Origin: an uncultured Chloroflexota bacterium | GTDB taxonomy: Bacteria; Chloroflexota; Dehalococcoidia; Lucifugimonadales; CAJXCD01 | Direction: 5' to 3' | Assembly: GCA_913051545.1 (NCBI GenBank) | Contig: CAJXCD010000003.1 | Location: 32,341-96,340, forward strand | DNA length: 64,000 bases | In this document: positions 1 to 64,000 of the stretch, piece after piece | Layout: each line of letters starts with the position of its first letter | Position numbering within the stretch: the first letter of the stretch is position 1 | Program-made: the position numbers and the translations under genes | Notes under the pieces: model-generated | Database searches by the model: none | What the model saw: only the letters and a program-made list of their open reading frames with translations | Told to the model about the DNA's origin: nothing

Positions 1-1071
1 ACCACCATCCAGCACTTTGGCAGAACCAAGACTTACAAATAAATCCTTAATTCCATCCCCAAGTGCTACAGAGACTATACCCAAAGGAACATTAACTCCT
101 TCATCTGGTGTATTCCTGGAAAAAACCTCTTTTTGTTCATCCATGTTTGTTATATCAACCCGTGATAGTGTCCCATAAGAGATCGCAGAACTTAGAACCT
201 TACCTGGATCCTCTGAGTGAACATGCACCTTCACTATGGTTTCATTTCCAATAACAACCGTAGAGTCAGCAATAGCCTCCATGTCAGCCTTTATTTTCTC
301 AATCCCAAGCGATTTTCCTTCGATCATAAATTGCGTGCAATATCCGTACTCTTTATCGTGAGTATCCGAAAAGAATTGTTCTGAGACTTTGCCAGACAAC
401 ATTTCGGGTGAACCTACATCGCCAAATGCAAGCGTGTCTCCGAGAGATTGCCCCTTCAATTGCCGCCTAATTCCTTCTAGAATAATGGCTAGACCACGAC
501 CACCAGCATCTACAACTCCAGCTTCTCGAAGTACATCTAGCATTTCGGGTGTACGTTCCACAGTATCATTTGCATTTGAACACACAATTTCGAATAATTC
601 ATCTACCCCCACTCCGGCGTCAGCCGCCTTAACAGCAGCCTCTGATATTGAACTTATAACCGTTAACATTGTCCCTTCAACAGGATTCCCAACCGCGCTA
701 TATGAATTCTTACGAGCGGCAATAAAACTTTTAGCTAGCTCTTCCACTCCACAATGAGGCATCCCTTTTATACCATCCGACATTCCTTTGAAAAATTGAG
801 ACAATATTACTCCACTATTACCACGTGCCTCCATTAGCGCATTTCGAGCCATTTGATCAGCCATGTCGCCCGCTTCTAATCGAATAGATGAAGAATCTCC
901 CAGGATACCTTTCATCGTAAGTAGCATATTCGTTCCTGTGTCTCCATCAGGAACTGGAAAAACGTTTAGAGAATTTACAGCCTCCACATTCCTTTCGAGA
1001 AGTGCAGTCCCAAACACAAACATATCGTACAAATCACGACCTGTAAGATAAGAATTATTTCCAGAATTAAT
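1..1071 (-). CDS. fakA: FakA-like DAK2-domain protein (YloV family), C-terminus cut by window edge
   Basis: Catalytic subunit type of fatty acid kinase, or a relative of dihydroxyacetone kinase DhaL. With FakB proteins the family phosphorylates fatty acids for membrane lipid synthesis. I translated the minus strand: about 357 codons are open to the edge (family about 550). Residues 42-48 read DGDTGTN, the nucleotide/Mg loop of DAK2 domains, followed by a RGNSGVILSQ segment; the later part matches the second FakA domain. No ATG, GTG or TTG keeps this N-terminus: an in-frame TAG is followed only by GAG GTC GCA GTC ATT. The ATT at 1069-1071 sits 8 nt behind AGGAGG and gives the expected family length before the DAK2 loop, so I call an AUU start. 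The divergent neighbour is rpmB, a common partner of yloV. The exact substrate is inferred. Confidence 0.85.
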   Translation of the reverse strand, partial: MNSGNNSYLTGRDLYDMFVFGTALLERNVEAVNSLNVFPVPDGDTGTNMLLTMKGILGDSSSIRLEAGDMADQMARNALMEARGNSGVILSQFFKGMSDGIKGMPHCGVEELAKSFIAARKNSYSAVGNPVEGTMLTVISSISEAAVKAADAGVGVDELFEIVCSNANDTVERTPEMLDVLREAGVVDAGGRGLAIILEGIRRQLKGQSLGDTLAFGDVGSPEMLSGKVSEQFFSDTHDKEYGYCTQFMIEGKSLGIEKIKADMEAIADSTVVIGNETIVKVHVHSEDPGKVLSSAISYGTLSRVDITNMDEQKEVFSRNTPDEGVNVPLGIVSVALGDGIKDLFVSLGSAKVLDGG

Positions 1072-1104
1072 GACTGCGACCTCCTATTTATCATTGCTTA
1101 TTTA

Positions 1105-1133
1105 GCTATATTGTGCTATATTTCGATGGTGAA
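1105..1133 (-). promoter_or_regulatory. candidate promoter of the FakA-like gene
   Basis: Minus strand shows TTCACC, 17 nt, TATAGC: four of six matches at each box, with ideal spacing. The -10 box ends 33 nt before the proposed AUU start. This is a weak consensus match in an AT-rich gap, so it is only a candidate. Confidence 0.25.
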
Positions 1134-1230
1134 CAGACGAGGAATCTGCCGCTGTGAGATCGGCTCTATTATGACTGATCTAAGTATGAAACAGATTCTA
1201 CCTAAATTACATTGATACAGTCAAAGATAC

Positions 1231-1422
1231 ATGGCTAAATGCGAAATATGCGACAAGTCTGGACAGTCTGGTAACAGAGTAAGCTTTTCTATGCGACATA
1301 CCAGGCATAGGTGGCATGCCAATGTTCAAAAAGCTACCGTGTACGATAACGGCAAATCAAAACAGATTAGCGTATGCACTCGCTGTTTGAGAACGCAGTA
1401 CAAGAATCGTGTACGGGCCTAG
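1231..1422 (+). CDS. rpmB: 50S ribosomal protein L28, zinc-binding form
   Basis: Ribosomal protein L28 (bL28), 63 residues, the usual length for the short bacterial form. It sits in the large subunit near the E site. Residues C4, C7, C49 and C52 form two CxxC pairs, the zinc-ribbon (C+) version of L28 rather than the cysteine-free paralogue made under zinc shortage. The body (NRVSFSMRHTRHRW then NVQK) is typical. It starts at ATG with no clear Shine-Dalgarno. It diverges from the FakA-like gene and is followed 58 nt later by hemA. Confidence 0.95.
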   Translation: MAKCEICDKSGQSGNRVSFSMRHTRHRWHANVQKATVYDNGKSKQISVCTRCLRTQYKNRVRA

Positions 1423-1480
1423 TTCAGCATCAAGAAACTCCATACTGTTTTTCATTTGAGATATATTTTAGGGCTACTCT

Positions 1481-2725
1481 TTGCAAATCCTACTCGTTGG
1501 ATTAAACCATCATACTGCTCCAGTAGCTGTTAGAGAAAAGGTTGCTTTCACAGAAAAACAAGTAAAGAAAGCTATCCCTCTTCTTGACTCAAAAGTTGAC
1601 CAGCCCGTAATCTTATCTACATGCAATCGCACAGAGATTTATTCTGTAGTAGAAAACCCTGAAAATGCAGCAGAAATCGTCACTGCATTCCTGTCTTCAT
1701 TCCATAAAATCGAAATTTCTAGCATACAGCGGCTCCTATATATAAAAACAGACCAGGAAGCTGTGACACACCTTTTTCAAGTAGCAAGCGGGCTAGACTC
1801 CATGGTATTTGGAGAGTCAGAAATACTAGGGCAAATTAGAGGAGCACTTACAACAGCATCAGAAGCTAAAGCTCTACCTCAAACAATATCGAGACTGTTT
1901 CACCGTGCCATCAGGACAGGACGGCGTGTGCGCAATGAAACACACATTGGACGCAATCCTTTATCCGTTAGCTATGTAGCCGTAGAATTAGCCACAAAAA
2001 TCCTCGGTGATCTCAATAATTTATGTGTGTTACTTATAGGTGCGGGAGAAGCCGGCACACTGCTAGCAAAAGCACTGATGTCTGCCAACGTCGAAGAAAT
2101 AATGATATCCAATCGAACCCCTGAAAAATCCACCGAATTAGCCGAAGAACTAGGGGGTAAAACTGTACTATTTGAAGATGCCCTGACAAACCTTGCCAAT
2201 GCAGATGTAATAATTACAGCAACTGAAGCTTCTGAACATATAATAACCAAAGATGCTGTAGCAAAATTATCGACGTCAAACCCTCAGAAATCCGTTTCAT
2301 TATTTGACCTCTCGGTACCACGAAATATAGATCCTGATGTTGCATCTTTAAATGGAGTAAATCTCTACAACATAGACGACTTAGTTACAATCACTAGAGA
2401 TAACTTGACTGAGCGTCACGGAGCGTCATCAGACGCTAACAAAATAATAGATGAAGAAATAATAGAATTCACTAGATGGTGGGAGACTCTAGATACAGTT
2501 CCTATAATAAAATCTCTGCGCGAAGAGAGCGAACGCATAAGGAGTGAAGAAATATCTCGAGCTTTATCCAAATTATCGAATCTCACAGAGGAAGAATTAG
2601 ATACAATACAAGCGATGAGTAGGTCAATCGTAAGACGCCTGCTCCACAATCCTACAATGTCACTAAAGAAACAAAAACCTACCGATCTTCATATAGATTT
2701 TTTGAAGAATCTATTCGGCATATAG
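1481..2725 (+). CDS. hemA: glutamyl-tRNA reductase
   Basis: NADPH-dependent reduction of glutamyl-tRNA to glutamate-1-semialdehyde, the first committed step of C5-pathway tetrapyrrole synthesis in the cytosol. The N-terminal GLNHHTAPV motif, STCNRTE with nucleophile C48, GESEILGQI around residue 110, a Rossmann motif LIGAGEAGTLLAK near residue 183, and the C-terminal dimerisation helices are all present. Length 414 is normal. The start is TTG, set by the family N-terminus, with AGGG just upstream. The other heme genes lie about 38 kb away (hemB, hemC, cobA-hemD); hemL is not in the window. The last codons lie inside a large inverted repeat. Confidence 0.97.
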   Translation: MQILLVGLNHHTAPVAVREKVAFTEKQVKKAIPLLDSKVDQPVILSTCNRTEIYSVVENPENAAEIVTAFLSSFHKIEISSIQRLLYIKTDQEAVTHLFQVASGLDSMVFGESEILGQIRGALTTASEAKALPQTISRLFHRAIRTGRRVRNETHIGRNPLSVSYVAVELATKILGDLNNLCVLLIGAGEAGTLLAKALMSANVEEIMISNRTPEKSTELAEELGGKTVLFEDALTNLANADVIITATEASEHIITKDAVAKLSTSNPQKSVSLFDLSVPRNIDPDVASLNGVNLYNIDDLVTITRDNLTERHGASSDANKIIDEEIIEFTRWWETLDTVPIIKSLREESERIRSEEISRALSKLSNLTEEELDTIQAMSRSIVRRLLHNPTMSLKKQKPTDLHIDFLKNLFGI

Positions 2726-2738
2726 ATTCTTCAAAAAA
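2698..2738. terminator. 17-bp perfect inverted repeat between convergent hemA and acn
   Basis: Arms 2698-2714 and 2722-2738 are perfectly complementary with a 7-nt loop. The left arm begins with six T and the right arm ends with six A, so both runs are inside the stem. The stem overlaps the last codons and stop of hemA and ends 9 nt before the acn stop. A bidirectional 3'-end structure is likely from position, but the T/A order is the reverse of a classical intrinsic terminator, so it may act by pairing of the convergent transcripts or mRNA protection instead. Confidence 0.5.
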
Positions 2739-2746
2739 ACATGTAC

Positions 2747-5035
2747 CTAGCTTAAGTCATTATTGTGGAAAAGATTTAGCGCAGACCCGGCCTTAAACCA
2801 GTCCACTTGTCTTAAAGCAAAAGAATGATTAAGCTCTAGCTCATCTACACTACCGTCAGAATGATGTAGTAAACACGTTACAGTGTGGCCTGGTGCAAGT
2901 AAGTTCAACTTCAGTAGACTAATTTTGTCATCTTCAAGTATTTTATCGTAATCAGATGGGTCACTAAATGTTAATGGTAACATTCCGTGCTTTTTCAAGT
3001 TTGATTCATGAATTCTTGCAAAACTACGAGCTATTACAGCTGCACCACCCAATAGTCTTGGTGACATAGCAGCATGTTCTCGACTACTACCCTCACCATA
3101 ATTATAGTCGCCTACCACTACCCATCGGACACCTAGGGATTTATAATTCCTAGCGATTCTAGATATGACAATGCCAGTGTCCCCATTAAGTAGATTTTTA
3201 CCCGTTCCAGATTCACCAGTAAAAGCGTTAACTGCCCCCATAAACATATTGTCACTAAATTTTTCTAAATGACCTCGGAATTTCAACCATGGACCAGCAG
3301 GAGAGATATGGTCAGTAGTGCATTTGCCGCGTGCCTTCAATAGTATCGGTATTTCAAGGTAATCTTTACCATCCCATCCAGGGAATGGATCTAGTAATTG
3401 AATCCTATTACTATCGGAATCCACAACTATCTCCAAATCACCACCATCAATGGGCGGAGGAATATAAGGAGATACGCCCTCAGTAAACCCTCCGACTGGA
3501 ACGTCGGGAGCTCTCTTAGGTGGATCCAATTTGAAATCAACCCCATTGCTGTCAGTCAGCGAATCTGATGTAGGGTTGAATGAAAGGCGACCAGCTAGAG
3601 ATAGGGCTACCACAATTTCTGGAGATGCTATGAAATTCATGGTTTCAGAACGGCCATCATTTCTTCTTGGAAAATTACGATTGTAAGATGTGACAATAGT
3701 GTTAGGAACACCATCCAAATCCTTTTCACGTCTCCACTGCCCTATACAAGGTCCACAGGCATTTGCCAAAACAGTCGACCCGATGCTTCTTAGAGATTTA
3801 AGATGGCCATCTCGTTCAATAGTCGCTCGCACCTGCTCAGAACCCGGAGTCACCATCAATGGTACTTGAGATGCAACACCTCGACCTAATGCCTGCTCAG
3901 CGACATCAGCTGCACGACCCATGTCTTCGTACGACGAGTTGGTGCAACTACCAATCAATGCTGTATCTATTTCATCTATAAATCCCTGATCTTTATCAAA
4001 AACTTCACTTCTAAGCGAAGACAAAGGACGGGCCCTGTCTGGAGAATGCGGACCGACTATATGAGGCTCTAATAACGACAAATCTATTTCTACTACCCTA
4101 TCAAAATACATTTCAGGATCTTTCTCAATCCCTTCATCTTGCACTAACAGATCTTTATTATCTTCAGCGAGAGTGGCTAAATCGGACCTCCTAGTAGCTT
4201 CGAGATATGCACCCATTCTGTAATCGTATGGGAAAATGGAAGTAGTAGCGCCTAATTCAGCACCCATATTAGTAATAGTTGCTTTGCCTGTACAGCTTAT
4301 CGATCGAGCCCCAGGGCCAAAATATTCTATGATTGAATTAGTGCCGCCAGAAACCGTCAACTCCCCTGCTAAGTAGAGTATTACATCCTTGGGAGCAGTC
4401 CAGCCACTCAACTCACCCTTTAGATATACGCCAATATGTCGAGGATGCAATACTTCCCATGGTAATCCAGCCATAACCTCTACAGCATCTGACCCACCAA
4501 CTCCAACCGCACAGGCTCCTAAACCACCAGCATTCGGGGTGTGAGAATCAGTACCTATCATAAGTGCACCAGGAAAAGCATAATTCTCTAACACTACCTG
4601 GTGAATTATTCCTGCACCAGGACCCCAAAATCCTGCGCCATATTTAGCACAAGATGACTTGAGGAAATTGTACACTTCACTATTCTCTTGCTTTGATTCT
4701 TTCAGATCATTTTCACCATCAACTCTCGCCTGTATCAGGTGATCACAATGAACCGTTGTGGGTACCGCAACACTAGGTCGCCTAGTTTGCATAAATTGAA
4801 GCATTACCGTCTGTCCCAATACATCCTGTAAAGCCACCCGATCCGGTCGCAACGCTAATATAGCCTGACCTGGATCAATAATCTGTTCATCAGGATTATC
4901 AGAATGCCCTAATAGAATTTTATCTGCCAATGTCATAGGGGCACTCGACCTAACCCTTATAACATCCAAATTCCTACGCATTTTTTCGTATGCAAGAGCT
5001 ACCATTCTAGGTGTAGATTCAATAGACAACGACAT
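2747..5035 (-). CDS. acnA: aconitate hydratase, mitochondrial-type
   Basis: Interconverts citrate and isocitrate in the TCA and glyoxylate cycles; cytosolic [4Fe-4S] enzyme. The 762 residues match the mitochondrial-type bacterial aconitases rather than the roughly 900-residue AcnA/IRP type. Cluster cysteines are seen in GSCTNSSYEDM and in ANACGPCIGQW; the substrate-loop HCDH and GTDSHTPNAGG motifs and the C-terminal swivel domain with GEGSSREHAA are intact. A GGAGGG Shine-Dalgarno lies 2 nt before the ATG. A hairpin separates it from the ferredoxin gene upstream. With malate synthase at 37.3 kb it would allow a glyoxylate shunt if isocitrate lyase exists elsewhere. Confidence 0.97.
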   Translation of the reverse strand: MSLSIESTPRMVALAYEKMRRNLDVIRVRSSAPMTLADKILLGHSDNPDEQIIDPGQAILALRPDRVALQDVLGQTVMLQFMQTRRPSVAVPTTVHCDHLIQARVDGENDLKESKQENSEVYNFLKSSCAKYGAGFWGPGAGIIHQVVLENYAFPGALMIGTDSHTPNAGGLGACAVGVGGSDAVEVMAGLPWEVLHPRHIGVYLKGELSGWTAPKDVILYLAGELTVSGGTNSIIEYFGPGARSISCTGKATITNMGAELGATTSIFPYDYRMGAYLEATRRSDLATLAEDNKDLLVQDEGIEKDPEMYFDRVVEIDLSLLEPHIVGPHSPDRARPLSSLRSEVFDKDQGFIDEIDTALIGSCTNSSYEDMGRAADVAEQALGRGVASQVPLMVTPGSEQVRATIERDGHLKSLRSIGSTVLANACGPCIGQWRREKDLDGVPNTIVTSYNRNFPRRNDGRSETMNFIASPEIVVALSLAGRLSFNPTSDSLTDSNGVDFKLDPPKRAPDVPVGGFTEGVSPYIPPPIDGGDLEIVVDSDSNRIQLLDPFPGWDGKDYLEIPILLKARGKCTTDHISPAGPWLKFRGHLEKFSDNMFMGAVNAFTGESGTGKNLLNGDTGIVISRIARNYKSLGVRWVVVGDYNYGEGSSREHAAMSPRLLGGAAVIARSFARIHESNLKKHGMLPLTFSDPSDYDKILEDDKISLLKLNLLAPGHTVTCLLHHSDGSVDELELNHSFALRQVDWFKAGSALNLFHNNDLS

Positions 5036-5062
5036 TACCCTCCTAATAAAACAACCTCAGAT

Positions 5063-5108
5063 AAGAAGGCCGACCACGAACGATATTTTGTTCTCGGCCG
5101 GCCTTCTT
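5063..5108 (-). terminator. hairpin terminator behind the ferredoxin gene
   Basis: Arms 5063-5081 and 5090-5108 pair over 19 positions with one mismatch and an 8-nt loop. Two of the pairs are G-U only if the minus strand is the RNA, which argues that the structure serves minus-strand transcripts. It is followed by a T-rich but interrupted stretch. It ends ferredoxin transcription or attenuates read-through into acnA, whose ATG is 28 nt further on. Confidence 0.55.
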
Positions 5109-5163
5109 GAGTCTAATTTCTAATGTGAGACAAAACACAATTGTCTGTCAACAAACACAGAAT

Positions 5164-5412
5164 CTAACGTGACATTCCAAAGTAGGCATAGTTCAAATCC
5201 TTGTAACTTTCCCACTCATCAGGTGTATCTTCCTCAGCAAATATTGCCACTACTGGGCATACAGGCTCGCAAGCTGCACAGTCTATACACTCTTCTGGAT
5301 GAATATAATACATGTTATCTTCAGGGTTGGTGTATATACAATCCACCGGACAAACGTCCACACAAGCCGCATCTTTTACATCAATACACGGCTCCGCAAT
5401 AATATACGTCAT
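5164..5412 (-). CDS. fdxA: 7Fe-type ferredoxin ([3Fe-4S]/[4Fe-4S])
   Basis: Small electron carrier of 82 residues. The first cluster region has C9, C17, C21 and C25 with the long C-x7-C spacing of 7Fe ferredoxins; the second is C42-x2-C45-x2-C48-x3-C52-P. The acidic tail with several aromatics is typical of the Thermus/Mycobacterium FdxA group. A GGGAGG sequence lies 11 nt before the ATG, and a very good promoter with an operator-like palindrome lies upstream. The partner enzymes cannot be told from context. Possible recipients include IspG at 22 kb, which needs a reduced ferredoxin or flavodoxin. Confidence 0.93.
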   Translation of the reverse strand: MTYIIAEPCIDVKDAACVDVCPVDCIYTNPEDNMYYIHPEECIDCAACEPVCPVVAIFAEEDTPDEWESYKDLNYAYFGMSR

Positions 5413-5443
5413 TCTGACAGATACCTCCCGTTCCTCTTTCCAA

Positions 5444-5488
5444 ATTGTTTGTCCAACAATTATATCCCGTGTCTGTTAAAGCTTTCAA
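5444..5488 (-). promoter_or_regulatory. ferredoxin promoter with operator-like palindrome
   Basis: On the minus strand TTGAAA (5483-5488), 18 nt, TATAAT (5459-5464): five and six of six matches, the best promoter in the window. The palindrome ATTGTTGGACAAACAAT (5444-5460 on the minus strand; 6-bp arms, 5-nt centre) covers the -10 edge and the expected transcription start, where a repressor would act. No regulator is identified; the Rrf2 protein at 56.6 kb is one candidate. Confidence 0.6.
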
Positions 5489-5496
5489 GCACAACG

Positions 5497-5525
5497 TTGA
5501 CAATCACTAGATCTCGATGTTAACT
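5497..5525 (+). promoter_or_regulatory. candidate promoter of the epimerase gene
   Basis: Perfect TTGACA at 5497-5502, 17 nt, then TTAACT at 5520-5525, a poor -10. The ATG lies 44 nt further on. Divergent from the ferredoxin promoter. Confidence 0.35.
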
Positions 5526-5569
5526 GTTGCTGCTTAATAATCACTTTCGTAGTATAAGACATCTTTCTG

Positions 5570-6322
5570 ATGAAAAAAATATTAATAACGGGTATGAGTG
5601 GACTAATCGGAGGGTTACTGCGCCAACACCTCGAAAAAGTTGGTGACTATAAGCTTGTTGCTTTGAATCGCCGAAATTTGGACGGCATCCAATGTTACCA
5701 AGCAGATATATCTAATTTAGAAGATATAAGGCCTGCATTCAAAAACATAGATGTGGTGGTACATTTAGCTGCTAACCTCAACCAAAATAGCTGGAAGGAA
5801 CAATTAAACGACAACATCATAGGGACGTATAACGTGTACCTTGCGGCTGTAGAATCTGGTGTAAAAAGAGTCGTCTTTGCCAGTAGCGGGAGCACGATAA
5901 GAGGCTTTGACAACATTCCACCCTACGATGCTGTTAATGAGGGGCGATATGGAGATGTTACTGGTAAAGTAAAAAAGATAAGTCACGAAGTATTTAGACC
6001 TGATAGCATATATGGTGCCACAAAAGTTTGGGGTGAAGCAATTGGACGATATTTTAGTGACACCTTCAATTTATCGGTGATTTGTATCCGTATAGGCAGT
6101 GTTAACGGTAATGATAGACCTTCCAATCCTCGAGAAGTTTCTGCATATCTGAGTCACAAAGACGTGGCATTAATTTTGCATAAGTGTATTGAAGCTCCGT
6201 CCGAAATCAAATGCGACACGTTTTTTGCCCTTTCAGACAATAAATGGGGCATACGAGATTTAGAACACTCAAAAGCGATACTAGGGTGGGAACCGAAAGA
6301 CTCATCTGACAAATTCCTGTGA
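5570..6322 (+). CDS. NAD-dependent epimerase/dehydratase family protein, uronate-dehydrogenase-like
   Basis: Extended short-chain dehydrogenase of 250 residues. The Rossmann loop TGMSGLIG (7-14), the HLAA motif (65-68), SSGS (105-108) and the catalytic pair Y148/K152 in YGATK are present, so it should be active. The short length, the early D-x-x-D region and the SxxxYGATKVWGE segment resemble uronate dehydrogenases and related NAD-dependent sugar acid enzymes; the substrate is inference. No Shine-Dalgarno is visible before the ATG. It stands alone, with 130 nt before cmk. Another, degenerate member of the superfamily lies at 16.4 kb. Confidence 0.8.
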   Translation: MKKILITGMSGLIGGLLRQHLEKVGDYKLVALNRRNLDGIQCYQADISNLEDIRPAFKNIDVVVHLAANLNQNSWKEQLNDNIIGTYNVYLAAVESGVKRVVFASSGSTIRGFDNIPPYDAVNEGRYGDVTGKVKKISHEVFRPDSIYGATKVWGEAIGRYFSDTFNLSVICIRIGSVNGNDRPSNPREVSAYLSHKDVALILHKCIEAPSEIKCDTFFALSDNKWGIRDLEHSKAILGWEPKDSSDKFL

Positions 6323-6452
6323 TTTTTAAAACACAACTATATGTCAAATCGCATGAATACTGATAACAGTATTAAAACATCCTTGTGTCGACTATTTGCT
6401 GGAGATATAATCGCTATATGCCCGCATCAAGTATCGTGAGAGATAATTCACG

Positions 6453-7121
6453 TTGTCCAGAAGCACTACAGTAACAATAGATGGTCCAGCTTCCTCCGGT
6501 AAAACGGTGGTCGGCAAGCTAGTATCCAAGCATTTAAACTACCGTTTTCTAGATACTGGGTCTATGTATCGAGCAATAACACGGGAAGCACTCAAAAAAG
6601 AAATAAACCTAGACGACGATATAGCACTGTCTCAATTAGCTATAGATACAGATATCAAACTCATTCCTCAAGACATCTCGGGATTGGTTCTGGTTAATGG
6701 GAAAAAACTACTGCATGAATTAAGAAATCCTGATATAGATAAGTCCGTATCGCAAGTATCAAGTGTCTCAGGGGTCAGAACAGCACTCGTAAAAAGACAA
6801 AGAATGGTATGTGAAGAGGGTGAAATTGTGGTAGTTGGTAGAGACATAGGAACTGTAGTACTTCCTGATGCAAGAACAAAAATATACCTTACCGCTTCTC
6901 TAGAAATTAGAGCCAGGAGACGACACGATGAAAGTACCTCTCAAGGAGGAAGATTTGATACCAAAAACATATTTGAAAAACTAAGGAAACGCGATCTCAT
7001 TGATTCGACGAGAGAAAATTCACCACTACGGCCAGCAGATGATGCTGTCATAATTGACACCGATAATCTAAGTATCGAGGAGGTTGCAGACATAATCGTA
7101 GATTTAGTAGGTACTAGCTGA
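6453..7121 (+). CDS. cmk: cytidylate kinase
   Basis: Phosphorylates CMP and dCMP with ATP. The P-loop GPASSGKT is at residues 11-18, followed by LDTGSMYRA, the NMP-binding insert, and GRDIGTVVLPDA; 222 residues is standard. The start is TTG with no strong Shine-Dalgarno, chosen because it places the P-loop at the normal distance from the N-terminus. The stop codon overlaps the plsC start by one base (TGATG), so the two are translationally coupled; cmk-plsC pairs are common in bacteria. Confidence 0.96.
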   Translation: MSRSTTVTIDGPASSGKTVVGKLVSKHLNYRFLDTGSMYRAITREALKKEINLDDDIALSQLAIDTDIKLIPQDISGLVLVNGKKLLHELRNPDIDKSVSQVSSVSGVRTALVKRQRMVCEEGEIVVVGRDIGTVVLPDARTKIYLTASLEIRARRRHDESTSQGGRFDTKNIFEKLRKRDLIDSTRENSPLRPADDAVIIDTDNLSIEEVADIIVDLVGTS

Positions 7122-7771
7122 TGGGAATACTAAAACCTTTAAGTAACTTTGGTCAGCGTATCACGTTAAATATTTTCGCTGATTGCAATGTCGAAGGTAC
7201 TGAAAATGTCCCTCCTATGGGTTCGCTGATAATCGTATCAAATCATCAAAGCACCGTGGATCCATCCTTAATTTCCACTTTTATACCACGTCCTACTAAA
7301 TTTTTGGCCAAGAAATCTTTGTTCAAAAACCCGATTTTTTCTGCAATGCTGAATTCATATGGAGCGTTCCCCCTAGATCGTTCAACTTCTGACGCCCGTG
7401 CATTCCGATGGGCTCTTAAACAGCTAAGTATTGATCAAGCTATAGTACTATTCCCGGAAGGAACCAGAAGTTTATCCGGGCTAAAAAAAGCTAATACTGG
7501 GGTGACTAGGCTAGCCTTGAAATCGAACTCAGCGATACTACCTATCGGCATCACTGGTACTGAAAAATTAGGGTCAGTGGTGAGAGTTTTAAATCCGACT
7601 GGTAAAATACAGGTTAATATAGGAGCTCCGTTTTCACTTCCAAACATCGAGGGCAGACCTAGCAAAGAAGTTCTTACATCACTTACTGATATGATAATGG
7701 AGCGCATAGCCTTTTTACTCCCCGGAGAGTATAGAGGTGTATACGACATGCGTAATAAAGCCAATTCTTGA
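7121..7771 (+). CDS. plsC: 1-acyl-sn-glycerol-3-phosphate acyltransferase
   Basis: Transfers an acyl chain to lysophosphatidate to give phosphatidate, at the cytoplasmic membrane. The family blocks are clear: NHQSTVDP at 41-48 with the HX4D catalytic pair H42/D47, and FPEGTRS at 111-117 that binds the glycerol phosphate. Length 216 is normal. It overlaps cmk by one base. Its product is the substrate of CdsA at 25.6 kb. Confidence 0.93.
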   Translation: MGILKPLSNFGQRITLNIFADCNVEGTENVPPMGSLIIVSNHQSTVDPSLISTFIPRPTKFLAKKSLFKNPIFSAMLNSYGAFPLDRSTSDARAFRWALKQLSIDQAIVLFPEGTRSLSGLKKANTGVTRLALKSNSAILPIGITGTEKLGSVVRVLNPTGKIQVNIGAPFSLPNIEGRPSKEVLTSLTDMIMERIAFLLPGEYRGVYDMRNKANS

Positions 7772-7847
7772 AATTATTAACTATTGTCTGAGATCATGTA
7801 GGCTGTAAAAGAAGTATGTTCTACACACAACACTGGTTTAAAATTAT

Positions 7848-9692
7848 ATGTGCGGAATAATAGGGTATACAGGTAATAATCTTGCCGCCCCAATCCTTCT
7901 TGAGGGGCTAGAAAGATTAGAATATAGAGGATACGACAGTGCCGGTATAGCTGTGCTTGGATCCAATGGAGACCCTACAGTCCACAAATCTCAAGGGAAG
8001 CTTTCAGCACTAACGCATACTCTTGGGACTGGGATGCCGGAGGGAACCACGGGCATAGGACACACACGCTGGGCCACACACGGAGGGCCTACTGACCACA
8101 ATGCCCACCCGCACACAGACTGCTCAAACCAAGTCGCCGTTGTACATAACGGTATAGTCGAAAATTTCCTGAACCTTAGATCCGAATTGATCTCTCAAGG
8201 ACACAAATTCTCTTCCGAAACTGATAGCGAATGCATACCACATTTAATTGAGTCATTCCTCAACCTTGGATTATCATTCCGAGACTCTGTATTAAAAACT
8301 TCGGAGAGGCTTCGTGGAGCACACGCAGTAGTTGCTATATCACATTCAGAACCGGGCCAGCTTGTTGCATTCAGGTTGGGGAACGCAGGCGGCCTGGTAA
8401 TAGGATATGGCAAAGATCAACATTTCCTAGCCAGTGATATCCCTGCAATATTGCCTCATACAAGAGAAGTTGCCTACCTCGGCAATGAAGAGTCCGTGCA
8501 CATATCAATATCAGATGTTGAATACAGCACGCTAGACGGTCAAAAGATTTCTAAATCCAAGGGAACTGTATCCTACGATGCAGTATCTGCTGGAAAAGGT
8601 GAATACCCACACTTCATGCTTAAAGAAATCCATGAACAACCGGAATCTATCATTAACACTATGCGAGGCCAAATATCATTCGAAAAATATGAAGTAAATC
8701 TTGATGGATTCCACTTGTCAGACCATGAAATCCAAAAAATTGAAAGAGTCGTACTGCTAGGAATGGGTACTAGTCTTCATGCCGCTATGGTTGGGCGAAA
8801 CTGGATAGAGTCTATCTCCCGTATTCCAGCAGAAGCAGACAATTCATCTGAATTCCGTTACAGAGATGCCATCATAGATGAAAAGACTCTTGTAATTTCA
8901 GTGTGTCAGTCAGGAGAAACAGCGGATACCCTAGCAGCTATGAGTCAAGCCCAGGCCCTAGGAGCACCCCAAGTAACACTGTGTAACTATGAAGGAACCC
9001 AAACGAGTCGCATAGCAGGAAGCACAATACTGCTCCGATCCGGACCTGAAATTGGTGTAGCTGCAAGTAAAACTTTCGTGTGCTCTCTAACTGCCCTGTA
9101 TATGCTAGCTCTTGAGCTAGGTATTAGACGCGGATCGCTGAGTCCTAACGAGTTGAAAAAATCGATAGATGAACTCGCCCATCTACCGGAGATGCTTGGA
9201 ACATTATTATCAGACGACGAAAACTACCTCAGCCTTGCAAACAAATTTTATCAATTTTCAGATTTTCTGTATCTCGGACGCGGGTTGAATTACCCTCTGG
9301 CAATGGAAGGTGCTCTCAAACTTAAGGAAATCAGCTATATCCATGCTGAAGGATACCCAGCAGGAGAAATGAAACACGGACCCATCTCATTAATCGACGA
9401 AAAAATGCCGATCGTTGCACTGATACCAAAAGATTCTCTCTACGAAAAGATGCTCAACAGCATAAGTGAAGCGAAAACCCGTGGGGGAACGGTGATAGCC
9501 ATCACAACCGATGGAGACGAAAAAATTAAAGAGTTGTCTGACTACCAAATCTATATGCCTGAAGCATCTCCTATTATAAATCCGATTCTAGCTGCTTTAC
9601 CTATGCAGTTACTTGCGTACCACATAGCTGTCAAGCGAGAGTGTGATGTGGACCAACCACGTAATCTAGCCAAGTCAGTCACTGTAGAATAG
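7848..9692 (+). CDS. glmS: glutamine-fructose-6-phosphate aminotransferase (isomerizing)
   Basis: Makes glucosamine-6-phosphate from fructose-6-phosphate and glutamine for cell wall or glycan synthesis. C2 is the N-terminal nucleophile (MCGIIGYTG); the glutaminase domain covers about 1-240, two SIS domains follow, and the C-terminus ends with the usual LAKSVTVE. Length 614 is standard. The ATG is preceded by a 76-nt gap; I looked for a glmS ribozyme there and the gap is too short for one. It is the third gene of the plus-strand group after cmk-plsC. Confidence 0.98.
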   Translation: MCGIIGYTGNNLAAPILLEGLERLEYRGYDSAGIAVLGSNGDPTVHKSQGKLSALTHTLGTGMPEGTTGIGHTRWATHGGPTDHNAHPHTDCSNQVAVVHNGIVENFLNLRSELISQGHKFSSETDSECIPHLIESFLNLGLSFRDSVLKTSERLRGAHAVVAISHSEPGQLVAFRLGNAGGLVIGYGKDQHFLASDIPAILPHTREVAYLGNEESVHISISDVEYSTLDGQKISKSKGTVSYDAVSAGKGEYPHFMLKEIHEQPESIINTMRGQISFEKYEVNLDGFHLSDHEIQKIERVVLLGMGTSLHAAMVGRNWIESISRIPAEADNSSEFRYRDAIIDEKTLVISVCQSGETADTLAAMSQAQALGAPQVTLCNYEGTQTSRIAGSTILLRSGPEIGVAASKTFVCSLTALYMLALELGIRRGSLSPNELKKSIDELAHLPEMLGTLLSDDENYLSLANKFYQFSDFLYLGRGLNYPLAMEGALKLKEISYIHAEGYPAGEMKHGPISLIDEKMPIVALIPKDSLYEKMLNSISEAKTRGGTVIAITTDGDEKIKELSDYQIYMPEASPIINPILAALPMQLLAYHIAVKRECDVDQPRNLAKSVTVE

Positions 9693-9750
9693 TAAACATC
9701 AGTTTGCCAACACAAAAAAAATTAGTTGTCAGATTTCCGGGAGTTAGACT

Positions 9751-10254
9751 TTGAATTTAGAATTTATACTGCTTCGAATCCTACACATAGTAGGTGGTAC
9801 CGTATGGGCGGGTGGAGCTGTTTACGTAGCGTTCATACTGTCTCCAAATCTTGACAGGCTGGGACCGGATATTCGAGGTTCGATCATGAAAGCTGTGTCT
9901 AGAGCTACGACTTCCTTCCTAACTGGTGCTGGGACAATCACTATATTTGCAGGGATCGCCTTGACTTTAAGAATGAGACAAAATTTTTTCACCACATGGT
10001 TTAACTCAGAATGGGGATGGGCAATATTTATAGGAATGGTAATTTCAATCGCAGCAATCGGTCTGGGAGGCATTGTGGGAACTAATGTAAAACGCTTAGC
10101 TAAGCTCAGCTCAGAAATAGAGGGTCGTTCCCCATCTAACGAAGAAATCACAAACATGGCGGCAATGTCTGAAAAGATCAGTTATATCAGCAAAATTTCA
10201 GCAGTCTTAGTAATAATTGCCTTAATTACTATGGCGTCGGCCCGCTATCTGTAG
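9751..10254 (+). CDS. CopD-like integral membrane protein
   Basis: 167 residues with about four hydrophobic helices (roughly 5-30, 50-70, 85-110 and 145-165). The first helix carries LHIVGGTVWAGGAVYVAF, the H-x-x-x-x-x-W-x-G pattern of CopD/DUF2269-type membrane proteins that can bind heme or copper. The start is TTG with GGGAG 7 nt upstream. It follows glmS by 58 nt and converges with the aldolase gene, with only 4 nt between the stops. The role is not known; metal or redox function is an inference from the helix motif. Confidence 0.6.
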   Translation: MNLEFILLRILHIVGGTVWAGGAVYVAFILSPNLDRLGPDIRGSIMKAVSRATTSFLTGAGTITIFAGIALTLRMRQNFFTTWFNSEWGWAIFIGMVISIAAIGLGGIVGTNVKRLAKLSSEIEGRSPSNEEITNMAAMSEKISYISKISAVLVIIALITMASARYL

Positions 10255-10258
10255 TTTA

Positions 10259-11089
10259 CTATAGCAGGTAGTCAGACACATATCTAGATGCACTCTCACG
10301 TATAAAGTCTAATTCATCTACAGCAAGGAAAAACTGCGCACCCTTATTAATCCACTGTTTTGCCCCATCACCGCCTGAAGCAGTAGTACCAAATGGCAAT
10401 TTGTACTTGAGTGCAATATCCTTTATCTCCTCCATCGGCCCAACAACATCGGGGTGATCAAATTCACCGGGACGTCCCATCTCAATACTGAAATCACCAG
10501 GGCCACAATAGACCATGTCAACTCCCGGAGTACTTATTATGGACTCTGCATTCTCATATCCCAACCTAGTTTCGATGTGGACAACCAGCGTACTTTCTGC
10601 ATCTTGCTCAACCATCCATTCGGCTAAATCGGAAGTCTGTACATAATCACTATTCCCGTAACCAGGAGCCATAGCTCTAGTACCCTTAGGCGGAAATTTG
10701 ATGTAGCCAAGCAGTTCTTCTACCTGTTCATGCGTTTCGGTACGGGGTAGCTGGATACCGGATACTCCCGCCTCAAGTAGCTTAGAGACTTCCTGTCTTT
10801 CCAATTGTGGAGTCTTGGAAACTACAGGCAAACCATTGTCACGAGCTGAAAGAATCGTATCAGCGAGGTTAGACGGGTTAAGAAATCCATGCTCGTATTC
10901 GATGTATATAAAATCGAAACCTGCATTTTTATACAGCTTAACTAGAGAAGGACGTACATATTCTGTTATCGTTCCAGCTACCAAAATATCACCGTCGCTC
11001 AATCTGGATTTGAGATGTCGGCCAGGACCACCGGCAGGATATGGGTTATCGAAATTTCGTTCAGCAAAATTACTAGATGGAACAGGCAT
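10259..11089 (-). CDS. HpcH/HpaI aldolase family protein
   Basis: 276 residues of the metal-dependent class II aldolase family that cleaves or forms 2-keto-3-deoxy acids (pyruvate as one product). The blocks GFDFIYIEYEHG (about 54-65), GIQLPRTET and VYCGPGDFS, which hold the metal ligands and phosphate/carboxylate site, are seen. The reference DxEHG motif reads EYEHG here. A GGGG sequence lies 6 nt before the ATG. It follows fbpC by 31 nt on the same strand and may share the transcript. The natural substrate cannot be read from sequence; such genes are numerous in SAR202-like genomes (general knowledge). Confidence 0.82.
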   Translation of the reverse strand: MPVPSSNFAERNFDNPYPAGGPGRHLKSRLSDGDILVAGTITEYVRPSLVKLYKNAGFDFIYIEYEHGFLNPSNLADTILSARDNGLPVVSKTPQLERQEVSKLLEAGVSGIQLPRTETHEQVEELLGYIKFPPKGTRAMAPGYGNSDYVQTSDLAEWMVEQDAESTLVVHIETRLGYENAESIISTPGVDMVYCGPGDFSIEMGRPGEFDHPDVVGPMEEIKDIALKYKLPFGTTASGGDGAKQWINKGAQFFLAVDELDFIRESASRYVSDYLL

Positions 11090-11120
11090 AGTGATCCCCT
11101 ATAACTCCTTTAATACTATT

Positions 11121-12188
11121 TCATTTTATTTGTCTGAAATTACTCTTTTTCAGAGCAAATAAAGGCTCATTACCAAAACGTGTCAATGTGATTTTTGAAC
11201 CGGGGTTAAAGCCAGCAGAATTGTTAACTCTGCATGGTAATACAGTACCAGATTTAAGTTTGACTGAGATAATTGTTTCATCACCTTTAAAATCCCTGGA
11301 CTGTACAACATTAATACCCTCAGGATCCAAATTACATACGAAATCTGCAGTATGTGACACTAAATCCACCTCATCTCCATCCATTATATCTTCCTCAGAC
11401 TCCCAATTAAATGAACCAATTTCCGTTATAACCTTTTCCCCTGATATCTTGCCCCGAATAAAACCGCAGTTGCTGGTAATACTTGCTACAAATCTAGTTG
11501 TAGGAGATCTATAAAGCACCTCTGGAACATCAATCTGCTCTATTCTCCCTTTTTCGATTACAGCTATACGATTACCTATTGAAAACGCTTCGTCCCTATC
11601 ATGAGTTACAAATACTGCTGTAACGTTGTTCTCCCGTAATACACTCTCCACTTCGTTACACATACCTGCTCGCATGTTAGCATCTATATTACTAAAAGGT
11701 TCATCCATTAGTAGAATTGAAGGTCGAGGGGCTAAACTACGTCCTAAGGCCACGCGTTGCTGCTCTCCTCCCGAAAGTTCATGAGGACTACTATGCTCCA
11801 ACCCTGTGAGATGCAATAAGTCTAAAATTTCATTAAGTCTTTTAGAACGCGCGTTCTTGTCTAAATGAGAGATACCAAAGAGAATGTTTTCTTCTACATT
11901 AAGGTGAGGAAAGAGCATATAGTCCTGAAAAACCATCCCTACAGACCTTTTCTCTGGAGGTAATCCAAAATTCGATGAAGACATAAGGTTACCATTTATA
12001 TATATCTCCCCACGGTCAAGGATTTCAAACCCAGCTATTAATCTAAGTAGAGTTGTTTTACCTCCCCCACTGGGTCCCAAAATAGATAATATTTCGCCTG
12101 GATTCAAATTAAATGACACATTATCAATAACGGATTTGTCACCGAAGTTCTTGGTCACTTCATTACATTCAATAATTTTTGTGTTCAA
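11121..12188 (-). CDS. fbpC: Fe(III) ABC transporter ATP-binding protein
   Basis: ATPase of an iron importer, cytoplasmic face. Walker A GPSGGGKTT at 38-46, Q-loop Q88, signature LSGGEQQ at 138-144, Walker B ILLMDEP at 158-164, and the H-loop in FVTHD are intact. A C-terminal TOBE-like regulatory domain fills residues 240-355, as in FbpC/PotA-type proteins. The start is TTG and overlaps the fbpB stop by 4 nt, so it is coupled. The iron assignment comes from the binding protein and permease in the same cluster. Confidence 0.92.
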   Translation of the reverse strand: MNTKIIECNEVTKNFGDKSVIDNVSFNLNPGEILSILGPSGGGKTTLLRLIAGFEILDRGEIYINGNLMSSSNFGLPPEKRSVGMVFQDYMLFPHLNVEENILFGISHLDKNARSKRLNEILDLLHLTGLEHSSPHELSGGEQQRVALGRSLAPRPSILLMDEPFSNIDANMRAGMCNEVESVLRENNVTAVFVTHDRDEAFSIGNRIAVIEKGRIEQIDVPEVLYRSPTTRFVASITSNCGFIRGKISGEKVITEIGSFNWESEEDIMDGDEVDLVSHTADFVCNLDPEGINVVQSRDFKGDETIISVKLKSGTVLPCRVNNSAGFNPGSKITLTRFGNEPLFALKKSNFRQIK

Positions 12189-13771
12189 TTTCGAGTCCTA
12201 ATATCCTTATGAATCAAAAATGCCATCGGGACACAAGAGATAATTACTATTATAATTGCCGGTAAGGCTGCTTGAGCAAAAAATGCTTCCTCTGAAGCCG
12301 ACCAAATTTTGGTTGCGAGAGTCCCGAACCCTAAAGGAGCCAGTAGTAAAGTTGCTGGAAGTTCCTTGAGTGTAATAATAAACACCAATACAGCGCCGGC
12401 TATCACACCTGGCTTGAGCTGAGGTATCGTTACATAGATCATCGTTTGAAATAGATTATTTCCTAAACCTCTAGAAGCTTCTTCTTGCTTAGGATTTAAT
12501 TGTAAGAACGAAGTTCTTGTGGATCCCAAGGCTGCAGGTAAGAAAAGGATCAGATAAGCAAACACCAACAACCAAATCGTTTGGTAGATAGGCTTCGCCC
12601 AACCTATTCCAAAAAACACAATCGCTAAAGCTACAACGATCCCAGGAAGCGCAAATCCAGTGAAACTGATTTTTTCTATTACTCTAGACAGAAATCCAGG
12701 ATATCGAGTTGACAAAGCAGCAACTGGAATCGCACAAAAAGCGACTAATATAGCAGCCAAGAAAGATACAAAAATTGAGTTCCATACAGGGCCCCATAGA
12801 CCTGCAAAAGTTTGACCTGCGAAAATTCCACGGACTAGCCAATATACTAAAACAGAGAGCGGCATAATTAGAGCCATAAATACTACTAAAAAGCAGAAAA
12901 TCAAAGCGGGCCATTTCCAGCGCCCTAACTTTACAATATTGCTTAAACGTGATGCCCCGGCTCCTGTCCTATAATACAGTTTTCTACCTCTAAATTTAGC
13001 CTCTGCAAGTAGTATAAGAAAAGAAAACCCTGCCAGAAACAAAGATAATAAAGCAGCTCCATTTCTATCTATCGCAGTATATCGCAGATATATAGACCTA
13101 GTGAGTGTTTCATAGTCTAATAAAGATACCGCACCAAAATCACTAACCGTATAAAGTGCTACTAGAAGAGAGCCAGCTAATATAGAGGGTCTTAGAAGGG
13201 GGATCGTGACTCTATACATAACAGCGAGTCTTCTTGAACCCAAAGTTCTAGCAGATTCTTCAAATGCAGGATCTATTCCAATCATTGCTCCTCTGACAGT
13301 GAGAAGTACATACGGATAACTTAGTGCCGCTAGAGTAAATGTGGCACCAAAGAGACCATATATTTCAGGAAGTCTATCTAATCCAAAAGGGCCAGATAAT
13401 ATGTTCTGTAATAATCCCTTAGGACTAAGAACAGAAATGAACAAAAAGGCACCAACATAACTAGGAATCACCAAAGGAAGAGCAGTAGCGACAACCCAAA
13501 AACGTCTTAACGGCAAATCTGTTCGAACGGTTAACCAGGCAATTGGCAGTGATAACAGTACCGAAGTCAAAGTTACGGTAACAACTAATTGGACTGTGCG
13601 CCACACAGTTTGTAAAGTCCTTGGTCTGATAATTGATGCCCATACATCCTCTGACACTCCAACACTGCGCACAAAAAGATAAACTAATGGTAATGACACA
13701 ATTAACCCTATTAACACAGCTGGCACCAGCAGTGTAACAGGCATCGAATTTATAGAGGTTCGATTACTCAT
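12185..13771 (-). CDS. fbpB: Fe(III) ABC transporter permease, two fused halves
   Basis: 528 residues with about twelve hydrophobic helices in two similar halves, the fused arrangement of FbpB. Each half carries an EAA loop that docks on the ATPase: EESARTLGSRRLAVMY near 170 and EEASRGLGNNLFQTMIY near 435, each followed by a conserved IP-x-L-[RK]-P segment. It is separated from fbpA by a 231-nt gap holding a tandem repeat and stem-loops, and overlaps fbpC by 4 nt. Confidence 0.93.
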   Translation of the reverse strand: MSNRTSINSMPVTLLVPAVLIGLIVSLPLVYLFVRSVGVSEDVWASIIRPRTLQTVWRTVQLVVTVTLTSVLLSLPIAWLTVRTDLPLRRFWVVATALPLVIPSYVGAFLFISVLSPKGLLQNILSGPFGLDRLPEIYGLFGATFTLAALSYPYVLLTVRGAMIGIDPAFEESARTLGSRRLAVMYRVTIPLLRPSILAGSLLVALYTVSDFGAVSLLDYETLTRSIYLRYTAIDRNGAALLSLFLAGFSFLILLAEAKFRGRKLYYRTGAGASRLSNIVKLGRWKWPALIFCFLVVFMALIMPLSVLVYWLVRGIFAGQTFAGLWGPVWNSIFVSFLAAILVAFCAIPVAALSTRYPGFLSRVIEKISFTGFALPGIVVALAIVFFGIGWAKPIYQTIWLLVFAYLILFLPAALGSTRTSFLQLNPKQEEASRGLGNNLFQTMIYVTIPQLKPGVIAGAVLVFIITLKELPATLLLAPLGFGTLATKIWSASEEAFFAQAALPAIIIVIISCVPMAFLIHKDIRTRN

Positions 13772-13811
13772 AATTATAATTGCTTTTTGGATTTTAACTA
13801 CATAACGATTA

Positions 13812-13885
13812 GTGACCGACGAACCGTATTGTAAACCCTAAGTGTTGGGGAACACTATAGTGAATTCGATACGATCCTCGGTCAC
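13812..13885. other. nested stem-loops between fbpA and fbpB
   Basis: An outer 8-bp inverted repeat (GTGACCGA at 13812-13819, TCGGTCAC at 13878-13885) encloses a small hairpin with arms AGTGTT (13841-13846) and AACACT (13851-13856) and a GGGG loop. No T-tract follows in the minus direction, so it is not a plain terminator. Position between the binding-protein gene and the permease suggests control of relative mRNA levels, as known for other ABC importers; that role is inferred. Confidence 0.45.
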
Positions 13886-14018
13886 CATGACAGAAGGACT
13901 TAGTAATTAATTACAATGTGACAAACTTAGTTTTTCAAGGCATTACATTCGTCACCATGACAGGAGGGATGCAATTAATTACCGTCTGAGAAATTTAGTT
14001 TTTCAAGGTATTACATTT
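13881..14018. repeat. two-copy tandem repeat, 70-bp period, containing the 3' end of fbpA
   Basis: Copies at 13881-13949 and 13951-14018 both start GTCACCATGACAG and end with the same 23-base class segment (TTTAG/CTTAG then TTTTTCAAGG and ATTACATT); about 80% identical by eye, with a 2-nt indel. The second copy includes the last codons and TGA stop of fbpA (NVIP stop); the first copy repeats them as NVMP stop. It is therefore a local duplication of the gene end plus about 50 nt downstream. Confidence 0.8.
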
Positions 14019-15115
14019 AGTTCCCTTAGAAGTTCCTGCGTTCCACTTAAGTCTGCCAAATCTGCCATATCTACTGACGGCTTAACAATATCAGCGATAG
14101 GCGTCAACAACCTCTCAGTCTTGACTCCGTCAACCAACGGATACTCAAAAGTCTGCCCTGCGAAATATTGCTGAGCGACAGGGGCAAGCATAAATTGCAA
14201 GAATTTTTCTGCGTTACTCTTATTAGTTGCTGTATCAAGAATTCCAGCACCCGCAACCAGAACCAAACTTCCAGGACCACCAGCTTCTAAGTGGTGATTA
14301 CGTGCTCCAAAACTATCGCCTTCCTCAGCTAAGAATCTGTATAAGTAATAGTGATTTACAAAACCTACATCAACTTCTCCATTGTCTAATGCTGCCAATA
14401 TCGGAGTGTTCTTTGGATATACCTTCGGCTCATTAGCCAAAATACCCTCTATCCACTTTTTCGTCTCATCATCACCCCACACAACCCTCATCGCAGTCAC
14501 CATTGCCTGAAAGGATCCGTTAGTAGGAGGCCATCCAATCCGACCTTTCCATTTGGGATCAGTAAATCCCTTTATTGAATCAGGAAGGTCTTCCGGACTT
14601 ACCGAATCAGAATTGTATGCTACCACTCTCGCCCTACCCGATATTCCTATCCATTTACCTTCCGGAGAGCGAGCCCACTCTGGTGACAATTCTAGTAAAG
14701 CAGCGGGTATCGCATCCATCATACCGACTACTTCCCCTAATCCACCTGGATCCTGGGCAAAAAACACGTCTGCAGGGGATTTTTCACCTTCTTCCAAAAT
14801 GAGAGCCGCAATTTCAGCAGTTTTACCATACTTCACAGAAACGTCAATTCCTGAGGATATTTTAAACTGCTCAATTATCGGTCCCACCAGGGATTCAGAT
14901 CTACCCGAGTATACAACTAGCGACCCGGGGTCAGCTTCAACTGGGACTTCCTTTATTACTTCCTTCTCAACAATAACTTCAACTGGAACTTCTTTTATGA
15001 CTTCTATGGTTTCTGGCGCTTCTTCAGTACTAGAACACGCAATGCTTAATAGTAACCCCGCTAAACCTACAGAAAACCATAAAGCGCGTAAGTATTTACA
15101 ACTAAAATACACCAT
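14003..15115 (-). CDS. fbpA: Fe(III) ABC transporter substrate-binding lipoprotein
   Basis: Extracytoplasmic iron-binding protein of the FbpA/FutA family. I start it at the ATG 15113-15115 because GGAGG lies 7 nt upstream; this gives a 27-residue lipoprotein signal with LLLSIAC (C27 lipidated). A low-complexity linker rich in VPVE and VEKE repeats (about 35-60) tethers the domain, a style common in Chloroflexota lipoproteins. VVYSGRSE opens the domain and NHYYLYR holds the paired tyrosines that bind Fe(III). First gene of the fbpA-fbpB-fbpC cluster. A longer reading to 15187 is open but has no signal-peptide logic. Confidence 0.93.
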   Translation of the reverse strand: MVYFSCKYLRALWFSVGLAGLLLSIACSSTEEAPETIEVIKEVPVEVIVEKEVIKEVPVEADPGSLVVYSGRSESLVGPIIEQFKISSGIDVSVKYGKTAEIAALILEEGEKSPADVFFAQDPGGLGEVVGMMDAIPAALLELSPEWARSPEGKWIGISGRARVVAYNSDSVSPEDLPDSIKGFTDPKWKGRIGWPPTNGSFQAMVTAMRVVWGDDETKKWIEGILANEPKVYPKNTPILAALDNGEVDVGFVNHYYLYRFLAEEGDSFGARNHHLEAGGPGSLVLVAGAGILDTATNKSNAEKFLQFMLAPVAQQYFAGQTFEYPLVDGVKTERLLTPIADIVKPSVDMADLADLSGTQELLRELNVIP

Positions 15116-15246
15116 ACGTAACCTCCAATAATTATTGATACATATATAAAAACATAAGTCGTACATAGATGTCAACTTAGTATACACTTACTAAAAATAT
15201 ACACAGGTGGCAACACTCTTGATTACGACACGTGAAATGGGCCTGA

Positions 15247-16251
15247 CTAAAGAGTTATCTTAGTTAAATCATCCACTACGAACTGCTCCGATTCTCCATC
15301 TGGATCGCCACTTGGGCAACTAACTCTCGGAGCCCCAGGAATTTGAGTTACACTTGCTTTGTAAGCCCCTGAAATGGCTCCATCATTCCCGGAATATTCA
15401 ATCATAACTTCTGCTAGCCGATTATCTTCAGAAATATTTACAACTTCTCCCGCCACATCCATATCCGTCCATCCCCAGCCATGAGAAACAAGTAATTCTC
15501 TCTCTACCACTTGTTCAAACGGAGTATTCAAACCCAAGCGTCCCCTATAATTGGTTTTTATCTGAGATGGGGGGGTGTTTCTATTTACCAAAATATCCAA
15601 CTCTTCATGCCCCATCCTAGCCCAATTTAGCCCTTGAGGAAGATCTATAATGTTCGGGGCAAACCTGTGTCCACCCAAGTGACTGGCCTGCCAAATTCTA
15701 AGGCTGTTATTTTTACCAGATGCATATTCATTCCTCAGAACTTCAAATGCAGAATATCCAAATTTGCCGCAACACCTATCATACTTGGCATGTGTACAAA
15801 CAAGTATTTCCCTCACGCCAGAGGTATCTTGTATAAAGTTTGCGAACTTGGATAGTTTTTCGCGACTAGACAGCAATGCATTTACTAATTCCTCTACCAT
15901 TTCTGTAGGAAGCAAGTAATCTTCTTTAAGGAATTCAGAAAATTTATGCGATGGAAACTCAGGACGAGAAAATAACATTACACGAGACTTGCCTTGTATC
16001 GAATATTCAGTGTCTGGCGCTACACAATGCAACTTAACTGAATTTCCATTACTTTCCTCTTCATTCAATGTCTTTAGCACTAAATCAGGAAAATGATTGG
16101 TTTCCCTGATTTCACTTGCCCAAGGTCTAGGGAGTTCCAATATAAGACATCTACTCCAACTAGGCGCAGTACCACCAGGGTCTTCACCGTTATTTTGAGA
16201 AAAAACAGAGCAAAGGCTCTGACTGACTTCGGAACGCTCATCTCCTATCAT
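15247..16251 (-). CDS. sucrase/ferredoxin-like family protein (Apd1-like)
   Basis: 334 residues of the thioredoxin-fold sucrase/ferredoxin-like family. The diagnostic central block VCTHAKYDRCCGKFG and the HLGGHRFAPNII segment are present; in the yeast relative Apd1 these cysteine and histidine residues bind a [2Fe-2S] cluster. A GGAG sequence lies 7 nt before the ATG. It stands alone between fbpA and a degenerate epimerase. The cellular role in bacteria is not established; an iron or redox link would fit the neighbouring iron importer, but that is inference. Confidence 0.8.
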   Translation of the reverse strand: MIGDERSEVSQSLCSVFSQNNGEDPGGTAPSWSRCLILELPRPWASEIRETNHFPDLVLKTLNEEESNGNSVKLHCVAPDTEYSIQGKSRVMLFSRPEFPSHKFSEFLKEDYLLPTEMVEELVNALLSSREKLSKFANFIQDTSGVREILVCTHAKYDRCCGKFGYSAFEVLRNEYASGKNNSLRIWQASHLGGHRFAPNIIDLPQGLNWARMGHEELDILVNRNTPPSQIKTNYRGRLGLNTPFEQVVERELLVSHGWGWTDMDVAGEVVNISEDNRLAEVMIEYSGNDGAISGAYKASVTQIPGAPRVSCPSGDPDGESEQFVVDDLTKITL

Positions 16252-16410
16252 TTGGCATCTCCTTGCTAGTATTTTCCCGCTATTAGCACTGCATTAACAA
16301 TAATTAGTGAACAATTTACCCCAGAATAATTGTACTCACAACGCTATCTTCTTTCCAATATATCCCGATACAACATATAATATTTCCATGAACTTGATCT
16401 ACTAATATTT

Positions 16411-17097
16411 ATGAAAATCCTGCTTACATCCGCAAAATCAGACACAATACATAGAATATCTACTGGTTTGACAAAATCACATACCGTGACTCTGTCCGAC
16501 AGAAATCACGTCTCTACAGACTTGCAATTTATACAATCCAGTCTTAACCACGATGCCGGAACAAATGCTTTAGTTCGAAACCAGGAAGTTGTTATTCACT
16601 CACTTGATAATGATAGTAAAGCGAGTGATTCTGACATTTTGGATGCAGCAATGCGTTGCACTTACAATCTCCTATTCGCCAGTGTTGAAGAAAAGGTTCC
16701 TAAATTCATATACATAAGCTCACTCACACTCATGGATGCATACAATGAGAAATACATCGTTAGTGAATCATGGGAACCTATGCCACAAACCAATCCTAGT
16801 ATATTGAGATACCACTTGGCTGAATTAGTTTGCAGAGAATTCTCACTTGAAGGAAATATCGATGTAATTGTCTTAAGGTTTGGGGAAATAGTCGACCAAG
16901 ATCACATGTTGACACAAACAAAATCTGCGCTCTACGTAGAGGATGCGATCAATGCCATAAATATGGCAATTAAAACCAGCAGAAATGAACTCAACAATAA
17001 ACGGCTATTCCATATACAATCGAAAATACCCAATGGTCAATACCCAACGTTATCCGCAGAAAATACCCTTGGATACAATCCAGTAAAACATATTTGA
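16411..17097 (+). CDS. degenerate NAD-epimerase-like protein, probably non-catalytic
   Basis: 228 residues, recognisable as an extended SDR by the central block KFIYISSLTLMDAY (about 107-120) and VLRFGEIVD (about 158-166). The N-terminal glycine loop is lost (LLTSAKSDTIHRI where TGxxGxxG is expected), and the catalytic YxxxK reads YHLAE. The protein may have lost NAD binding and catalysis. Codon use looks like that of its neighbours and the frame is intact, so it is not an obvious pseudogene. It ends 31 nt before the CocE-like gene and is probably co-transcribed with it. Confidence 0.6.
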   Translation: MKILLTSAKSDTIHRISTGLTKSHTVTLSDRNHVSTDLQFIQSSLNHDAGTNALVRNQEVVIHSLDNDSKASDSDILDAAMRCTYNLLFASVEEKVPKFIYISSLTLMDAYNEKYIVSESWEPMPQTNPSILRYHLAELVCREFSLEGNIDVIVLRFGEIVDQDHMLTQTKSALYVEDAINAINMAIKTSRNELNNKRLFHIQSKIPNGQYPTLSAENTLGYNPVKHI

Positions 17098-17128
17098 CGA
17101 ATCCGAACTAATTGAATGGAGTCGGTAA

Positions 17129-19039
17129 TTGGGTAAAGAAATATTTTACGAATCTCATTTATCTAGCAATGTCATGATTCCTATGAGGGACGGCACTAGA
17201 TTAGCCACAGACATCTATCGTCCCGCAAAAGATGGCAATACTATACAGGGATATTTACCTACTATACTTGGACGAACCTCTTACGATAAAACATGGGCTG
17301 AACTATGGGTAGAACCAGTGGCCAATTTTTTCACGCCCAGAGGGTATGTTGTTGCAATTCAAGATCTTCGTGGCAGATATAATTCCGAAGGAACTGGCCA
17401 ATACTATCATTCGGCTAACCCAAAAGAAGGAACTGACGGTTTCGACACAATAGAATGGATTGCTTCCCAATCTTGGTCAAATGGGAAGGTTGGAATGGTA
17501 GGTAGTTCACATAGTGGAATTGTTCAAACAATTGCATCGCTATACCGGCCTCCGCACCTGAGTGCATTGTGGGTAGATGTCGCACCAACTAATATTTTCA
17601 TGCACGAAGCCCGAGAAGGTGGCGCCATGGGTCTAGACATGCTATATGCATTATTCCTCCACTCTTATGATAGCCAAGAAGTCAGGAACGACCCAGACGC
17701 AAGAAGGCAGATATTAGAAGGATGGGAAAATATTGAACACTACCTAAATAATATGCCTTTCGAGCCAGGCAAAACACCTATAAAACATGTCCCAAACCTA
17801 GAAAAGATCCTGTTCCACTACTATAGAGATGGGGAATACAACGATTTTTGGGCACAAGATGCATGTAATCAAGAAAGGTTTTTTTATAAATCTGCAGACA
17901 TTCCCGCTGTATTCTCTAGTGGCTGGTACGACGCATTTTCAATAGCCGCATCAAATCAATATGCCTCAATGTCGATGAAAAACAACTCACCTCAACGTCT
18001 CCTTATTGGACCATGGAACCATGGAGGGCTGCGTGGAGGACAATCCTACACTGGAGACGTGGACTTTGGCTCAAGCGCTTCTTACGGCAACGAGAAATAC
18101 AATCAACTACGTTTAAGTTGGTTTGACCACTGGCTACGAGGTATTTCTAACGGTATAGAGAATTGCCCACCAGTGAGAATTTTCGTGATGGGAGGTGGAA
18201 CCGGTCTTCCGAATCATGAAGGCAGACTTGACCATGGAGGCAAATGGAGAAATGAGAATGAATGGCCGTTAGCTAGAACAAACTACAGGCGAATGTACTT
18301 AAACAAAGACGGCTTCCTTAACTGGTCGATTCCAAATGACATTAAAGCTTCTAAAAGTTTCAAGTACGACCCTGAAAACCCTGTACCTACTATATCTTCA
18401 AATGCTCTTGGCATGTTTAAGTTGGCAAAAGGGTCGAAGGATGATAATGAAAAAAAAGAAAGAATATTTCACAGGTTAAACACTTTGTTTATAGCTGGAG
18501 CTTCACACCAGAAGGAAGAACCAAGACATTTTGGTTCAAAGCCACCATACCCTCTAATAGAAAATAGGTCCGATGTGCTTACATTCCGGTCGAGGCCCCT
18601 TGAATCCAACACAGAAATAACGGGAGAAATTGAAGTAGTATTATGGATCTCTTCTACGTCAAGTGATACCGATTTCACTGCGAAATTAATTGACCTTTAC
18701 CCACCTAGTGAATCATACATTAATGGATATGCAATGAACCTAACTGATTCAATAATACGTACTCGTTTCCGAAACGGATTCAGTAAAAGTGAAATGATGA
18801 CCACTGGAGGCGTGTATGAAGTACATATAAAATTACCTCCTACCAGCAATGTATTTAGGAAAGGGAACTGTATTCGGCTAGATATTTCCAGTAGTAGCTT
18901 CCCTAAATACGATGTCAATCCAAACACCGGGGAACCACTAGGACTCCACACACAAACTGTTATGGCAGAAAATACAATTCACTTGAACCAAACATACCAC
19001 TCATTCATAAGTCTACCCATAATACCAAATCAAAAATAG
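17129..19039 (+). CDS. CocE/NonD family hydrolase (peptidase S15 type)
   Basis: 636-residue serine hydrolase with an alpha/beta-hydrolase domain, a helical cap and a C-terminal jelly-roll domain from about residue 400. The N-terminal VMIPMRDGTRLATDIYRP block, the nucleophile elbow GSSHSG (125-130, Ser127), SGWYDAF (aspartate region) and GPWNHGG (catalytic His) are seen. Relatives include cocaine esterase, glutaryl-7-ACA acylase and X-Pro dipeptidyl peptidase; the substrate is an ester or amide not identifiable here. No signal peptide. The start is TTG with GGAG 7 nt upstream. Confidence 0.88.
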   Translation: MGKEIFYESHLSSNVMIPMRDGTRLATDIYRPAKDGNTIQGYLPTILGRTSYDKTWAELWVEPVANFFTPRGYVVAIQDLRGRYNSEGTGQYYHSANPKEGTDGFDTIEWIASQSWSNGKVGMVGSSHSGIVQTIASLYRPPHLSALWVDVAPTNIFMHEAREGGAMGLDMLYALFLHSYDSQEVRNDPDARRQILEGWENIEHYLNNMPFEPGKTPIKHVPNLEKILFHYYRDGEYNDFWAQDACNQERFFYKSADIPAVFSSGWYDAFSIAASNQYASMSMKNNSPQRLLIGPWNHGGLRGGQSYTGDVDFGSSASYGNEKYNQLRLSWFDHWLRGISNGIENCPPVRIFVMGGGTGLPNHEGRLDHGGKWRNENEWPLARTNYRRMYLNKDGFLNWSIPNDIKASKSFKYDPENPVPTISSNALGMFKLAKGSKDDNEKKERIFHRLNTLFIAGASHQKEEPRHFGSKPPYPLIENRSDVLTFRSRPLESNTEITGEIEVVLWISSTSSDTDFTAKLIDLYPPSESYINGYAMNLTDSIIRTRFRNGFSKSEMMTTGGVYEVHIKLPPTSNVFRKGNCIRLDISSSSFPKYDVNPNTGEPLGLHTQTVMAENTIHLNQTYHSFISLPIIPNQK

Positions 19040-19069
19040 CTATCGTGGAAAGCGGTAAATCAATACCTA

Positions 19070-20233
19070 TTACTTACTTTTATCGTACTGGGTACCCGCC
19101 GCTTTGACAGCACGCTTACGGAGTGCCATAAGATCGTGTCTCTTTTCAGCAGACCAAGCCTGAGATTTTTGAAGCCCTACCAGGGACCCCTGGAACCGCG
19201 GCATTACATACCGAGCAATCAATTCATAACTATGAAGAACTGCCTCCCGTCCAGCAAATTCTGTCGAATGAATCAGGAGTCCTCCAAAACCTCCCGTCCG
19301 TTGATCAAGGCGTTCAATCGCTGCAATTAAATCGTCAGGGGTACCTATACACCATGTACCTTCTTCCGTTAGCGCATCAATTATTTTGTCAGCAGGCCCG
19401 TTGTATGCTACATCGAACCCCATAGTATTTTCAAAATAGTCTCTCTGATAACGAGCCGCTCCTGCACGAGCCTGCTCAATAGCCTCCTCCCGAGTATCTG
19501 CTAGGTGTACTAGCATAACTAGCCTCCACTCATCCCTGCTAACTTCCTTGCCATAGTTAGATGCGGTCTCTTCTGCAATACCCCAATATTCTTTAAGGCT
19601 TTGAGTATAACTATCTTCGCTCGGGATACTAAGTGAAAGCACAGAAGCCCCATGTTTACCTGCAAGTCTCATACCAGAAGGAGACTGGGCAGCAGCCACT
19701 GCTATAGGGAAATGAGGTTGCGTATAGGGACGTAATTGTAACAAAGCCTCTCGGAGAGTAAACCAATCAGACTGATGAGTTACAGGATCAGTTTCCGTTA
19801 ATAACCTGATTATAACTCCAAGCGATTCATCCATACGATCTCTTTGATCAGCAGGATCTATCCCCAACATATATGCATCGGTCCCAAGTGCCCCTGGTCC
19901 AACACCCATCATCACCCTGCCACGTGTCATATGATCCAACTGAACCATTCTATCTGCAACCATCATTGGGTGGTGGTAAGGTAAACTAATCACCCCTGTT
20001 CCTAATCTTAAGTGTTTAGTCCTTTCAGCAGCCGATGCGATAAATAGCTCTGGAGAAGCTATAGTTTCCCAACCAGCACTATGATGTTCTCCTATCCAAG
20101 CTTCGTCAAACCCGAGGTAATCCAGCCACTGCAGTAGTTCAAGGTCCCTTTCCAAACCAAGAGTGGGGTTTTCTCCTAACTGGTGGAATGGGCCCAAAAA
20201 AATACCGAATTTCATGCGTGATGGAAGTGTCAT
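19070..20233 (-). CDS. LLM class flavin-dependent oxidoreductase
   Basis: Luciferase-like monooxygenase family, 387 residues. Family marks are MKFGIFLGPFHQ at the start, the EAWIGEHHS segment (about 46-54), LRLGTGVISLPYHHP, and GRVMMGVGPGALGTDAYMLGI for FMN/phosphate binding. A GAGGTGA sequence sits before the ATG. It may oxidise an organic substrate with FMNH2 and oxygen; no flavin reductase is nearby. It converges with the CocE-like gene, with 30 nt between the stops. The substrate is unknown. Such paralogues are typically expanded in SAR202 genomes (general knowledge). Confidence 0.87.
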   Translation of the reverse strand: MTLPSRMKFGIFLGPFHQLGENPTLGLERDLELLQWLDYLGFDEAWIGEHHSAGWETIASPELFIASAAERTKHLRLGTGVISLPYHHPMMVADRMVQLDHMTRGRVMMGVGPGALGTDAYMLGIDPADQRDRMDESLGVIIRLLTETDPVTHQSDWFTLREALLQLRPYTQPHFPIAVAAAQSPSGMRLAGKHGASVLSLSIPSEDSYTQSLKEYWGIAEETASNYGKEVSRDEWRLVMLVHLADTREEAIEQARAGAARYQRDYFENTMGFDVAYNGPADKIIDALTEEGTWCIGTPDDLIAAIERLDQRTGGFGGLLIHSTEFAGREAVLHSYELIARYVMPRFQGSLVGLQKSQAWSAEKRHDLMALRKRAVKAAGTQYDKSK

Positions 20234-20351
20234 GTACTCACCTCAAATCATTTAATAAGCAACATCTAATACTGCTAAATAATTTTACCATCGCCGCTAA
20301 AAACGAAACAAAATGTGATAACGGAAAAATACTAGACTATAGTCGAATCAA

Positions 20352-22049
20352 TCAACACTTAATCATTTCTTTTACGAAATCCACTACGTCATCTCTGTGA
20401 ACAAGTTTTGATTCAGAAGTCCCTCGACTCATAACTTCGACAGCGCATTGTTTTAGATTACGTAAACTAACTACCAATCTGACTGGCAAACCTATCAAAT
20501 CAGCGTCATTGAACTTCACTCCTGCTGATTCCTCTCTGTCATCAAACAATACTTCTACCCCTTCTTCTTTAAGTTCAGAATATAATAACTCTGCCTCAGA
20601 GGAAATCTCCTCTTTTTCAATGTTAAGAGCTGACAACCAGACTGAATATGGAGCAATTGCATCACTCATTATCATTCCTTTATCATCATTTTTTTGCTCT
20701 ATTGAAGCCGCTAACAACCGTCCTACCCCTATACCATATGACCCCATAATTATTGGGTGTTGCTGATCTCGTTCATCCAAAAACATGGCCCCTAAAGAGG
20801 CACTGTACTTTGTGCCAAGCTTAAACACGTGACCCAGTTCTATCCCGCGCTGAGTGTATAGTTTTGATTCACATACAGAACAACTGTAACCATCTTTAGC
20901 CAAACTTATATCAGTTATTACTTCTGCACTGAAATCCCTATCATAATTGGAATTTAAAACATGGTAATCCTCTCTATTAGCACCTGCTACCAAATTTATG
21001 CTGGATTCAACCGAATCATCAGCTATTATTCTCAAATCATCTTGGCCTATCGGAGAAGCAAATCCTGGCAGCAAACCTGCATTCCTAACTTCAGAAGATT
21101 CAGCTAACCTAATGTCCGACGCATTAACAGCATTTTTCAACTTCACTTCATTAATATCCAAATCTCCACGTATCACTGCTACTGCCAGCTCACCATCTAC
21201 CATGTAAAACACTGACTTTAAAGTTTGTTGAATTTCGATGCCTGCATAATTAGCTAACTGATTTATTGTTTTAATGTTGGGAGTATGAATCTCCTTTAAT
21301 GGCTTTTGTGAACCATTAGTCAATTCAGATTTGAGAAAAATCGCCTTCTCAGCATTAGCAGCATATCCACAATCAGAACATATCAAAACGGTATCTTCTC
21401 CTGAATCGGCAAGCGCAATAAATTCATGTGAACCACCACCACCCATAGCACCACTGTCAGCCTCCACCATTATTACTTCTAATCCACAACGAGAATAAAT
21501 TCGTTCATAAGCAGCTATTACAGAACGATAGGTGTCTTCTAATCCACTCTCATCTACATCAAAACTATAAGCATCCTTCATATCAAATTCACGGACACGA
21601 ATTAGTCCACCCCTTGGTCTCGGCTCATCACGAAATTTAGTCTGGATTTGATAGAGCACCTTAGGTAAATCTTTGTAACTGCTCACATTAGCCTTAACAA
21701 TGTTGGTTAGCACCTCCTCATGAGTAGGTGCTATAACTAACGGACGCCCACGACGATCCTCAAGAGTCAACAAGTCATTACCAAATACTTCGGTGCGACC
21801 TGATTCATCATACAATTCCCTAGGCTGCAGCGCAGACAACCTAAGTTCCTGAGCTCCTATCCTATCCATCTCCTCGCGGATTATGTTCTCGATCTTTCGC
21901 AACGACCTCCACGCCAATGGCAAATAGCTATATATCCCTGACGATACCTGAGAAATGAATCCCGCCTTTACCATTAGCTTGTGACTAACAAACTCCGCCT
22001 CTGACGGATCATCACGCAAAGTTTTACCAAATAACCTAGATACCCTCAT
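20352..22049 (-). CDS. proS: prolyl-tRNA synthetase, bacterial type
   Basis: Class II synthetase of 565 residues with the editing (INS) domain between motifs 2 and 3, the normal ProS-I layout. Motif 1 around RKIENIIREEM, motif 2 in QIQTKFRDEPRPRGGLIRVREF, motif 3 in GSYGIGVGRLLAA, and the C-terminal anticodon-binding domain are clear. A CSDCGY and a CSVCES pair lie within the insertion region. Last gene of the long rpsB operon, 43 nt after ispG. Confidence 0.97.
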   Translation of the reverse strand: MRVSRLFGKTLRDDPSEAEFVSHKLMVKAGFISQVSSGIYSYLPLAWRSLRKIENIIREEMDRIGAQELRLSALQPRELYDESGRTEVFGNDLLTLEDRRGRPLVIAPTHEEVLTNIVKANVSSYKDLPKVLYQIQTKFRDEPRPRGGLIRVREFDMKDAYSFDVDESGLEDTYRSVIAAYERIYSRCGLEVIMVEADSGAMGGGGSHEFIALADSGEDTVLICSDCGYAANAEKAIFLKSELTNGSQKPLKEIHTPNIKTINQLANYAGIEIQQTLKSVFYMVDGELAVAVIRGDLDINEVKLKNAVNASDIRLAESSEVRNAGLLPGFASPIGQDDLRIIADDSVESSINLVAGANREDYHVLNSNYDRDFSAEVITDISLAKDGYSCSVCESKLYTQRGIELGHVFKLGTKYSASLGAMFLDERDQQHPIIMGSYGIGVGRLLAASIEQKNDDKGMIMSDAIAPYSVWLSALNIEKEEISSEAELLYSELKEEGVEVLFDDREESAGVKFNDADLIGLPVRLVVSLRNLKQCAVEVMSRGTSESKLVHRDDVVDFVKEMIKC

Positions 22050-22092
22050 CTGCTAATATATACTCCCTCAAGACAAATATAACCTGATTTAA

Positions 22093-23244
22093 TCAATCAA
22101 CGGTTGCTAAATCGACTTCTACTTTGCCTACTTCCTCCATAAGTGCTGTTAACATTTCGGCCTCAGGTACTATCCTAGTCTTCTTACCTTTGCGAAATAT
22201 AATCGCTCTCCCGGCACCAGCAGCTATCCCAACATCTGCATCTTTAGCCTCACCAGGACCGTTAACTTCGCATCCCATAACAGCAACTTTCACCGATGTC
22301 TTAGTTTGTTTTAACAAATCATCAACCGAATTCGCTAATTTAACCACATCAACATCTGCACGTCCGCAACTAGGACATGCTACAAGTACAGCACCCTCTT
22401 TCCTTAATTCCAAAGATTTGAGTATCTCTAATCCAGTGTAAACTTCCTCACGTGGGTCGTCACTCAAGGAAACCCTAATCGTATCCCCAATCCCGTCATA
22501 CAAAAGCGTGCCTAAACCTATAGCGCTACGAATACTACCTGATTTTGCAGTACCTGCCTCAGTAATCCCAAGATGAAACGGATATGGCACTAGCATCGAC
22601 ATCTTTCTATATGCTTCAACCGTAGTATCTACATCAAATGCCTTTAAAGATATTTTGATTAAATCAAATCCCAAATCCTCAAGAATACTAATTTCCCACA
22701 AACCAGTGGCTACCATATGATCTACAACGGAATAATCATCTGGCCCAGCCTCACCAGCTTTAGGCAATTCATTTACTCCGTCAGAGTGACGAGAAAATCC
22801 TCCCTTTCTTCCGATAGCACCAACCGGAGGCAAGCTACCAAAATTTACTCCGATACGAATAGGCACACCCCGGACTTTAGCTTCCTTAACCACAGCCTCT
22901 ACCTTACTTCTATCGCGAATATTACCTGGGTTTAGACGCAGGCAATCCACACCCGAATTCAAAGCTTCCAATGCAAGTTGGTAATGAAAATGTATATCTG
23001 CCACAATAGGTATGGAAACACGTTCCTTAATATTAGCCAAAGCTTTTGCGGCTTCCATATCGGGCACCGCACACCGAGCAATTTCACAACCAGCATCTTG
23101 CATTAACTGAATTTGAGACACAGTGGCGTCAACATTTCTGGTATCAGTTTTAGTCATTGACTGTACACTGATCCTAGAATTTCCCCCCACCGCCACATCA
23201 CCAACATTAATTTGTTTAGTAACTCGTCTTTTTCGCAAAATCAT
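22093..23244 (-). CDS. ispG: 4-hydroxy-3-methylbut-2-enyl diphosphate synthase
   Basis: Converts MEcPP to HMBPP in the non-mevalonate isoprenoid pathway; [4Fe-4S] enzyme needing reduced ferredoxin or flavodoxin. The 383-residue two-domain bacterial form shows VGGNSRISVQSMTKTDTRN at the TIM-barrel start, RLNPGNI, and the C-terminal cluster ligands in CPSCGR and GCEVNGPGEA, including the catalytic glutamate. It lies between rseP and proS in the rpsB operon, near dxr, with ispD-ispF at 50 kb. Confidence 0.97.
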   Translation of the reverse strand: MILRKRRVTKQINVGDVAVGGNSRISVQSMTKTDTRNVDATVSQIQLMQDAGCEIARCAVPDMEAAKALANIKERVSIPIVADIHFHYQLALEALNSGVDCLRLNPGNIRDRSKVEAVVKEAKVRGVPIRIGVNFGSLPPVGAIGRKGGFSRHSDGVNELPKAGEAGPDDYSVVDHMVATGLWEISILEDLGFDLIKISLKAFDVDTTVEAYRKMSMLVPYPFHLGITEAGTAKSGSIRSAIGLGTLLYDGIGDTIRVSLSDDPREEVYTGLEILKSLELRKEGAVLVACPSCGRADVDVVKLANSVDDLLKQTKTSVKVAVMGCEVNGPGEAKDADVGIAAGAGRAIIFRKGKKTRIVPEAEMLTALMEEVGKVEVDLATVD

Positions 23245-23268
23245 TCTCCCAATCCATGTCCTTGATAA

Positions 23269-24471
23269 CTATCTTAGAAATAATTTTTCTCCTTCCAAAA
23301 CCTGTTGTATTTCAAAGAAACTGACGAACACTATAAGTCCAACCACAGCAATGAATCCTACAAGATGAACCATCCCCTCCATTTTTGGTGAAACGCGTTT
23401 CCCACCCCGGACCATCTCTAGAATAACAAATACTAGCCGTCCTCCATCCAATGGTGGTAAAGGCAAAATATTAACTATTGCCAAACTAATGCTCAAGAAG
23501 GCGGTGAATTGAAAAACCCACGATAAACCAAGTTTATTAACCCCTTCACCCGCTACTTGAGCTATGCCAACGGGGCCAAGAATCCCTGGATTTGTTCCAG
23601 TTTCTACTCCCTGTCGCAACGAAGTGAAGGTAATAACAAGTACATTCCAAATGGTATTTACTGAATTTGGCAATGCACTCCATATAGGATCACTAGTAGT
23701 TGCAAACTTCATGTTAGTCATCCCTATCATGACACCAATTGCACCTTGAGTCATGGTGTCTCCCAAATTTAAACTGGAGTTATACGTTCTTGCTTCATAT
23801 AAATCCACTTCTTTGCTGGGATCTGTAACCACTTCCACTACTAGTAATTTAGGAGGACTCACGCGCGGTACCAGATGGACAGTCTCAAAAGTCATTAAGT
23901 CAGGAGTCAATGACAAGCCAGAAACTGTATCGGAGCGCATTATCCCTATTTCTATCGAATTTCCACTTTCAATTGAAACTGATTCAACTAAATCAGTCGT
24001 TGTATTCAAAGGATTGCCATTCACGCTTAGAATTGTGTCTCCCGACCTTAAACCTGCCGCTTTTGCCGGAGAATTTGGAGCCACACCTGTCACCACAACA
24101 TCTCCGCCTATTAAAGTTTCGTGCGGCAACATTAGTACTATAGTAAAAATGATAACAGGAAGAATTAGGTTCATTATCGATCCAGCCATCAAAACAACCG
24201 CACGTTTTAGCGCTGATTGCCGTGCAAAGCTTCTTGGGTCAGAAGGGTCTTCTTCACCCAGCATACGCACAAAACCGCCAAGAGGAATCCAGTTAAGAGA
24301 ATATATTGTACCTTTGAACTTGACACCAAAAACGCGAGGAGGAAATCCGAAACCAAACTCCTCTACCTTAATTCCAAACCATTTAGCTGAAGCAAAATGA
24401 CCTAGTTCGTGTATAAATACAAGAGCTCCTAGTACTGGAACTATAATTAGCCAAGATGGCAGACCGAACAC
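23269..24471 (-). CDS. rseP: RIP metalloprotease RseP/M50 family
   Basis: Site-2-type intramembrane zinc protease. From the GTG at 24469-24471 the protein begins with a hydrophobic helix holding HELGH (H21, E22, H25); a PDZ domain fills about 105-190, and the second metal site NILPLPPLDGG is in a late helix. I chose this GTG because AGAGGTG lies just upstream and it starts 2 nt after the dxr stop. A TTG at 24513 would overlap dxr by 40 nt and add a charged tail before the first helix. Targets are unknown; no anti-sigma factor is nearby. Confidence 0.92.
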   Translation of the reverse strand: MFGLPSWLIIVPVLGALVFIHELGHFASAKWFGIKVEEFGFGFPPRVFGVKFKGTIYSLNWIPLGGFVRMLGEEDPSDPRSFARQSALKRAVVLMAGSIMNLILPVIIFTIVLMLPHETLIGGDVVVTGVAPNSPAKAAGLRSGDTILSVNGNPLNTTTDLVESVSIESGNSIEIGIMRSDTVSGLSLTPDLMTFETVHLVPRVSPPKLLVVEVVTDPSKEVDLYEARTYNSSLNLGDTMTQGAIGVMIGMTNMKFATTSDPIWSALPNSVNTIWNVLVITFTSLRQGVETGTNPGILGPVGIAQVAGEGVNKLGLSWVFQFTAFLSISLAIVNILPLPPLDGGRLVFVILEMVRGGKRVSPKMEGMVHLVGFIAVVGLIVFVSFFEIQQVLEGEKLFLR

Positions 24472-24473
24472 AA

Positions 24474-25604
24474 TTACACCTCTGCCAAAGACTTTACTTG
24501 ATTTTTTGCCCAATTAGATGCAGATAAAATATCTTCTATATCAGGATCTAGAACGGGATCATGCGATTTCAACGCTTCGTCTATAATTGAATATATTTCA
24601 TCAAACCTAATTCGTCTCGATAGAAACAACTCAACTGCCATCTCATCTGCACCAGAAAGAGCAGCTGGCCATGTTCCACCTAGCTTTGCGATTTTTAGAG
24701 CCAAATCAAAACATGGGTATAAATCCTGATTTAACTCCTCAAATGACAAACACCCTGTCCCAACAGGATCAAAGCGATCTAAGGAATTATTGGCAATCCT
24801 GTCAGGGTAGAGAAGCGAATATTGTATCGGCGCCCGCATATCTGGTGGTCCAATTTGCGCTTTAACTGACCCATCTACAAACTCTACCATTGAATGAATC
24901 ATACTTTGAGGGTGGATAACTACTTCAATATTTTCCCAAGGGACACCGAATAACCAGTGTGCTTCAATAACCTCAAAGGCTTTATTCATCAAAGTTGCCG
25001 AATCTATTGTAATTTTGGGTCCCATATTCCAAGTCGGATGCTTAAGAGCCTCCTCAGGCGTAACATCAGACAAATCACTTTTCTTGTAGTTCCTAAAAGC
25101 TCCACCAGATGCTGTAATAATAAGCTTAGATACCTTTTTATCCTCTCCTCTCATACACTGCCAAATGGCATTTGGTTCACTATCTACAGGCAAAATCTCT
25201 CCATCTGAGGTTTTAAGTAGTTCTGAAACGAGTTGACCTCCAATAACAATACTTTCTTTGTTAGCTAAAGCGACATTCTTACCTGACTGAATTGCTAAAA
25301 TGGTTGAACGTAATCCAACATCACCCACTACAGCAGAGACAACCATATCAACATCAGGGTGGGAGACCATTTCATCCATGCTACATGGAATAGAACTGGA
25401 CGACAATTTGGAACCATCATAATTTGGTAGTGATTCACAATGGAAAATCTTTGGCCTAAACTCTATGATTTGTTCCTTTAAAAGCCCAACGCTACGTTTG
25501 GCAGCTAACCCAACAACCTTCAACCTGTCGTGGAATTCACGAACAACACTTAGAGTTTGAACACCAACAGACCCTGTCGACCCTAATATCGCCAGTCCTC
25601 TCAT
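24474..25604 (-). CDS. dxr: 1-deoxy-D-xylulose 5-phosphate reductoisomerase
   Basis: NADPH- and metal-dependent first committed step of the non-mevalonate pathway. The Rossmann loop GSTGSVG lies near the N-terminus; LANKESIVIGG, the metal-site segment LPVDSEPNAIWQC, TASGGAFR and HPTWNMGPKITIDSATLMNKA are all present. I start at the ATG 25602-25604, which forms an ATGA overlap with the cdsA stop; an ATG 12 nt upstream also is open. About 376 residues, standard. Confidence 0.96.
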   Translation of the reverse strand: MRGLAILGSTGSVGVQTLSVVREFHDRLKVVGLAAKRSVGLLKEQIIEFRPKIFHCESLPNYDGSKLSSSSIPCSMDEMVSHPDVDMVVSAVVGDVGLRSTILAIQSGKNVALANKESIVIGGQLVSELLKTSDGEILPVDSEPNAIWQCMRGEDKKVSKLIITASGGAFRNYKKSDLSDVTPEEALKHPTWNMGPKITIDSATLMNKAFEVIEAHWLFGVPWENIEVVIHPQSMIHSMVEFVDGSVKAQIGPPDMRAPIQYSLLYPDRIANNSLDRFDPVGTGCLSFEELNQDLYPCFDLALKIAKLGGTWPAALSGADEMAVELFLSRRIRFDEIYSIIDEALKSHDPVLDPDIEDILSASNWAKNQVKSLAEV

Positions 25605-26419
25605 TGAATAGTCCATATTACGAAATAATACACCAGCGCCAAATTGAAGACAACGGAATCCAGCCTGTCTAATACCCCACCGTGACCAGGCATCAGTACC
25701 CCAGAGTCTTTGAATCCGGCAACTCTTTTTAGTTTTGATTCAGCCAAGTCTCCCAACTGTCCTACGATACCAATTAGAAATCCTAATCCAAGGGCCAAAT
25801 ACAAGGAGTCTATTAGATCCAAAAATATCACTAACATCGGCGTTAAAACAATCGATAATATAAATCCCGCAACAGCACCTTCCCAAGTCTTCGAAGGACT
25901 AATCGAAGGAACCATCAGATTTTTACCAAATTTTTTTCCCGCGTAAAGGGCGCCCGTGTCCACAGCGAATGTGACAGTTAAAGTAACTAACACCCATAAA
26001 GTACCTTGATCTATACCACGTAAAATTGGGGCATAAAACATCAGACATCCTACGTAACATGGACACGCTATTGTTACTCCTATATTACTTATCCATGATA
26101 CCGGATTATTACTGGCAATAACCCATGTGAGGTAAACTAGCGAGGCTGTAGCTAAAATAACTGGCACAGGAAAAATATAGAGAGGATCCTGAGACAAAAA
26201 ATAACCAATGCAAACAATTAAAACAACGCTAAACACTGATACTATAGAAAGTGGATAGAATCCCCCGCTTCTAGCCATATTGCAGATCTCAATTACAGCT
26301 ACAGCTGCAACTACAGCTATCCCAAGAGAAAATAACCAACCTCCCCAAAATACCAAAATTGCTAATATTGGAAGAGCAACAGACGCAGTAATTAATCTTA
26401 ATCGCACCTGCAACACCAA
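25601..26419 (-). CDS. cdsA: phosphatidate cytidylyltransferase
   Basis: Makes CDP-diacylglycerol from phosphatidate and CTP in the membrane. 272 residues with about eight hydrophobic helices and the family signature in the last third: SPSKTWEGAVAG followed by PGHGGVLDRLDS, with the catalytic aspartates of DRxDS. The start is TTG; a GAGGAG sequence lies unusually far upstream (14 nt), so the start is uncertain by a few codons. It sits between uppS and dxr as in many bacteria. Confidence 0.94.
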   Translation of the reverse strand: MVLQVRLRLITASVALPILAILVFWGGWLFSLGIAVVAAVAVIEICNMARSGGFYPLSIVSVFSVVLIVCIGYFLSQDPLYIFPVPVILATASLVYLTWVIASNNPVSWISNIGVTIACPCYVGCLMFYAPILRGIDQGTLWVLVTLTVTFAVDTGALYAGKKFGKNLMVPSISPSKTWEGAVAGFILSIVLTPMLVIFLDLIDSLYLALGLGFLIGIVGQLGDLAESKLKRVAGFKDSGVLMPGHGGVLDRLDSVVFNLALVYYFVIWTIQ

Positions 26420-26498
26420 CCCAACTGCAAACGCTCCTCAAAACATGATCGCAAGTACTCAAATTTGACTGTGTCTAAGGAATGAATCTGCATTGGAA

Positions 26499-27182
26499 TT
26501 AACTGATGGGTACCCTACCATATCGACGAATACGGCTACTATAAGCACCCATAGCTTCTCTTACCGCATTTTCATCAAAATTTGGCCACAGTACTGGTGA
26601 AGAATAGTACTCTGAATATGCAGATTGCCAAATAAGAAAATTACTTATCCTCATTTCTCCAGCAGTTCGAATGACTAAATCAGGGTCAGGGATATCACCA
26701 CTATATAAATATTTTCGAACAACGTCTTCTGTGACGCTTGAAGATTCTACACCGGAATCAATAATTGCTTTAATCATATCTACTATTTCTGCTCTGCCTC
26801 CATAGTTATAAGCTATGTTCAAAGTCACAACCTGATTATCTTTAGTGAGGTCTACACTTCGAGAAATAGCATCTTGTAACTCACGTGACAGGCCTTCTGT
26901 TCTTCCAAAATGACAAATCTTAACACCGTTCTCATGCAATCTTTGAGTTTCACTAATGATTGACTCCTGAAGCAACTTCATTAAGAAATCCACCTCAGCA
27001 TCAGGACGTTCCCAATTTTCAGTGGAAAATGCAAAAAGAGTAAGGTACTTAACACCATATTTGACAAATTCTTCTAGAATGCGTCGTATATTTTCAGTAC
27101 CTGCCCGATGACCTTCGTGTCTCGGAAGTCCACGGTCCACAGCCCATCTCCCATTTCCGTCCATTATTATAGCTACATGCAT
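26499..27182 (-). CDS. uppS: undecaprenyl diphosphate synthase (cis-prenyltransferase)
   Basis: Condenses isopentenyl units onto farnesyl diphosphate to make the lipid carrier for wall and glycan synthesis. From the ATG 27180-27182 the protein begins MHVAIIMDGNGRWA with catalytic D8; RHEGHRAG, FAFSTENW and RTAGEMRISNFLIWQ follow. Relatives carry 5-20 residues before this point, and the frame upstream stays open (reading DVEPSP before the Met) but holds no ATG, GTG or TTG, and no Shine-Dalgarno precedes the called ATG. The true start may be upstream at a non-standard codon. Confidence 0.93.
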   Translation of the reverse strand: MHVAIIMDGNGRWAVDRGLPRHEGHRAGTENIRRILEEFVKYGVKYLTLFAFSTENWERPDAEVDFLMKLLQESIISETQRLHENGVKICHFGRTEGLSRELQDAISRSVDLTKDNQVVTLNIAYNYGGRAEIVDMIKAIIDSGVESSSVTEDVVRKYLYSGDIPDPDLVIRTAGEMRISNFLIWQSAYSEYYSSPVLWPNFDENAVREAMGAYSSRIRRYGRVPIS

Positions 27183-27244
27183 TGGAGATGGTTCGACATC
27201 ATACTTATTATTTTCATCGTGTGAATTAAATACTATCGCAGATA

Positions 27245-27266
27245 TGTGAGGATATTCTACCTCACA
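27245..27266 (-). other. hairpin across the frr stop, before uppS
   Basis: Minus strand reads TGTGAGG, 8-nt loop, CCTCACA: a perfect 7-bp stem covering the frr stop codon (27262-27264). There is no T-tract. It is placed to modulate read-through or translation between frr and uppS; function is inferred. Confidence 0.4.
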
Positions 27267-27825
27267 CCTCCATTATTTCAGCTTCTTTCCTACTAGCAAT
27301 ATCGTCCATATTACCGATGTGCTGGTCAGTCAATTTCTGGAGTTGGGCCTGAAATTGCCTGCTATCATCTGCGGATAAACGTTTATCCTTTTCCATGCCT
27401 CTAATCTGTTCAAGCGTATATCTACGAATATTTCTAACAGAGACTTTTGCTTCCTCAGATTTTTGACGAACAACCTTGGCCAAATCTTTCCTTCGTTCCT
27501 CGGTAAGCTCAGGTATATTTATCCTTATATTCGTCCCATCGTTATTAGGGACTAAACCTATATCAGATTTCAGAATACTTTTCTCAACTTCAACAACCGC
27601 TTGCTTATCCCATGGCTGCACCATAAGCACTCTAGGCTCTGGAACCGAAATTGAACCTAGCTGTATAAGTGGAGTCGGAGTACCGTAGTAATCTACTAGT
27701 ATGCCTTCCACCAATGCCGGATTAGCACGGCCTGTACGAACGGTATCGAGATTCCGTGACAAAGCCTCAACAGACTTTGACATTTTAGTATCCGTCTGTG
27801 AAATCAAATCCTGAGGCATTACCAT
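27262..27825 (-). CDS. frr: ribosome recycling factor
   Basis: Splits post-termination ribosomes together with EF-G. 187 residues, standard length, with LDTVRTGRANPALVEGI near the start, YYGTPTPLIQLGSISVPEPR, and the conserved helical end. Downstream of pyrH by 33 nt in the rpsB operon. The first ATG is used; a second Met follows at residue 3. Confidence 0.97.
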   Translation of the reverse strand: MVMPQDLISQTDTKMSKSVEALSRNLDTVRTGRANPALVEGILVDYYGTPTPLIQLGSISVPEPRVLMVQPWDKQAVVEVEKSILKSDIGLVPNNDGTNIRINIPELTEERRKDLAKVVRQKSEEAKVSVRNIRRYTLEQIRGMEKDKRLSADDSRQFQAQLQKLTDQHIGNMDDIASRKEAEIMEV

Positions 27826-27858
27826 TCTATATTCACCTTAAAGTACTAGCTTAAACAA

Positions 27859-29108
<1,250 letters not shown>

Positions 29109-29126
29109 CTTACCTCCTGCTACCCT

Positions 29127-30056
29127 TTATCCTTCTTTTTGTTCAGACTCTTCTTGATCATCCTGAGTTGTACCTGAACCTTCAGGTATTTCTGATGTTA
29201 CAGAAGACTTAATATCCTCAGCATCTTCATTATGGAGAGCAACTCCTGTTAGTTCCTGGTCACCTGAATCAGTTGAAGCATCTCCATGTTCTGGGCCTGT
29301 ATCATCAATTTCAGAACTCACTGATAAGCGTCTGTTTGAACCCTGTATAATTGCGTCAGCTATTCTCTTTGTAACAAGCCTTATAGATCTGATCGCATCA
29401 TCATTCCCAGGAATTGGTACGTCGACCAACTCTGGATTCCCATCAGTATCTATGAGTGCAATTACTGGAACACCCAACCTCCGAGCCTCTGCTACTGCAA
29501 TCGATTCTTTACTCACGTCCACAACAAACAGTGCACCTGGCATTTCAGTCATTTCTTTGATCCCGCCTAAATACCGGCTCAGCCGAGCAATTTTAACTTC
29601 TAGTTTAAGTGCCTCCTTTTTAGGTAACACCTCAAATTCACCCTTTTCTCTACGCATTTCTAGATTGACCATATGGTCAATACGTGTTTGAATCGTCTTG
29701 AAATTCGTTAGAGTGCCGCCTAGCCAACGTGTACCCACATAGAAAGCCCCACATCTAACAGCCTCAGACACAATCGTGTCGTTAGCTTGTTTCTTAGTAC
29801 CAACAAAGATGATCTTCTTCCCACTAGCACTTACACTCTCTGCAAATTCTGCAGCACGTTCCAAATATTCTAGTGTTTGCTGTAGATCAATAATGTGGAT
29901 TCCATTACGATGAGCAAATATATACTGGCGCATCTTTGGATTCCACCTGCGCCTCTGATGCCCAAAGTGCACCCCCGCTTCCAACAATGATTTCATGGAA
30001 ACTGGAGCTTCTTCTTCAGATCGTTGTTTTTCTATCTGTTCAGTTTCTTGCACCAT
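29127..30056 (-). CDS. rpsB: 30S ribosomal protein S2 with acidic C-terminal tail
   Basis: Ribosomal protein uS2. The core from [22 protein letters not shown] to about residue 245 is standard. An additional N-terminal stretch of about 20 charged residues and a C-terminal acidic, low-complexity tail of about 60 residues (many E, D, S, T) extend it to 309. The ATG lies 15 nt from the GGAGG Shine-Dalgarno, which is unusually far, and the intervening RNA can fold. First gene of the operon running to proS. Confidence 0.96.
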
Positions 30057-30058
30057 TC

Positions 30059-30076
30059 GGAGTGTATTCCACCTCC
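30059..30076 (-). promoter_or_regulatory. hairpin that can mask the rpsB Shine-Dalgarno
   Basis: In the minus-strand RNA, GGAG (30076-30073) pairs with CUCC (30062-30059) and UG with CA, with one bulged G and a 5-nt loop, just before the rpsB AUG at 30056. Folding would both hide the GGAGG and bring flanking bases near the start codon. S2 autoregulates its operon in other bacteria (known); use of this hairpin is inference. Confidence 0.35.
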
Positions 30077-30112
30077 TAAATTGAATCTTTATCGTCTTTC
30101 AAGCAAGCCTGA

Positions 30113-30142
30113 ATTATACCACAGGGCCATTTATACGGTAAA
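30113..30142 (-). promoter_or_regulatory. promoter of the rpsB operon
   Basis: Minus strand: TTTACC (30137-30142), 18 nt, TATAAT (30113-30118) with a TG-G extended -10. The -10 matches six of six and the -35 four of six. The expected start is about 50 nt before the rpsB AUG. Confidence 0.65.
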
Positions 30143-30214
30143 CATTGAATTGCCGATCTTCCAATAGCTGTGATACACTTTGTAACACTATCGAAGGTCG
30201 AAAATAATGAGAAA

Positions 30215-30230
30215 CTGTGGATAACCACAG
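30215..30230 (+). promoter_or_regulatory. small hairpin in the rpsO leader
   Basis: CTGTGG, loop ATAA, CCACAG: a perfect 6-bp stem ending 14 nt before the rpsO ATG and just upstream of its GAGGG. S15 controls its own mRNA through leader folds in several bacteria (known), so a translational control role is plausible but unproven. The sequence also contains a perfect DnaA-box match, which I regard as chance. Confidence 0.35.
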
Positions 30231-30244
30231 AATTGGTTGAGGGA

Positions 30245-30514
30245 ATGGGACTGGACAAAGAAACCAAAGAGTCGGTCATTGCAGAGTATCAATTAAAAGA
30301 GGGCGATACAGGTTCCACAGAGGTACAGGTCGCACTTCTTACTTCCCGCATACAAAGACTCACCGAGCATCTACAATCCCACAGGCACGACGAATCTACT
30401 CGACGTGGCTTGCTCACCTTAGTGGGTAAGCGCCGGAAGCTGCTTTCCTACCTAAACGCACAGGACGTATCACGCTACCGGTCGCTGATATCCCGTGCAG
30501 GGCTGAGAAGGTAA
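30245..30514 (+). CDS. rpsO: 30S ribosomal protein S15
   Basis: 89 residues from the ATG at 30245: [55 protein letters not shown], the classic uS15 16S/18S-binding protein. An upstream in-frame GTG at 30170 would add 25 unconserved residues, so I chose the internal ATG, preceded closely by GAGGG. It diverges from rpsB and precedes pnp, the usual rpsO-pnp pair. Confidence 0.97.
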
Positions 30515-30602
30515 CCTCATCCGTAGCAAATCTGTAACAAGCCGCTCAATAATCCGCTTTTTCTCGCATTAGATCCAAGCCATAGAAGAGGTTATTATAC
30601 AA

Positions 30603-32786
30603 ATGACAACTAATTTTCAACGTAACGTGGGCTCCAGCCAAATAGTAATAGAAACCGGGAAGCTAGCCCAACAAGCAAATGGTACAGTGCTAATTAGGAA
30701 CGGCGATTCAGTCGTACTAGTTACTGCAACTATGAACAACCCTAGGGAAGGAATTGATTTTTTCCCACTTACAATAGATTTTGAAGAAAGACATTATGCT
30801 CAAGGCAAGATACCAGCCAGCTTCTTCCGTAGAGAGGGGCGTCCTAGCACAGAAGGTGTCTTAACTTGCCGTCTCACGGACAGACCTCTTAGACCTCTTT
30901 TCCCAAAAGATTTTCGTAACGAAGTTCAAATTATAGGGACCACACTATCTACAGACCAAGAAACTCCTCTTGATATACTGACTATCATAGGTGCATCTGC
31001 AGCCTTGTCTATTTCAGATATCCCCTTTGGTGGACCAATAGGTGCCACGAGGATCGGCTATATCAACGGAGACTTTGTCATAAATCCGTCTTACGAGCAA
31101 ATTCAAGAAAGTGATATGGATCTTGTTGTAGCAGGAACCCGAGACGGCGTGCTGATGATGGAAGCCGGAGGCTCGCAACTATCGGAAGAAACTGTTCTTG
31201 AAGGTATAAAACTCGCTCAAGATACGAACCTGGAAGTTATATCACTTCAAGATGAGATGGTTAACAAGATAGGGAAACCAAAAGTCGGATTCGAAAGCAC
31301 ACAAAGTCCAGAAGGTATAGATGCAGAAATCTCTGGTGCCATCGGAACTGAATTAGATGACTTACTTGGATCTACTGTTGGAAAATCAGACCAGTCAGAA
31401 AAGCTCGAATCCCTTAAAGAAGAAATTCTAACTAAATTCGCAGATAAATGGGAACACTCTGACATATCTAACTCATTTGAATCTATCCTAGAGAAAACTT
31501 TTAGGAAACGTATTTTGGAGAAGGAAGAACGTCCAGATGGAAGAAACCTGAAAGAGATAAGACCACTGGACTCCGAAGTAAGTCTACTTCCAAGAACACA
31601 TGGAAGCAGTCTATTCAGCAGAGGCGAAACACAAATACTGGGGACAGCTACCCTAGGATCATTAAGTGATGCCCAAAGACTAGATACTCTATCACCAATT
31701 GATAAAAAGCGGTTTATGCTCCATTATAATTTTCCTCCATACAGTACTGGAGAAACTCGTTTTATTGGATCTCCCAAGAGGAGAGATATCGGCCATGGGG
31801 CACTGGCTGAACGAGCCTTAGAATCAGTTTTGCCTAGTGAGGAAGATTTCCCCTACGCAATCAGAATAGTAGCTGAGGCACTCAGTTCAAATGGAAGCAC
31901 GTCTATGGGAAGTGTTTGTGCTGGTTCACTGGCACTAATGGACGCGGGCGTACCCATCAAAAGTCCTGTAGCTGGGATCTCTGTAGGATTAATTACAAGC
32001 GAAGACGGATCCTTTTCAACTCTCACAGACATTCAAGGCATGGAAGATCATTTTGGTGATATGGATTTCAAAGTGGCTGGAACTGCTGACGGAATCAACG
32101 CAATCCAACTTGATATAAAAATCCCTAACATTAGCTTTGAAATTATTGAAGCCGCACTGTCACAGGCCAAAGAAGGAAGACTAGTGGTACTAGACAAAAT
32201 GGCACAAGCAATTTCGTCTCCAAGAACCCAGGTAAGTCCATACGCGCCTAGAATAACTCGTATATCTATTCCTGTCGACAAGATAGGAGCGGTAATAGGA
32301 CCAGGGGGCAAAATGATACGCAGTATCATAGAAGAAACCGGAGCTACCGTAGATGTGGAGGACGACGGAACAGTGCTGATAGGATCAACGGATGAATCTG
32401 CAGCAAACCAAGCGGTTGAAATTATTGAAGGACTTACCAAGGAAGCTAAAGTAGGAGATATTTATACTGGCAAAGTGGTAAGAATCCTTGATTTCGGTGC
32501 ATTTATTGAAATATTACCAGGGAAAGATGGAATGGTTCATATAAGTGAACTTGCCAACTATCGAGTACCTCGAGTTGAAGATGTATTGCAACTTGGTGAA
32601 GAGGTAACCGTTATCGTCAAAGACATCGATCAGTCAGGGCGAATAGCCCTATCGAGGAAAGCTTTGCTTAAAGAAGATGACTCTAACCATGAGGATAATC
32701 AATCAAATCAGGACGGGGAAAGCGGTAGACACGGTCCACGATCCAACCGACCATCCAGTGGGTATAGACGCCGTGACAGACGATAG
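30603..32786 (+). CDS. pnp: polyribonucleotide nucleotidyltransferase (PNPase)
   Basis: 3'-5' phosphorolytic exoribonuclease of RNA decay. 727 residues with two RNase PH domains (about 1-215 and 300-540), an alpha-helical linker, a KH domain with GAVIGPGGKMIRSI (about 562-575) and an S1 domain from about 620. The catalytic second-domain motif GSTSMGSVCAGSLALMDAGV is intact. A basic, glycine/arginine tail ends the protein. 88 nt after rpsO. Confidence 0.98.
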   Translation: MTTNFQRNVGSSQIVIETGKLAQQANGTVLIRNGDSVVLVTATMNNPREGIDFFPLTIDFEERHYAQGKIPASFFRREGRPSTEGVLTCRLTDRPLRPLFPKDFRNEVQIIGTTLSTDQETPLDILTIIGASAALSISDIPFGGPIGATRIGYINGDFVINPSYEQIQESDMDLVVAGTRDGVLMMEAGGSQLSEETVLEGIKLAQDTNLEVISLQDEMVNKIGKPKVGFESTQSPEGIDAEISGAIGTELDDLLGSTVGKSDQSEKLESLKEEILTKFADKWEHSDISNSFESILEKTFRKRILEKEERPDGRNLKEIRPLDSEVSLLPRTHGSSLFSRGETQILGTATLGSLSDAQRLDTLSPIDKKRFMLHYNFPPYSTGETRFIGSPKRRDIGHGALAERALESVLPSEEDFPYAIRIVAEALSSNGSTSMGSVCAGSLALMDAGVPIKSPVAGISVGLITSEDGSFSTLTDIQGMEDHFGDMDFKVAGTADGINAIQLDIKIPNISFEIIEAALSQAKEGRLVVLDKMAQAISSPRTQVSPYAPRITRISIPVDKIGAVIGPGGKMIRSIIEETGATVDVEDDGTVLIGSTDESAANQAVEIIEGLTKEAKVGDIYTGKVVRILDFGAFIEILPGKDGMVHISELANYRVPRVEDVLQLGEEVTVIVKDIDQSGRIALSRKALLKEDDSNHEDNQSNQDGESGRHGPRSNRPSSGYRRRDRR

Positions 32787-32795
32787 CTAATCTAC

Positions 32796-32838
32796 TACAT
32801 ATCCATACACTAACTTCCTATTTGTGTATGGATATGTA
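32796..32838. terminator. 15-bp perfect hairpin behind pnp
   Basis: Arms 32796-32810 and 32824-32838 (TACATATCCATACAC and its complement) enclose a 13-nt loop, starting 10 nt after the pnp stop. The stem is AT-rich and no T-run follows, so termination may be inefficient or Rho-assisted; it could instead stabilise the pnp 3' end. Confidence 0.55.
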
Positions 32839-32944
32839 ATCAGCTAATTACTCAGTTCTAATAGGCCTTACTATATTAACTTCCTCTACATTTGAACCTT
32901 TCTCTATTAAAATGTTTGAAACGATATAAATACGGAGCCAAGCA

Positions 32945-33736
32945 ATGACATCAATTAATGTTGTAGTACATGGAGTCCTAGGGAAGATGGGACAAGAAGT
33001 ACTAAATGCAGTGACACTAGAAAAAGGATTAATCCCTGTAGGAGCTGCGGATGAGTTAGCGTCAGCAACCTCTATTCGTCTACCTAATAGTAAAAACTCT
33101 ATTCCATTGTCTAAAAAACTTTCCGATGTTATTGAACACTCCAACGTCATAATCGATTTCAGTAGATCTGACGGTGCGATGTCAGTCCTTAGAACGGCTG
33201 CACCCGCAAAAGTTAACGTAGTGATAGGCACTACCGGTCTATCTGAGGATGATTTTCAGGAAGCAAAAAAGTTGGCCGACACCTACGAAATCGGTGTTGT
33301 CATAGCCCCTAACTTCGCCGTTGGGGCTGTTTTAATGATGCACCTAGCTAACATTTCTGCGAAATATTTCGACTACGCAGACTTAACAGAGATGCATAGT
33401 GAAGGGAAGTTAGATTCACCGTCTGGAACCGCCATTTCAATCGCAAAAGCTGCCGCACTTGGGAGAGGCAAACCGTTCATTTCCCCTTCTAGTAATAAAG
33501 AGCTAATATCAGGTACAAGAGGTGGAGAGCAAGACGGAATTTCAATACACAGCACTAGAATGCAGGGACGAGTTGCACACCATAACTTAATTTTTGGCGG
33601 ACTTGGACAAACACTAACCATCCAACATGACTCAATTAGTAGAGAGAGCTTCATGCCAGGAGTAATTCTAGCAGTGAAAGAAGTTGTTAAGACTCCAGGT
33701 CTAATAGTAGGTTTAGAAAAAATATTGGGGCTATAA
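32945..33736 (+). CDS. dapB: 4-hydroxy-tetrahydrodipicolinate reductase
   Basis: NAD(P)H reduction step of diaminopimelate/lysine synthesis. The Rossmann loop VHGVLGKMGQ at 8-17, IGTTGLS near residue 95, the catalytic EMHSEGKLDSPSGTA block (usual HHxxKxDAPSGTA with the first His changed) and the RxQGRxxHH-type segment are present. 263 residues, standard. First of a dapB-asd-dapA set, with a 249-nt gap before asd. Confidence 0.95.
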   Translation: MTSINVVVHGVLGKMGQEVLNAVTLEKGLIPVGAADELASATSIRLPNSKNSIPLSKKLSDVIEHSNVIIDFSRSDGAMSVLRTAAPAKVNVVIGTTGLSEDDFQEAKKLADTYEIGVVIAPNFAVGAVLMMHLANISAKYFDYADLTEMHSEGKLDSPSGTAISIAKAAALGRGKPFISPSSNKELISGTRGGEQDGISIHSTRMQGRVAHHNLIFGGLGQTLTIQHDSISRESFMPGVILAVKEVVKTPGLIVGLEKILGL

Positions 33737-33985
33737 ATCCTATCTTGACATTCTTTGAATCTAAATTTATGCCAAACTATTGAATGTGTATGAACTATTT
33801 TTATCTTCAGTATCAGTTAGTTTGGGTATCCAATATTTAATAAGAAGTCCAAACACCATATATGTCTACGCTTGTTCTAAATTCGTTATGATGTAATTGA
33901 TATACTCTCAACATTTTTCAACTAGATTTATTTTTCCATGGGGTTTATGATTTCGTCATAAATAAAGATCGTTTCGGAGAACGAA

Positions 33986-35029
33986 TTGCTTATTCCAAAA
34001 GTAGCCATAGTAGGACCTTCAGGTGCTGTTGGCAAAACATTAGTCCAGCTTCTGTATGAAAGGTCATTCCCTTTTTCTGAAATTAGATTATGTGGGTCAG
34101 AAAGATCCATAGGGGGGGAAATATCTGTAGGTGACAAATCCATAAAAGTAGAAAAAGCGACCCCAGAACTATTTAAACAAGTTGACATTGTTTTCATAGC
34201 CGCTGGTAGCGAAGTCAGCCGTAGTCTGACTCCAATTGCGGTAAATTCAGGAGCAATAGTAATCGATAAAAGCTCAGAATTCCGTATGAATAAAGACGTC
34301 CCACTAGTGATCCCAGAAGTTAATGGTATTGATCTAAATTGCCATAAAGGCATAATATCTAGCCCAAATTGTTCAACCACACCTCTAGCAATGACCCTTA
34401 AAGCTCTTAGCTGCATATCACCCATAACAAGAGTAGTGGTTGACACATATCAATCTGTGTCAGGATCTGGATTGCCAGCAATGGAAGAACTTAGAACTCA
34501 AACTAATGATGTTCTATCCAACGGCAATGTGACACCGAAAGTATACCCCCACCAAATAGCATTTAACGCCTTACCTCACATAGATGATTTCCATGAAAGC
34601 GGGTATACTACCGAGGAATTAAAAATGGTCTATGAAACTAGGAAGATTCTTCATCAACCGGAATTATCTATTTCAGCTACTTGTGTCAGAATACCTGTAA
34701 TGGTAGGTCATAGTGAAGCTGTACATATCGAATTCAAACGCTCAGTTGAAGTAGAACACGTGAGAGCAGTTCTGTCTAAATCCCCAGGAATAAGCGTAGT
34801 AGATGACCCAAAAACAAGATCCTATCCCCTACCGATACAAGTTGAAGGTAAGGACGATATCTACGTAGGTAGAATTCGTAGAGATAAATCTAATGCAAGA
34901 GGACTAGCTATGTGGCTAGTTTCAGACAACCTACGTAAAGGCGCTTCTTTAAATGCTTTACAGATAGCGGAGGAATTACTTAAGAAGGGAATGATACTTA
35001 ACAAGAAAGGAGAAAATAATTATGCCTGA
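33986..35029 (+). CDS. asd: aspartate-semialdehyde dehydrogenase
   Basis: Reduces aspartyl-4-phosphate to the semialdehyde for lysine, threonine and methionine. VAIVGPSGAVGK at the start, the catalytic C129 in SSPNCSTTP, ESVSGSG-type loop (SVSGSGLPAM) and the catalytic His in MVGHSEA are present; 347 residues. The start is TTG with GGAG 6 nt upstream. It overlaps dapA by 8 nt. The 249-nt gap before it contains an AT-rich hairpin (TTTATGA/TCATAAA) and no gene that I can see. Confidence 0.96.
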   Translation: MLIPKVAIVGPSGAVGKTLVQLLYERSFPFSEIRLCGSERSIGGEISVGDKSIKVEKATPELFKQVDIVFIAAGSEVSRSLTPIAVNSGAIVIDKSSEFRMNKDVPLVIPEVNGIDLNCHKGIISSPNCSTTPLAMTLKALSCISPITRVVVDTYQSVSGSGLPAMEELRTQTNDVLSNGNVTPKVYPHQIAFNALPHIDDFHESGYTTEELKMVYETRKILHQPELSISATCVRIPVMVGHSEAVHIEFKRSVEVEHVRAVLSKSPGISVVDDPKTRSYPLPIQVEGKDDIYVGRIRRDKSNARGLAMWLVSDNLRKGASLNALQIAEELLKKGMILNKKGENNYA

Positions 35030-35918
35030 TATTGGGAGACTCCTAACAGCTATGGTAACACCATTTGACAATAATGGTGATATTGATTACACACAAGCAA
35101 GAGCCCTCGCTAATGCACTAATTCAATCCGGGAGTGACGGCCTTGTGATTGGTGGTACGACTGGTGAATCCCCATCTATGTCAGATGACGAAAAAATACG
35201 TTTATTTGCAGAAATAAAAGAAGAAGTATCAGAAAAAGCAGTAGTAATCGCCGGTACAACTGATAATAATCACCGCAAATCTATCGAGTTATCTAAAGAA
35301 GCTGAAAAAGTTGGAGTTGATGGGTTGCTGCTAACTGTACCTGCATACAACAAACCGCAACAAGAAGGATTGTATCAACACTTTAAATCTATTGCCGAGT
35401 CCACAAACCTGCCAGGAATACTATATAACGTCCCCAGCAGAACTTCGTTAAACATGACGTCTGAAACCACCTTGAGGTTATCTAGTGTAGATAACATAGT
35501 TGGAATTAAAGAAGCATCGAGTAACCTCGTACAAATCACACAAATCATTGACGCTGCCCCACCAAATTTCAAGGTGTGGTCTGGTAATGATGACGAAACT
35601 TTTTCGATTATGTGTACGGGAGGGTACGGTATCGTAAGTGTGGCTTCTAATATAGTAGGAAATCAAATCAAAGTAATGATGGACATGGTTCTCGAAGGCA
35701 ATGTCGAAAATGCAGCGAAAGAACATCGGAGAATGCTTCCACTATTTAACGCTCTTTTCTGGATAACAAACCCTGTCCCAGTAAAATATGCAGTCAACCG
35801 TTCAGGATTTAACGCAGGATTCACAAGGCTACCAATGTGGGAACCGGACGCGAACTTCCGTAGTAGATTCGACGAAGTGCTAAACCTTTATGAAATGGAT
35901 ATCGGAGCACTTGATTAA
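35022..35918 (+). CDS. dapA: 4-hydroxy-tetrahydrodipicolinate synthase
   Basis: Condenses pyruvate with aspartate semialdehyde. Class I aldolase fold with GGTTGESPSMSDDE (44-57), Y135 in YNVPSRT and Schiff-base K163 in GIKEAS. 298 residues. AGGAG lies 9 nt before the ATG, inside the end of asd, so the pair is coupled. It converges with purA. Confidence 0.96.
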   Translation: MPDIGRLLTAMVTPFDNNGDIDYTQARALANALIQSGSDGLVIGGTTGESPSMSDDEKIRLFAEIKEEVSEKAVVIAGTTDNNHRKSIELSKEAEKVGVDGLLLTVPAYNKPQQEGLYQHFKSIAESTNLPGILYNVPSRTSLNMTSETTLRLSSVDNIVGIKEASSNLVQITQIIDAAPPNFKVWSGNDDETFSIMCTGGYGIVSVASNIVGNQIKVMMDMVLEGNVENAAKEHRRMLPLFNALFWITNPVPVKYAVNRSGFNAGFTRLPMWEPDANFRSRFDEVLNLYEMDIGALD

Positions 35919-35942
35919 GATCATACCAATCCAATATCAATC

Positions 35943-37229
35943 CTAGATTACTGGACGCACAACAATAGTTTCCTCACGATGGGGACCTGTTGATATTATG
36001 TCAATTTTCAAGTCGACCAGTTCTTCTATCCGATTTACGTAATTTCTTGCTTCAATCGGTAATTCATCCAAGCTCGTTGCACCTTGGGTTGAACCATCCC
36101 ATCCCGGCAAATCTTCGTACACAGGCTGACATTTATCTAATAAAGTTGCGTTTCCTGGAAAATCCCAAACCACTTCTCCATCCAATTCATAATGATTACA
36201 AATCTTGATCACGTCAAAACTGTCTAATACATCTAGTTTGTTCATTATTAGAGAAGTATAACCGTTGACTCTAGCGCTATACCTAGCAGCTACACAGTCA
36301 AACCACCCGATACGACGTGGCCTACCTGTAGTAGTGCCAAATTCGTGCGCTCTTTTTCGCATTTCATCTGCAAATTGACCACCTATCTCAGTAACAAAAG
36401 GTCCACTGCCAACCCTCGTACTATACGCTTTCATTACTCCAACTATTTTGTCAATATGCCGAGGAAGTAAACCAAGCCCTGTCTGCGCACCTCCTATAGT
36501 AGGGTGTGAAGAAGTGACATACGGATATGTCCCGTGATCCAAATCTAAAAGCGCACCTTGAGCACCTTCTAGCAAAACGGTTTTCCCGGATTCTATGGAA
36601 TCATAAACAATGTGCTCGACAGGACCTATAAACGGAGATATTTCATCAGCCCACCTCTTGCAATCGTCAAATACATCCTGTAGTGAAATCGGTTCCCCAC
36701 CATAAACTTTAGTAATCACAGCATTTGCATGACTTAAAACAGCATCCAATCTGGGTAAAAGAGAGTCTAAATCAGCCAAATCAGCGGCCCTTACACCAAC
36801 ACGAGATGCCTTATCTGTATAAGCAGGACCGATACCTCTCCCCGTGGTACCTAAAGCCTGACTGCCCTTGGAAATTTCAGACAATTCGTCCAACAAGATG
36901 TGGTATGGCATAACCAAGTGAGCCCTCTCACTCACCACCAACCTATTGTCCAAACCGATCCCCCTACTTCGGAGGCCTTCTATCTCTTGTAAAAATGAAT
37001 TTGGATCAACTACTACCCCATTCCCAACTACACATATAGCCTGGCTCCGAAATATCCCGGCCGGTATTAGATGTAGCTTAAATTCACCATCGTCATTAAT
37101 AACAGTATGCCCGGCATTATTACCACCAGAGAATCGTGCTACGATATCTACATCCTTGGCAAGAAAATCGACAATTTTACCTTTGCCTTCATCTCCCCAC
37201 TGTGCTCCCAAAACCGCAGTAACTGCCAT
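35943..37229 (-). CDS. purA: adenylosuccinate synthetase
   Basis: GTP-dependent synthesis of adenylosuccinate from IMP and aspartate, in the AMP branch of purine synthesis. The N-terminal GAQWGDEGKGKIVDF, NAGHT, GTTGRGIGPAY and the C-terminal substrate segment are intact. I start at the ATG 37227-37229, 8 nt behind GGGAG, rather than the TTG 15 nt upstream. About 428 residues. Confidence 0.97.
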   Translation of the reverse strand: MAVTAVLGAQWGDEGKGKIVDFLAKDVDIVARFSGGNNAGHTVINDDGEFKLHLIPAGIFRSQAICVVGNGVVVDPNSFLQEIEGLRSRGIGLDNRLVVSERAHLVMPYHILLDELSEISKGSQALGTTGRGIGPAYTDKASRVGVRAADLADLDSLLPRLDAVLSHANAVITKVYGGEPISLQDVFDDCKRWADEISPFIGPVEHIVYDSIESGKTVLLEGAQGALLDLDHGTYPYVTSSHPTIGGAQTGLGLLPRHIDKIVGVMKAYSTRVGSGPFVTEIGGQFADEMRKRAHEFGTTTGRPRRIGWFDCVAARYSARVNGYTSLIMNKLDVLDSFDVIKICNHYELDGEVVWDFPGNATLLDKCQPVYEDLPGWDGSTQGATSLDELPIEARNYVNRIEELVDLKIDIISTGPHREETIVVRPVI

Positions 37230-37270
37230 ACCTTCAACTCCCAATGTTCATTGAAATTTATCTTATGCCG

Positions 37271-37279
37271 AGTATAGCA
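37271..37279 (-). promoter_or_regulatory. extended -10 element before purA
   Basis: Minus strand reads TGC TATACT, an extended -10, about 42 nt before the purA ATG. No good -35 is seen, as expected for extended -10 promoters. Confidence 0.4.
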
Positions 37280-37347
37280 GAGCCTACACCATAGAATCCA
37301 GAAGCAGTTGTGGTAAGATGTTCCCCGATTCATATGAGGGGAAAATC

Positions 37348-39051
37348 ATGCACCACGATATAAAACTTGAACGCCTGTCATACAGTGAAGTTGAGGGGGT
37401 CAAAGAACTTTTTACTAGTTCGTTTTGTGAATATTTGATAGACCTACATGACAAGTTCGACAAAACTGTTGCCGAAATACGTTCTAATCGGGCCAAAGTA
37501 CTAGACAAAGCACTGCGTCGAATAGAAATGCCATCATATTTACCAGTATCCGAAATTAACACCAGTGACTGGAAAGTACCACCGTTACCGGAAGACTTAA
37601 AAAAACCTGGGATTGAAATTAGTGGACCTGCTTGTGTCACAGGCATGTTTATAAACGCTCTGAATCCCGGTCCAAACGGTCATAGGGCAGAAGGATACCT
37701 AGATGATGATGAAGATTCAGCCGGACACAGATTTATAGATACTGTAACAGCCGCTATAAATAGATTATCAGCCGTTAGAGGATCACTAGAGTACTATGAC
37801 AAAGCACGCAATAAACAGTACAAACTTCAAAACGGCCCAATACCATTTTTCATGCACAGAGAAAGAGGATTACACCTAGATGAACCTGAAGTGAGAATAG
37901 ATGGTTCACCGGTATCTGCTGCCCTATTAGGAACAGGACTAACAATGTTTCACGCCGGTAGGGAACAGATTAATAATAACCAAGGGATTTATTTCTATTT
38001 ACCCAAACTTGAATCTGCTGATGAAGCTGGCTTCTGGCGTAATTTTTTCGACTTTAGTAAAACCTATCTGAATTTTCCTTCTAATGCAATTATTAGAGCT
38101 ATACCACTGGTCGAGTCACTACCTATAACATATCAAATGGAAGAGGCTCTATATGCGTTAGGACCCTACGCTGCTGGACTAAATGCAGCCAGATGGGATT
38201 TGAAAGCAAGCATATTTGAATTTGTTTTAACGGATCCAAATTCAGTTTGGCCCGACCGATTTGATGTAGACGTAAAAACTACAGACTTCATAGCTGATAT
38301 ATTTAGACGATTAATTGCGATATGTGTTAAGAGAGGTGCAGTACCAATAGGAGGCATGGCAACTGCTTTGCCTAGCAAAGACCCGGAAGTAAATAAAGCT
38401 GCCTCTGAATCAATACGAGCTGACAAAAAATGGGAAGCAGAGCAGGGATTTATACGAGCTTGGGTTGCTCACATCTTCCACATGGATGCTGCCGCAGCTC
38501 CTTTCAAAGAGATTCACAAATCCCAAACTTCACAACCCGCAAAAAAATTTGACACAAACAAGTACCCAATAAAAATTTCGGTACCAAATGGTTCTATTAC
38601 AGTAGATGGTACTAGACGAAATGCCAGAATGCTCATCGAATATATTGAAGGTTGGATAGAAGGTAGAGGAGCTAAAGGAATAGATAGTCTGGAAGGCCGT
38701 CCTGGCATTCATCCAGCGCTGATGGAAGACTTGGCCACTGGACGCATGTCCACAGCTCAAATCGCTCAGAGAATTTTACACAAATCTAAGGATGACAATA
38801 CTGGAGAAGTCCACAATTTCGGATTAGTAAAAAAAATATTGATTCAAGAAAAGGCTGACATATTAAACCGCATCAGAACGTCGTCTGAGCAAAATGAAAT
38901 AGAATTTACTAATACCGAAGCCAGGTATGGTAAGGCTACTAAAATAGCGATGCACTGGATAAAAAATTACTGTGAATTGAACTTTAGAAGCCTTGGATCA
39001 TACACTAGGGATGAGCTTGAATCGATAGCTAATGGAAATGACCCATTTTAG
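37348..39051 (+). CDS. aceB: malate synthase A, divergent
   Basis: Condenses glyoxylate with acetyl-CoA to malate. From the ATG at 37348 (GAGGGG 6-7 nt upstream) it has 567 residues, near the usual 530-540 for MSA. RERGLHLDE corresponds to the RPRGWH active-site block. The Mg ligands keep the exact E-to-D distance (VESLP to ARWD, 28 residues, as E250/D278 in E. coli), and LMEDLATGRMS holds the catalytic base. The signature GLNCGRWDY is changed to GLNAARWDL, and the C-terminus is longer. Isocitrate lyase is not in the window; aconitase is at 2.7 kb. Confidence 0.85.
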   Translation: MHHDIKLERLSYSEVEGVKELFTSSFCEYLIDLHDKFDKTVAEIRSNRAKVLDKALRRIEMPSYLPVSEINTSDWKVPPLPEDLKKPGIEISGPACVTGMFINALNPGPNGHRAEGYLDDDEDSAGHRFIDTVTAAINRLSAVRGSLEYYDKARNKQYKLQNGPIPFFMHRERGLHLDEPEVRIDGSPVSAALLGTGLTMFHAGREQINNNQGIYFYLPKLESADEAGFWRNFFDFSKTYLNFPSNAIIRAIPLVESLPITYQMEEALYALGPYAAGLNAARWDLKASIFEFVLTDPNSVWPDRFDVDVKTTDFIADIFRRLIAICVKRGAVPIGGMATALPSKDPEVNKAASESIRADKKWEAEQGFIRAWVAHIFHMDAAAAPFKEIHKSQTSQPAKKFDTNKYPIKISVPNGSITVDGTRRNARMLIEYIEGWIEGRGAKGIDSLEGRPGIHPALMEDLATGRMSTAQIAQRILHKSKDDNTGEVHNFGLVKKILIQEKADILNRIRTSSEQNEIEFTNTEARYGKATKIAMHWIKNYCELNFRSLGSYTRDELESIANGNDPF

Positions 39052-39069
39052 AAAGCATATATAGCAATA

Positions 39070-39531
39070 ATGATTCAAGTAGAAGGTAGCATTGAGATAG
39101 GTGCACGTCGACAAGAAGTTTGGGGATTTATTAACGACCCTAAAAGATTCCCTGAATGGGTTGACTCAATCATAGAAATGGTTGATATACCTAAAGGAGG
39201 GCTCGCTAACGGTAACTTGTTTCAAGAATATGGCAATCCAGGTCCGTTTAAAGGCTACACTTTGTGGAGAGTAGTAGAATCAAAGTCTCCATCTGTACAA
39301 ATTCATAAAGGAGTACAAGGTGTAATGCTCTTTATTGTAGAACGCCATCTGAAACAAAAACCTCATTCAACCCTATTAAATCAAACGATAAGGATGAAAT
39401 TCCATACTGTTATGAAACCAATAGAGTGGATTTTAGCAAGTAAAATGCGAACTAACTCTCAGCAACAACTTGACCAAACGTTAATTAACGCTAAAACTAT
39501 TATCGAAGCAGAGTCAATTCCACCAAGATAA
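39070..39531 (+). CDS. SRPBCC-family protein (START/polyketide-cyclase-like)
   Basis: 153 residues with the hallmark N-terminus of the SRPBCC fold: GSIEIGARRQEVWGFINDPKRFPEWV. The fold forms a hydrophobic cavity for lipids, quinones or polyketides. It follows malate synthase by 18 nt and probably shares its transcript. No residue points to a specific ligand or activity. Confidence 0.75.
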   Translation: MIQVEGSIEIGARRQEVWGFINDPKRFPEWVDSIIEMVDIPKGGLANGNLFQEYGNPGPFKGYTLWRVVESKSPSVQIHKGVQGVMLFIVERHLKQKPHSTLLNQTIRMKFHTVMKPIEWILASKMRTNSQQQLDQTLINAKTIIEAESIPPR

Positions 39532-39564
39532 AATGATCCTACACTCGATAAATCAACACCTAAA

Positions 39565-40080
39565 TTGGTTAAATTTCTATCACAAGTGAGATACAGTTCC
39601 AGATACATAGTACGAGGTAATAGTATGTATCCCACCCTGAAGCCAGGACAGCAACTTCTCGTAGTACGTGATACTACATTCACCTCAGCTTATCGCAGGA
39701 GTGAAATACTAGTCATACTAGATCCTAATCATCCGAATAACGCATTTATTAAGAGAGTAGTTGGTCTACCCGGTGATAACTTAATTATGCAAGATGGCTC
39801 ACTTTACCTAGATGGCAGGCACGTGATAGAACCTTATCTAAATGGGACTCCATCTGCACCTGAATCCATTTACTATGAATGGACATTGAAAACAAATGAA
39901 TACGTGGTTCTAGGTGATAATAGATCTCACAGCACTGACAGCAGACAATATGGACCGATACATTTGAAAAGCATCGTTGGCAAAGTCTGGCTCAGATATT
40001 GGCCTCCGCATCAATTGGGACAGGTAAATTCAAAGAATCAACAATTGATCGAAAGTGATCTAGCAACATCTTTAGAATGA
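39565..40080 (+). CDS. lepB: signal peptidase I family serine protease, without visible membrane anchor
   Basis: Residues 18-24 GNSMYPT hold the nucleophile S20; K63 in FIKRVVGLPGD is the general base; GDNRSHSTDSRQYGPI is the third SPase I box. All catalytic parts are present in 171 residues. The normal N-terminal transmembrane helix is missing: the frame is open upstream for only 12 codons after a stop, none hydrophobic enough. The start (TTG) has no Shine-Dalgarno and is uncertain. Its last 43 nt overlap the 3' end of hemB on the other strand. It may be a second, specialised peptidase. Confidence 0.8.
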   Translation: MVKFLSQVRYSSRYIVRGNSMYPTLKPGQQLLVVRDTTFTSAYRRSEILVILDPNHPNNAFIKRVVGLPGDNLIMQDGSLYLDGRHVIEPYLNGTPSAPESIYYEWTLKTNEYVVLGDNRSHSTDSRQYGPIHLKSIVGKVWLRYWPPHQLGQVNSKNQQLIESDLATSLE

Positions 40081-41021
40081 TAGCTGATGATTATATCTGC
40101 GCCAGCGCGTTTAATAGCAGTTATTATCTCCAATACTACGCGAGTATAATCTATCCAACCATTTCCTTCTGCAGCCTTGACCATAGAATATTCTCCACTA
40201 ACATTGTATGCAGCTACAGGAACGTTAGAAGACTGTCTTATCCTTACAATCATATCCAAATAAGGTAAAGCTGGTTTAACCATCACTATATCTGCGCTTT
40301 CCTTTATGTCAAAAACAACCTCTTGCAACGCCTGTCGGACATTTGATGGATCGATTTGATATCCGAACCTATCACCAAACTTTGGCGCAGAATCTGCCGC
40401 GTCCCGAAATGGACCGTAGAAGGCAGATGAATACTTGGCAGAATACGACATTATAGCCACACCTGAAAAATCATAAGTGTCTAAAGCAGATCGTATCGCA
40501 AATACCTGACCATCCATCATAGCTGACGGAGCAACAATATCAGCACCTGCCTCAGCGTGAGAAACTGCAATCGTCTGCAACACTTCTAAAGTAGAGTCGT
40601 TATGAACTTTATCATCCCTTAGAAGACCACAATGCCCATGATCGGTGTATCCACACAAACACACGTCAGTTATAACTAATAGTTCGGGAGATATATCCTT
40701 GATATGCCGTATAGCTTCCTGGACAATCCCTTGTTTCTTATAAGATGCCGAACCTACTGTATCCTTACTCTCAGGCAATCCGAATAATAAAACCGCACCA
40801 ATACCCAATTCTTTAATTTCAGCAATCTCTACTTCTAGATTATCTAAAGAAAATTGAAGTACTCCTGGCATAGAATTAATTTCTATACGTTTTTTTCGTC
40901 CATGTGTAACAAACAGGGGATAAACAAGATCACTTGCGGATAAACGTGTCTCTTGAAGTATATTACGTAAGGCAGGAAATTCTCTAAGCCTACGCAATCT
41001 GGCCTCTGGAAACTTGGTCAA
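40038..41021 (-). CDS. hemB: delta-aminolevulinic acid dehydratase (porphobilinogen synthase)
   Basis: Condenses two aminolevulinates to porphobilinogen. 327 residues, TIM barrel. The cysteine-rich metal site DVCLCGYTDHGHCG marks the zinc-dependent type. Schiff-base lysines are in SYSAKYSSAFYGPFRDA and MVKPALPYLD. It overlaps the cobA-hemD stop by 4 nt (ATGA) and is the last gene of the operon. Its end runs into the convergent signal peptidase gene. Confidence 0.96.
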   Translation of the reverse strand: MTKFPEARLRRLREFPALRNILQETRLSASDLVYPLFVTHGRKKRIEINSMPGVLQFSLDNLEVEIAEIKELGIGAVLLFGLPESKDTVGSASYKKQGIVQEAIRHIKDISPELLVITDVCLCGYTDHGHCGLLRDDKVHNDSTLEVLQTIAVSHAEAGADIVAPSAMMDGQVFAIRSALDTYDFSGVAIMSYSAKYSSAFYGPFRDAADSAPKFGDRFGYQIDPSNVRQALQEVVFDIKESADIVMVKPALPYLDMIVRIRQSSNVPVAAYNVSGEYSMVKAAEGNGWIDYTRVVLEIITAIKRAGADIIISYHSKDVARSLSINC

Positions 41022-42541
41022 GTGAGTACCCTCTGTCCTTCTAAATATAATTTGATTGAATCTACCAATCCAACCACTGTGTGCTCAGTCGCCTGAATAT
41101 CTACCCTAATACCATATTCTATAGCCGTAGAAGATGTTACTGGACCTATAGTAGCTACTGTCAATCCAGAGAAGAGACTGACATCACCATCTAAGATTTC
41201 AATCAAATTTTTAATGGTGGATCCACTGGTAAAAGTAATAATATCTAAACCTGTTTTAAGTACCTCATGAATTTTTTCGGCTGCATCATCTGGAACAGAA
41301 TTAATATAAATCGGCACTTCAGTTACAGAAGCACCCAATTTCTCTAATCCTTTAAATATTGTATCTCTTCTAACAAGTGCCCCAGGTATGAGCACATTCG
41401 CTCCTTTTACACCAACCTCACTGAGCCCTAATATTACAGACTCAGAAACGAATCCTTCTGGAATAAAATCTGGTTTGATTCCCTTATCTAGAATATCCGA
41501 TGCTGTAGCTGAACCAATTGCTGCTATTTTCACGGTATATAAGGTGCGGCTATCCATACCTAATTCGTTAAGTCTTGAAAAAAATATTTCTACAGCATTG
41601 CTGCTAGTGAATATAATCCAGTCGAATGAATTCAATAATTTTATGCAATTATCAAGACTGGATTTGTCTTCTATCGGTTCGACTCGTATGGTGGGAATTT
41701 CATGCACGTGGGCACCTTCTTGATATAGAAGTTTCGCTAAAGAGCCGGCCTGAGACTCAGAACGCGTTACCAGCACCCTTTTCCCAAACAAAGATCCTTT
41801 ATCAAACCACCTAAGCTTATCTCTAAATTTGACAACATCTCCAATCACTATAACCACGGGTGCGCCTATACCAGATACCCCCACAATTTTCTTAATGTTA
41901 CCTAGTGTGCCAACTAAAGTACGTTGATACGGTTCCGAACCCCACTGTATCAGAGCAATTGGCGTAGATTTATCCTTTCCGGCATCCAGTAGACAACTTA
42001 CGATTTCATCAAAGTTATCCAATCCCATCAGTATTACCAAAGTAGTATCAAGAGTAGCCAAACTATCCCAATCTATCGATGTAGATTTGGAGGATTTAGA
42101 ACCAGTTACAATTGTTACTGATGAGGAAATATTCCGATAGGTAAGAGGAATACCGGCATAAGCGGGGGCCGCCACAACTGAACTCACACCAGGAACTACT
42201 TCAAAAGGCACTTCAGCTTCATATAAAATTTGTGCTTCCTCCCCTCCACGTCCAAAGATAAATGGATCACCACCTTTAAGTCGAACAACTTTCATCCCAG
42301 ATCTAGCCTTGGCAATCAGAATTTTATTTATGTCTTGCTGTGCATTTAACTGTTCACCAACTGTTTTACCCACATCAATTATTTCCGCATCTGGCCTAGA
42401 CCTAGCAATCAACTTTCGGTCTATTAATCTATCATGTACCACTACATCAGCTGACTCCAAAAGTCGCATCCCTGCTACTGTAATTAATTCAGGGGCTCCT
42501 GGCCCAGCACCGATTAAATAGACTTTGCCATCATTTTTCAA
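41018..42541 (-). CDS. cobA-hemD: fused uroporphyrinogen-III C-methyltransferase / uroporphyrinogen-III synthase
   Basis: Two enzymes in one 507-residue chain. Residues 1-245 are the SAM-dependent CobA/SUMT domain: VYLIGAGPGAPELIT, VVRLKGGDPFIFGRGGEE, and VPGVSSVVAAPAYAGIPLTYR. Residues about 260-507 are HemD: GKRVLVTRSESQAGSLAKLL, FDWIIFTSSNAVEIFF, and a second TSGST repeat. The protein closes uroporphyrinogen III and methylates it toward siroheme. Such fusions occur in Firmicutes and Chloroflexota. It lies between hemC and hemB. Confidence 0.95.
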   Translation of the reverse strand: MKNDGKVYLIGAGPGAPELITVAGMRLLESADVVVHDRLIDRKLIARSRPDAEIIDVGKTVGEQLNAQQDINKILIAKARSGMKVVRLKGGDPFIFGRGGEEAQILYEAEVPFEVVPGVSSVVAAPAYAGIPLTYRNISSSVTIVTGSKSSKSTSIDWDSLATLDTTLVILMGLDNFDEIVSCLLDAGKDKSTPIALIQWGSEPYQRTLVGTLGNIKKIVGVSGIGAPVVIVIGDVVKFRDKLRWFDKGSLFGKRVLVTRSESQAGSLAKLLYQEGAHVHEIPTIRVEPIEDKSSLDNCIKLLNSFDWIIFTSSNAVEIFFSRLNELGMDSRTLYTVKIAAIGSATASDILDKGIKPDFIPEGFVSESVILGLSEVGVKGANVLIPGALVRRDTIFKGLEKLGASVTEVPIYINSVPDDAAEKIHEVLKTGLDIITFTSGSTIKNLIEILDGDVSLFSGLTVATIGPVTSSTAIEYGIRVDIQATEHTVVGLVDSIKLYLEGQRVLT

Positions 42542-42595
42542 TTACGATATACCTCTGTAAAAGTAATCAAAATAGAAATTCGTTACAGAACGAAC

Positions 42596-43516
42596 TCAAT
42601 TATCATAAATAATCTTGTCTGCACCTGAATGCAGTAATTTAGAAGCTACCACTCTACCAGCATCTACAAAATTGTTCTCGTTCAACCGAAGCGATATTCT
42701 AGATATACATGTTCCATCAGGAGTAGCCGCCATAGCAGATACTCCTACTCCATCACTGTCAATCTTGGCATATGCAGACACTGGCACATTACACCCACTA
42801 CCAAACTGTGATAAAAAGGATCTTTCAAGACCTACCTCAAAACTTGTTGCAGAATCATTCACTGCTTCAAGCATTTTGAGTATCTGAACTTCATCACTTC
42901 TTGTTTGGACAGCCAAGGCGCCTTGACCGACATCCGGAGTAAAAATATCAATGGGTAAAAATTCTGATACCTCTTTCTGTCTACCGATACGCAACAAACC
43001 AGCTGCGGCCAGAACAACACCATCATATGTACCTACCTTGACTTTATCCAACCGAGTACCAACATTGCCACGTATAGGAACAACATTTATGTCAGGCCTA
43101 ATTGCTTTAATCTGAGCCACACGCCTTGGGCTACTTGTACCAAGGGTAGCATCTTTTGGTAATTCCTCTAAACATACTCCCCAACGATTTACTAATACAT
43201 CCCTAGGATCAGATCTAGTTGGCATTGCTCCAACTACTAATCCCTCTGGTAATTCTGATGTCAAATCCTTAGCACTATGTACGGCAATGTCTATTATGCC
43301 ATCTAGTAAAGCAATTTCAATTTCTTTAGCAAAGATACCCCTTTCAAGACTGTCAAGCGGCGTATCCTTTTTACGATCACCCATAGTCGTCATATATACG
43401 GTCCTGAATTCTGTTTTGGGGCATGATTTTTGAAGAACAGAGACCACCTCCCCAGTCTGTGCTATTGAAAGTGGACTCGATCGACTACCTACTATAACTA
43501 AATCTCTATTAGTCAT
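42596..43516 (-). CDS. hemC: porphobilinogen deaminase (hydroxymethylbilane synthase)
   Basis: Polymerises four porphobilinogens. GSRSSPLSIAQT at the start, HSAKDLTSELP, ATLGTSSPRRVAQI, RGNVGTRLDKV, and the dipyrromethane-anchoring cysteine in QFGSGCNVPVSAYA are conserved. I start at the ATG 43514-43516; a TTG 12 nt upstream is possible. About 306 residues. Operon order is sirC-hemC-cobA/hemD-hemB. Confidence 0.96.
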   Translation of the reverse strand: MTNRDLVIVGSRSSPLSIAQTGEVVSVLQKSCPKTEFRTVYMTTMGDRKKDTPLDSLERGIFAKEIEIALLDGIIDIAVHSAKDLTSELPEGLVVGAMPTRSDPRDVLVNRWGVCLEELPKDATLGTSSPRRVAQIKAIRPDINVVPIRGNVGTRLDKVKVGTYDGVVLAAAGLLRIGRQKEVSEFLPIDIFTPDVGQGALAVQTRSDEVQILKMLEAVNDSATSFEVGLERSFLSQFGSGCNVPVSAYAKIDSDGVGVSAMAATPDGTCISRISLRLNENNFVDAGRVVASKLLHSGADKIIYDN

Positions 43517-43552
43517 AAAGAAATCCAATTGTACTTAAACTATATGCCATAC

Positions 43553-44284
43553 TTAAAAACTACTCACATCATTAGAAGCAGACGACATTTCCATCCACTT
43601 CCGACATTCACCTGAATCACATCCGCACCTTGTTACATCTAAAAGAGAGTCCAATAAGAATTTTTTGGCCTGATTAATCTTATCTTCCATAACTAGATCG
43701 ATTAATTCATCCGTGATACAAACTTGCCAATGATCTGCAGGAACTCTAACACTCTTGACGCGCAATTCATTTCTCACATCAGCTAAAACAGGAGCTAAAT
43801 CAGCAAGAGCGAGAACATTGTGTCGTGATTTAACTGGACTCATATCAGAAATCTGCTCCCGTATCCTACGTGCAAGAGCTGGACTCGTACCACCGGTAGA
43901 TATAGCTATTGATACTTCCCCTTTTTTAATAACTGCTGGAGCTATCCAAGTACATAAATCTGTAACATCAACAACATTCAATGGCACGTTTCTTTCCATT
44001 GCCTCATCAGAAATCTTAGCAATGAGTTCAGTGTCTCTTGTATCTGTTACTATAGCTATGAAAGCTCCTTTTAAATCACCGTATTCATAATCTCGACAAA
44101 CCCAAGTCATCTCTTTGGACACAGACAATTTTTTAACAGCTTCAGAAACATCCTTAGCAATAACCACCAATTTAGCTCCACAATTTATTAAAGCTAACGA
44201 CTTAGATTCCCCTAATTCGCCACCACCTATTACCACAACTCGTCGGTCATCTAGATTAAGATATACTGGAAAATATTTAGACAT
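43553..44284 (-). CDS. sirC: precorrin-2 dehydrogenase / sirohydrochlorin ferrochelatase family (CysG N-domain, Met8-like)
   Basis: NAD-dependent oxidation of precorrin-2 to sirohydrochlorin; in some members also iron chelation to siroheme. VVVIGGGELGESKSLALI is the Rossmann loop, CTWIAPAVIKKGEVSIAISTGGTSPALARRIREQI the family signature. The ATG 44282-44284 lies right behind GGAGG. The protein has 243 residues, somewhat longer than Bacillus SirC, with a C-terminal cysteine cluster C-x-C-x4-C (CGCDSGEC) that I do not recognise from the family. It heads the tetrapyrrole operon, so the cell likely makes siroheme as well as heme. Confidence 0.9.
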   Translation of the reverse strand: MSKYFPVYLNLDDRRVVVIGGGELGESKSLALINCGAKLVVIAKDVSEAVKKLSVSKEMTWVCRDYEYGDLKGAFIAIVTDTRDTELIAKISDEAMERNVPLNVVDVTDLCTWIAPAVIKKGEVSIAISTGGTSPALARRIREQISDMSPVKSRHNVLALADLAPVLADVRNELRVKSVRVPADHWQVCITDELIDLVMEDKINQAKKFLLDSLLDVTRCGCDSGECRKWMEMSSASNDVSSF

Positions 44285-44320
44285 ATGTTCCTCCAACTAA
44301 TTCTTCTTAGCTCACCATAA

Positions 44321-44329
44321 AGTATACCA
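44321..44329 (-). promoter_or_regulatory. extended -10 element before the tetrapyrrole operon
   Basis: Minus strand reads TGG TATACT about 37 nt before the sirC ATG; no clear -35. The rest of this divergent gap up to pcm at 44516 shows no gene. Confidence 0.4.
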
Positions 44330-44515
44330 AGCGTCCTACATAATACCTCCTGTCCGGTGATTTACAGATATACTTCAGGACTATCTGGAACTATTAAAAG
44401 AGACGTTACCTATCCGAAAAAAAAGTGCTAGCATATTTAAATCTTAGATTCTGTAACCCAAAATACATGAAAATCCCCCTACGATCCAGTAACACACAAA
44501 TACATCATCACGGAA

Positions 44516-45139
44516 ATGAATACACGTAAAAATCAATTAATAAAGCATTTGGAGAAAATAGTCACTGACGATAGAGTTATCAATGCAATAGAAATCACTG
44601 CCAGGGAGGACTTCGTTCCTGACAAATACAGGGATGATTCTTACTTAGATAAACCACTTCGTATAGGGTATGGACAAACTATATCTCAACCATCCATCGT
44701 AGCTATAATGTTACAGGAACTAGAGACTAGGAAAACAGATACCGTACTCGAACTTGGCACAGGAAGCGGGTATCAAACAGCACTACTCTCTAACTTGGTC
44801 AGTAAGGTAGTAAGTGTCGAGCGTATACCAGAGCTCGCAAACTCAGCTAAGTCTAGACTCGATATTAAAGGCTATAACAACATAGAAATTGTTCTGTCTG
44901 AAGATAAAATAGGCTGGGGTAAAATTGCCCCATATGATGGAATTATTGTTAGTGCTAGTGTTCCTAAAATCCCTCAGGATCTCGTCAACCAATTAGCAAG
45001 TACGGGCAGAATGATCATCCCTGTAGGAAGTATGGAAGGCCAAGAACTTGTAAAAGTATCCTCAAATTGTGGGTTATATTCATTCAGCACAATCTGCAAT
45101 TGTCGCTTTGTTCCATTAATTGGAGAAGGTGGTTGGTAA
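44516..45139 (+). CDS. pcm: protein-L-isoaspartate O-methyltransferase
   Basis: SAM-dependent repair of isoaspartyl residues in aged proteins. 207 residues: AREDFVPDKYRDDSYLDKPL, IGYGQTISQPSIVAIMLQ, and the SAM loop LELGTGSGYQTALLS are standard; VSASVPKIPQDLVNQL and GRMIIPVG close the core. The ATG has no strong Shine-Dalgarno. It diverges from the tetrapyrrole operon. Confidence 0.94.
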   Translation: MNTRKNQLIKHLEKIVTDDRVINAIEITAREDFVPDKYRDDSYLDKPLRIGYGQTISQPSIVAIMLQELETRKTDTVLELGTGSGYQTALLSNLVSKVVSVERIPELANSAKSRLDIKGYNNIEIVLSEDKIGWGKIAPYDGIIVSASVPKIPQDLVNQLASTGRMIIPVGSMEGQELVKVSSNCGLYSFSTICNCRFVPLIGEGGW

Positions 45140-45292
45140 TAAACTATCATACATAGTCTACTAACAATAGTTGAATTAACCAATCATCTAAATTTGATGA
45201 GTATATAGTCTACTATTTTAAACAATGAACGAACTTGTAATCTATACGAACTCAGGCCTATACTCAAATATAATCTAATTCAGGAAATCTAA

Positions 45293-46765
45293 ATGGTGTA
45301 CGAAGTAGTAATCGGCCTAGAAGTACATAGTCAGCTGCTAACAAAAAGCAAGATGTTTTGCTCTTGTAAATCAGACTACCAGCACGCTTCTCCGAATACT
45401 GTTACATGCGAAATTTGTATGGGAATGCCAGGTGCTCTGCCAGTTGTGAATCGAAGTGCCTTGGATATAGCAATCTCTACAGGATTAGCACTTGAATGCG
45501 ATATTCTAAAAGTTACGAAGTTCGATCGGAAAAATTATCCGTATCCTGACCTAATGAAAGGATACCAAATATCCCAATACGATCACCCGGTAGCTGTAAA
45601 CGGAAATCTTGTCATAAATACTGATAACGGGGATAAGAAAATAGGAATTACCAGAGTTCACCTAGAAGAAGATGTTGCTCGATTACTTCACCGAACTGAT
45701 GATAAGGGACATTCATACAGTTTGGTTGATATTAACCGTGCAGGAGTACCTCTTATGGAGATAGTGAGTGAACCAGATATTAGTACACCAAACGAAGCCC
45801 GTACATACCTTAGAATGCTCCGCTCTATACTACGGTACATAAATGCAAGTGCAGCTAACATGGAAGAAGGTAGCTTCAGATGTGATGCAAACATTAGTAT
45901 TCGACCAAGAGGAACTAGAGAACTAGGGACAAAAGTTGAAATAAAAAACATGAATAGTCTGAGATCCGTCTACAACGCATTGGAGTACGAGACCAAAAGA
46001 CAAATTGAATCATCCAATAACGGGAATGAAATAATTCAAGAAACGCGGGGATGGGTTGAAGAAAAAGGTATCACAGTATCGCAGCGTGCTAAAGAAGGCG
46101 CCTCAGATTACAGGTATTTCCCTGAACCGGACATACCACCATTATCCATAGATCCTATGTGGGTAAAATCGATACGAGAATCTCTGCCTGAACTACCAAA
46201 AACCAAGATATCTAAATATATGAAAATATACCAACTACCTAAACAAGATGCGGAATTATTGACCTCATCAAAAGCAACTGCAGATTTCTTCGAATCAGTT
46301 TTGGATACGTATCACAAAGATGATAAAAAACTACCAGACAAAGCTAAATCTGTGTCAAACTGGATCTTAGGAGAGTTGACTAGGCTTATAAATACTGCTG
46401 AAAGTAATATGTTAGATATGAAGATAACCCCAAGATATTTTTCTGAACTTCTGAATATGGTAGATTCAGGGGCACTGAATAGTTCCATGGCAAAAACTGT
46501 ATTTGAAGAAATGTTTTTTACGGGTAACTCTCCACTCAGTATAGCTGAGAAAAATAATTTGTCCCAAATTAGTGATTCAAACGCAATTGATATAGCTGTG
46601 GAACAGGCTATCACAGAAAACCCTGACCCCGTCTCTGATTACCTAGGTGGCAAAGAGAACGCTATAAGGTTCTTAGTTGGTCAAGTAATGAAAATTTCTA
46701 AAGGGAAAATAAACCCTCAAATCGCTACAACAAAAATGAAAACAAAATTAGATGGAATGAAGTAG
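45293..46765 (+). CDS. gatB: aspartyl/glutamyl-tRNA amidotransferase subunit B
   Basis: Kinase/transamidase subunit of GatCAB, which amidates misacylated Glu-tRNA(Gln) or Asp-tRNA(Asn). 490 residues with EVVIGLEVHSQLLTKSKMFC, the paired cysteines of the zinc site, PDLMKGYQISQYDHP, GVPLMEIVSEPDI, DYRYFPEPDIPPL and the C-terminal YqeY-like tail domain. gatA and gatC are not adjacent. The yvcK-like gene starts 4 nt after its stop. Confidence 0.97.
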   Translation: MVYEVVIGLEVHSQLLTKSKMFCSCKSDYQHASPNTVTCEICMGMPGALPVVNRSALDIAISTGLALECDILKVTKFDRKNYPYPDLMKGYQISQYDHPVAVNGNLVINTDNGDKKIGITRVHLEEDVARLLHRTDDKGHSYSLVDINRAGVPLMEIVSEPDISTPNEARTYLRMLRSILRYINASAANMEEGSFRCDANISIRPRGTRELGTKVEIKNMNSLRSVYNALEYETKRQIESSNNGNEIIQETRGWVEEKGITVSQRAKEGASDYRYFPEPDIPPLSIDPMWVKSIRESLPELPKTKISKYMKIYQLPKQDAELLTSSKATADFFESVLDTYHKDDKKLPDKAKSVSNWILGELTRLINTAESNMLDMKITPRYFSELLNMVDSGALNSSMAKTVFEEMFFTGNSPLSIAEKNNLSQISDSNAIDIAVEQAITENPDPVSDYLGGKENAIRFLVGQVMKISKGKINPQIATTKMKTKLDGMK

Positions 46766-46769
46766 CGTC

Positions 46770-48065
46770 ATGAATGAAAAAAAATCTGATAACACTGAAA
46801 AGAAATTGTCTGGATTAGAGGTTATGAGAAAACTTTTTTATTTCGGCCTAGGTGTAAAAAGATGGATTCTAACCGGAGTAATTGGAATCTCAATTTCATC
46901 CATCGGCTTTGCATTTGTTATAAAAAATATATTCACTCTAGGCCTACCTGATGTGATCCCCTGGCATCTTGAAGGTGTACTCTTAGGCATTGCAGGATTG
47001 GGAATAATACTGATCTCGTTATATAAACTTTATCAATCAACAGCGCCTCTGCTTCTATCATCATCAAGACTTGATGTCCTTACTGAAACAATTTACAAAA
47101 GGCGCTCGTTGAGTCGTGGCCCAAAAATCGTAGCCATAGGAGGTGGTACCGGACTATCAACTCTATTAAGTGGCATGAAATCATACTCCGACAATCTTAC
47201 AGCCATGATCACTGTGGCTGACGATGGGGGTAGTTCTGGACGGCTAAGACGTGAACTTGGTATTTTGCCACCCGGAGATTTCAGGAATTGCCTAGTGGCT
47301 ATGTCAGACTCTGAATCCTTGCTCAGAGACCTATTTCAGTATAGGTTCGCTCAAGGAAATGGATTAGAAGGTCATAATTTCGGAAATTTATTCATCGCAG
47401 CAATGGCTGAAGTTACCGGAAGTTTTGAAAAAGCCCTTTTAGAATCTAGCCAAGTACTGGCTGTTCACGGTCGAACACTACCAGTTACGCTGTCTCAAAT
47501 AAGCCTTTCTGCTCAACTGCTTGATGGAACAGTAATTGATGGAGAAACAACAATAACGGAACGAGGTGGATCAATCGATCGAATACTTATCTCACCCCAA
47601 GATGCTACGGCATACCCCGTGGCCTTGGAATCGATAAGTAATGCCGACATATTAGTCATAGGACCTGGAAGCCTGTACACAAGCATCATTCCTAATCTTC
47701 TAGTCAACGGTGTTTCCAAAACAATCCGAGAATCTAAGGCTACTAAGATCTATGTGTGCAATGTAGCCACTCAAATGGGCGAAACTGATGGATATTCAGC
47801 CTCAGATCATCTAAAAGCACTGCAAAAGCACACTTTTAAATCTATTGTGGAATACGCTATAGTAAGTGAGGATTCAAATAATTTGGAATACCATCTACAA
47901 ACTAATCAGGTGAAATCAGACTCTGAAGATATAGTAAACGTTAAAGTAATTAAGGAAGATTTAATCGATACCAAATTACCAGCAAGACATAATGCTTTAA
48001 AACTAGCCCGGGTTATAATGGATGTGTACGATGGGAAATACTTATCTAACAAACCAATAAGATAG
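46770..48065 (+). CDS. yvcK: YvcK/CofD-like protein with N-terminal membrane segments
   Basis: Gluconeogenesis factor family, needed in Bacillus and mycobacteria for cell shape and wall synthesis on non-glycolytic carbon; binds UDP-sugars (family knowledge). The core from about residue 113 has VAIGGGTGLSTLLSG, TVADDGGSSGRLRRELGILPPGD and DILVIGPGSLYTS. Unlike the 320-residue soluble form, this protein begins with two hydrophobic stretches (about 36-55 and 66-88), so it is likely membrane-anchored. 431 residues; directly behind gatB and before secG. Confidence 0.9.
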   Translation: MNEKKSDNTEKKLSGLEVMRKLFYFGLGVKRWILTGVIGISISSIGFAFVIKNIFTLGLPDVIPWHLEGVLLGIAGLGIILISLYKLYQSTAPLLLSSSRLDVLTETIYKRRSLSRGPKIVAIGGGTGLSTLLSGMKSYSDNLTAMITVADDGGSSGRLRRELGILPPGDFRNCLVAMSDSESLLRDLFQYRFAQGNGLEGHNFGNLFIAAMAEVTGSFEKALLESSQVLAVHGRTLPVTLSQISLSAQLLDGTVIDGETTITERGGSIDRILISPQDATAYPVALESISNADILVIGPGSLYTSIIPNLLVNGVSKTIRESKATKIYVCNVATQMGETDGYSASDHLKALQKHTFKSIVEYAIVSEDSNNLEYHLQTNQVKSDSEDIVNVKVIKEDLIDTKLPARHNALKLARVIMDVYDGKYLSNKPIR

Positions 48066-48096
48066 TATACGTAACATTAGTAAGCTTAGGAGATAA

Positions 48097-48309
48097 ATGG
48101 GAAGCACAATAAACATAATACAAATCGCTCTGTCACTAGTGCTAGTTCTAGTTATTCTGTTACAAGTCAAAGGGCAAGGATCTGGGTTATTCGGAGCGGC
48201 TGATTCTTCGTATAGAACACGACGAGGACTAGAGAAAACTCTCTTTCAATTAACAGTTGTACTTGTAGTAGTATTCATAGCAGTATCAATAATTAGCGCA
48301 CGGGCATGA
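48097..48309 (+). CDS. secG: preprotein translocase subunit SecG
   Basis: 70 residues with two transmembrane helices (about 3-22 and 49-68) joined by the GQGSGLFGAADSSYRTRRG loop, the SecG hallmark. Part of SecYEG. AGGAG lies 5-6 nt before the ATG. It converges with cysS, 19 nt between the stops. Confidence 0.93.
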   Translation: MGSTINIIQIALSLVLVLVILLQVKGQGSGLFGAADSSYRTRRGLEKTLFQLTVVLVVVFIAVSIISARA

Positions 48310-48328
48310 AGAAGAATGGTTTATAAAA

Positions 48329-49870
48329 TCAACTACGCTTCCACTTAGTTCCAGTGGAACTGTCTTCAAGAATAAATCCTAAATCTCCGAAACGTTCCCT
48401 GATACTATCTGATAACTCGTACAGCCCCTCTGACCTAATTATATCCCTCAACTCAACAAGAATAGTGATTATTTTGTCTGCATCACTCGAAGAAAAACCA
48501 TCAAGAGACTTCGGGGCTTGACCTCCCACTCCTAAAATTTCTTCAATACTAATGCCACTGACACGCAATTGCTCATACATATTTCCGGATAGATCTTCCC
48601 GTCCTCGGCTACGCAGCTCAGCATTGGTATCGACCAACAAATTGATTAATGGGAAAAACTCTGGTTCACGATTAAAAATTGGTTCTGCAAGAGTCAGTCC
48701 CAACACGTTACACAGTCCTTGAAGGGTATCCTGAATCTGAACTACATTATATCCATTCTCAATACCTTTATTAATATGTCTTGATAACTCAAACAAAACT
48801 GCTAGAGCTCTAGGAGTATTTAAATCATCATCCATAGCAGAAATAAATCGTTTTTTGAAGTCGCCAATTTGAACCGTATAAGAAGACCCACCGGGAGATG
48901 TTGATCTCACTGCGTTCCTAAGTCTTTCAACCGCGCGAGTCTGCGTGCTTACACCTTCCTCGGTGTAACTTAATGGACTACGATAATGAGCGCTCAAGAA
49001 AAAAAGCCTCAATTCATCGGCACTATGATTTTGCAAAGCATCTTTGACTGTGACAAGATTTCCATCTGATTTACTCATCTTCCCGCTACCAAGACGAACA
49101 AGTCCATTATGAAGCCAATAACGTGACATAGGCTCACTACCCACATATGATTCGGATTGGGCTATCTCATTCTCATGATGTGGGAAAACCAGATCTTGGC
49201 CTCCTCCATGTATGTCTATCGGAAATCCCAAGTGGCTAAGCGCCATCGCACTACACTCAATGTGCCATCCAGGTCTACCATAACCCCATGGACTATCCCA
49301 ACTAGGCTCTCCAGGCTTCTCACATTTCCAAAGTGCAAAGTCCATGACATCTTCTTTGTTTTCGTCAATCTCAACTCTAGAACCGGCAATCATAGTATCC
49401 AAACTTCGCCTTCCTAATTTCCCATAATCTTCATCCTTTCTGACTCGGAAATAAACATTGCCTTCTATACAATAAGCAAACCCTTTCCCTATCAATCCTT
49501 CTATCATTTCGATTATTTTGGGAATCTCTTGAGTCGCTCTAGGATAAACGTGGGCAGGCAAAATGTTCATTTCCTTGATCTCGCTCAAGTAAATATTGAT
49601 GTTGTCATCAGCAAGTTTATTGGTCGAAACCCCCGTGGATTCTGCCCTCTGAATCATTTTGTCGTCTATATCAGTAAAGTTTTCTACGTGCTTAACTAGA
49701 AAACCTTTGAATTCTAGATAACGACGTAACACATCAAAAACAACTGCACGAAGGACATGTCCAACATGTGACTGGGAATAAGGTGTGACTCCGCAGACGT
49801 ACATCTTAACTACGTCATTTGAACTGTGAAATGTCTCTAATTTACCGGAGAGTGTATTGTATAGTTTCAT
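48329..49870 (-). CDS. cysS: cysteinyl-tRNA synthetase
   Basis: Class I synthetase of 513 residues. [15 protein letters not shown] is the zinc-cysteine plus HIGH region; [19 protein letters not shown] binds zinc; KMSKSDGN is the KMSKS loop. The C-terminal helical bundle is present. Starting at the ATG 49868-49870 it overlaps the ispF stop by one base (TGATG), so ispD-ispF-cysS are coupled, an order also seen in Firmicutes. Confidence 0.97.
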
Positions 49871-50349
49871 CAAATTGACATGAGTGTTGCAATTGCAATT
49901 GCACCAATCCCTTCTCCTCGACCAAAAATTCCGAGTCCGTCTGTAGCTTTAGATTTAATATTTATATCATCTTGGTCGATCCCAAGAATAGTAGCTAGAT
50001 TTGCTTCGATACTATCTACAAAAGGTTTCATATGGGGTTTTTCTGCTATTATGGTTGCATCTACAAAAGCGACGCGCCATCTAGTCTTCTCTATAATAGT
50101 AATAGTCTTCCGAACTAATATCGTACTATCTACTCCTTCCAATTTTCGGTCGCTCGATGGAAAATAAGTACCAATATCCCCTAACCCAGCACCTCCAATG
50201 ATAGCGTCTATCACAGCGTGGCAAAGAACGTCTCCATCACTGTGCCCAACAAGACCACGGTCAAAAGGGACACATATGCCTCCCAGAACGAGAGGCCTTC
50301 CTTCTATCAATGGATGTACATCAATCCCTATACCTGATCGGGTCGTAAT
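49870..50349 (-). CDS. ispF: 2-C-methyl-D-erythritol 2,4-cyclodiphosphate synthase, AUU start
   Basis: Cyclises CDP-ME-2-phosphate to MEcPP. The zinc ligands Asp and His lie in SGIGIDVHPLIEGRP, and HSDGDVLCHAVIDAIIGGAGLGDIGTYFP is the main signature. The only standard start, TTG at 50310, would remove GIDVH and kill the metal site. Upstream in frame there is no ATG, GTG or TTG back to a TGA; an ATT at 50347-50349 lies 6 nt behind GGAGGG and gives 159 codons, exactly the family length. I therefore call an AUU start. It overlaps the end of ispD by 22 nt. Confidence 0.9.
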   Translation of the reverse strand: MTTRSGIGIDVHPLIEGRPLVLGGICVPFDRGLVGHSDGDVLCHAVIDAIIGGAGLGDIGTYFPSSDRKLEGVDSTILVRKTITIIEKTRWRVAFVDATIIAEKPHMKPFVDSIEANLATILGIDQDDINIKSKATDGLGIFGRGEGIGAIAIATLMSI

Positions 50350-51071
50350 ATTAAACCCTCCAATTTTTCTGAATCTATCTCAAGAAAAGCCCTAGCGACA
50401 GTAAGATCAGTTGGGGTTGTAACTTTTATGTTACTGTATGAACCATCAAATATTTTAACTTCTCCACCTATAATCTCAACCATAGATGCATCATCTGAAA
50501 CATCTTCCGATACCTTACTATGAGCATCCATTAGCAAATCTGTTCGAAAAACCTGAGGAGTCTGTACTGACCATATATTATCCCTATCAAAGGTGCGTAT
50601 CACTTTCATATTTTTATCAGCAAGTTTGATAGTGTCTGTAACTGGAACTGCGGCGGCGGCGGATCCTGTTTCTTGAGCAACATCTATCGCTGTTTCAAAA
50701 ATTTTAGGTCCCACACATGGCCTCGCTCCATCGTGCACTATAACCCAAGTTGCCTTACCTGCAGAAGACAGTCCTTTTCGGACTGAGTCCTGTCTCCTCG
50801 TTCCTCCTTCGATAACTTGGACCACTTTACTCCATCCAATCTCCTTTATTAGACATCGAACATCATCCTTTATTCTGCGTGACACAACTACTGTTATTGT
50901 ATCCACTCTATGGCATTCATTCAAAGCCTGAATGCTATAAAACAGTAATGGCCTCCCAAGTACTGATGCTAGCATTTTGTCGACGCCAGACATTCTGCTA
51001 CTTGATCCACCAGCAACAATTACGGCATGAACAGATACGGTATTTTCATTTTGTGCCTGTTTAACATTCAT
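50328..51071 (-). CDS. ispD: 2-C-methyl-D-erythritol 4-phosphate cytidylyltransferase
   Basis: Activates MEP with CTP. The nucleotide loop AVIVAGGSSSRMSGVDKML at 17-35, VVHDGARPCV, and TVRAGRA-like later parts (VQTPQVFRTDLLMDAH, DDASMVE) are normal. 247 residues. Divergent from the EVE-domain gene with a 165-nt gap in which I see no gene. ispF overlaps its end. Confidence 0.95.
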   Translation of the reverse strand: MNVKQAQNENTVSVHAVIVAGGSSSRMSGVDKMLASVLGRPLLFYSIQALNECHRVDTITVVVSRRIKDDVRCLIKEIGWSKVVQVIEGGTRRQDSVRKGLSSAGKATWVIVHDGARPCVGPKIFETAIDVAQETGSAAAAVPVTDTIKLADKNMKVIRTFDRDNIWSVQTPQVFRTDLLMDAHSKVSEDVSDDASMVEIIGGEVKIFDGSYSNIKVTTPTDLTVARAFLEIDSEKLEGLILRPDQV

Positions 51072-51236
51072 ATTTAAATAACTCCAATGAAAGTCAAGTA
51101 TAGTATATGTTTCCTATGCCTTGTGTGTCGTGTCATAGTTTGAATAAGTTGATTATACTAGTAAAAATTCTATAATACGTATCCTCTCAAATGTTAAAAT
51201 AGTTCAAAGCACGAATAACACCTATTGGAGAAACCA

Positions 51237-51683
51237 TTGGCCAATAACTACTGGATGGTAGTTCAATCATTAGAAAATTTTGAAGTGAGTAAAACTCTAG
51301 GCTTTACTCTCCACGGTTTAACATCTCGACAACGCCGTAGAGCACAGCGCATGGAACTAAATGATCGTGTTCTGTTTTATGTAAGCGACCTCAAAAAATG
51401 GACAGTTACTACATCTTTGACTTCCAAATTTTTCGAGGATCGTGAACCAATCTGGAAAACACATGATCCACTAGAAGAATTTCCATACAGAGTTAAAATG
51501 TCACCATCCATAATACTCAATGAATCTGATTACATTGATGCACTTATATTAGCTCCAACTCTGGAATATGTTAAGAAATGGCCCCCTGATAAATGGCCTC
51601 TCGCTTTTCATGACACATTGCATCTGCTACCTCAAAAAGACTTCCGACTCATAGAAAATGAGATGAAGCGTATTGCCTCTTAA
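51237..51683 (+). CDS. EVE domain-containing protein
   Basis: About 148 residues of the PUA-like EVE fold: ANNYWMVVQSLENFEVSKTLGF, then MELNDRVLFYVSDLKKW, and FPYRVKMSPSIIL. EVE domains bind modified bases in DNA or RNA (family knowledge) and are often found with restriction or RNA-modification systems; none is adjacent here. I start at the TTG 51237, 6 nt behind GGAG, rather than the TTG at 51225 that contains this Shine-Dalgarno. Confidence 0.8.
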   Translation: MANNYWMVVQSLENFEVSKTLGFTLHGLTSRQRRRAQRMELNDRVLFYVSDLKKWTVTTSLTSKFFEDREPIWKTHDPLEEFPYRVKMSPSIILNESDYIDALILAPTLEYVKKWPPDKWPLAFHDTLHLLPQKDFRLIENEMKRIAS

Positions 51684-51740
51684 GAAGATAAATGATGAAT
51701 TTCAAAACTATAATCAACCTAATACCTGAGATGACCTATT

Positions 51741-52295
51741 ATGAATAACATGTTTAGAATAGCAATAAGGTCAGCAAGGTTAGACAAAACCGTTTTTCAG
51801 GAAATAAGCGAAAACCCCACTTCAGTATTATACGGATTAGGGATAGTCATATTGGTCGGTATAGCTCTTAGCTTCACTCTGACAGGTGGGCCTATCACAA
51901 ATTTAGATAGTCCTCCAAAATTTGAAGAACTTGGTAGCAGACTACTATCCATGTGGTTAACAATAATGACTCTTCTAGTAGGATGGATGTTGTGGTCGAG
52001 TATAGCGTACATGCTTGCTGGAAAATTCTTACAGGGCGACGGTGGATTCCGTAGCACCGTAAGATCGCTTGGTATCTGCTATAGTCCAGGTTTCTTGTTG
52101 ATGTTAACACCTATACCAGCAATAGGTGATCCTATTTCTATAATAGCCCTGCTATGGATACTAATCGCCTCAGTCGTTGCAATCCATGAAGCTCATAACC
52201 TAGACTGGTTAGGATCTATAATGTCTACTGTAACTGGATGGATCATAGCTCTAATTCTTTTACCAACAGTAGTAATTGGAGCTCAACCAATGTGA
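51741..52295 (+). CDS. Yip1-family integral membrane protein
   Basis: 184 residues with four to five hydrophobic helices (about 28-48, 73-95, 112-130, 131-152, 160-182). The loop LQGDGGFRSTVRSLGICYSPGFLLML is the typical Yip1/DUF1282 block. Family members are widespread in Chloroflexota and have no defined bacterial role. It follows the EVE gene by 57 nt. Confidence 0.75.
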   Translation: MNNMFRIAIRSARLDKTVFQEISENPTSVLYGLGIVILVGIALSFTLTGGPITNLDSPPKFEELGSRLLSMWLTIMTLLVGWMLWSSIAYMLAGKFLQGDGGFRSTVRSLGICYSPGFLLMLTPIPAIGDPISIIALLWILIASVVAIHEAHNLDWLGSIMSTVTGWIIALILLPTVVIGAQPM

Positions 52296-52313
52296 GCTCA
52301 AGTAATCTAGTCA

Positions 52314-53111
52314 CTAAATACATCTAAGATATTTTTCCAGAAGACATTTTTTATAGCCAATCACTTTAAAAAAATTTCGCGTAGTGATATCAGCCACTTC
52401 TTCGAATGGAACACTCTTTATCTTCGAAATAAGTTCCGCAATTTCCCTAGTATGCCTCGGTTCAGTCCAATTTTGCCTCTTAGATTTAAATGGCTGCGGA
52501 GCAGAATCAGTCTCTATTACTAATTTTTCTAATGGAAGCTCCGACACAACGACTTGAAGTTCTGGTAACCTAAATAAAGGTCTAGCCAAAGAGATTGAAA
52601 ATCCTAAATCTATAGCCCTGAATGCCATTCGAAGATCAGCCTGAAAATAATGCATTATTCCTCCTACATCATAAGCCATCTCTTCTTTTAGTATCCTCAG
52701 AGTCTCATCATGAGCTTCCCGACTATGGAATACTATTGGGAGATGTAAGTCTCTGGCTAATCTAATCTGTTCCCGAAATGCCTGATATTGAATCGCCCTA
52801 TCCGGCATACCTTCCTTAAAATCAAGGCCAATCTCACTGACTACAAGAACCTTCTCATTAAATCTTGCTAATCCATCAAGTTCTTTATACTCAGTTTCAC
52901 CTACAGGACCTTCAAGGTCCATAGGATGAATTCCGACCCCCGCAAAAATTTGAGGAAATTCTTCGGATAATTTTACGGCTCTCTGTGAGGATTGAATTGT
53001 AGTACCAGCAATAACAATTGCTCCAACATCTGCTAACTTAGCCCTATCCAAAACCTGACAAATTTCCTCATCTGTAAATTGATCTATATGCGTGTGGCAA
53101 TCAACTAACAT
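52314..53111 (-). CDS. tatD: TatD family metal-dependent hydrolase
   Basis: TIM-barrel DNase/3' exonuclease family, about 265 residues. DCHTHID at the N-terminus, IGLDF, HSREAHDETLRIL, GGIMHYFQ and ETDSAPQPF carry the metal ligands. The ATG 53109-53111 lies 5 nt behind GAGG. It converges with the Yip1 gene and diverges from the flippase-like gene. Confidence 0.92.
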   Translation of the reverse strand: MLVDCHTHIDQFTDEEICQVLDRAKLADVGAIVIAGTTIQSSQRAVKLSEEFPQIFAGVGIHPMDLEGPVGETEYKELDGLARFNEKVLVVSEIGLDFKEGMPDRAIQYQAFREQIRLARDLHLPIVFHSREAHDETLRILKEEMAYDVGGIMHYFQADLRMAFRAIDLGFSISLARPLFRLPELQVVVSELPLEKLVIETDSAPQPFKSKRQNWTEPRHTREIAELISKIKSVPFEEVADITTRNFFKVIGYKKCLLEKYLRCI

Positions 53112-53191
53112 CACTACCTCTATTAAATTACAGCCATCGAAAAATCTTATAGCTTATTCTATACTTTACAACTTAATTGAAGGCAATAAAT

Positions 53192-54184
53192 ATGAGAAAG
53201 ATATTAATCCTGGCTGCAAAGGTAACCCTCGGCATACTGGTCAGCTTGATTCTAGGTTGGCTAGCTATACGTGGATTAGACTGGACCGATGTCTCAAAAA
53301 GTATATTATCCACTTCCCCAACACTTCTTCTCGTAGGTGTAGGGGTTTTCATAGCTGCTTCTTATATTAGGGCAATTCGGTGGTATATCCTTCTCACGAC
53401 AAAGAGTGTATCAATAAATAGACTCTTCTTAATACAAAATGCCGGAATCGGCATCAACAACATATTTCCTATACGCATTGCCAGTGAAATAGCACAAATT
53501 GCACTATTAACTGTTAGGGGTAACGTATCTAAATCAACTGCCGTTACAAGCATAGGAATGGAGCGACTCATAGATCTTATGTCAAGTACATTCCTATTAG
53601 CTCTGGGGCTTTCCTATGTAAGTGAAACTAGAGCATTTGCAAAATATGGGTGGGCTTCATTTGGTGCAACAGTTACTATTATTCTGATTTTATTCATGGT
53701 TTCTATGCATAGTAATAAAATCAACTTCACAGGCAAATTATCTTTTCTGTCATCGCTAACAAAATCAATGAGTGTCCTGATACAAAATAAACTTGTACTG
53801 CTAAAATCACTAACACTGAGTATAATCTACTGGATCATGGTTGGAATAACGGCATGGATAGTCGCCCAGTCAGTCGATATATCTATATCTCCACTGTCTT
53901 CCACGCTAGTAATTATGACCACTATTTTTTTTGCTACCTTGATCCCGGCAGCTCCCAGTGCAATAGGCTCTTTCGAATGGGCCATGGTCTATATACTAGG
54001 ATTTCTAGGGGTAGAAAAAGACGTCGGTTTCAGCTATGCAGTTGTCACACACACGGTTTTCTTCCTTCCGCCAATTATAATTGCAATGATATTTTTGCCA
54101 CGAGAGGGTATGTTTTCCATAAGTAAAGCTAAATTCTTGATGAAGAATGGTTTAATAAAAAAAAGTGAGATCTCAAATACTTAA
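53192..54184 (+). CDS. lysylphosphatidylglycerol synthase TM-domain / UPF0104 family protein
   Basis: 330 residues, about eight transmembrane helices. The family blocks YIRAIRWYILL, NAGIGINNIFPIRIASEIAQI, ATSIGMERLIDL-like (VTSIGMERLIDL) and ATLIPAAPSAIGSFEWAMVYIL are present. Relatives act in lipid or glycolipid transfer across membranes; no soluble synthase domain is attached, so a flippase-type or helper role is more likely. The ATG at 53192 follows GAAGG; a TTG 15 nt upstream is open. Confidence 0.8.
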   Translation: MRKILILAAKVTLGILVSLILGWLAIRGLDWTDVSKSILSTSPTLLLVGVGVFIAASYIRAIRWYILLTTKSVSINRLFLIQNAGIGINNIFPIRIASEIAQIALLTVRGNVSKSTAVTSIGMERLIDLMSSTFLLALGLSYVSETRAFAKYGWASFGATVTIILILFMVSMHSNKINFTGKLSFLSSLTKSMSVLIQNKLVLLKSLTLSIIYWIMVGITAWIVAQSVDISISPLSSTLVIMTTIFFATLIPAAPSAIGSFEWAMVYILGFLGVEKDVGFSYAVVTHTVFFLPPIIIAMIFLPREGMFSISKAKFLMKNGLIKKSEISNT

Positions 54185-54310
54185 CTAACCAGTGAATTTG
54201 GAATCCTTTCTCACATAGAAATAATCCCCAACAGTTTTCGAACTAGTGCGCGCATAGTATGTGCTTGATAGAAGAGCCTGTAATAGATAATGATTTAGTA
54301 GGAATCAGGC

Positions 54311-54469
54311 TTAGCAAGTTCGACGAATACTTTTAGAAACATCCGTAGAAGTAGCATCTGGATAAGGTACAGACCCCTGATCAAAAACTAAAACCTTATG
54401 ACCTCGAGTGGAAAGCTCAATCGCAGATACTAGTCCAAATATTCCTGCATCGATGACTCCAATTCTCAT
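54311..54469 (-). pseudogene. remnant of an FAD-dependent oxidoreductase (monomeric sarcosine-oxidase-like)
   Basis: A 52-codon reading frame encodes only the N-terminal FAD-binding start of the DAO/sarcosine oxidase family: GVIDAGIFGLVSAIEL, then KVLVFDQGSVP and DVSKSIRRT, where intact enzymes read GVIGAGIFGLSSAIEL and DxSKxIRR. One glycine of GxGxxG is now Asp. The frame stops at TAA just after IRRTC, and I find no continuation in any frame of the 126 nt beyond. It lies behind the second sufU gene in the 327-nt gap 54185-54511, which otherwise shows nothing. Confidence 0.7.
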
Positions 54470-54511
54470 GACTTTATCGCAGACTCCTCCATCGACTGGT
54501 TGAGTTAAACG

Positions 54512-54940
54512 TTATAAAGTTTCTTCCAGAGCTGAAAAAGGAAGTAAAGCACATTTGATACGAACTGGAGATTTCCTGACACCTACCAAGGCAACTAAAT
54601 TACCTAAATCTCCCAATTTATCTTTCGAAACGTCGGAGGACATTATGTCCCTGAATCTATTTGATGCCGACATCATTTCTGTAATAGACATACCCACCAT
54701 AAACTCAGACAAAATTGATGCTGTTGCCTGATTAATTAAACATCCTTCTGCCTGTATTCCTACTGCACTAACTCTACTATCTTTAAACAATATTTGTATG
54801 TCAACCTGATCTCCACAGAAAGGATTTATGGCCCTTCCTGTAACATCAGGATTTGAAAGTTTTTCTCGATTTCGTGGATTACGTCTGTGTTCGAGAATTT
54901 GGTTTCCGTATATATCATCAAGATCAGCGAGATCCGTCAT
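54512..54940 (-). CDS. sufU: SufU-like iron-sulfur scaffold/sulfur acceptor, second copy
   Basis: 142 residues of the SufU/IscU-like family. The zinc or cluster ligands C42, D44, C67 and C130 are all kept (NPFCGDQ, AEGCLIN, RIKCALL). The GSGCAISRAS loop of the other copy reads AEGCLINQAT here, so the two paralogues have diverged. It overlaps the sufS end by 17 nt and so is coupled to the desulfurase. In Bacillus SufU takes persulfide from SufS; division of work between the two copies is unknown. Confidence 0.88.
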   Translation of the reverse strand: MTDLADLDDIYGNQILEHRRNPRNREKLSNPDVTGRAINPFCGDQVDIQILFKDSRVSAVGIQAEGCLINQATASILSEFMVGMSITEMMSASNRFRDIMSSDVSKDKLGDLGNLVALVGVRKSPVRIKCALLPFSALEETL

Positions 54941-56159
54941 TAAAATATCCCAATGCTTCGGTCAAACCATCAATCAGCACATCCACCTCACTCTTAGTAT
55001 TGTACAGGTAAAAACTAGCTCTAGTGGTAGCAGGAACTCCAAGCATACGCATAAGAGGCATAGTGCAGTGATGCCCAGTCCTAACTGCTATCCCTAGTCT
55101 ATCCAAAAAAGTACCCAAATCATGCGGGTGTACCCCAGGAGAATTAAATGATATGACACCCCCTCTTTGAGACATATCATCAGGACCATAGTGATCCAAC
55201 CCATTTATTGCCTTTATTGCATCTAGAGCGTATGAGGTTATATCCACTTCATGCTGCCTTATAGACTTCATCCCTATAGCACTTAAATAATCGACCGCAG
55301 CACCCATACCAACCGCATCAGCTATGTTTGGAGTACCCGCTTCAAATCGCATGGGTAGAGAATTCCAAGATGCATCTTCATAGGTAACCTCAAGAACCAT
55401 TTCACCACCTCTCAAGAATGGTTCCATACTTTCTAAAATATCCTCCTTAGCATATAAAGCACCGATACCTGTAGGGCCTAACATCTTATGCCCAGATATT
55501 GTCAAGAAATCTGGGTCTATCTGCTGAACATCTACTGGCATGTGAGGAACGCTCTGTGCCGCATCCACCAATACAGAAGCTCCAACCTTGCGGGCTTTAG
55601 CAGTCAATTCTTCAACCGGATTAATGGTACCCAATGAATTTGAAACATGAACGATAGAAACTAATTTTGTTCTACTACAAATTATGTCGTCTATATTAGT
55701 CAAATCCAGTCTACCATCAGCAGTTAACGGAATGTACTTAAGTAAGGCCTGTTTATCTTTAGCTACCTTCTGCCACGGAACTAAATTGCTATGATGTTCC
55801 ATTGCAGTTAATACAATCTCGTCTCCACTCTTTACATGTTCTTGGGCCCAGGTATTCGCAACTAAATTTATAGCCTCAGTAGCGTTTCTTGTCCAAATTA
55901 TCGAATTTGATGACTTGGAATTGATAAAACAAGCTACTTTCTCACGAGCTTCTTCAAATCTTTCCGTGGACTCCATACTAAGTTTGTGAACCCCGCGATG
56001 TACATTAGAATTATAGTTCTCATAATAGTCCACCAACGAACGAATAACCGTGTCGGGTTTTTGTGTAGTAGCAGCATTATCTAAATAAATAAGAGGCTTC
56101 CCATACACCTCACGTCCCAATACAGGGAAATCTTTTCTAATCTTTTGAATATCTAACAT
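54924..56159 (-). CDS. sufS: cysteine desulfurase SufS
   Basis: PLP enzyme that mobilises sulfur from cysteine for Fe-S assembly. 411 residues: YLDNAATTQKP, ATEAINLVA, EHHSNLVPWQ, Schiff-base K225 in SGHKMLGPTG, and the active cysteine C365 in RTGHHCTMPLM, the group II (SufS) form. Seventh gene of the suf operon. Confidence 0.96.
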   Translation of the reverse strand: MLDIQKIRKDFPVLGREVYGKPLIYLDNAATTQKPDTVIRSLVDYYENYNSNVHRGVHKLSMESTERFEEAREKVACFINSKSSNSIIWTRNATEAINLVANTWAQEHVKSGDEIVLTAMEHHSNLVPWQKVAKDKQALLKYIPLTADGRLDLTNIDDIICSRTKLVSIVHVSNSLGTINPVEELTAKARKVGASVLVDAAQSVPHMPVDVQQIDPDFLTISGHKMLGPTGIGALYAKEDILESMEPFLRGGEMVLEVTYEDASWNSLPMRFEAGTPNIADAVGMGAAVDYLSAIGMKSIRQHEVDITSYALDAIKAINGLDHYGPDDMSQRGGVISFNSPGVHPHDLGTFLDRLGIAVRTGHHCTMPLMRMLGVPATTRASFYLYNTKSEVDVLIDGLTEALGYFNDGSR

Positions 56160-56211
56160 AGATTCTTCCCATTAATAAGCAGAGATGTGAAATATGTCCC
56201 ATGAACTAAAT

Positions 56212-56517
56212 TCATACATTTATTTCTATATCATCTCCCACTAGCCTAACATCAAACACATCAACTGATACAACAGCTGGAGGAGCCGTTACTTCTCCTG
56301 TCTTGATATTGAACCTAGCCCCGTGGAAAGGGCATTCTATCTCATATCCTTCCAAATATCCTTCCGAAAGCGGTCCATCCGCATGAGAACAAATCTCATC
56401 TATAGCATATATATCACCGTCAATATTGAACAAAGATATCTCACGGTTATTAACTTCTACCAGCAAAACACCTCCAGACTCAACATCCAATTTATTAGCA
56501 ACTTTCTTGAAGACCAT
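56212..56517 (-). CDS. Rieske [2Fe-2S] ferredoxin-like protein
   Basis: 101 residues with the Rieske ligands C43-x-H45 (EICSHADGPL) and C62-x2-H65 (IECPFHGARFN). It looks like the ferredoxin component of ring-hydroxylating dioxygenases or the small Rieske protein often placed inside suf operons. No signal peptide or anchor, so cytosolic. Within suf it may carry electrons for cluster assembly or be an early client; the role is inferred. Confidence 0.9.
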   Translation of the reverse strand: MVFKKVANKLDVESGGVLLVEVNNREISLFNIDGDIYAIDEICSHADGPLSEGYLEGYEIECPFHGARFNIKTGEVTAPPAVVSVDVFDVRLVGDDIEINV

Positions 56518-56554
56518 AAAATACCTTCCGTTTAATGTAGTGTCCTTAATCCTA

Positions 56555-56962
56555 CTATCTGGTACGCTTTATGAGATCGGCTATAGTAGTGCCGTCAAGC
56601 ACTTTTTGAACAGCCTTATCAACCTCTCTCCAAACACTTCGCTGGCCACAAGACGTAGACTGGTCACACACATTCAAATTGTCTAGACACCCTATGACAG
56701 GTTGATTACCACCTAGATTTTTCATCACAGCACCAATCGTTATATCCGATGGAGAAAGAGCTAAAGCATGACCTCCTGATGGGCCCCGTCTACTCTCAGT
56801 AAGCCCACCTTTTTGAAGCATATACATCACGCGCTCCAAGTATGGTCCTGGAATTCCTTGACGCTTAGCTATTTCGTTAGCCCTTACACTGCCATCTCTA
56901 CCATGAATGGACAAATCTACTAAAGCTCTAACACCGTAGTCAACTTGTATCGGTATATGCAT
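56555..56962 (-). CDS. Rrf2-family regulator, IscR/SufR-like
   Basis: 135 residues with an N-terminal winged helix (VDYGVRALVDLSIHG, RQGIPGPYLERVMYMLQKGGL, SRRGPSGGHALALSP). C92, C99 and C105 with C-x6-C-x5-C spacing fit an Fe-S ligand set as in IscR. It is embedded in the suf operon between sufU and the Rieske gene, so feedback control of suf by cluster status is the natural inference. I found no convincing IscR-type operator upstream of sufB by eye. Confidence 0.88.
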   Translation of the reverse strand: MHIPIQVDYGVRALVDLSIHGRDGSVRANEIAKRQGIPGPYLERVMYMLQKGGLTESRRGPSGGHALALSPSDITIGAVMKNLGGNQPVIGCLDNLNVCDQSTSCGQRSVWREVDKAVQKVLDGTTIADLIKRTR

Positions 56963-56974
56963 TTTGGCAAATTC

Positions 56975-57424
56975 CTACTCAGTAGATATTCTTTCCTCGC
57001 CACGAATAGCTCCCCTAAGAGTATGCCAAGATAGTGTGGCACATTTCACTCTTGTAGGAAATTCTGACACACCGGCGAGGACCTCTAGATCCCCAAGACT
57101 CGAAGTATCTATTGTTTCCTCTTCTGCACTTGTCAGTAGCCCTTGAAATAGATCAAATAAATGTTCAGTCTCTTCCACTGTCTTGCCTTTTATAACATCA
57201 GTCATCATAGACACTGAAGCTCTAGAAATTGCGCAACCTGAACCCTGAAAAGACACATCTTTTACTGTTTCATTTTCAATGATTAGAAATAATTTAACTT
57301 CATCCCCACAAAATGGATTAAAACCGTCTGCCATATGATTCGCCCCATCCAGCCTGCGAAAATTCCTGGGCTTCCGATTATGATCCATAACAATTTCTTG
57401 ATATAGCTCGTCGAGTTCACTCAT
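56975..57424 (-). CDS. sufU: SufU iron-sulfur scaffold/sulfur acceptor
   Basis: 149 residues, the canonical copy: C39, D41, C64 and C128 in NPFCGDEV, GSGCAISRAS and RVKCATL match the Bacillus SufU zinc site. The N-terminal LYQEIVMDHNRKPRNF motif is standard. It follows sufD by 20 nt and precedes the Rrf2 gene by 12 nt. A diverged paralogue ends the operon. Confidence 0.93.
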   Translation of the reverse strand: MSELDELYQEIVMDHNRKPRNFRRLDGANHMADGFNPFCGDEVKLFLIIENETVKDVSFQGSGCAISRASVSMMTDVIKGKTVEETEHLFDLFQGLLTSAEEETIDTSSLGDLEVLAGVSEFPTRVKCATLSWHTLRGAIRGEERISTE

Positions 57425-57444
57425 ATTTGCCTTCCTGAGTTAAT

Positions 57445-58803
57445 TTATTGAAAATCAGAACCGTCCAATAACAAACATTCGATACGGTCACGAATTGGTG
57501 CAAGATTAAATTTATCTATAATTTCACTAGCAAACCCATAAACAATTAATGATCTAGCTGTCTTTTCGTCTATACCACGACTCATCATATAAAACATCAA
57601 TTCATCAGCCAGAGCTCCAGCTGTCGCACCATGCGAACATACGACATCATCAGCAAAAATCTCCAAACTGGGTTTCGTATTAATACGGGCACCTTCTGAT
57701 AGGAGCAAATTCTTATCAGCCTGCCTAGCTATCGTTTTTTGTGCTTCGGGCCTTACCAATACCTTACCGCTAAAAACACCACGAGAATTTCCGTCTAGAA
57801 TACCTTTAAAATACTGGTCGCTGGAGCAATTAGGGCTAGCATGATCTATATCAATGCTACTGTCCACATGTTCACTATCCGACGCCTGATATAACCCACT
57901 TAATGAACATGAGCTGCCAGGCGAATTAAATGTAACCCCAAGATCGTTACGTGCTATAGAAGACCCCTGCGAAAAAGAACTCGAGCTAAATGTACTATCC
58001 CTTCCCAGTTGTACACGACTAGTACCGACATGAAAGGCGTCTTGGCTCTCCTTCATATATCTATAATGTTCTACCTTGGATCCGTCCTCTACGAGAACTT
58101 CCGTTACAGCATTCGTAAAATAAGAATTGTTTAACAATCCCACGTAACTTTCAACCAGTGTCATATCGCTTCCCGATCCAGCCAACACCAGAGTCCTCGG
58201 ATAGGACACCATCGGATCTTCATCCCCAGTAGACACAAAAATTAGATGAATAACTTTCCTAGGCGACACTCCATTTGATACATGTACAAAAGCACCATCA
58301 CTCAAAAAGGCCATATTTGCAGCCAGAAAACCATCTTTGCTATAAGAAACTAGACTGCCCAAACTATTTTCAATAACATCACTGCGATCAACCATGGCCT
58401 CACGTAATTGACCTACATAAACATCACTAGAATTATTATCAGGATTAGACAACAAATCTGAATACATTCCATCCACAAAAACTAGCCGGGTCCAATCTTC
58501 GTGCCATGGCAACAATTCACGTATGGATCGAATTGTCACAACATCTTCATTAGGCTCAAAGCGGTACCTAAATCCAGTTCTAGCTAAAGGGGCTATATTA
58601 GTGTATTTCCATCGCTCATTAGCACGTTTGGTTGTTCGGAAACCGAGATTTTCAAATTCTGAAAACGCAATCTGACGATTTTCAGACAACCAAGACGGAC
58701 TGTCTGGTACCAGTCGACCATCCAACTCTTTGAAATCTAACCTATACTGGTCATGTGCCACTGAATTTCCACTCATGTTCAAACCCCGTAAGTTAACCAC
58801 CAT
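57445..58803 (-). CDS. sufD: Fe-S cluster assembly protein SufD
   Basis: Partner of SufB in the SufBC2D scaffold. 452 residues of right-handed beta-helix: GFLAANMAFLSDGAFVHV, LGRDSTFSSSSFSQGS, RGVFSGKVLVRPEAQKT, and CSHGATAGALADELMFYMMSRGI close the family pattern. The first ATG is used; an ATG 27 nt downstream is an alternative. Between sufC and sufU. Confidence 0.94.
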   Translation of the reverse strand: MVVNLRGLNMSGNSVAHDQYRLDFKELDGRLVPDSPSWLSENRQIAFSEFENLGFRTTKRANERWKYTNIAPLARTGFRYRFEPNEDVVTIRSIRELLPWHEDWTRLVFVDGMYSDLLSNPDNNSSDVYVGQLREAMVDRSDVIENSLGSLVSYSKDGFLAANMAFLSDGAFVHVSNGVSPRKVIHLIFVSTGDEDPMVSYPRTLVLAGSGSDMTLVESYVGLLNNSYFTNAVTEVLVEDGSKVEHYRYMKESQDAFHVGTSRVQLGRDSTFSSSSFSQGSSIARNDLGVTFNSPGSSCSLSGLYQASDSEHVDSSIDIDHASPNCSSDQYFKGILDGNSRGVFSGKVLVRPEAQKTIARQADKNLLLSEGARINTKPSLEIFADDVVCSHGATAGALADELMFYMMSRGIDEKTARSLIVYGFASEIIDKFNLAPIRDRIECLLLDGSDFQ

Positions 58804-58889
58804 CGCAACCGGTAATTCGAATAGTTATTCGTATTTTAGTCCTAGTAATTGTTACAAAACTCAGATTTTGAGAGATTTAGACAAACACT

Positions 58890-59645
58890 CTATTCTTGAA
58901 TGTCCTTGTCCTTGAAAGACTTGTACCCACTTGCTTCAAGTTCAGAAGCTAATTCACGACCTCCAGATTCTACAATAATCCCGTCTACTAAAACGTGTAC
59001 GCAATCAGGCTGTACATAATTCAAAATCCGTTGATAGTGTGTCACCAACAGAGTTGACCTATCCGAACTAACTCTACGATTGATACTTTCAGAAATACTC
59101 TTCAGAGCATCTATATCAAGGCCTGAATCAGTCTCATCCAACAAAGCAAGCTTTGGGTCAAGCATTGAAAGCTGTAATATCTCGCTTCTTTTCTTCTCCC
59201 CACCCGAAAACCCCTCATTAACAGAACGTTTCATTAGTTCTGCATCCATTCCAATTTCTTTAACTTTTGTCTTAAATAACTTATCAAACTCCCTAGCAGA
59301 CAACTCCTCTTGCCCTCTGTGCAGTCTTACTGCATCTAATGCTGACTTTAAAAGTTGACGATTACGGACACCTGGCAACTCAACTGGATACTGGAAAGCT
59401 AAGAAAATACCTTCTCTTGCACGCTGATCCGGTGATAATTCCAATAAATCTATACCCTCGAAAACAACCTCCCCTTGAACCACATCATATCCCGGCTTAC
59501 CTGCTATAACGTGTGTAAGGGTACTCTTACCGCTCCCATTCGGTCCCATCACAGCATGTATCTCACCAGCGTTGACGGTTAAATTTACCCCCTTCAGGAT
59601 ACGTTCACCAGATACTTCAACTTGCAAATCTCTTATATCTAGCAT
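58890..59645 (-). CDS. sufC: Fe-S cluster assembly ATPase SufC
   Basis: ABC-type soluble ATPase of the Suf scaffold. Walker A GPNGSGKST at 34-42, signature FSGGEKKRSEIL, Walker B LALLDETDSGLDIDAL (the SufC form with DETDSGLD), H-loop VTHYQR. 251 residues. It lies between sufB and sufD with gaps of about 80 nt. Confidence 0.97.
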   Translation of the reverse strand: MLDIRDLQVEVSGERILKGVNLTVNAGEIHAVMGPNGSGKSTLTHVIAGKPGYDVVQGEVVFEGIDLLELSPDQRAREGIFLAFQYPVELPGVRNRQLLKSALDAVRLHRGQEELSAREFDKLFKTKVKEIGMDAELMKRSVNEGFSGGEKKRSEILQLSMLDPKLALLDETDSGLDIDALKSISESINRRVSSDRSTLLVTHYQRILNYVQPDCVHVLVDGIIVESGGRELASELEASGYKSFKDKDIQE

Positions 59646-59726
59646 ATTGCCTTTCCTAGGTTGAAACGAGTTGCACTCTTCAGGTAAAAAGGTTCACTGA
59701 ATAGCAATTTTCCTACAGTGAATCCC

Positions 59727-61190
59727 CTATCCTACAGCGCCCTCCAGATTAACACGCAGTAGTTGCTGAGCCTCCATGGCAAACTCAAATGGCAGCTCCT
59801 GAAATATACCTCGGCAGAACCCATTAACGATCATGTAATGAGACTCCTCTTCAGAAATACCTCGTTGCATGCTATAAAAAAGCTGATCGTCACTCACTTT
59901 CGAAGTAGAAGCTTCATGCTCCATACGCGCCGTCTGATTACGAACATCAATATATGGAACTGTATGTGCCCCACATTTATCACCAATCAATAAAGAATCA
60001 CACTGCGTAAAATTCGTTGCATTTTGAGCCGATGGCATTATTTGCACTAAGCCCCTGTAAGTATTACTGCCTTTACCAGCTGATATGCCTTTAGCAACAA
60101 TCGTACTTTTAGTATTCCTACCGATGTGTATCATTTTTGTACCTGTGTCTGCTTGCTGATGATTGTTCACCAACGCAACCGAGTAGAATTCCCCAACTGA
60201 ATTATCTCCCTGGAGAATCACACTGGGATACTTCCAGGTTATAGCAGATCCGGTTTCCACCTGAGTCCAAGAAATTTTTGAATTGTTTCCAAGGGCTTTT
60301 CCCCTCTTAGTAACAAAATTGTAAACTCCACCTTCACCATTTTTGTCCCCAGGATACCAATTTTGCAAAGTGGAATATTTGATTTCAGCGTCATCCAAAG
60401 CCACAAGTTCAACCACAGCTGCATGAAGCTGATGCGACTTCCTCATCGGAGCAGTACATCCCTCTAAATAACTTACGGAAGAACCTTTGTCTGCAATTAT
60501 CAACGTACGTTCAAATTGACCTGACTCTTCAGCATTTATACGAAAATAAGTCATCAACTCCATCGGGCATCGAACCCCCGGAGGCACGTATACGAAAGAC
60601 CCATCACTGAACACAGCAGAATTTAAAGTGGCGTAATAATTGTCACTATACGGTACTACAGACCCTAAATATTTTCTCACAAGATCAGGGTATCTCTGTA
60701 CTGCTTCGCTCATGGAACAAAAGATTACACCCGCTTTTTCAAGGCTCTCCTGATAAGTTGTAGCTACAGAACTTGAATCGAAGATAGCATCTACTGCTAC
60801 CCCTGACATTTTTTTCTGTTCTTCAATAGGTATGCCTAATTTATTGAAAGCCTCTATAAGTTCGGGATCAACCTCATCTAAACTTTCTAGCTGAGGAGCC
60901 TGAACTGGTGAGGCATAGTAATGAATATCTTGATAATCAATCGCAGGGAATTTTATTTTAGCCCAATCAGGATCTTTACCTGCTTGTTTCAACCAATGAC
61001 GGTACGCTTTAAGACGCCATTCAAGCAGGAATTCCGGCTCATTTTTCTTGGCAGATATCAAGCGAACTATGTCTTCATTGACACCCTTAGGAGCTAAATC
61101 CGTTTCAATATCTGTAACAAATCCATACTTATAATCTGAGTTTAGTTCCTTGTCAGACGAAGTTCTAGAAATAACTTTAGGATTCGTCAA
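59727..61190 (-). CDS. sufB: Fe-S cluster assembly protein SufB
   Basis: Main scaffold subunit. 487 residues: [65 protein letters not shown] and [22 protein letters not shown] contain the conserved cysteines and histidines. The start is TTG with AGGGGG just upstream, and the frame N-terminal to it is not conserved. First gene of the suf operon; the 130-nt gap to the nucleoside hydrolase should hold the promoter. Confidence 0.97.
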
Positions 61191-61320
61191 TAATCCCCCT
61201 TAAATCATTTGTTGATAAATTTAGTCAAGAACCATTGTATCTACCACAACTTACAGTGGTCAAGATTTTCAGGATTGATCATGGACTGGAGGGGAAATAA
61301 ACTGCTCTAAACTTAGAGAA

Positions 61321-62214
61321 TTATATTAATCTACTTTTTATTAACTCTTTGGCAGAAGGAACATTTACATCAATAGCAACGCTAACTGATCTGCCTTCAT
61401 TTTTTTTAATCGTTCTTCCTCTTTCTGGCCCATCAAGTATAACGTCCAATTTGAACTCTTCAAATTGAAGCAGATCAGGCATAACAGTCGCCGCTATAAC
61501 CAAAGGGTCATGTAAGTGGTATACACTTCTTAAACTGGGCATACTGAGCCCACTGCTGATTAAACATGTTGCAAGATTAGAAATTTTAGTACTTCCACCT
61601 GGCCACGGCATATCATCCTTTATCACGGAAATCTGATTTGTAACATCCAAACCTATCAATGTGATTGGGATACCAGAATCTATCACAACCTTGGCTGCAT
61701 GGGGATCACTGTATATATTAAACTCAGCGAACTGAGTTACATTCCCTGATACATTCACTGCCCCACCCATAACTATAATTTCTTTGATATTTTCTGACTC
61801 TGAATTATGACTGCCGATTACCTTCGCAATATTAGTCAATGGTCCCAAAGCAACAATCGTTACAAATTGTGGATAATTTTTAGAAATATCTGCGATATAT
61901 TCCTCGGCTGATTTTGTCTGCGCCACTGAAGTAGGCGATGGCAAACCTACATCCAGCCCATTTTTTCCATGAATATGGTAAGCATATTGGAAAGTTCCAC
62001 TTAGAGGATTCGTTGCCCCCTTGTAGACTTCTACTCGACTGCCTATATAGTCCAGCATACTTAGTGTATTACGAGTTGTATCACATATATTAGCATTGCC
62101 ACCAACAGTAGTAACCCCTAATATCTCTAGTTCATTAGAGTTTGAAGCAATTAGTAATGCTAGGGCATCGTCCGTACCAGGATCCGTGTCTATAATTATC
62201 TTCTTAGAACCCAT
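61321..62214 (-). CDS. inosine-uridine preferring nucleoside hydrolase family protein
   Basis: Hydrolyses N-glycosidic bonds of ribonucleosides. 297 residues with the calcium site DTDPGTDDA at 9-17, a VTTVGGNA loop, ALGPLTNIA, MGGAV, and AEFNIYSDPHAA, all family hallmarks; HDPL near the end contributes the last metal ligand. Base preference cannot be read. It begins 20 nt after the MBL-fold gene stops and probably shares its transcript. Confidence 0.92.
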   Translation of the reverse strand: MGSKKIIIDTDPGTDDALALLIASNSNELEILGVTTVGGNANICDTTRNTLSMLDYIGSRVEVYKGATNPLSGTFQYAYHIHGKNGLDVGLPSPTSVAQTKSAEEYIADISKNYPQFVTIVALGPLTNIAKVIGSHNSESENIKEIIVMGGAVNVSGNVTQFAEFNIYSDPHAAKVVIDSGIPITLIGLDVTNQISVIKDDMPWPGGSTKISNLATCLISSGLSMPSLRSVYHLHDPLVIAATVMPDLLQFEEFKLDVILDGPERGRTIKKNEGRSVSVAIDVNVPSAKELIKSRLI

Positions 62215-62234
62215 CGCTTAAGTATGTACCTAAT

Positions 62235-63029
62235 CTATATTACTTGCCAGTATCTTCTATGCGACTCCCGAATAAGACGACCGAATCCTGTATCGGGAAA
62301 GTGCCCAGCAGACACTAGTGTCCCTTCGTTTTCCAATCGGGCAAATATTTTTTTTCGTGTGTTATATGCTAGATTTGGGTCAACATCGAAAGTTGGATTC
62401 CAATGAGTATATTGAGCCTGCGCTGGACTATGCGCTACATCTCCTAAAATAAAACCTTTTTCGCCTGATGAGTATATAGAAATAGAAAAATGCCCAGGAG
62501 TGTGCCCAGGTGTTGAAACAGTGGTCAATTCATCCGTGATTATATATTCGTCTTCTATCAGATCTAATATACCCATGTCCTCAAGAGGTAATACCTGTTC
62601 TCTAACGTGAGGTTCAGTTCCCAAGTTTGTCCAATATTCCCAATCGACCTTAGAAATCAAATACTGCGCCTTTGAAAATGTAGCCCTGTTGTCTGTCAAA
62701 TTCCATCCCACATGATCTCCATGGAGATGAGTGATAATCACTAGATCAATTTCTCCTGGGTTTATGCCTTTATCTGTCATGTCTCGGATCATGTTCCCAT
62801 CAGGGGGGCCATCTCCGGTATCCACTAAGATGACTTTCCCCTCGGATCTTATAACACATGAACCGTATCTGGGGTGTATAAAGCCGTCTGGGTAAAGTAA
62901 TTCCGAATATTCTTCTATCCAAATATCAAGACTGCTGTTCGGGAAGATACTGGTGGGTCGACCTTTACCAAAGCCGTCAGTTAAAGAAATCAACTCAACT
63001 TTACCAACTGTCCTATGGTAATTTTTCAT
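62235..63029 (-). CDS. metallo-beta-lactamase-fold hydrolase
   Basis: About 264 residues. THLHGDHVGWN holds H101, H103, D105 and H106 (numbered from the ATG 63027-63029), with further ligands in TPGHTPGH, GDVAHSP and the C-terminal GHFPDTG. The order and length resemble the lactonase-like branch (quorum-quenching lactonases) rather than beta-lactamases; the substrate is unknown. I chose the ATG 5 nt behind GGAGG over a GTG 12 nt upstream. No signal peptide. The 259-nt gap upstream to selD contains a TATAAT at 63257-63262 but no convincing gene. Confidence 0.88.
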   Translation of the reverse strand: MKNYHRTVGKVELISLTDGFGKGRPTSIFPNSSLDIWIEEYSELLYPDGFIHPRYGSCVIRSEGKVILVDTGDGPPDGNMIRDMTDKGINPGEIDLVIITHLHGDHVGWNLTDNRATFSKAQYLISKVDWEYWTNLGTEPHVREQVLPLEDMGILDLIEDEYIITDELTTVSTPGHTPGHFSISIYSSGEKGFILGDVAHSPAQAQYTHWNPTFDVDPNLAYNTRKKIFARLENEGTLVSAGHFPDTGFGRLIRESHRRYWQVI

Positions 63030-63300
63030 TAGAACCTCCACATTAATCTAATCTAAAATACGAAAGTATTATTTGACGTAATACCTTGCTCATGATGGTA
63101 TACAGGTGGAATTTTATTAACAAACCACTAGATAATATCCTAACTTGAATACACATGTACTAGAAATTTATGACTTAAGACAACTACTATTACTAATGAA
63201 CACTTTCTAACTAAAACATCCAGGCGTCTAATACATACCTCTAAAATCAACTGCTCTATAATATAGATCTTAATCTTTGTAACGAAAGGAGGGGACACAA

Positions 63301-64000
63301 GTGACTGAGCCTATCAATCAAATAAATCTGACAGAACTAGCCAACTGTGCTGGTTGAGCCTCAAAATTTAGTCCAAAAGACTTGGCGCACGTGATGCGCC
63401 ATATACCGAAATTCAGTGATCCGAATTTGCTCGTTGGGCCTTCGACTGAGGACGATGCAGCTGTCTATCAAATCTCTGACGATTTGGCGTTAATACAAAC
63501 AGTTGATTTTTTCCCTCCAATTGTTGACGACCCATATGATTTTGGAGAAATCGCTGCGGCTAACGCCTTTAGCGACGTATATGCTATGGGTGGAAATCCC
63601 ATACTGGCTCTAAATATTCTGGGATTTCCAGCTAAACTTTCGAAAGAAGACGTACTCGGTAAAATTATTCAGGGAGGAGTCGCCAAGGCTACCGAAGCTG
63701 GAGTATTAATTGTTGGAGGACACACTGTAGATGACAATGAGCCTAAATATGGAATGTCTGTTACAGGGATAATAAAGCCCGGTTTTGAAATAACCAATTC
63801 TGGAGCCCAGCCAGGAGATGTTCTGGTCCTCACTAAACCTATTGGAACTGGTATCCTCACGACAGCCTCAAAATTTAAAAAGGTCAACAAAAAATTTCTT
63901 GATCAAGCAGTGGTGACCATGAAACAGTTAAATGATTCTGCTTCAAAAGCTATGTCAAAAGTAGGCGTGAATGCTTGCGTAGATGTGACAGGATTCGGCC
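63301..64000 (+). CDS. selD: selenide, water dikinase (SelD) with in-frame UGA for selenocysteine; runs off the window
   Basis: Makes selenophosphate, the selenium donor for Sec-tRNA. GTG start 6 nt behind AGGAGGGG. Codon 19 (63355-63357) is TGA; translation through it gives NCAG-U-ASKFSPKDLAHVM, matching the E. coli catalytic loop around C17 and K20, with U at the C17 position, Lys22 kept and the second cysteine (C19) replaced by Ser. Downstream, TVDFFPPIVDDPYDFGEIAA, SDVYAMGGNP and VGGHTVDD are clean SelD motifs to the edge. Other genes here end in TGA, so UGA is a normal stop. About 233 codons seen of roughly 345. Confidence 0.95.
63355..63401 (+). promoter_or_regulatory. selenocysteine UGA and bacterial SECIS-like hairpin in selD
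   Basis: The UGA at 63355-63357 is followed after 25 nt by TGGCGCA (63383-63389), loop CGTGA, TGCGCCA (63395-63401): a perfect 7-bp stem. UGA-to-loop distance is 32 nt and the loop has G in second place, both within the bacterial SECIS pattern known from SelB-dependent genes. Confidence 0.8.

Follow-up and report, generated by a model that had tools for sequence, protein, structure and literature searches.

An in-frame UGA, probably read as selenocysteine, at the catalytic cysteine position of selD in a Chloroflexota genome

The window analyzed here, a stretch of 64,000 nucleotides (G000:C3:32341-96340), comes from a draft assembly of 1.86 Mb in 31 contigs (92.4% complete, 3.1% contamination) and ends inside a selD gene whose codon 19 is TGA. 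The question raised by this locus is whether that codon is translated and, if so, as which amino acid. From the GTG start codon at 63301, the gene reads GTG-...-NCAG-TGA-ASKFSPKDL..., and with TGA taken as a residue the frame stays open past the end of the window (L006:641-1717), up to G000:C3:96717. In the window, the 19-base string that includes the predicted ribosome binding site and the GTG is present a single time, with 0 occurrences expected from 100 shuffles. The coordinates of all features are collected in Table 1.

Table 1. Positions of the selD features in the window and of a second gene with an in-frame TGA elsewhere in the genome
Feature	Position	Strand	Remarks
Predicted ribosome binding site AAAGGAGG	63285..63292	+	8 bases 5' of GTG 63301; read in sequence
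selD (selenide, water dikinase)	63301..64000	+	First 233 codons; 358 codons to G000:C3:96717
Codon 16, Cys	63346..63348	+	CxxU motif with codon 19
In-frame TGA, codon 19, likely selenocysteine	63355..63357	+	TGA in 79/82 aligned SelDs
Codons 21-22, Ser-Lys	63361..63366	+	Ser21 on E. coli Cys19 (second Cys), Lys22 on Lys20
Shorter ORF from TTG (standard calling)	63382..64000	+	Without catalytic loop
Predicted bacterial SECIS hairpin	63383..63401	+	Stem TGGCGCA/TGCGCCA, loop CGTGA; from fold; register B
Thioredoxin-like UxxC gene	G000:C2:161547-162056 (L156:1471-1983)	-	Full reading 170 aa

The identity of the gene was well supported. It scored 381 and 387 bits with TIGR00476, whose cut-off is 125, the latter match covering positions 2 to 310 of the 311 in the model, and the search of the whole genome with the same model returned it with an E value of 2.7e-114 and one TGA inside. 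The Pfam domains AIRS and AIRS_C were both found. An AlphaFold model, made for the SelD of a relative (L039, UGA as Cys) and not for the window's own SelD, reached a pLDDT of 94.5, and its top structural match was Aquifex SelD 2yye with a TM score of 0.91. Together with the alignment of relatives described below, the open frame and the TIGR00476 score confirm what a sequence-only reading of the window had claimed, namely, a selD with an in-frame TGA at codon 19. Immediately after the end of selD, at the next base, argS starts (L006:1718). Among 80 related loci, 9 also have argS downstream of selD and on the same strand, at gaps of 20 bases to 4.7 kb, and in about two it directly adjoins selD; many of these loci are too short to show argS.

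Standard ORF calling, which the same reading expected to split or miss the gene, indeed begins only at TTG 63382. A shorter protein made from this TTG, with the UGA never translated, is thus what ORF calling gives, and it agrees with database entries: the protein deposited for this selD (P0003) has 327 aa, or 91% of the full reading, and the best 120 of 7999 scored SelD database proteins (P0003-P0122) are 309 to 328 aa long, 86 to 91% of the full reading. This explanation is nonetheless highly improbable. The codons ahead of the TGA are conserved (L10, L13, and G18 are identical in all 40 relatives compared), the ribosome site sits at the GTG, and the short form would be without the catalytic Cys or Sec and the Lys of SelD. 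That these best 120 of the 7999 database SelDs look cut off at UGA suggests that annotation shortens the enzyme at its active site.

The position of the UGA relative to a characterized enzyme was taken from a HMMER alignment of E. coli SelD (3u0o) with the window's SelD, which scored 273 bits over residues 6 to 340. Residue 19 aligned with Cys17 of the E. coli protein, where the GAGCGCK loop has its first Cys. The sequence-only reading had put the UGA at the nucleophilic Cys, had noted a Ser in place of the nearby second Cys, and had proposed alignment to SelD families as a check; this alignment placed the UGA and Lys22 on the catalytic Cys and Lys and Ser21 on the second Cys, as it had described. 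The columns of Lys22 and of the UGA (read as C) were invariant in 40 of 40 relatives.

Conservation of the codon itself was read in 80 related loci, which are the best 80 of 362 SelD matches and not a census. The aligned codon was TGA in 77 of them, TGC in 2, and TGT in 1; counting the genome's own two copies, the window gene and one on contig C31, gave the total in Table 1. Most of the 80 loci belong to records named SAR202, Dehalococcoidia, or Chloroflexi, and from these names of its closest SelD relatives the genome would be of the SAR202 type. The three Cys forms came from Anaerolineae, Latescibacteria, and Desulfuromonas records. In a more evenly spread sample, 79 genomes of the order including the one studied here, SelD was found over the cut-off in 63, and all 65 matches contained exactly one TGA; these 65 were scored for TGA count, the aligned codon being read only in the set of 82 sequences. 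Could the TGA be a sequencing error, or the gene a decayed copy? The genome is a draft in 31 contigs with 3.1% contamination, but 77 of 80 relatives share the TGA at this codon, the 358-codon frame is otherwise open and matches 67 of the 70 columns invariant among 40 relatives, and a ribosome site lies 5' of the GTG. Error or decay is scarcely conceivable against this evidence.

In addition to the UGA, the active site has a second conserved feature, the Cys at codon 16. A Cys at position -3 relative to the UGA with none at +2 was found in 74 of 79 UGA SelDs (own copies included). The opposite arrangement, Cys at +2 and none at -3, was shown by three UGA forms and by all three Cys forms. Two UGA forms had Cys at neither position, and 0 of 82 sequences had it at both. 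This distribution would fit an exchange of partner positions, the second group comprising only six sequences. Sec19 would presumably have the catalytic role, with Cys16 as its possible redox partner.

A 19-base hairpin was predicted downstream of the UGA, pairing 63383-63389 with 63395-63401 and thus occupying bases 26 to 44 after the codon. Its loop carries a G at base 34 downstream of the UGA. As a rule, one of the first two loop positions of a bacterial SECIS element is a G, 16 to 37 bases from the UGA, and the position of the loop G in the window fits this rule. When the 45 bases after the UGA were compared with synonymous recodings in which peptide and codon use of the gene were preserved, their MFE was lower than expected, with p values of 0.012 (500 recodings) and 0.006 (5000 recodings). 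A scan of 79 UGA SelDs from the UGA onward, with 78 sequences contributing to the last six windows of the scan, yielded a mean z of -1.57 for the first 45 bases, versus -0.87 to 0.06 in 15 later windows. For the selD studied here, z was -3.19 after the UGA, versus -1.85 to 1.24 in later windows. The three Cys forms gave z values of 1.03, 0.24, and -1.75 over the same 45 bases, with no clean separation from the UGA forms, and 25 of 79 UGA SelDs reach a p value of 0.05 on their own.

Stems of at least six pairs, G-U pairs allowed, fell into two registers, with the loop centre 29 bases (register A) or 35 bases (register B) after the UGA. Either register was present in 73 of 79 UGA SelDs, compared with a mean of 26.2 and a maximum of 36 in 200 rounds of synonymous recoding; the relatives share ancestry, so that these are not 79 independent tests and the odds are strong rather than exact. 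Register A was found in 55 of 79 (null mean, 22.0; maximum, 31) and register B in 30 of 79 (null mean, 5.5; maximum, 12). The high null for register A comes from the DLVQVL peptide, whose codons by themselves form a near-palindrome. Both registers, which are six bases or two codons apart, are possible in 12 of the 79. A speculative and, in our view, unlikely extension is that SAR202-type bacteria have two overlapping SECIS hairpins in their SelD message, of which only one can form at a time and between which lineages have shifted, and that messages able to form both act as a switch tying SelD synthesis to the selenium state. The two registers provide a natural setting in which to test how SelB senses the distance of a SECIS.

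The sequence-only reading attributed a selenocysteine system to the organism and expected selA, selB, and selC close by to the right of the window. A selA gene was found with 527 bits, over the cut-off, on contig C2, and selB, also over the cut-off and with a 619-aa frame containing SelB winged-helix domains, on contig C5. Both are therefore on other contigs, and the expected proximity did not hold. A second selB-like match on contig C9, a 402-aa frame beside a tRNA-Thr, was judged to be EF-Tu from its context. No match to selenouridine synthase was obtained in the genome, so that Sec synthesis would be the only use of selenophosphate seen in it.

The tRNA-Sec gene was not found in the 92%-complete assembly by RF01852, by ARAGORN on selected stretches and on the matches, by a pattern search, or by a covariance model of the clade's own (R1). 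The search proposed by the sequence-only reading, widened to the whole assembly, returned selA and selB but not selC. RF01852 had 15 matches, 14 of which are ordinary tRNAs according to ARAGORN, including the top match of 47.3 bits, a tRNA-Ser(tga) that was rejected on this ground. The fifteenth, 75 bases at the edge of contig C16 with 35.9 bits, received no ARAGORN call. R1 had 19 matches; ARAGORN was run on the 10 with the highest scores, all of them ordinary tRNAs, and the remaining 9 score 24.5 bits or less. The pattern search gave 5 matches, 2 of them overlapping, with no tRNA called in any. Rfam returned nothing over threshold in the window, and neither SECIS nor tRNA-Sec up to an E value of 1 in L006, L007, L029, and L030.

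Among relatives, tRNA-Sec is regular. RF01852 matched with at least 58 bits in 67 of the 79 genomes of the order, and ARAGORN called a tRNA-SeC with anticodon tca in all 30 relatives' loci to which it was applied; the RF01852 search of the GTDB family of the genome studied here returned that genome only. SelD and a strong tRNA-Sec match occurred together in 59 of the 79 genomes, SelD alone in 4, tRNA-Sec alone in 8, and neither in 8 (Fisher p, 1.6e-4). The genomes with SelD alone are the one studied here (G000), G034, G042, and G058, and G034 has tRNA-Sec matches of 54 bits that were not counted. The eight with tRNA-Sec and no SelD over the cut-off are G025, G028, G036, G040, G051, G055, G068, and G074; they are probably incomplete, although G028 and G036 are 94 to 95% complete.

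The location of tRNA-Sec in relatives offers an explanation for the negative result. A thioredoxin gene (trxA) lies 20 to 223 bases 5' of the tRNA-Sec gene on the same strand in 28 of the 30 relatives' loci (L124-L153). Of the two exceptions, one is a contig that ends 80 bases beyond the tRNA and the other is without a thioredoxin. The pairing is kept across many families of the order and could be used to locate selC. In the genome studied here, the thioredoxin model had three matches, and the only one over the cut-off is a 270-aa protein whose C-terminal part is long, which sets it apart from the short trxA that accompanies tRNA-Sec in relatives; the thioredoxin profile search of the 92%-complete assembly found no stand-alone trxA. 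Since trxA adjoins tRNA-Sec in 28 of 30 loci and no short trxA match was obtained, a single assembly gap likely holds both genes and would account for both absences, with tRNA-Sec lying in the unassembled part beside trxA.

The alternative is that the genome is without tRNA-Sec and that an unusual tRNA decodes the UGA as a different residue, for example, Cys or Trp. It draws on the same negative search, but selA and selB are both over the cut-off, tRNA-Sec is regular in relatives, and the assembly is 92% complete and likewise yielded no stand-alone trxA, the usual neighbour. Moreover, TGA ends 19 of the 52 non-overlapping mechanical ORFs of at least 150 aa in the window, in agreement with the earlier observation that UGA serves as a plain stop elsewhere in it. 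A different amino acid at codon 19 is therefore very unlikely.

Selenocysteine at codon 19 would gain weight from other genes of the genome read in the same way. The thioredoxin profile had one match with an internal TGA, at G000:C2:161574-161831, within a thioredoxin-like gene whose product is hydrophobic near the N-terminus and contains YSNYUVACLSAKPAVDRL, with the TGA at the first Cys of CxxC. Homologues matched in 54 of 79 genomes; the 30 best loci were taken, and in the 28 that align over the site, the codon was TGA in 23 (own copy included) and Cys in 5. Downstream of the codon, the hairpin z averaged -1.40 in the 23 TGA forms and -0.09 in the 5 with Cys. In this genome alone, the fold following the UGA was not significant (p, 0.116 and 0.113), and no NCBIfam model matched the gene over its cut-off. 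Because the TGA is conserved in 23 of 28 loci, selD is likely not the sole selenoprotein gene here, the thioredoxin-like UVAC protein being a likely second.

A second selD with TGA is present on contig C31 (L007, 3157 bases). Its product is 57% identical to the window's SelD and has 94% protein identity to that of L075 (isolate RS371); DNA identity between C31 and L075 is 85% over 845 bases of the selD part. It was considered as a paralogue and, given its closeness to L075, is probably on a mis-binned contig.

Clade-wide conservation of the TGA, the presence of SelA and SelB, the excess of hairpins over the null, and a second gene with a conserved UGA support selenocysteine at codon 19. We put the probability at roughly 93% that selD at 63301 has an in-frame UGA at its catalytic Cys which is read as Sec, with the downstream hairpin as the predicted SECIS for the genome's SelB. 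The selenocysteine system attributed to the organism at the outset is supported by these features, while its tRNA-Sec was not found in the assembly. As a mechanism, SelD would make selenophosphate from selenide and ATP, SelA would use it to turn seryl-tRNA-Sec into selenocysteyl-tRNA-Sec, and the hairpin 26 to 44 bases after the UGA would act as SECIS for SelB. Since the selenophosphate for selenocysteyl-tRNA-Sec comes from SelD itself, SelD would be required to make its own full-length form. The Sec trait is thereby likely established firmly for SAR202-type Chloroflexota, whose SelD would depend on the selenophosphate that it produces.

SelD proteins containing Sec have long been known in bacteria, the Haemophilus and Aquifex types being examples. 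Compared with the bacterial Sec-SelD family (TIGR00476), the protein described here shares the UGA at the catalytic Cys, a conserved Lys three residues on, and the AIRS fold, but differs in having a Cys three residues before Sec, which gives CxxU, and in having Ser or Ala where the second Cys would be. It also differs from E. coli SelD (3u0o), in which the residue at this site is Cys instead of Sec and is followed two positions later by another Cys. It is a regular Sec-SelD, in a lineage for which, by a literature search made mostly outside subscription journals, such an enzyme seems to have been little described; the CxxU motif and the SECIS-like hairpin in two registers are its less usual details. 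Three papers (PMC1794560, PMC2398784, and PMC13188914) place SelD among the most widespread selenoproteins. PMC1794560 counts 3 selenoproteins in Chloroflexi, and PMC5649159 describes SelA and SelB from the majority of its sponge symbiont bins, which belong to various phyla. CxxU itself is already in print: according to PMC2398784, the motif occurs in about 5.6% of the single-domain Sec-SelDs from the GOS ocean data (2008), and neither SAR202 nor Chloroflexi is named in that text (0 occurrences). What is added here is that CxxU, at 74 of 79, is the rule in this clade, and its near constancy suggests the clade as a source of the rare CxxU SelDs in ocean metagenomes. The Ndh-SelD fusions with CxxC in the same text likewise place two redox residues at the active site of SelD, spaced as C-x-x-C; unlike them, the 358-codon gene has no Ndh part, and Sec replaces the second Cys.
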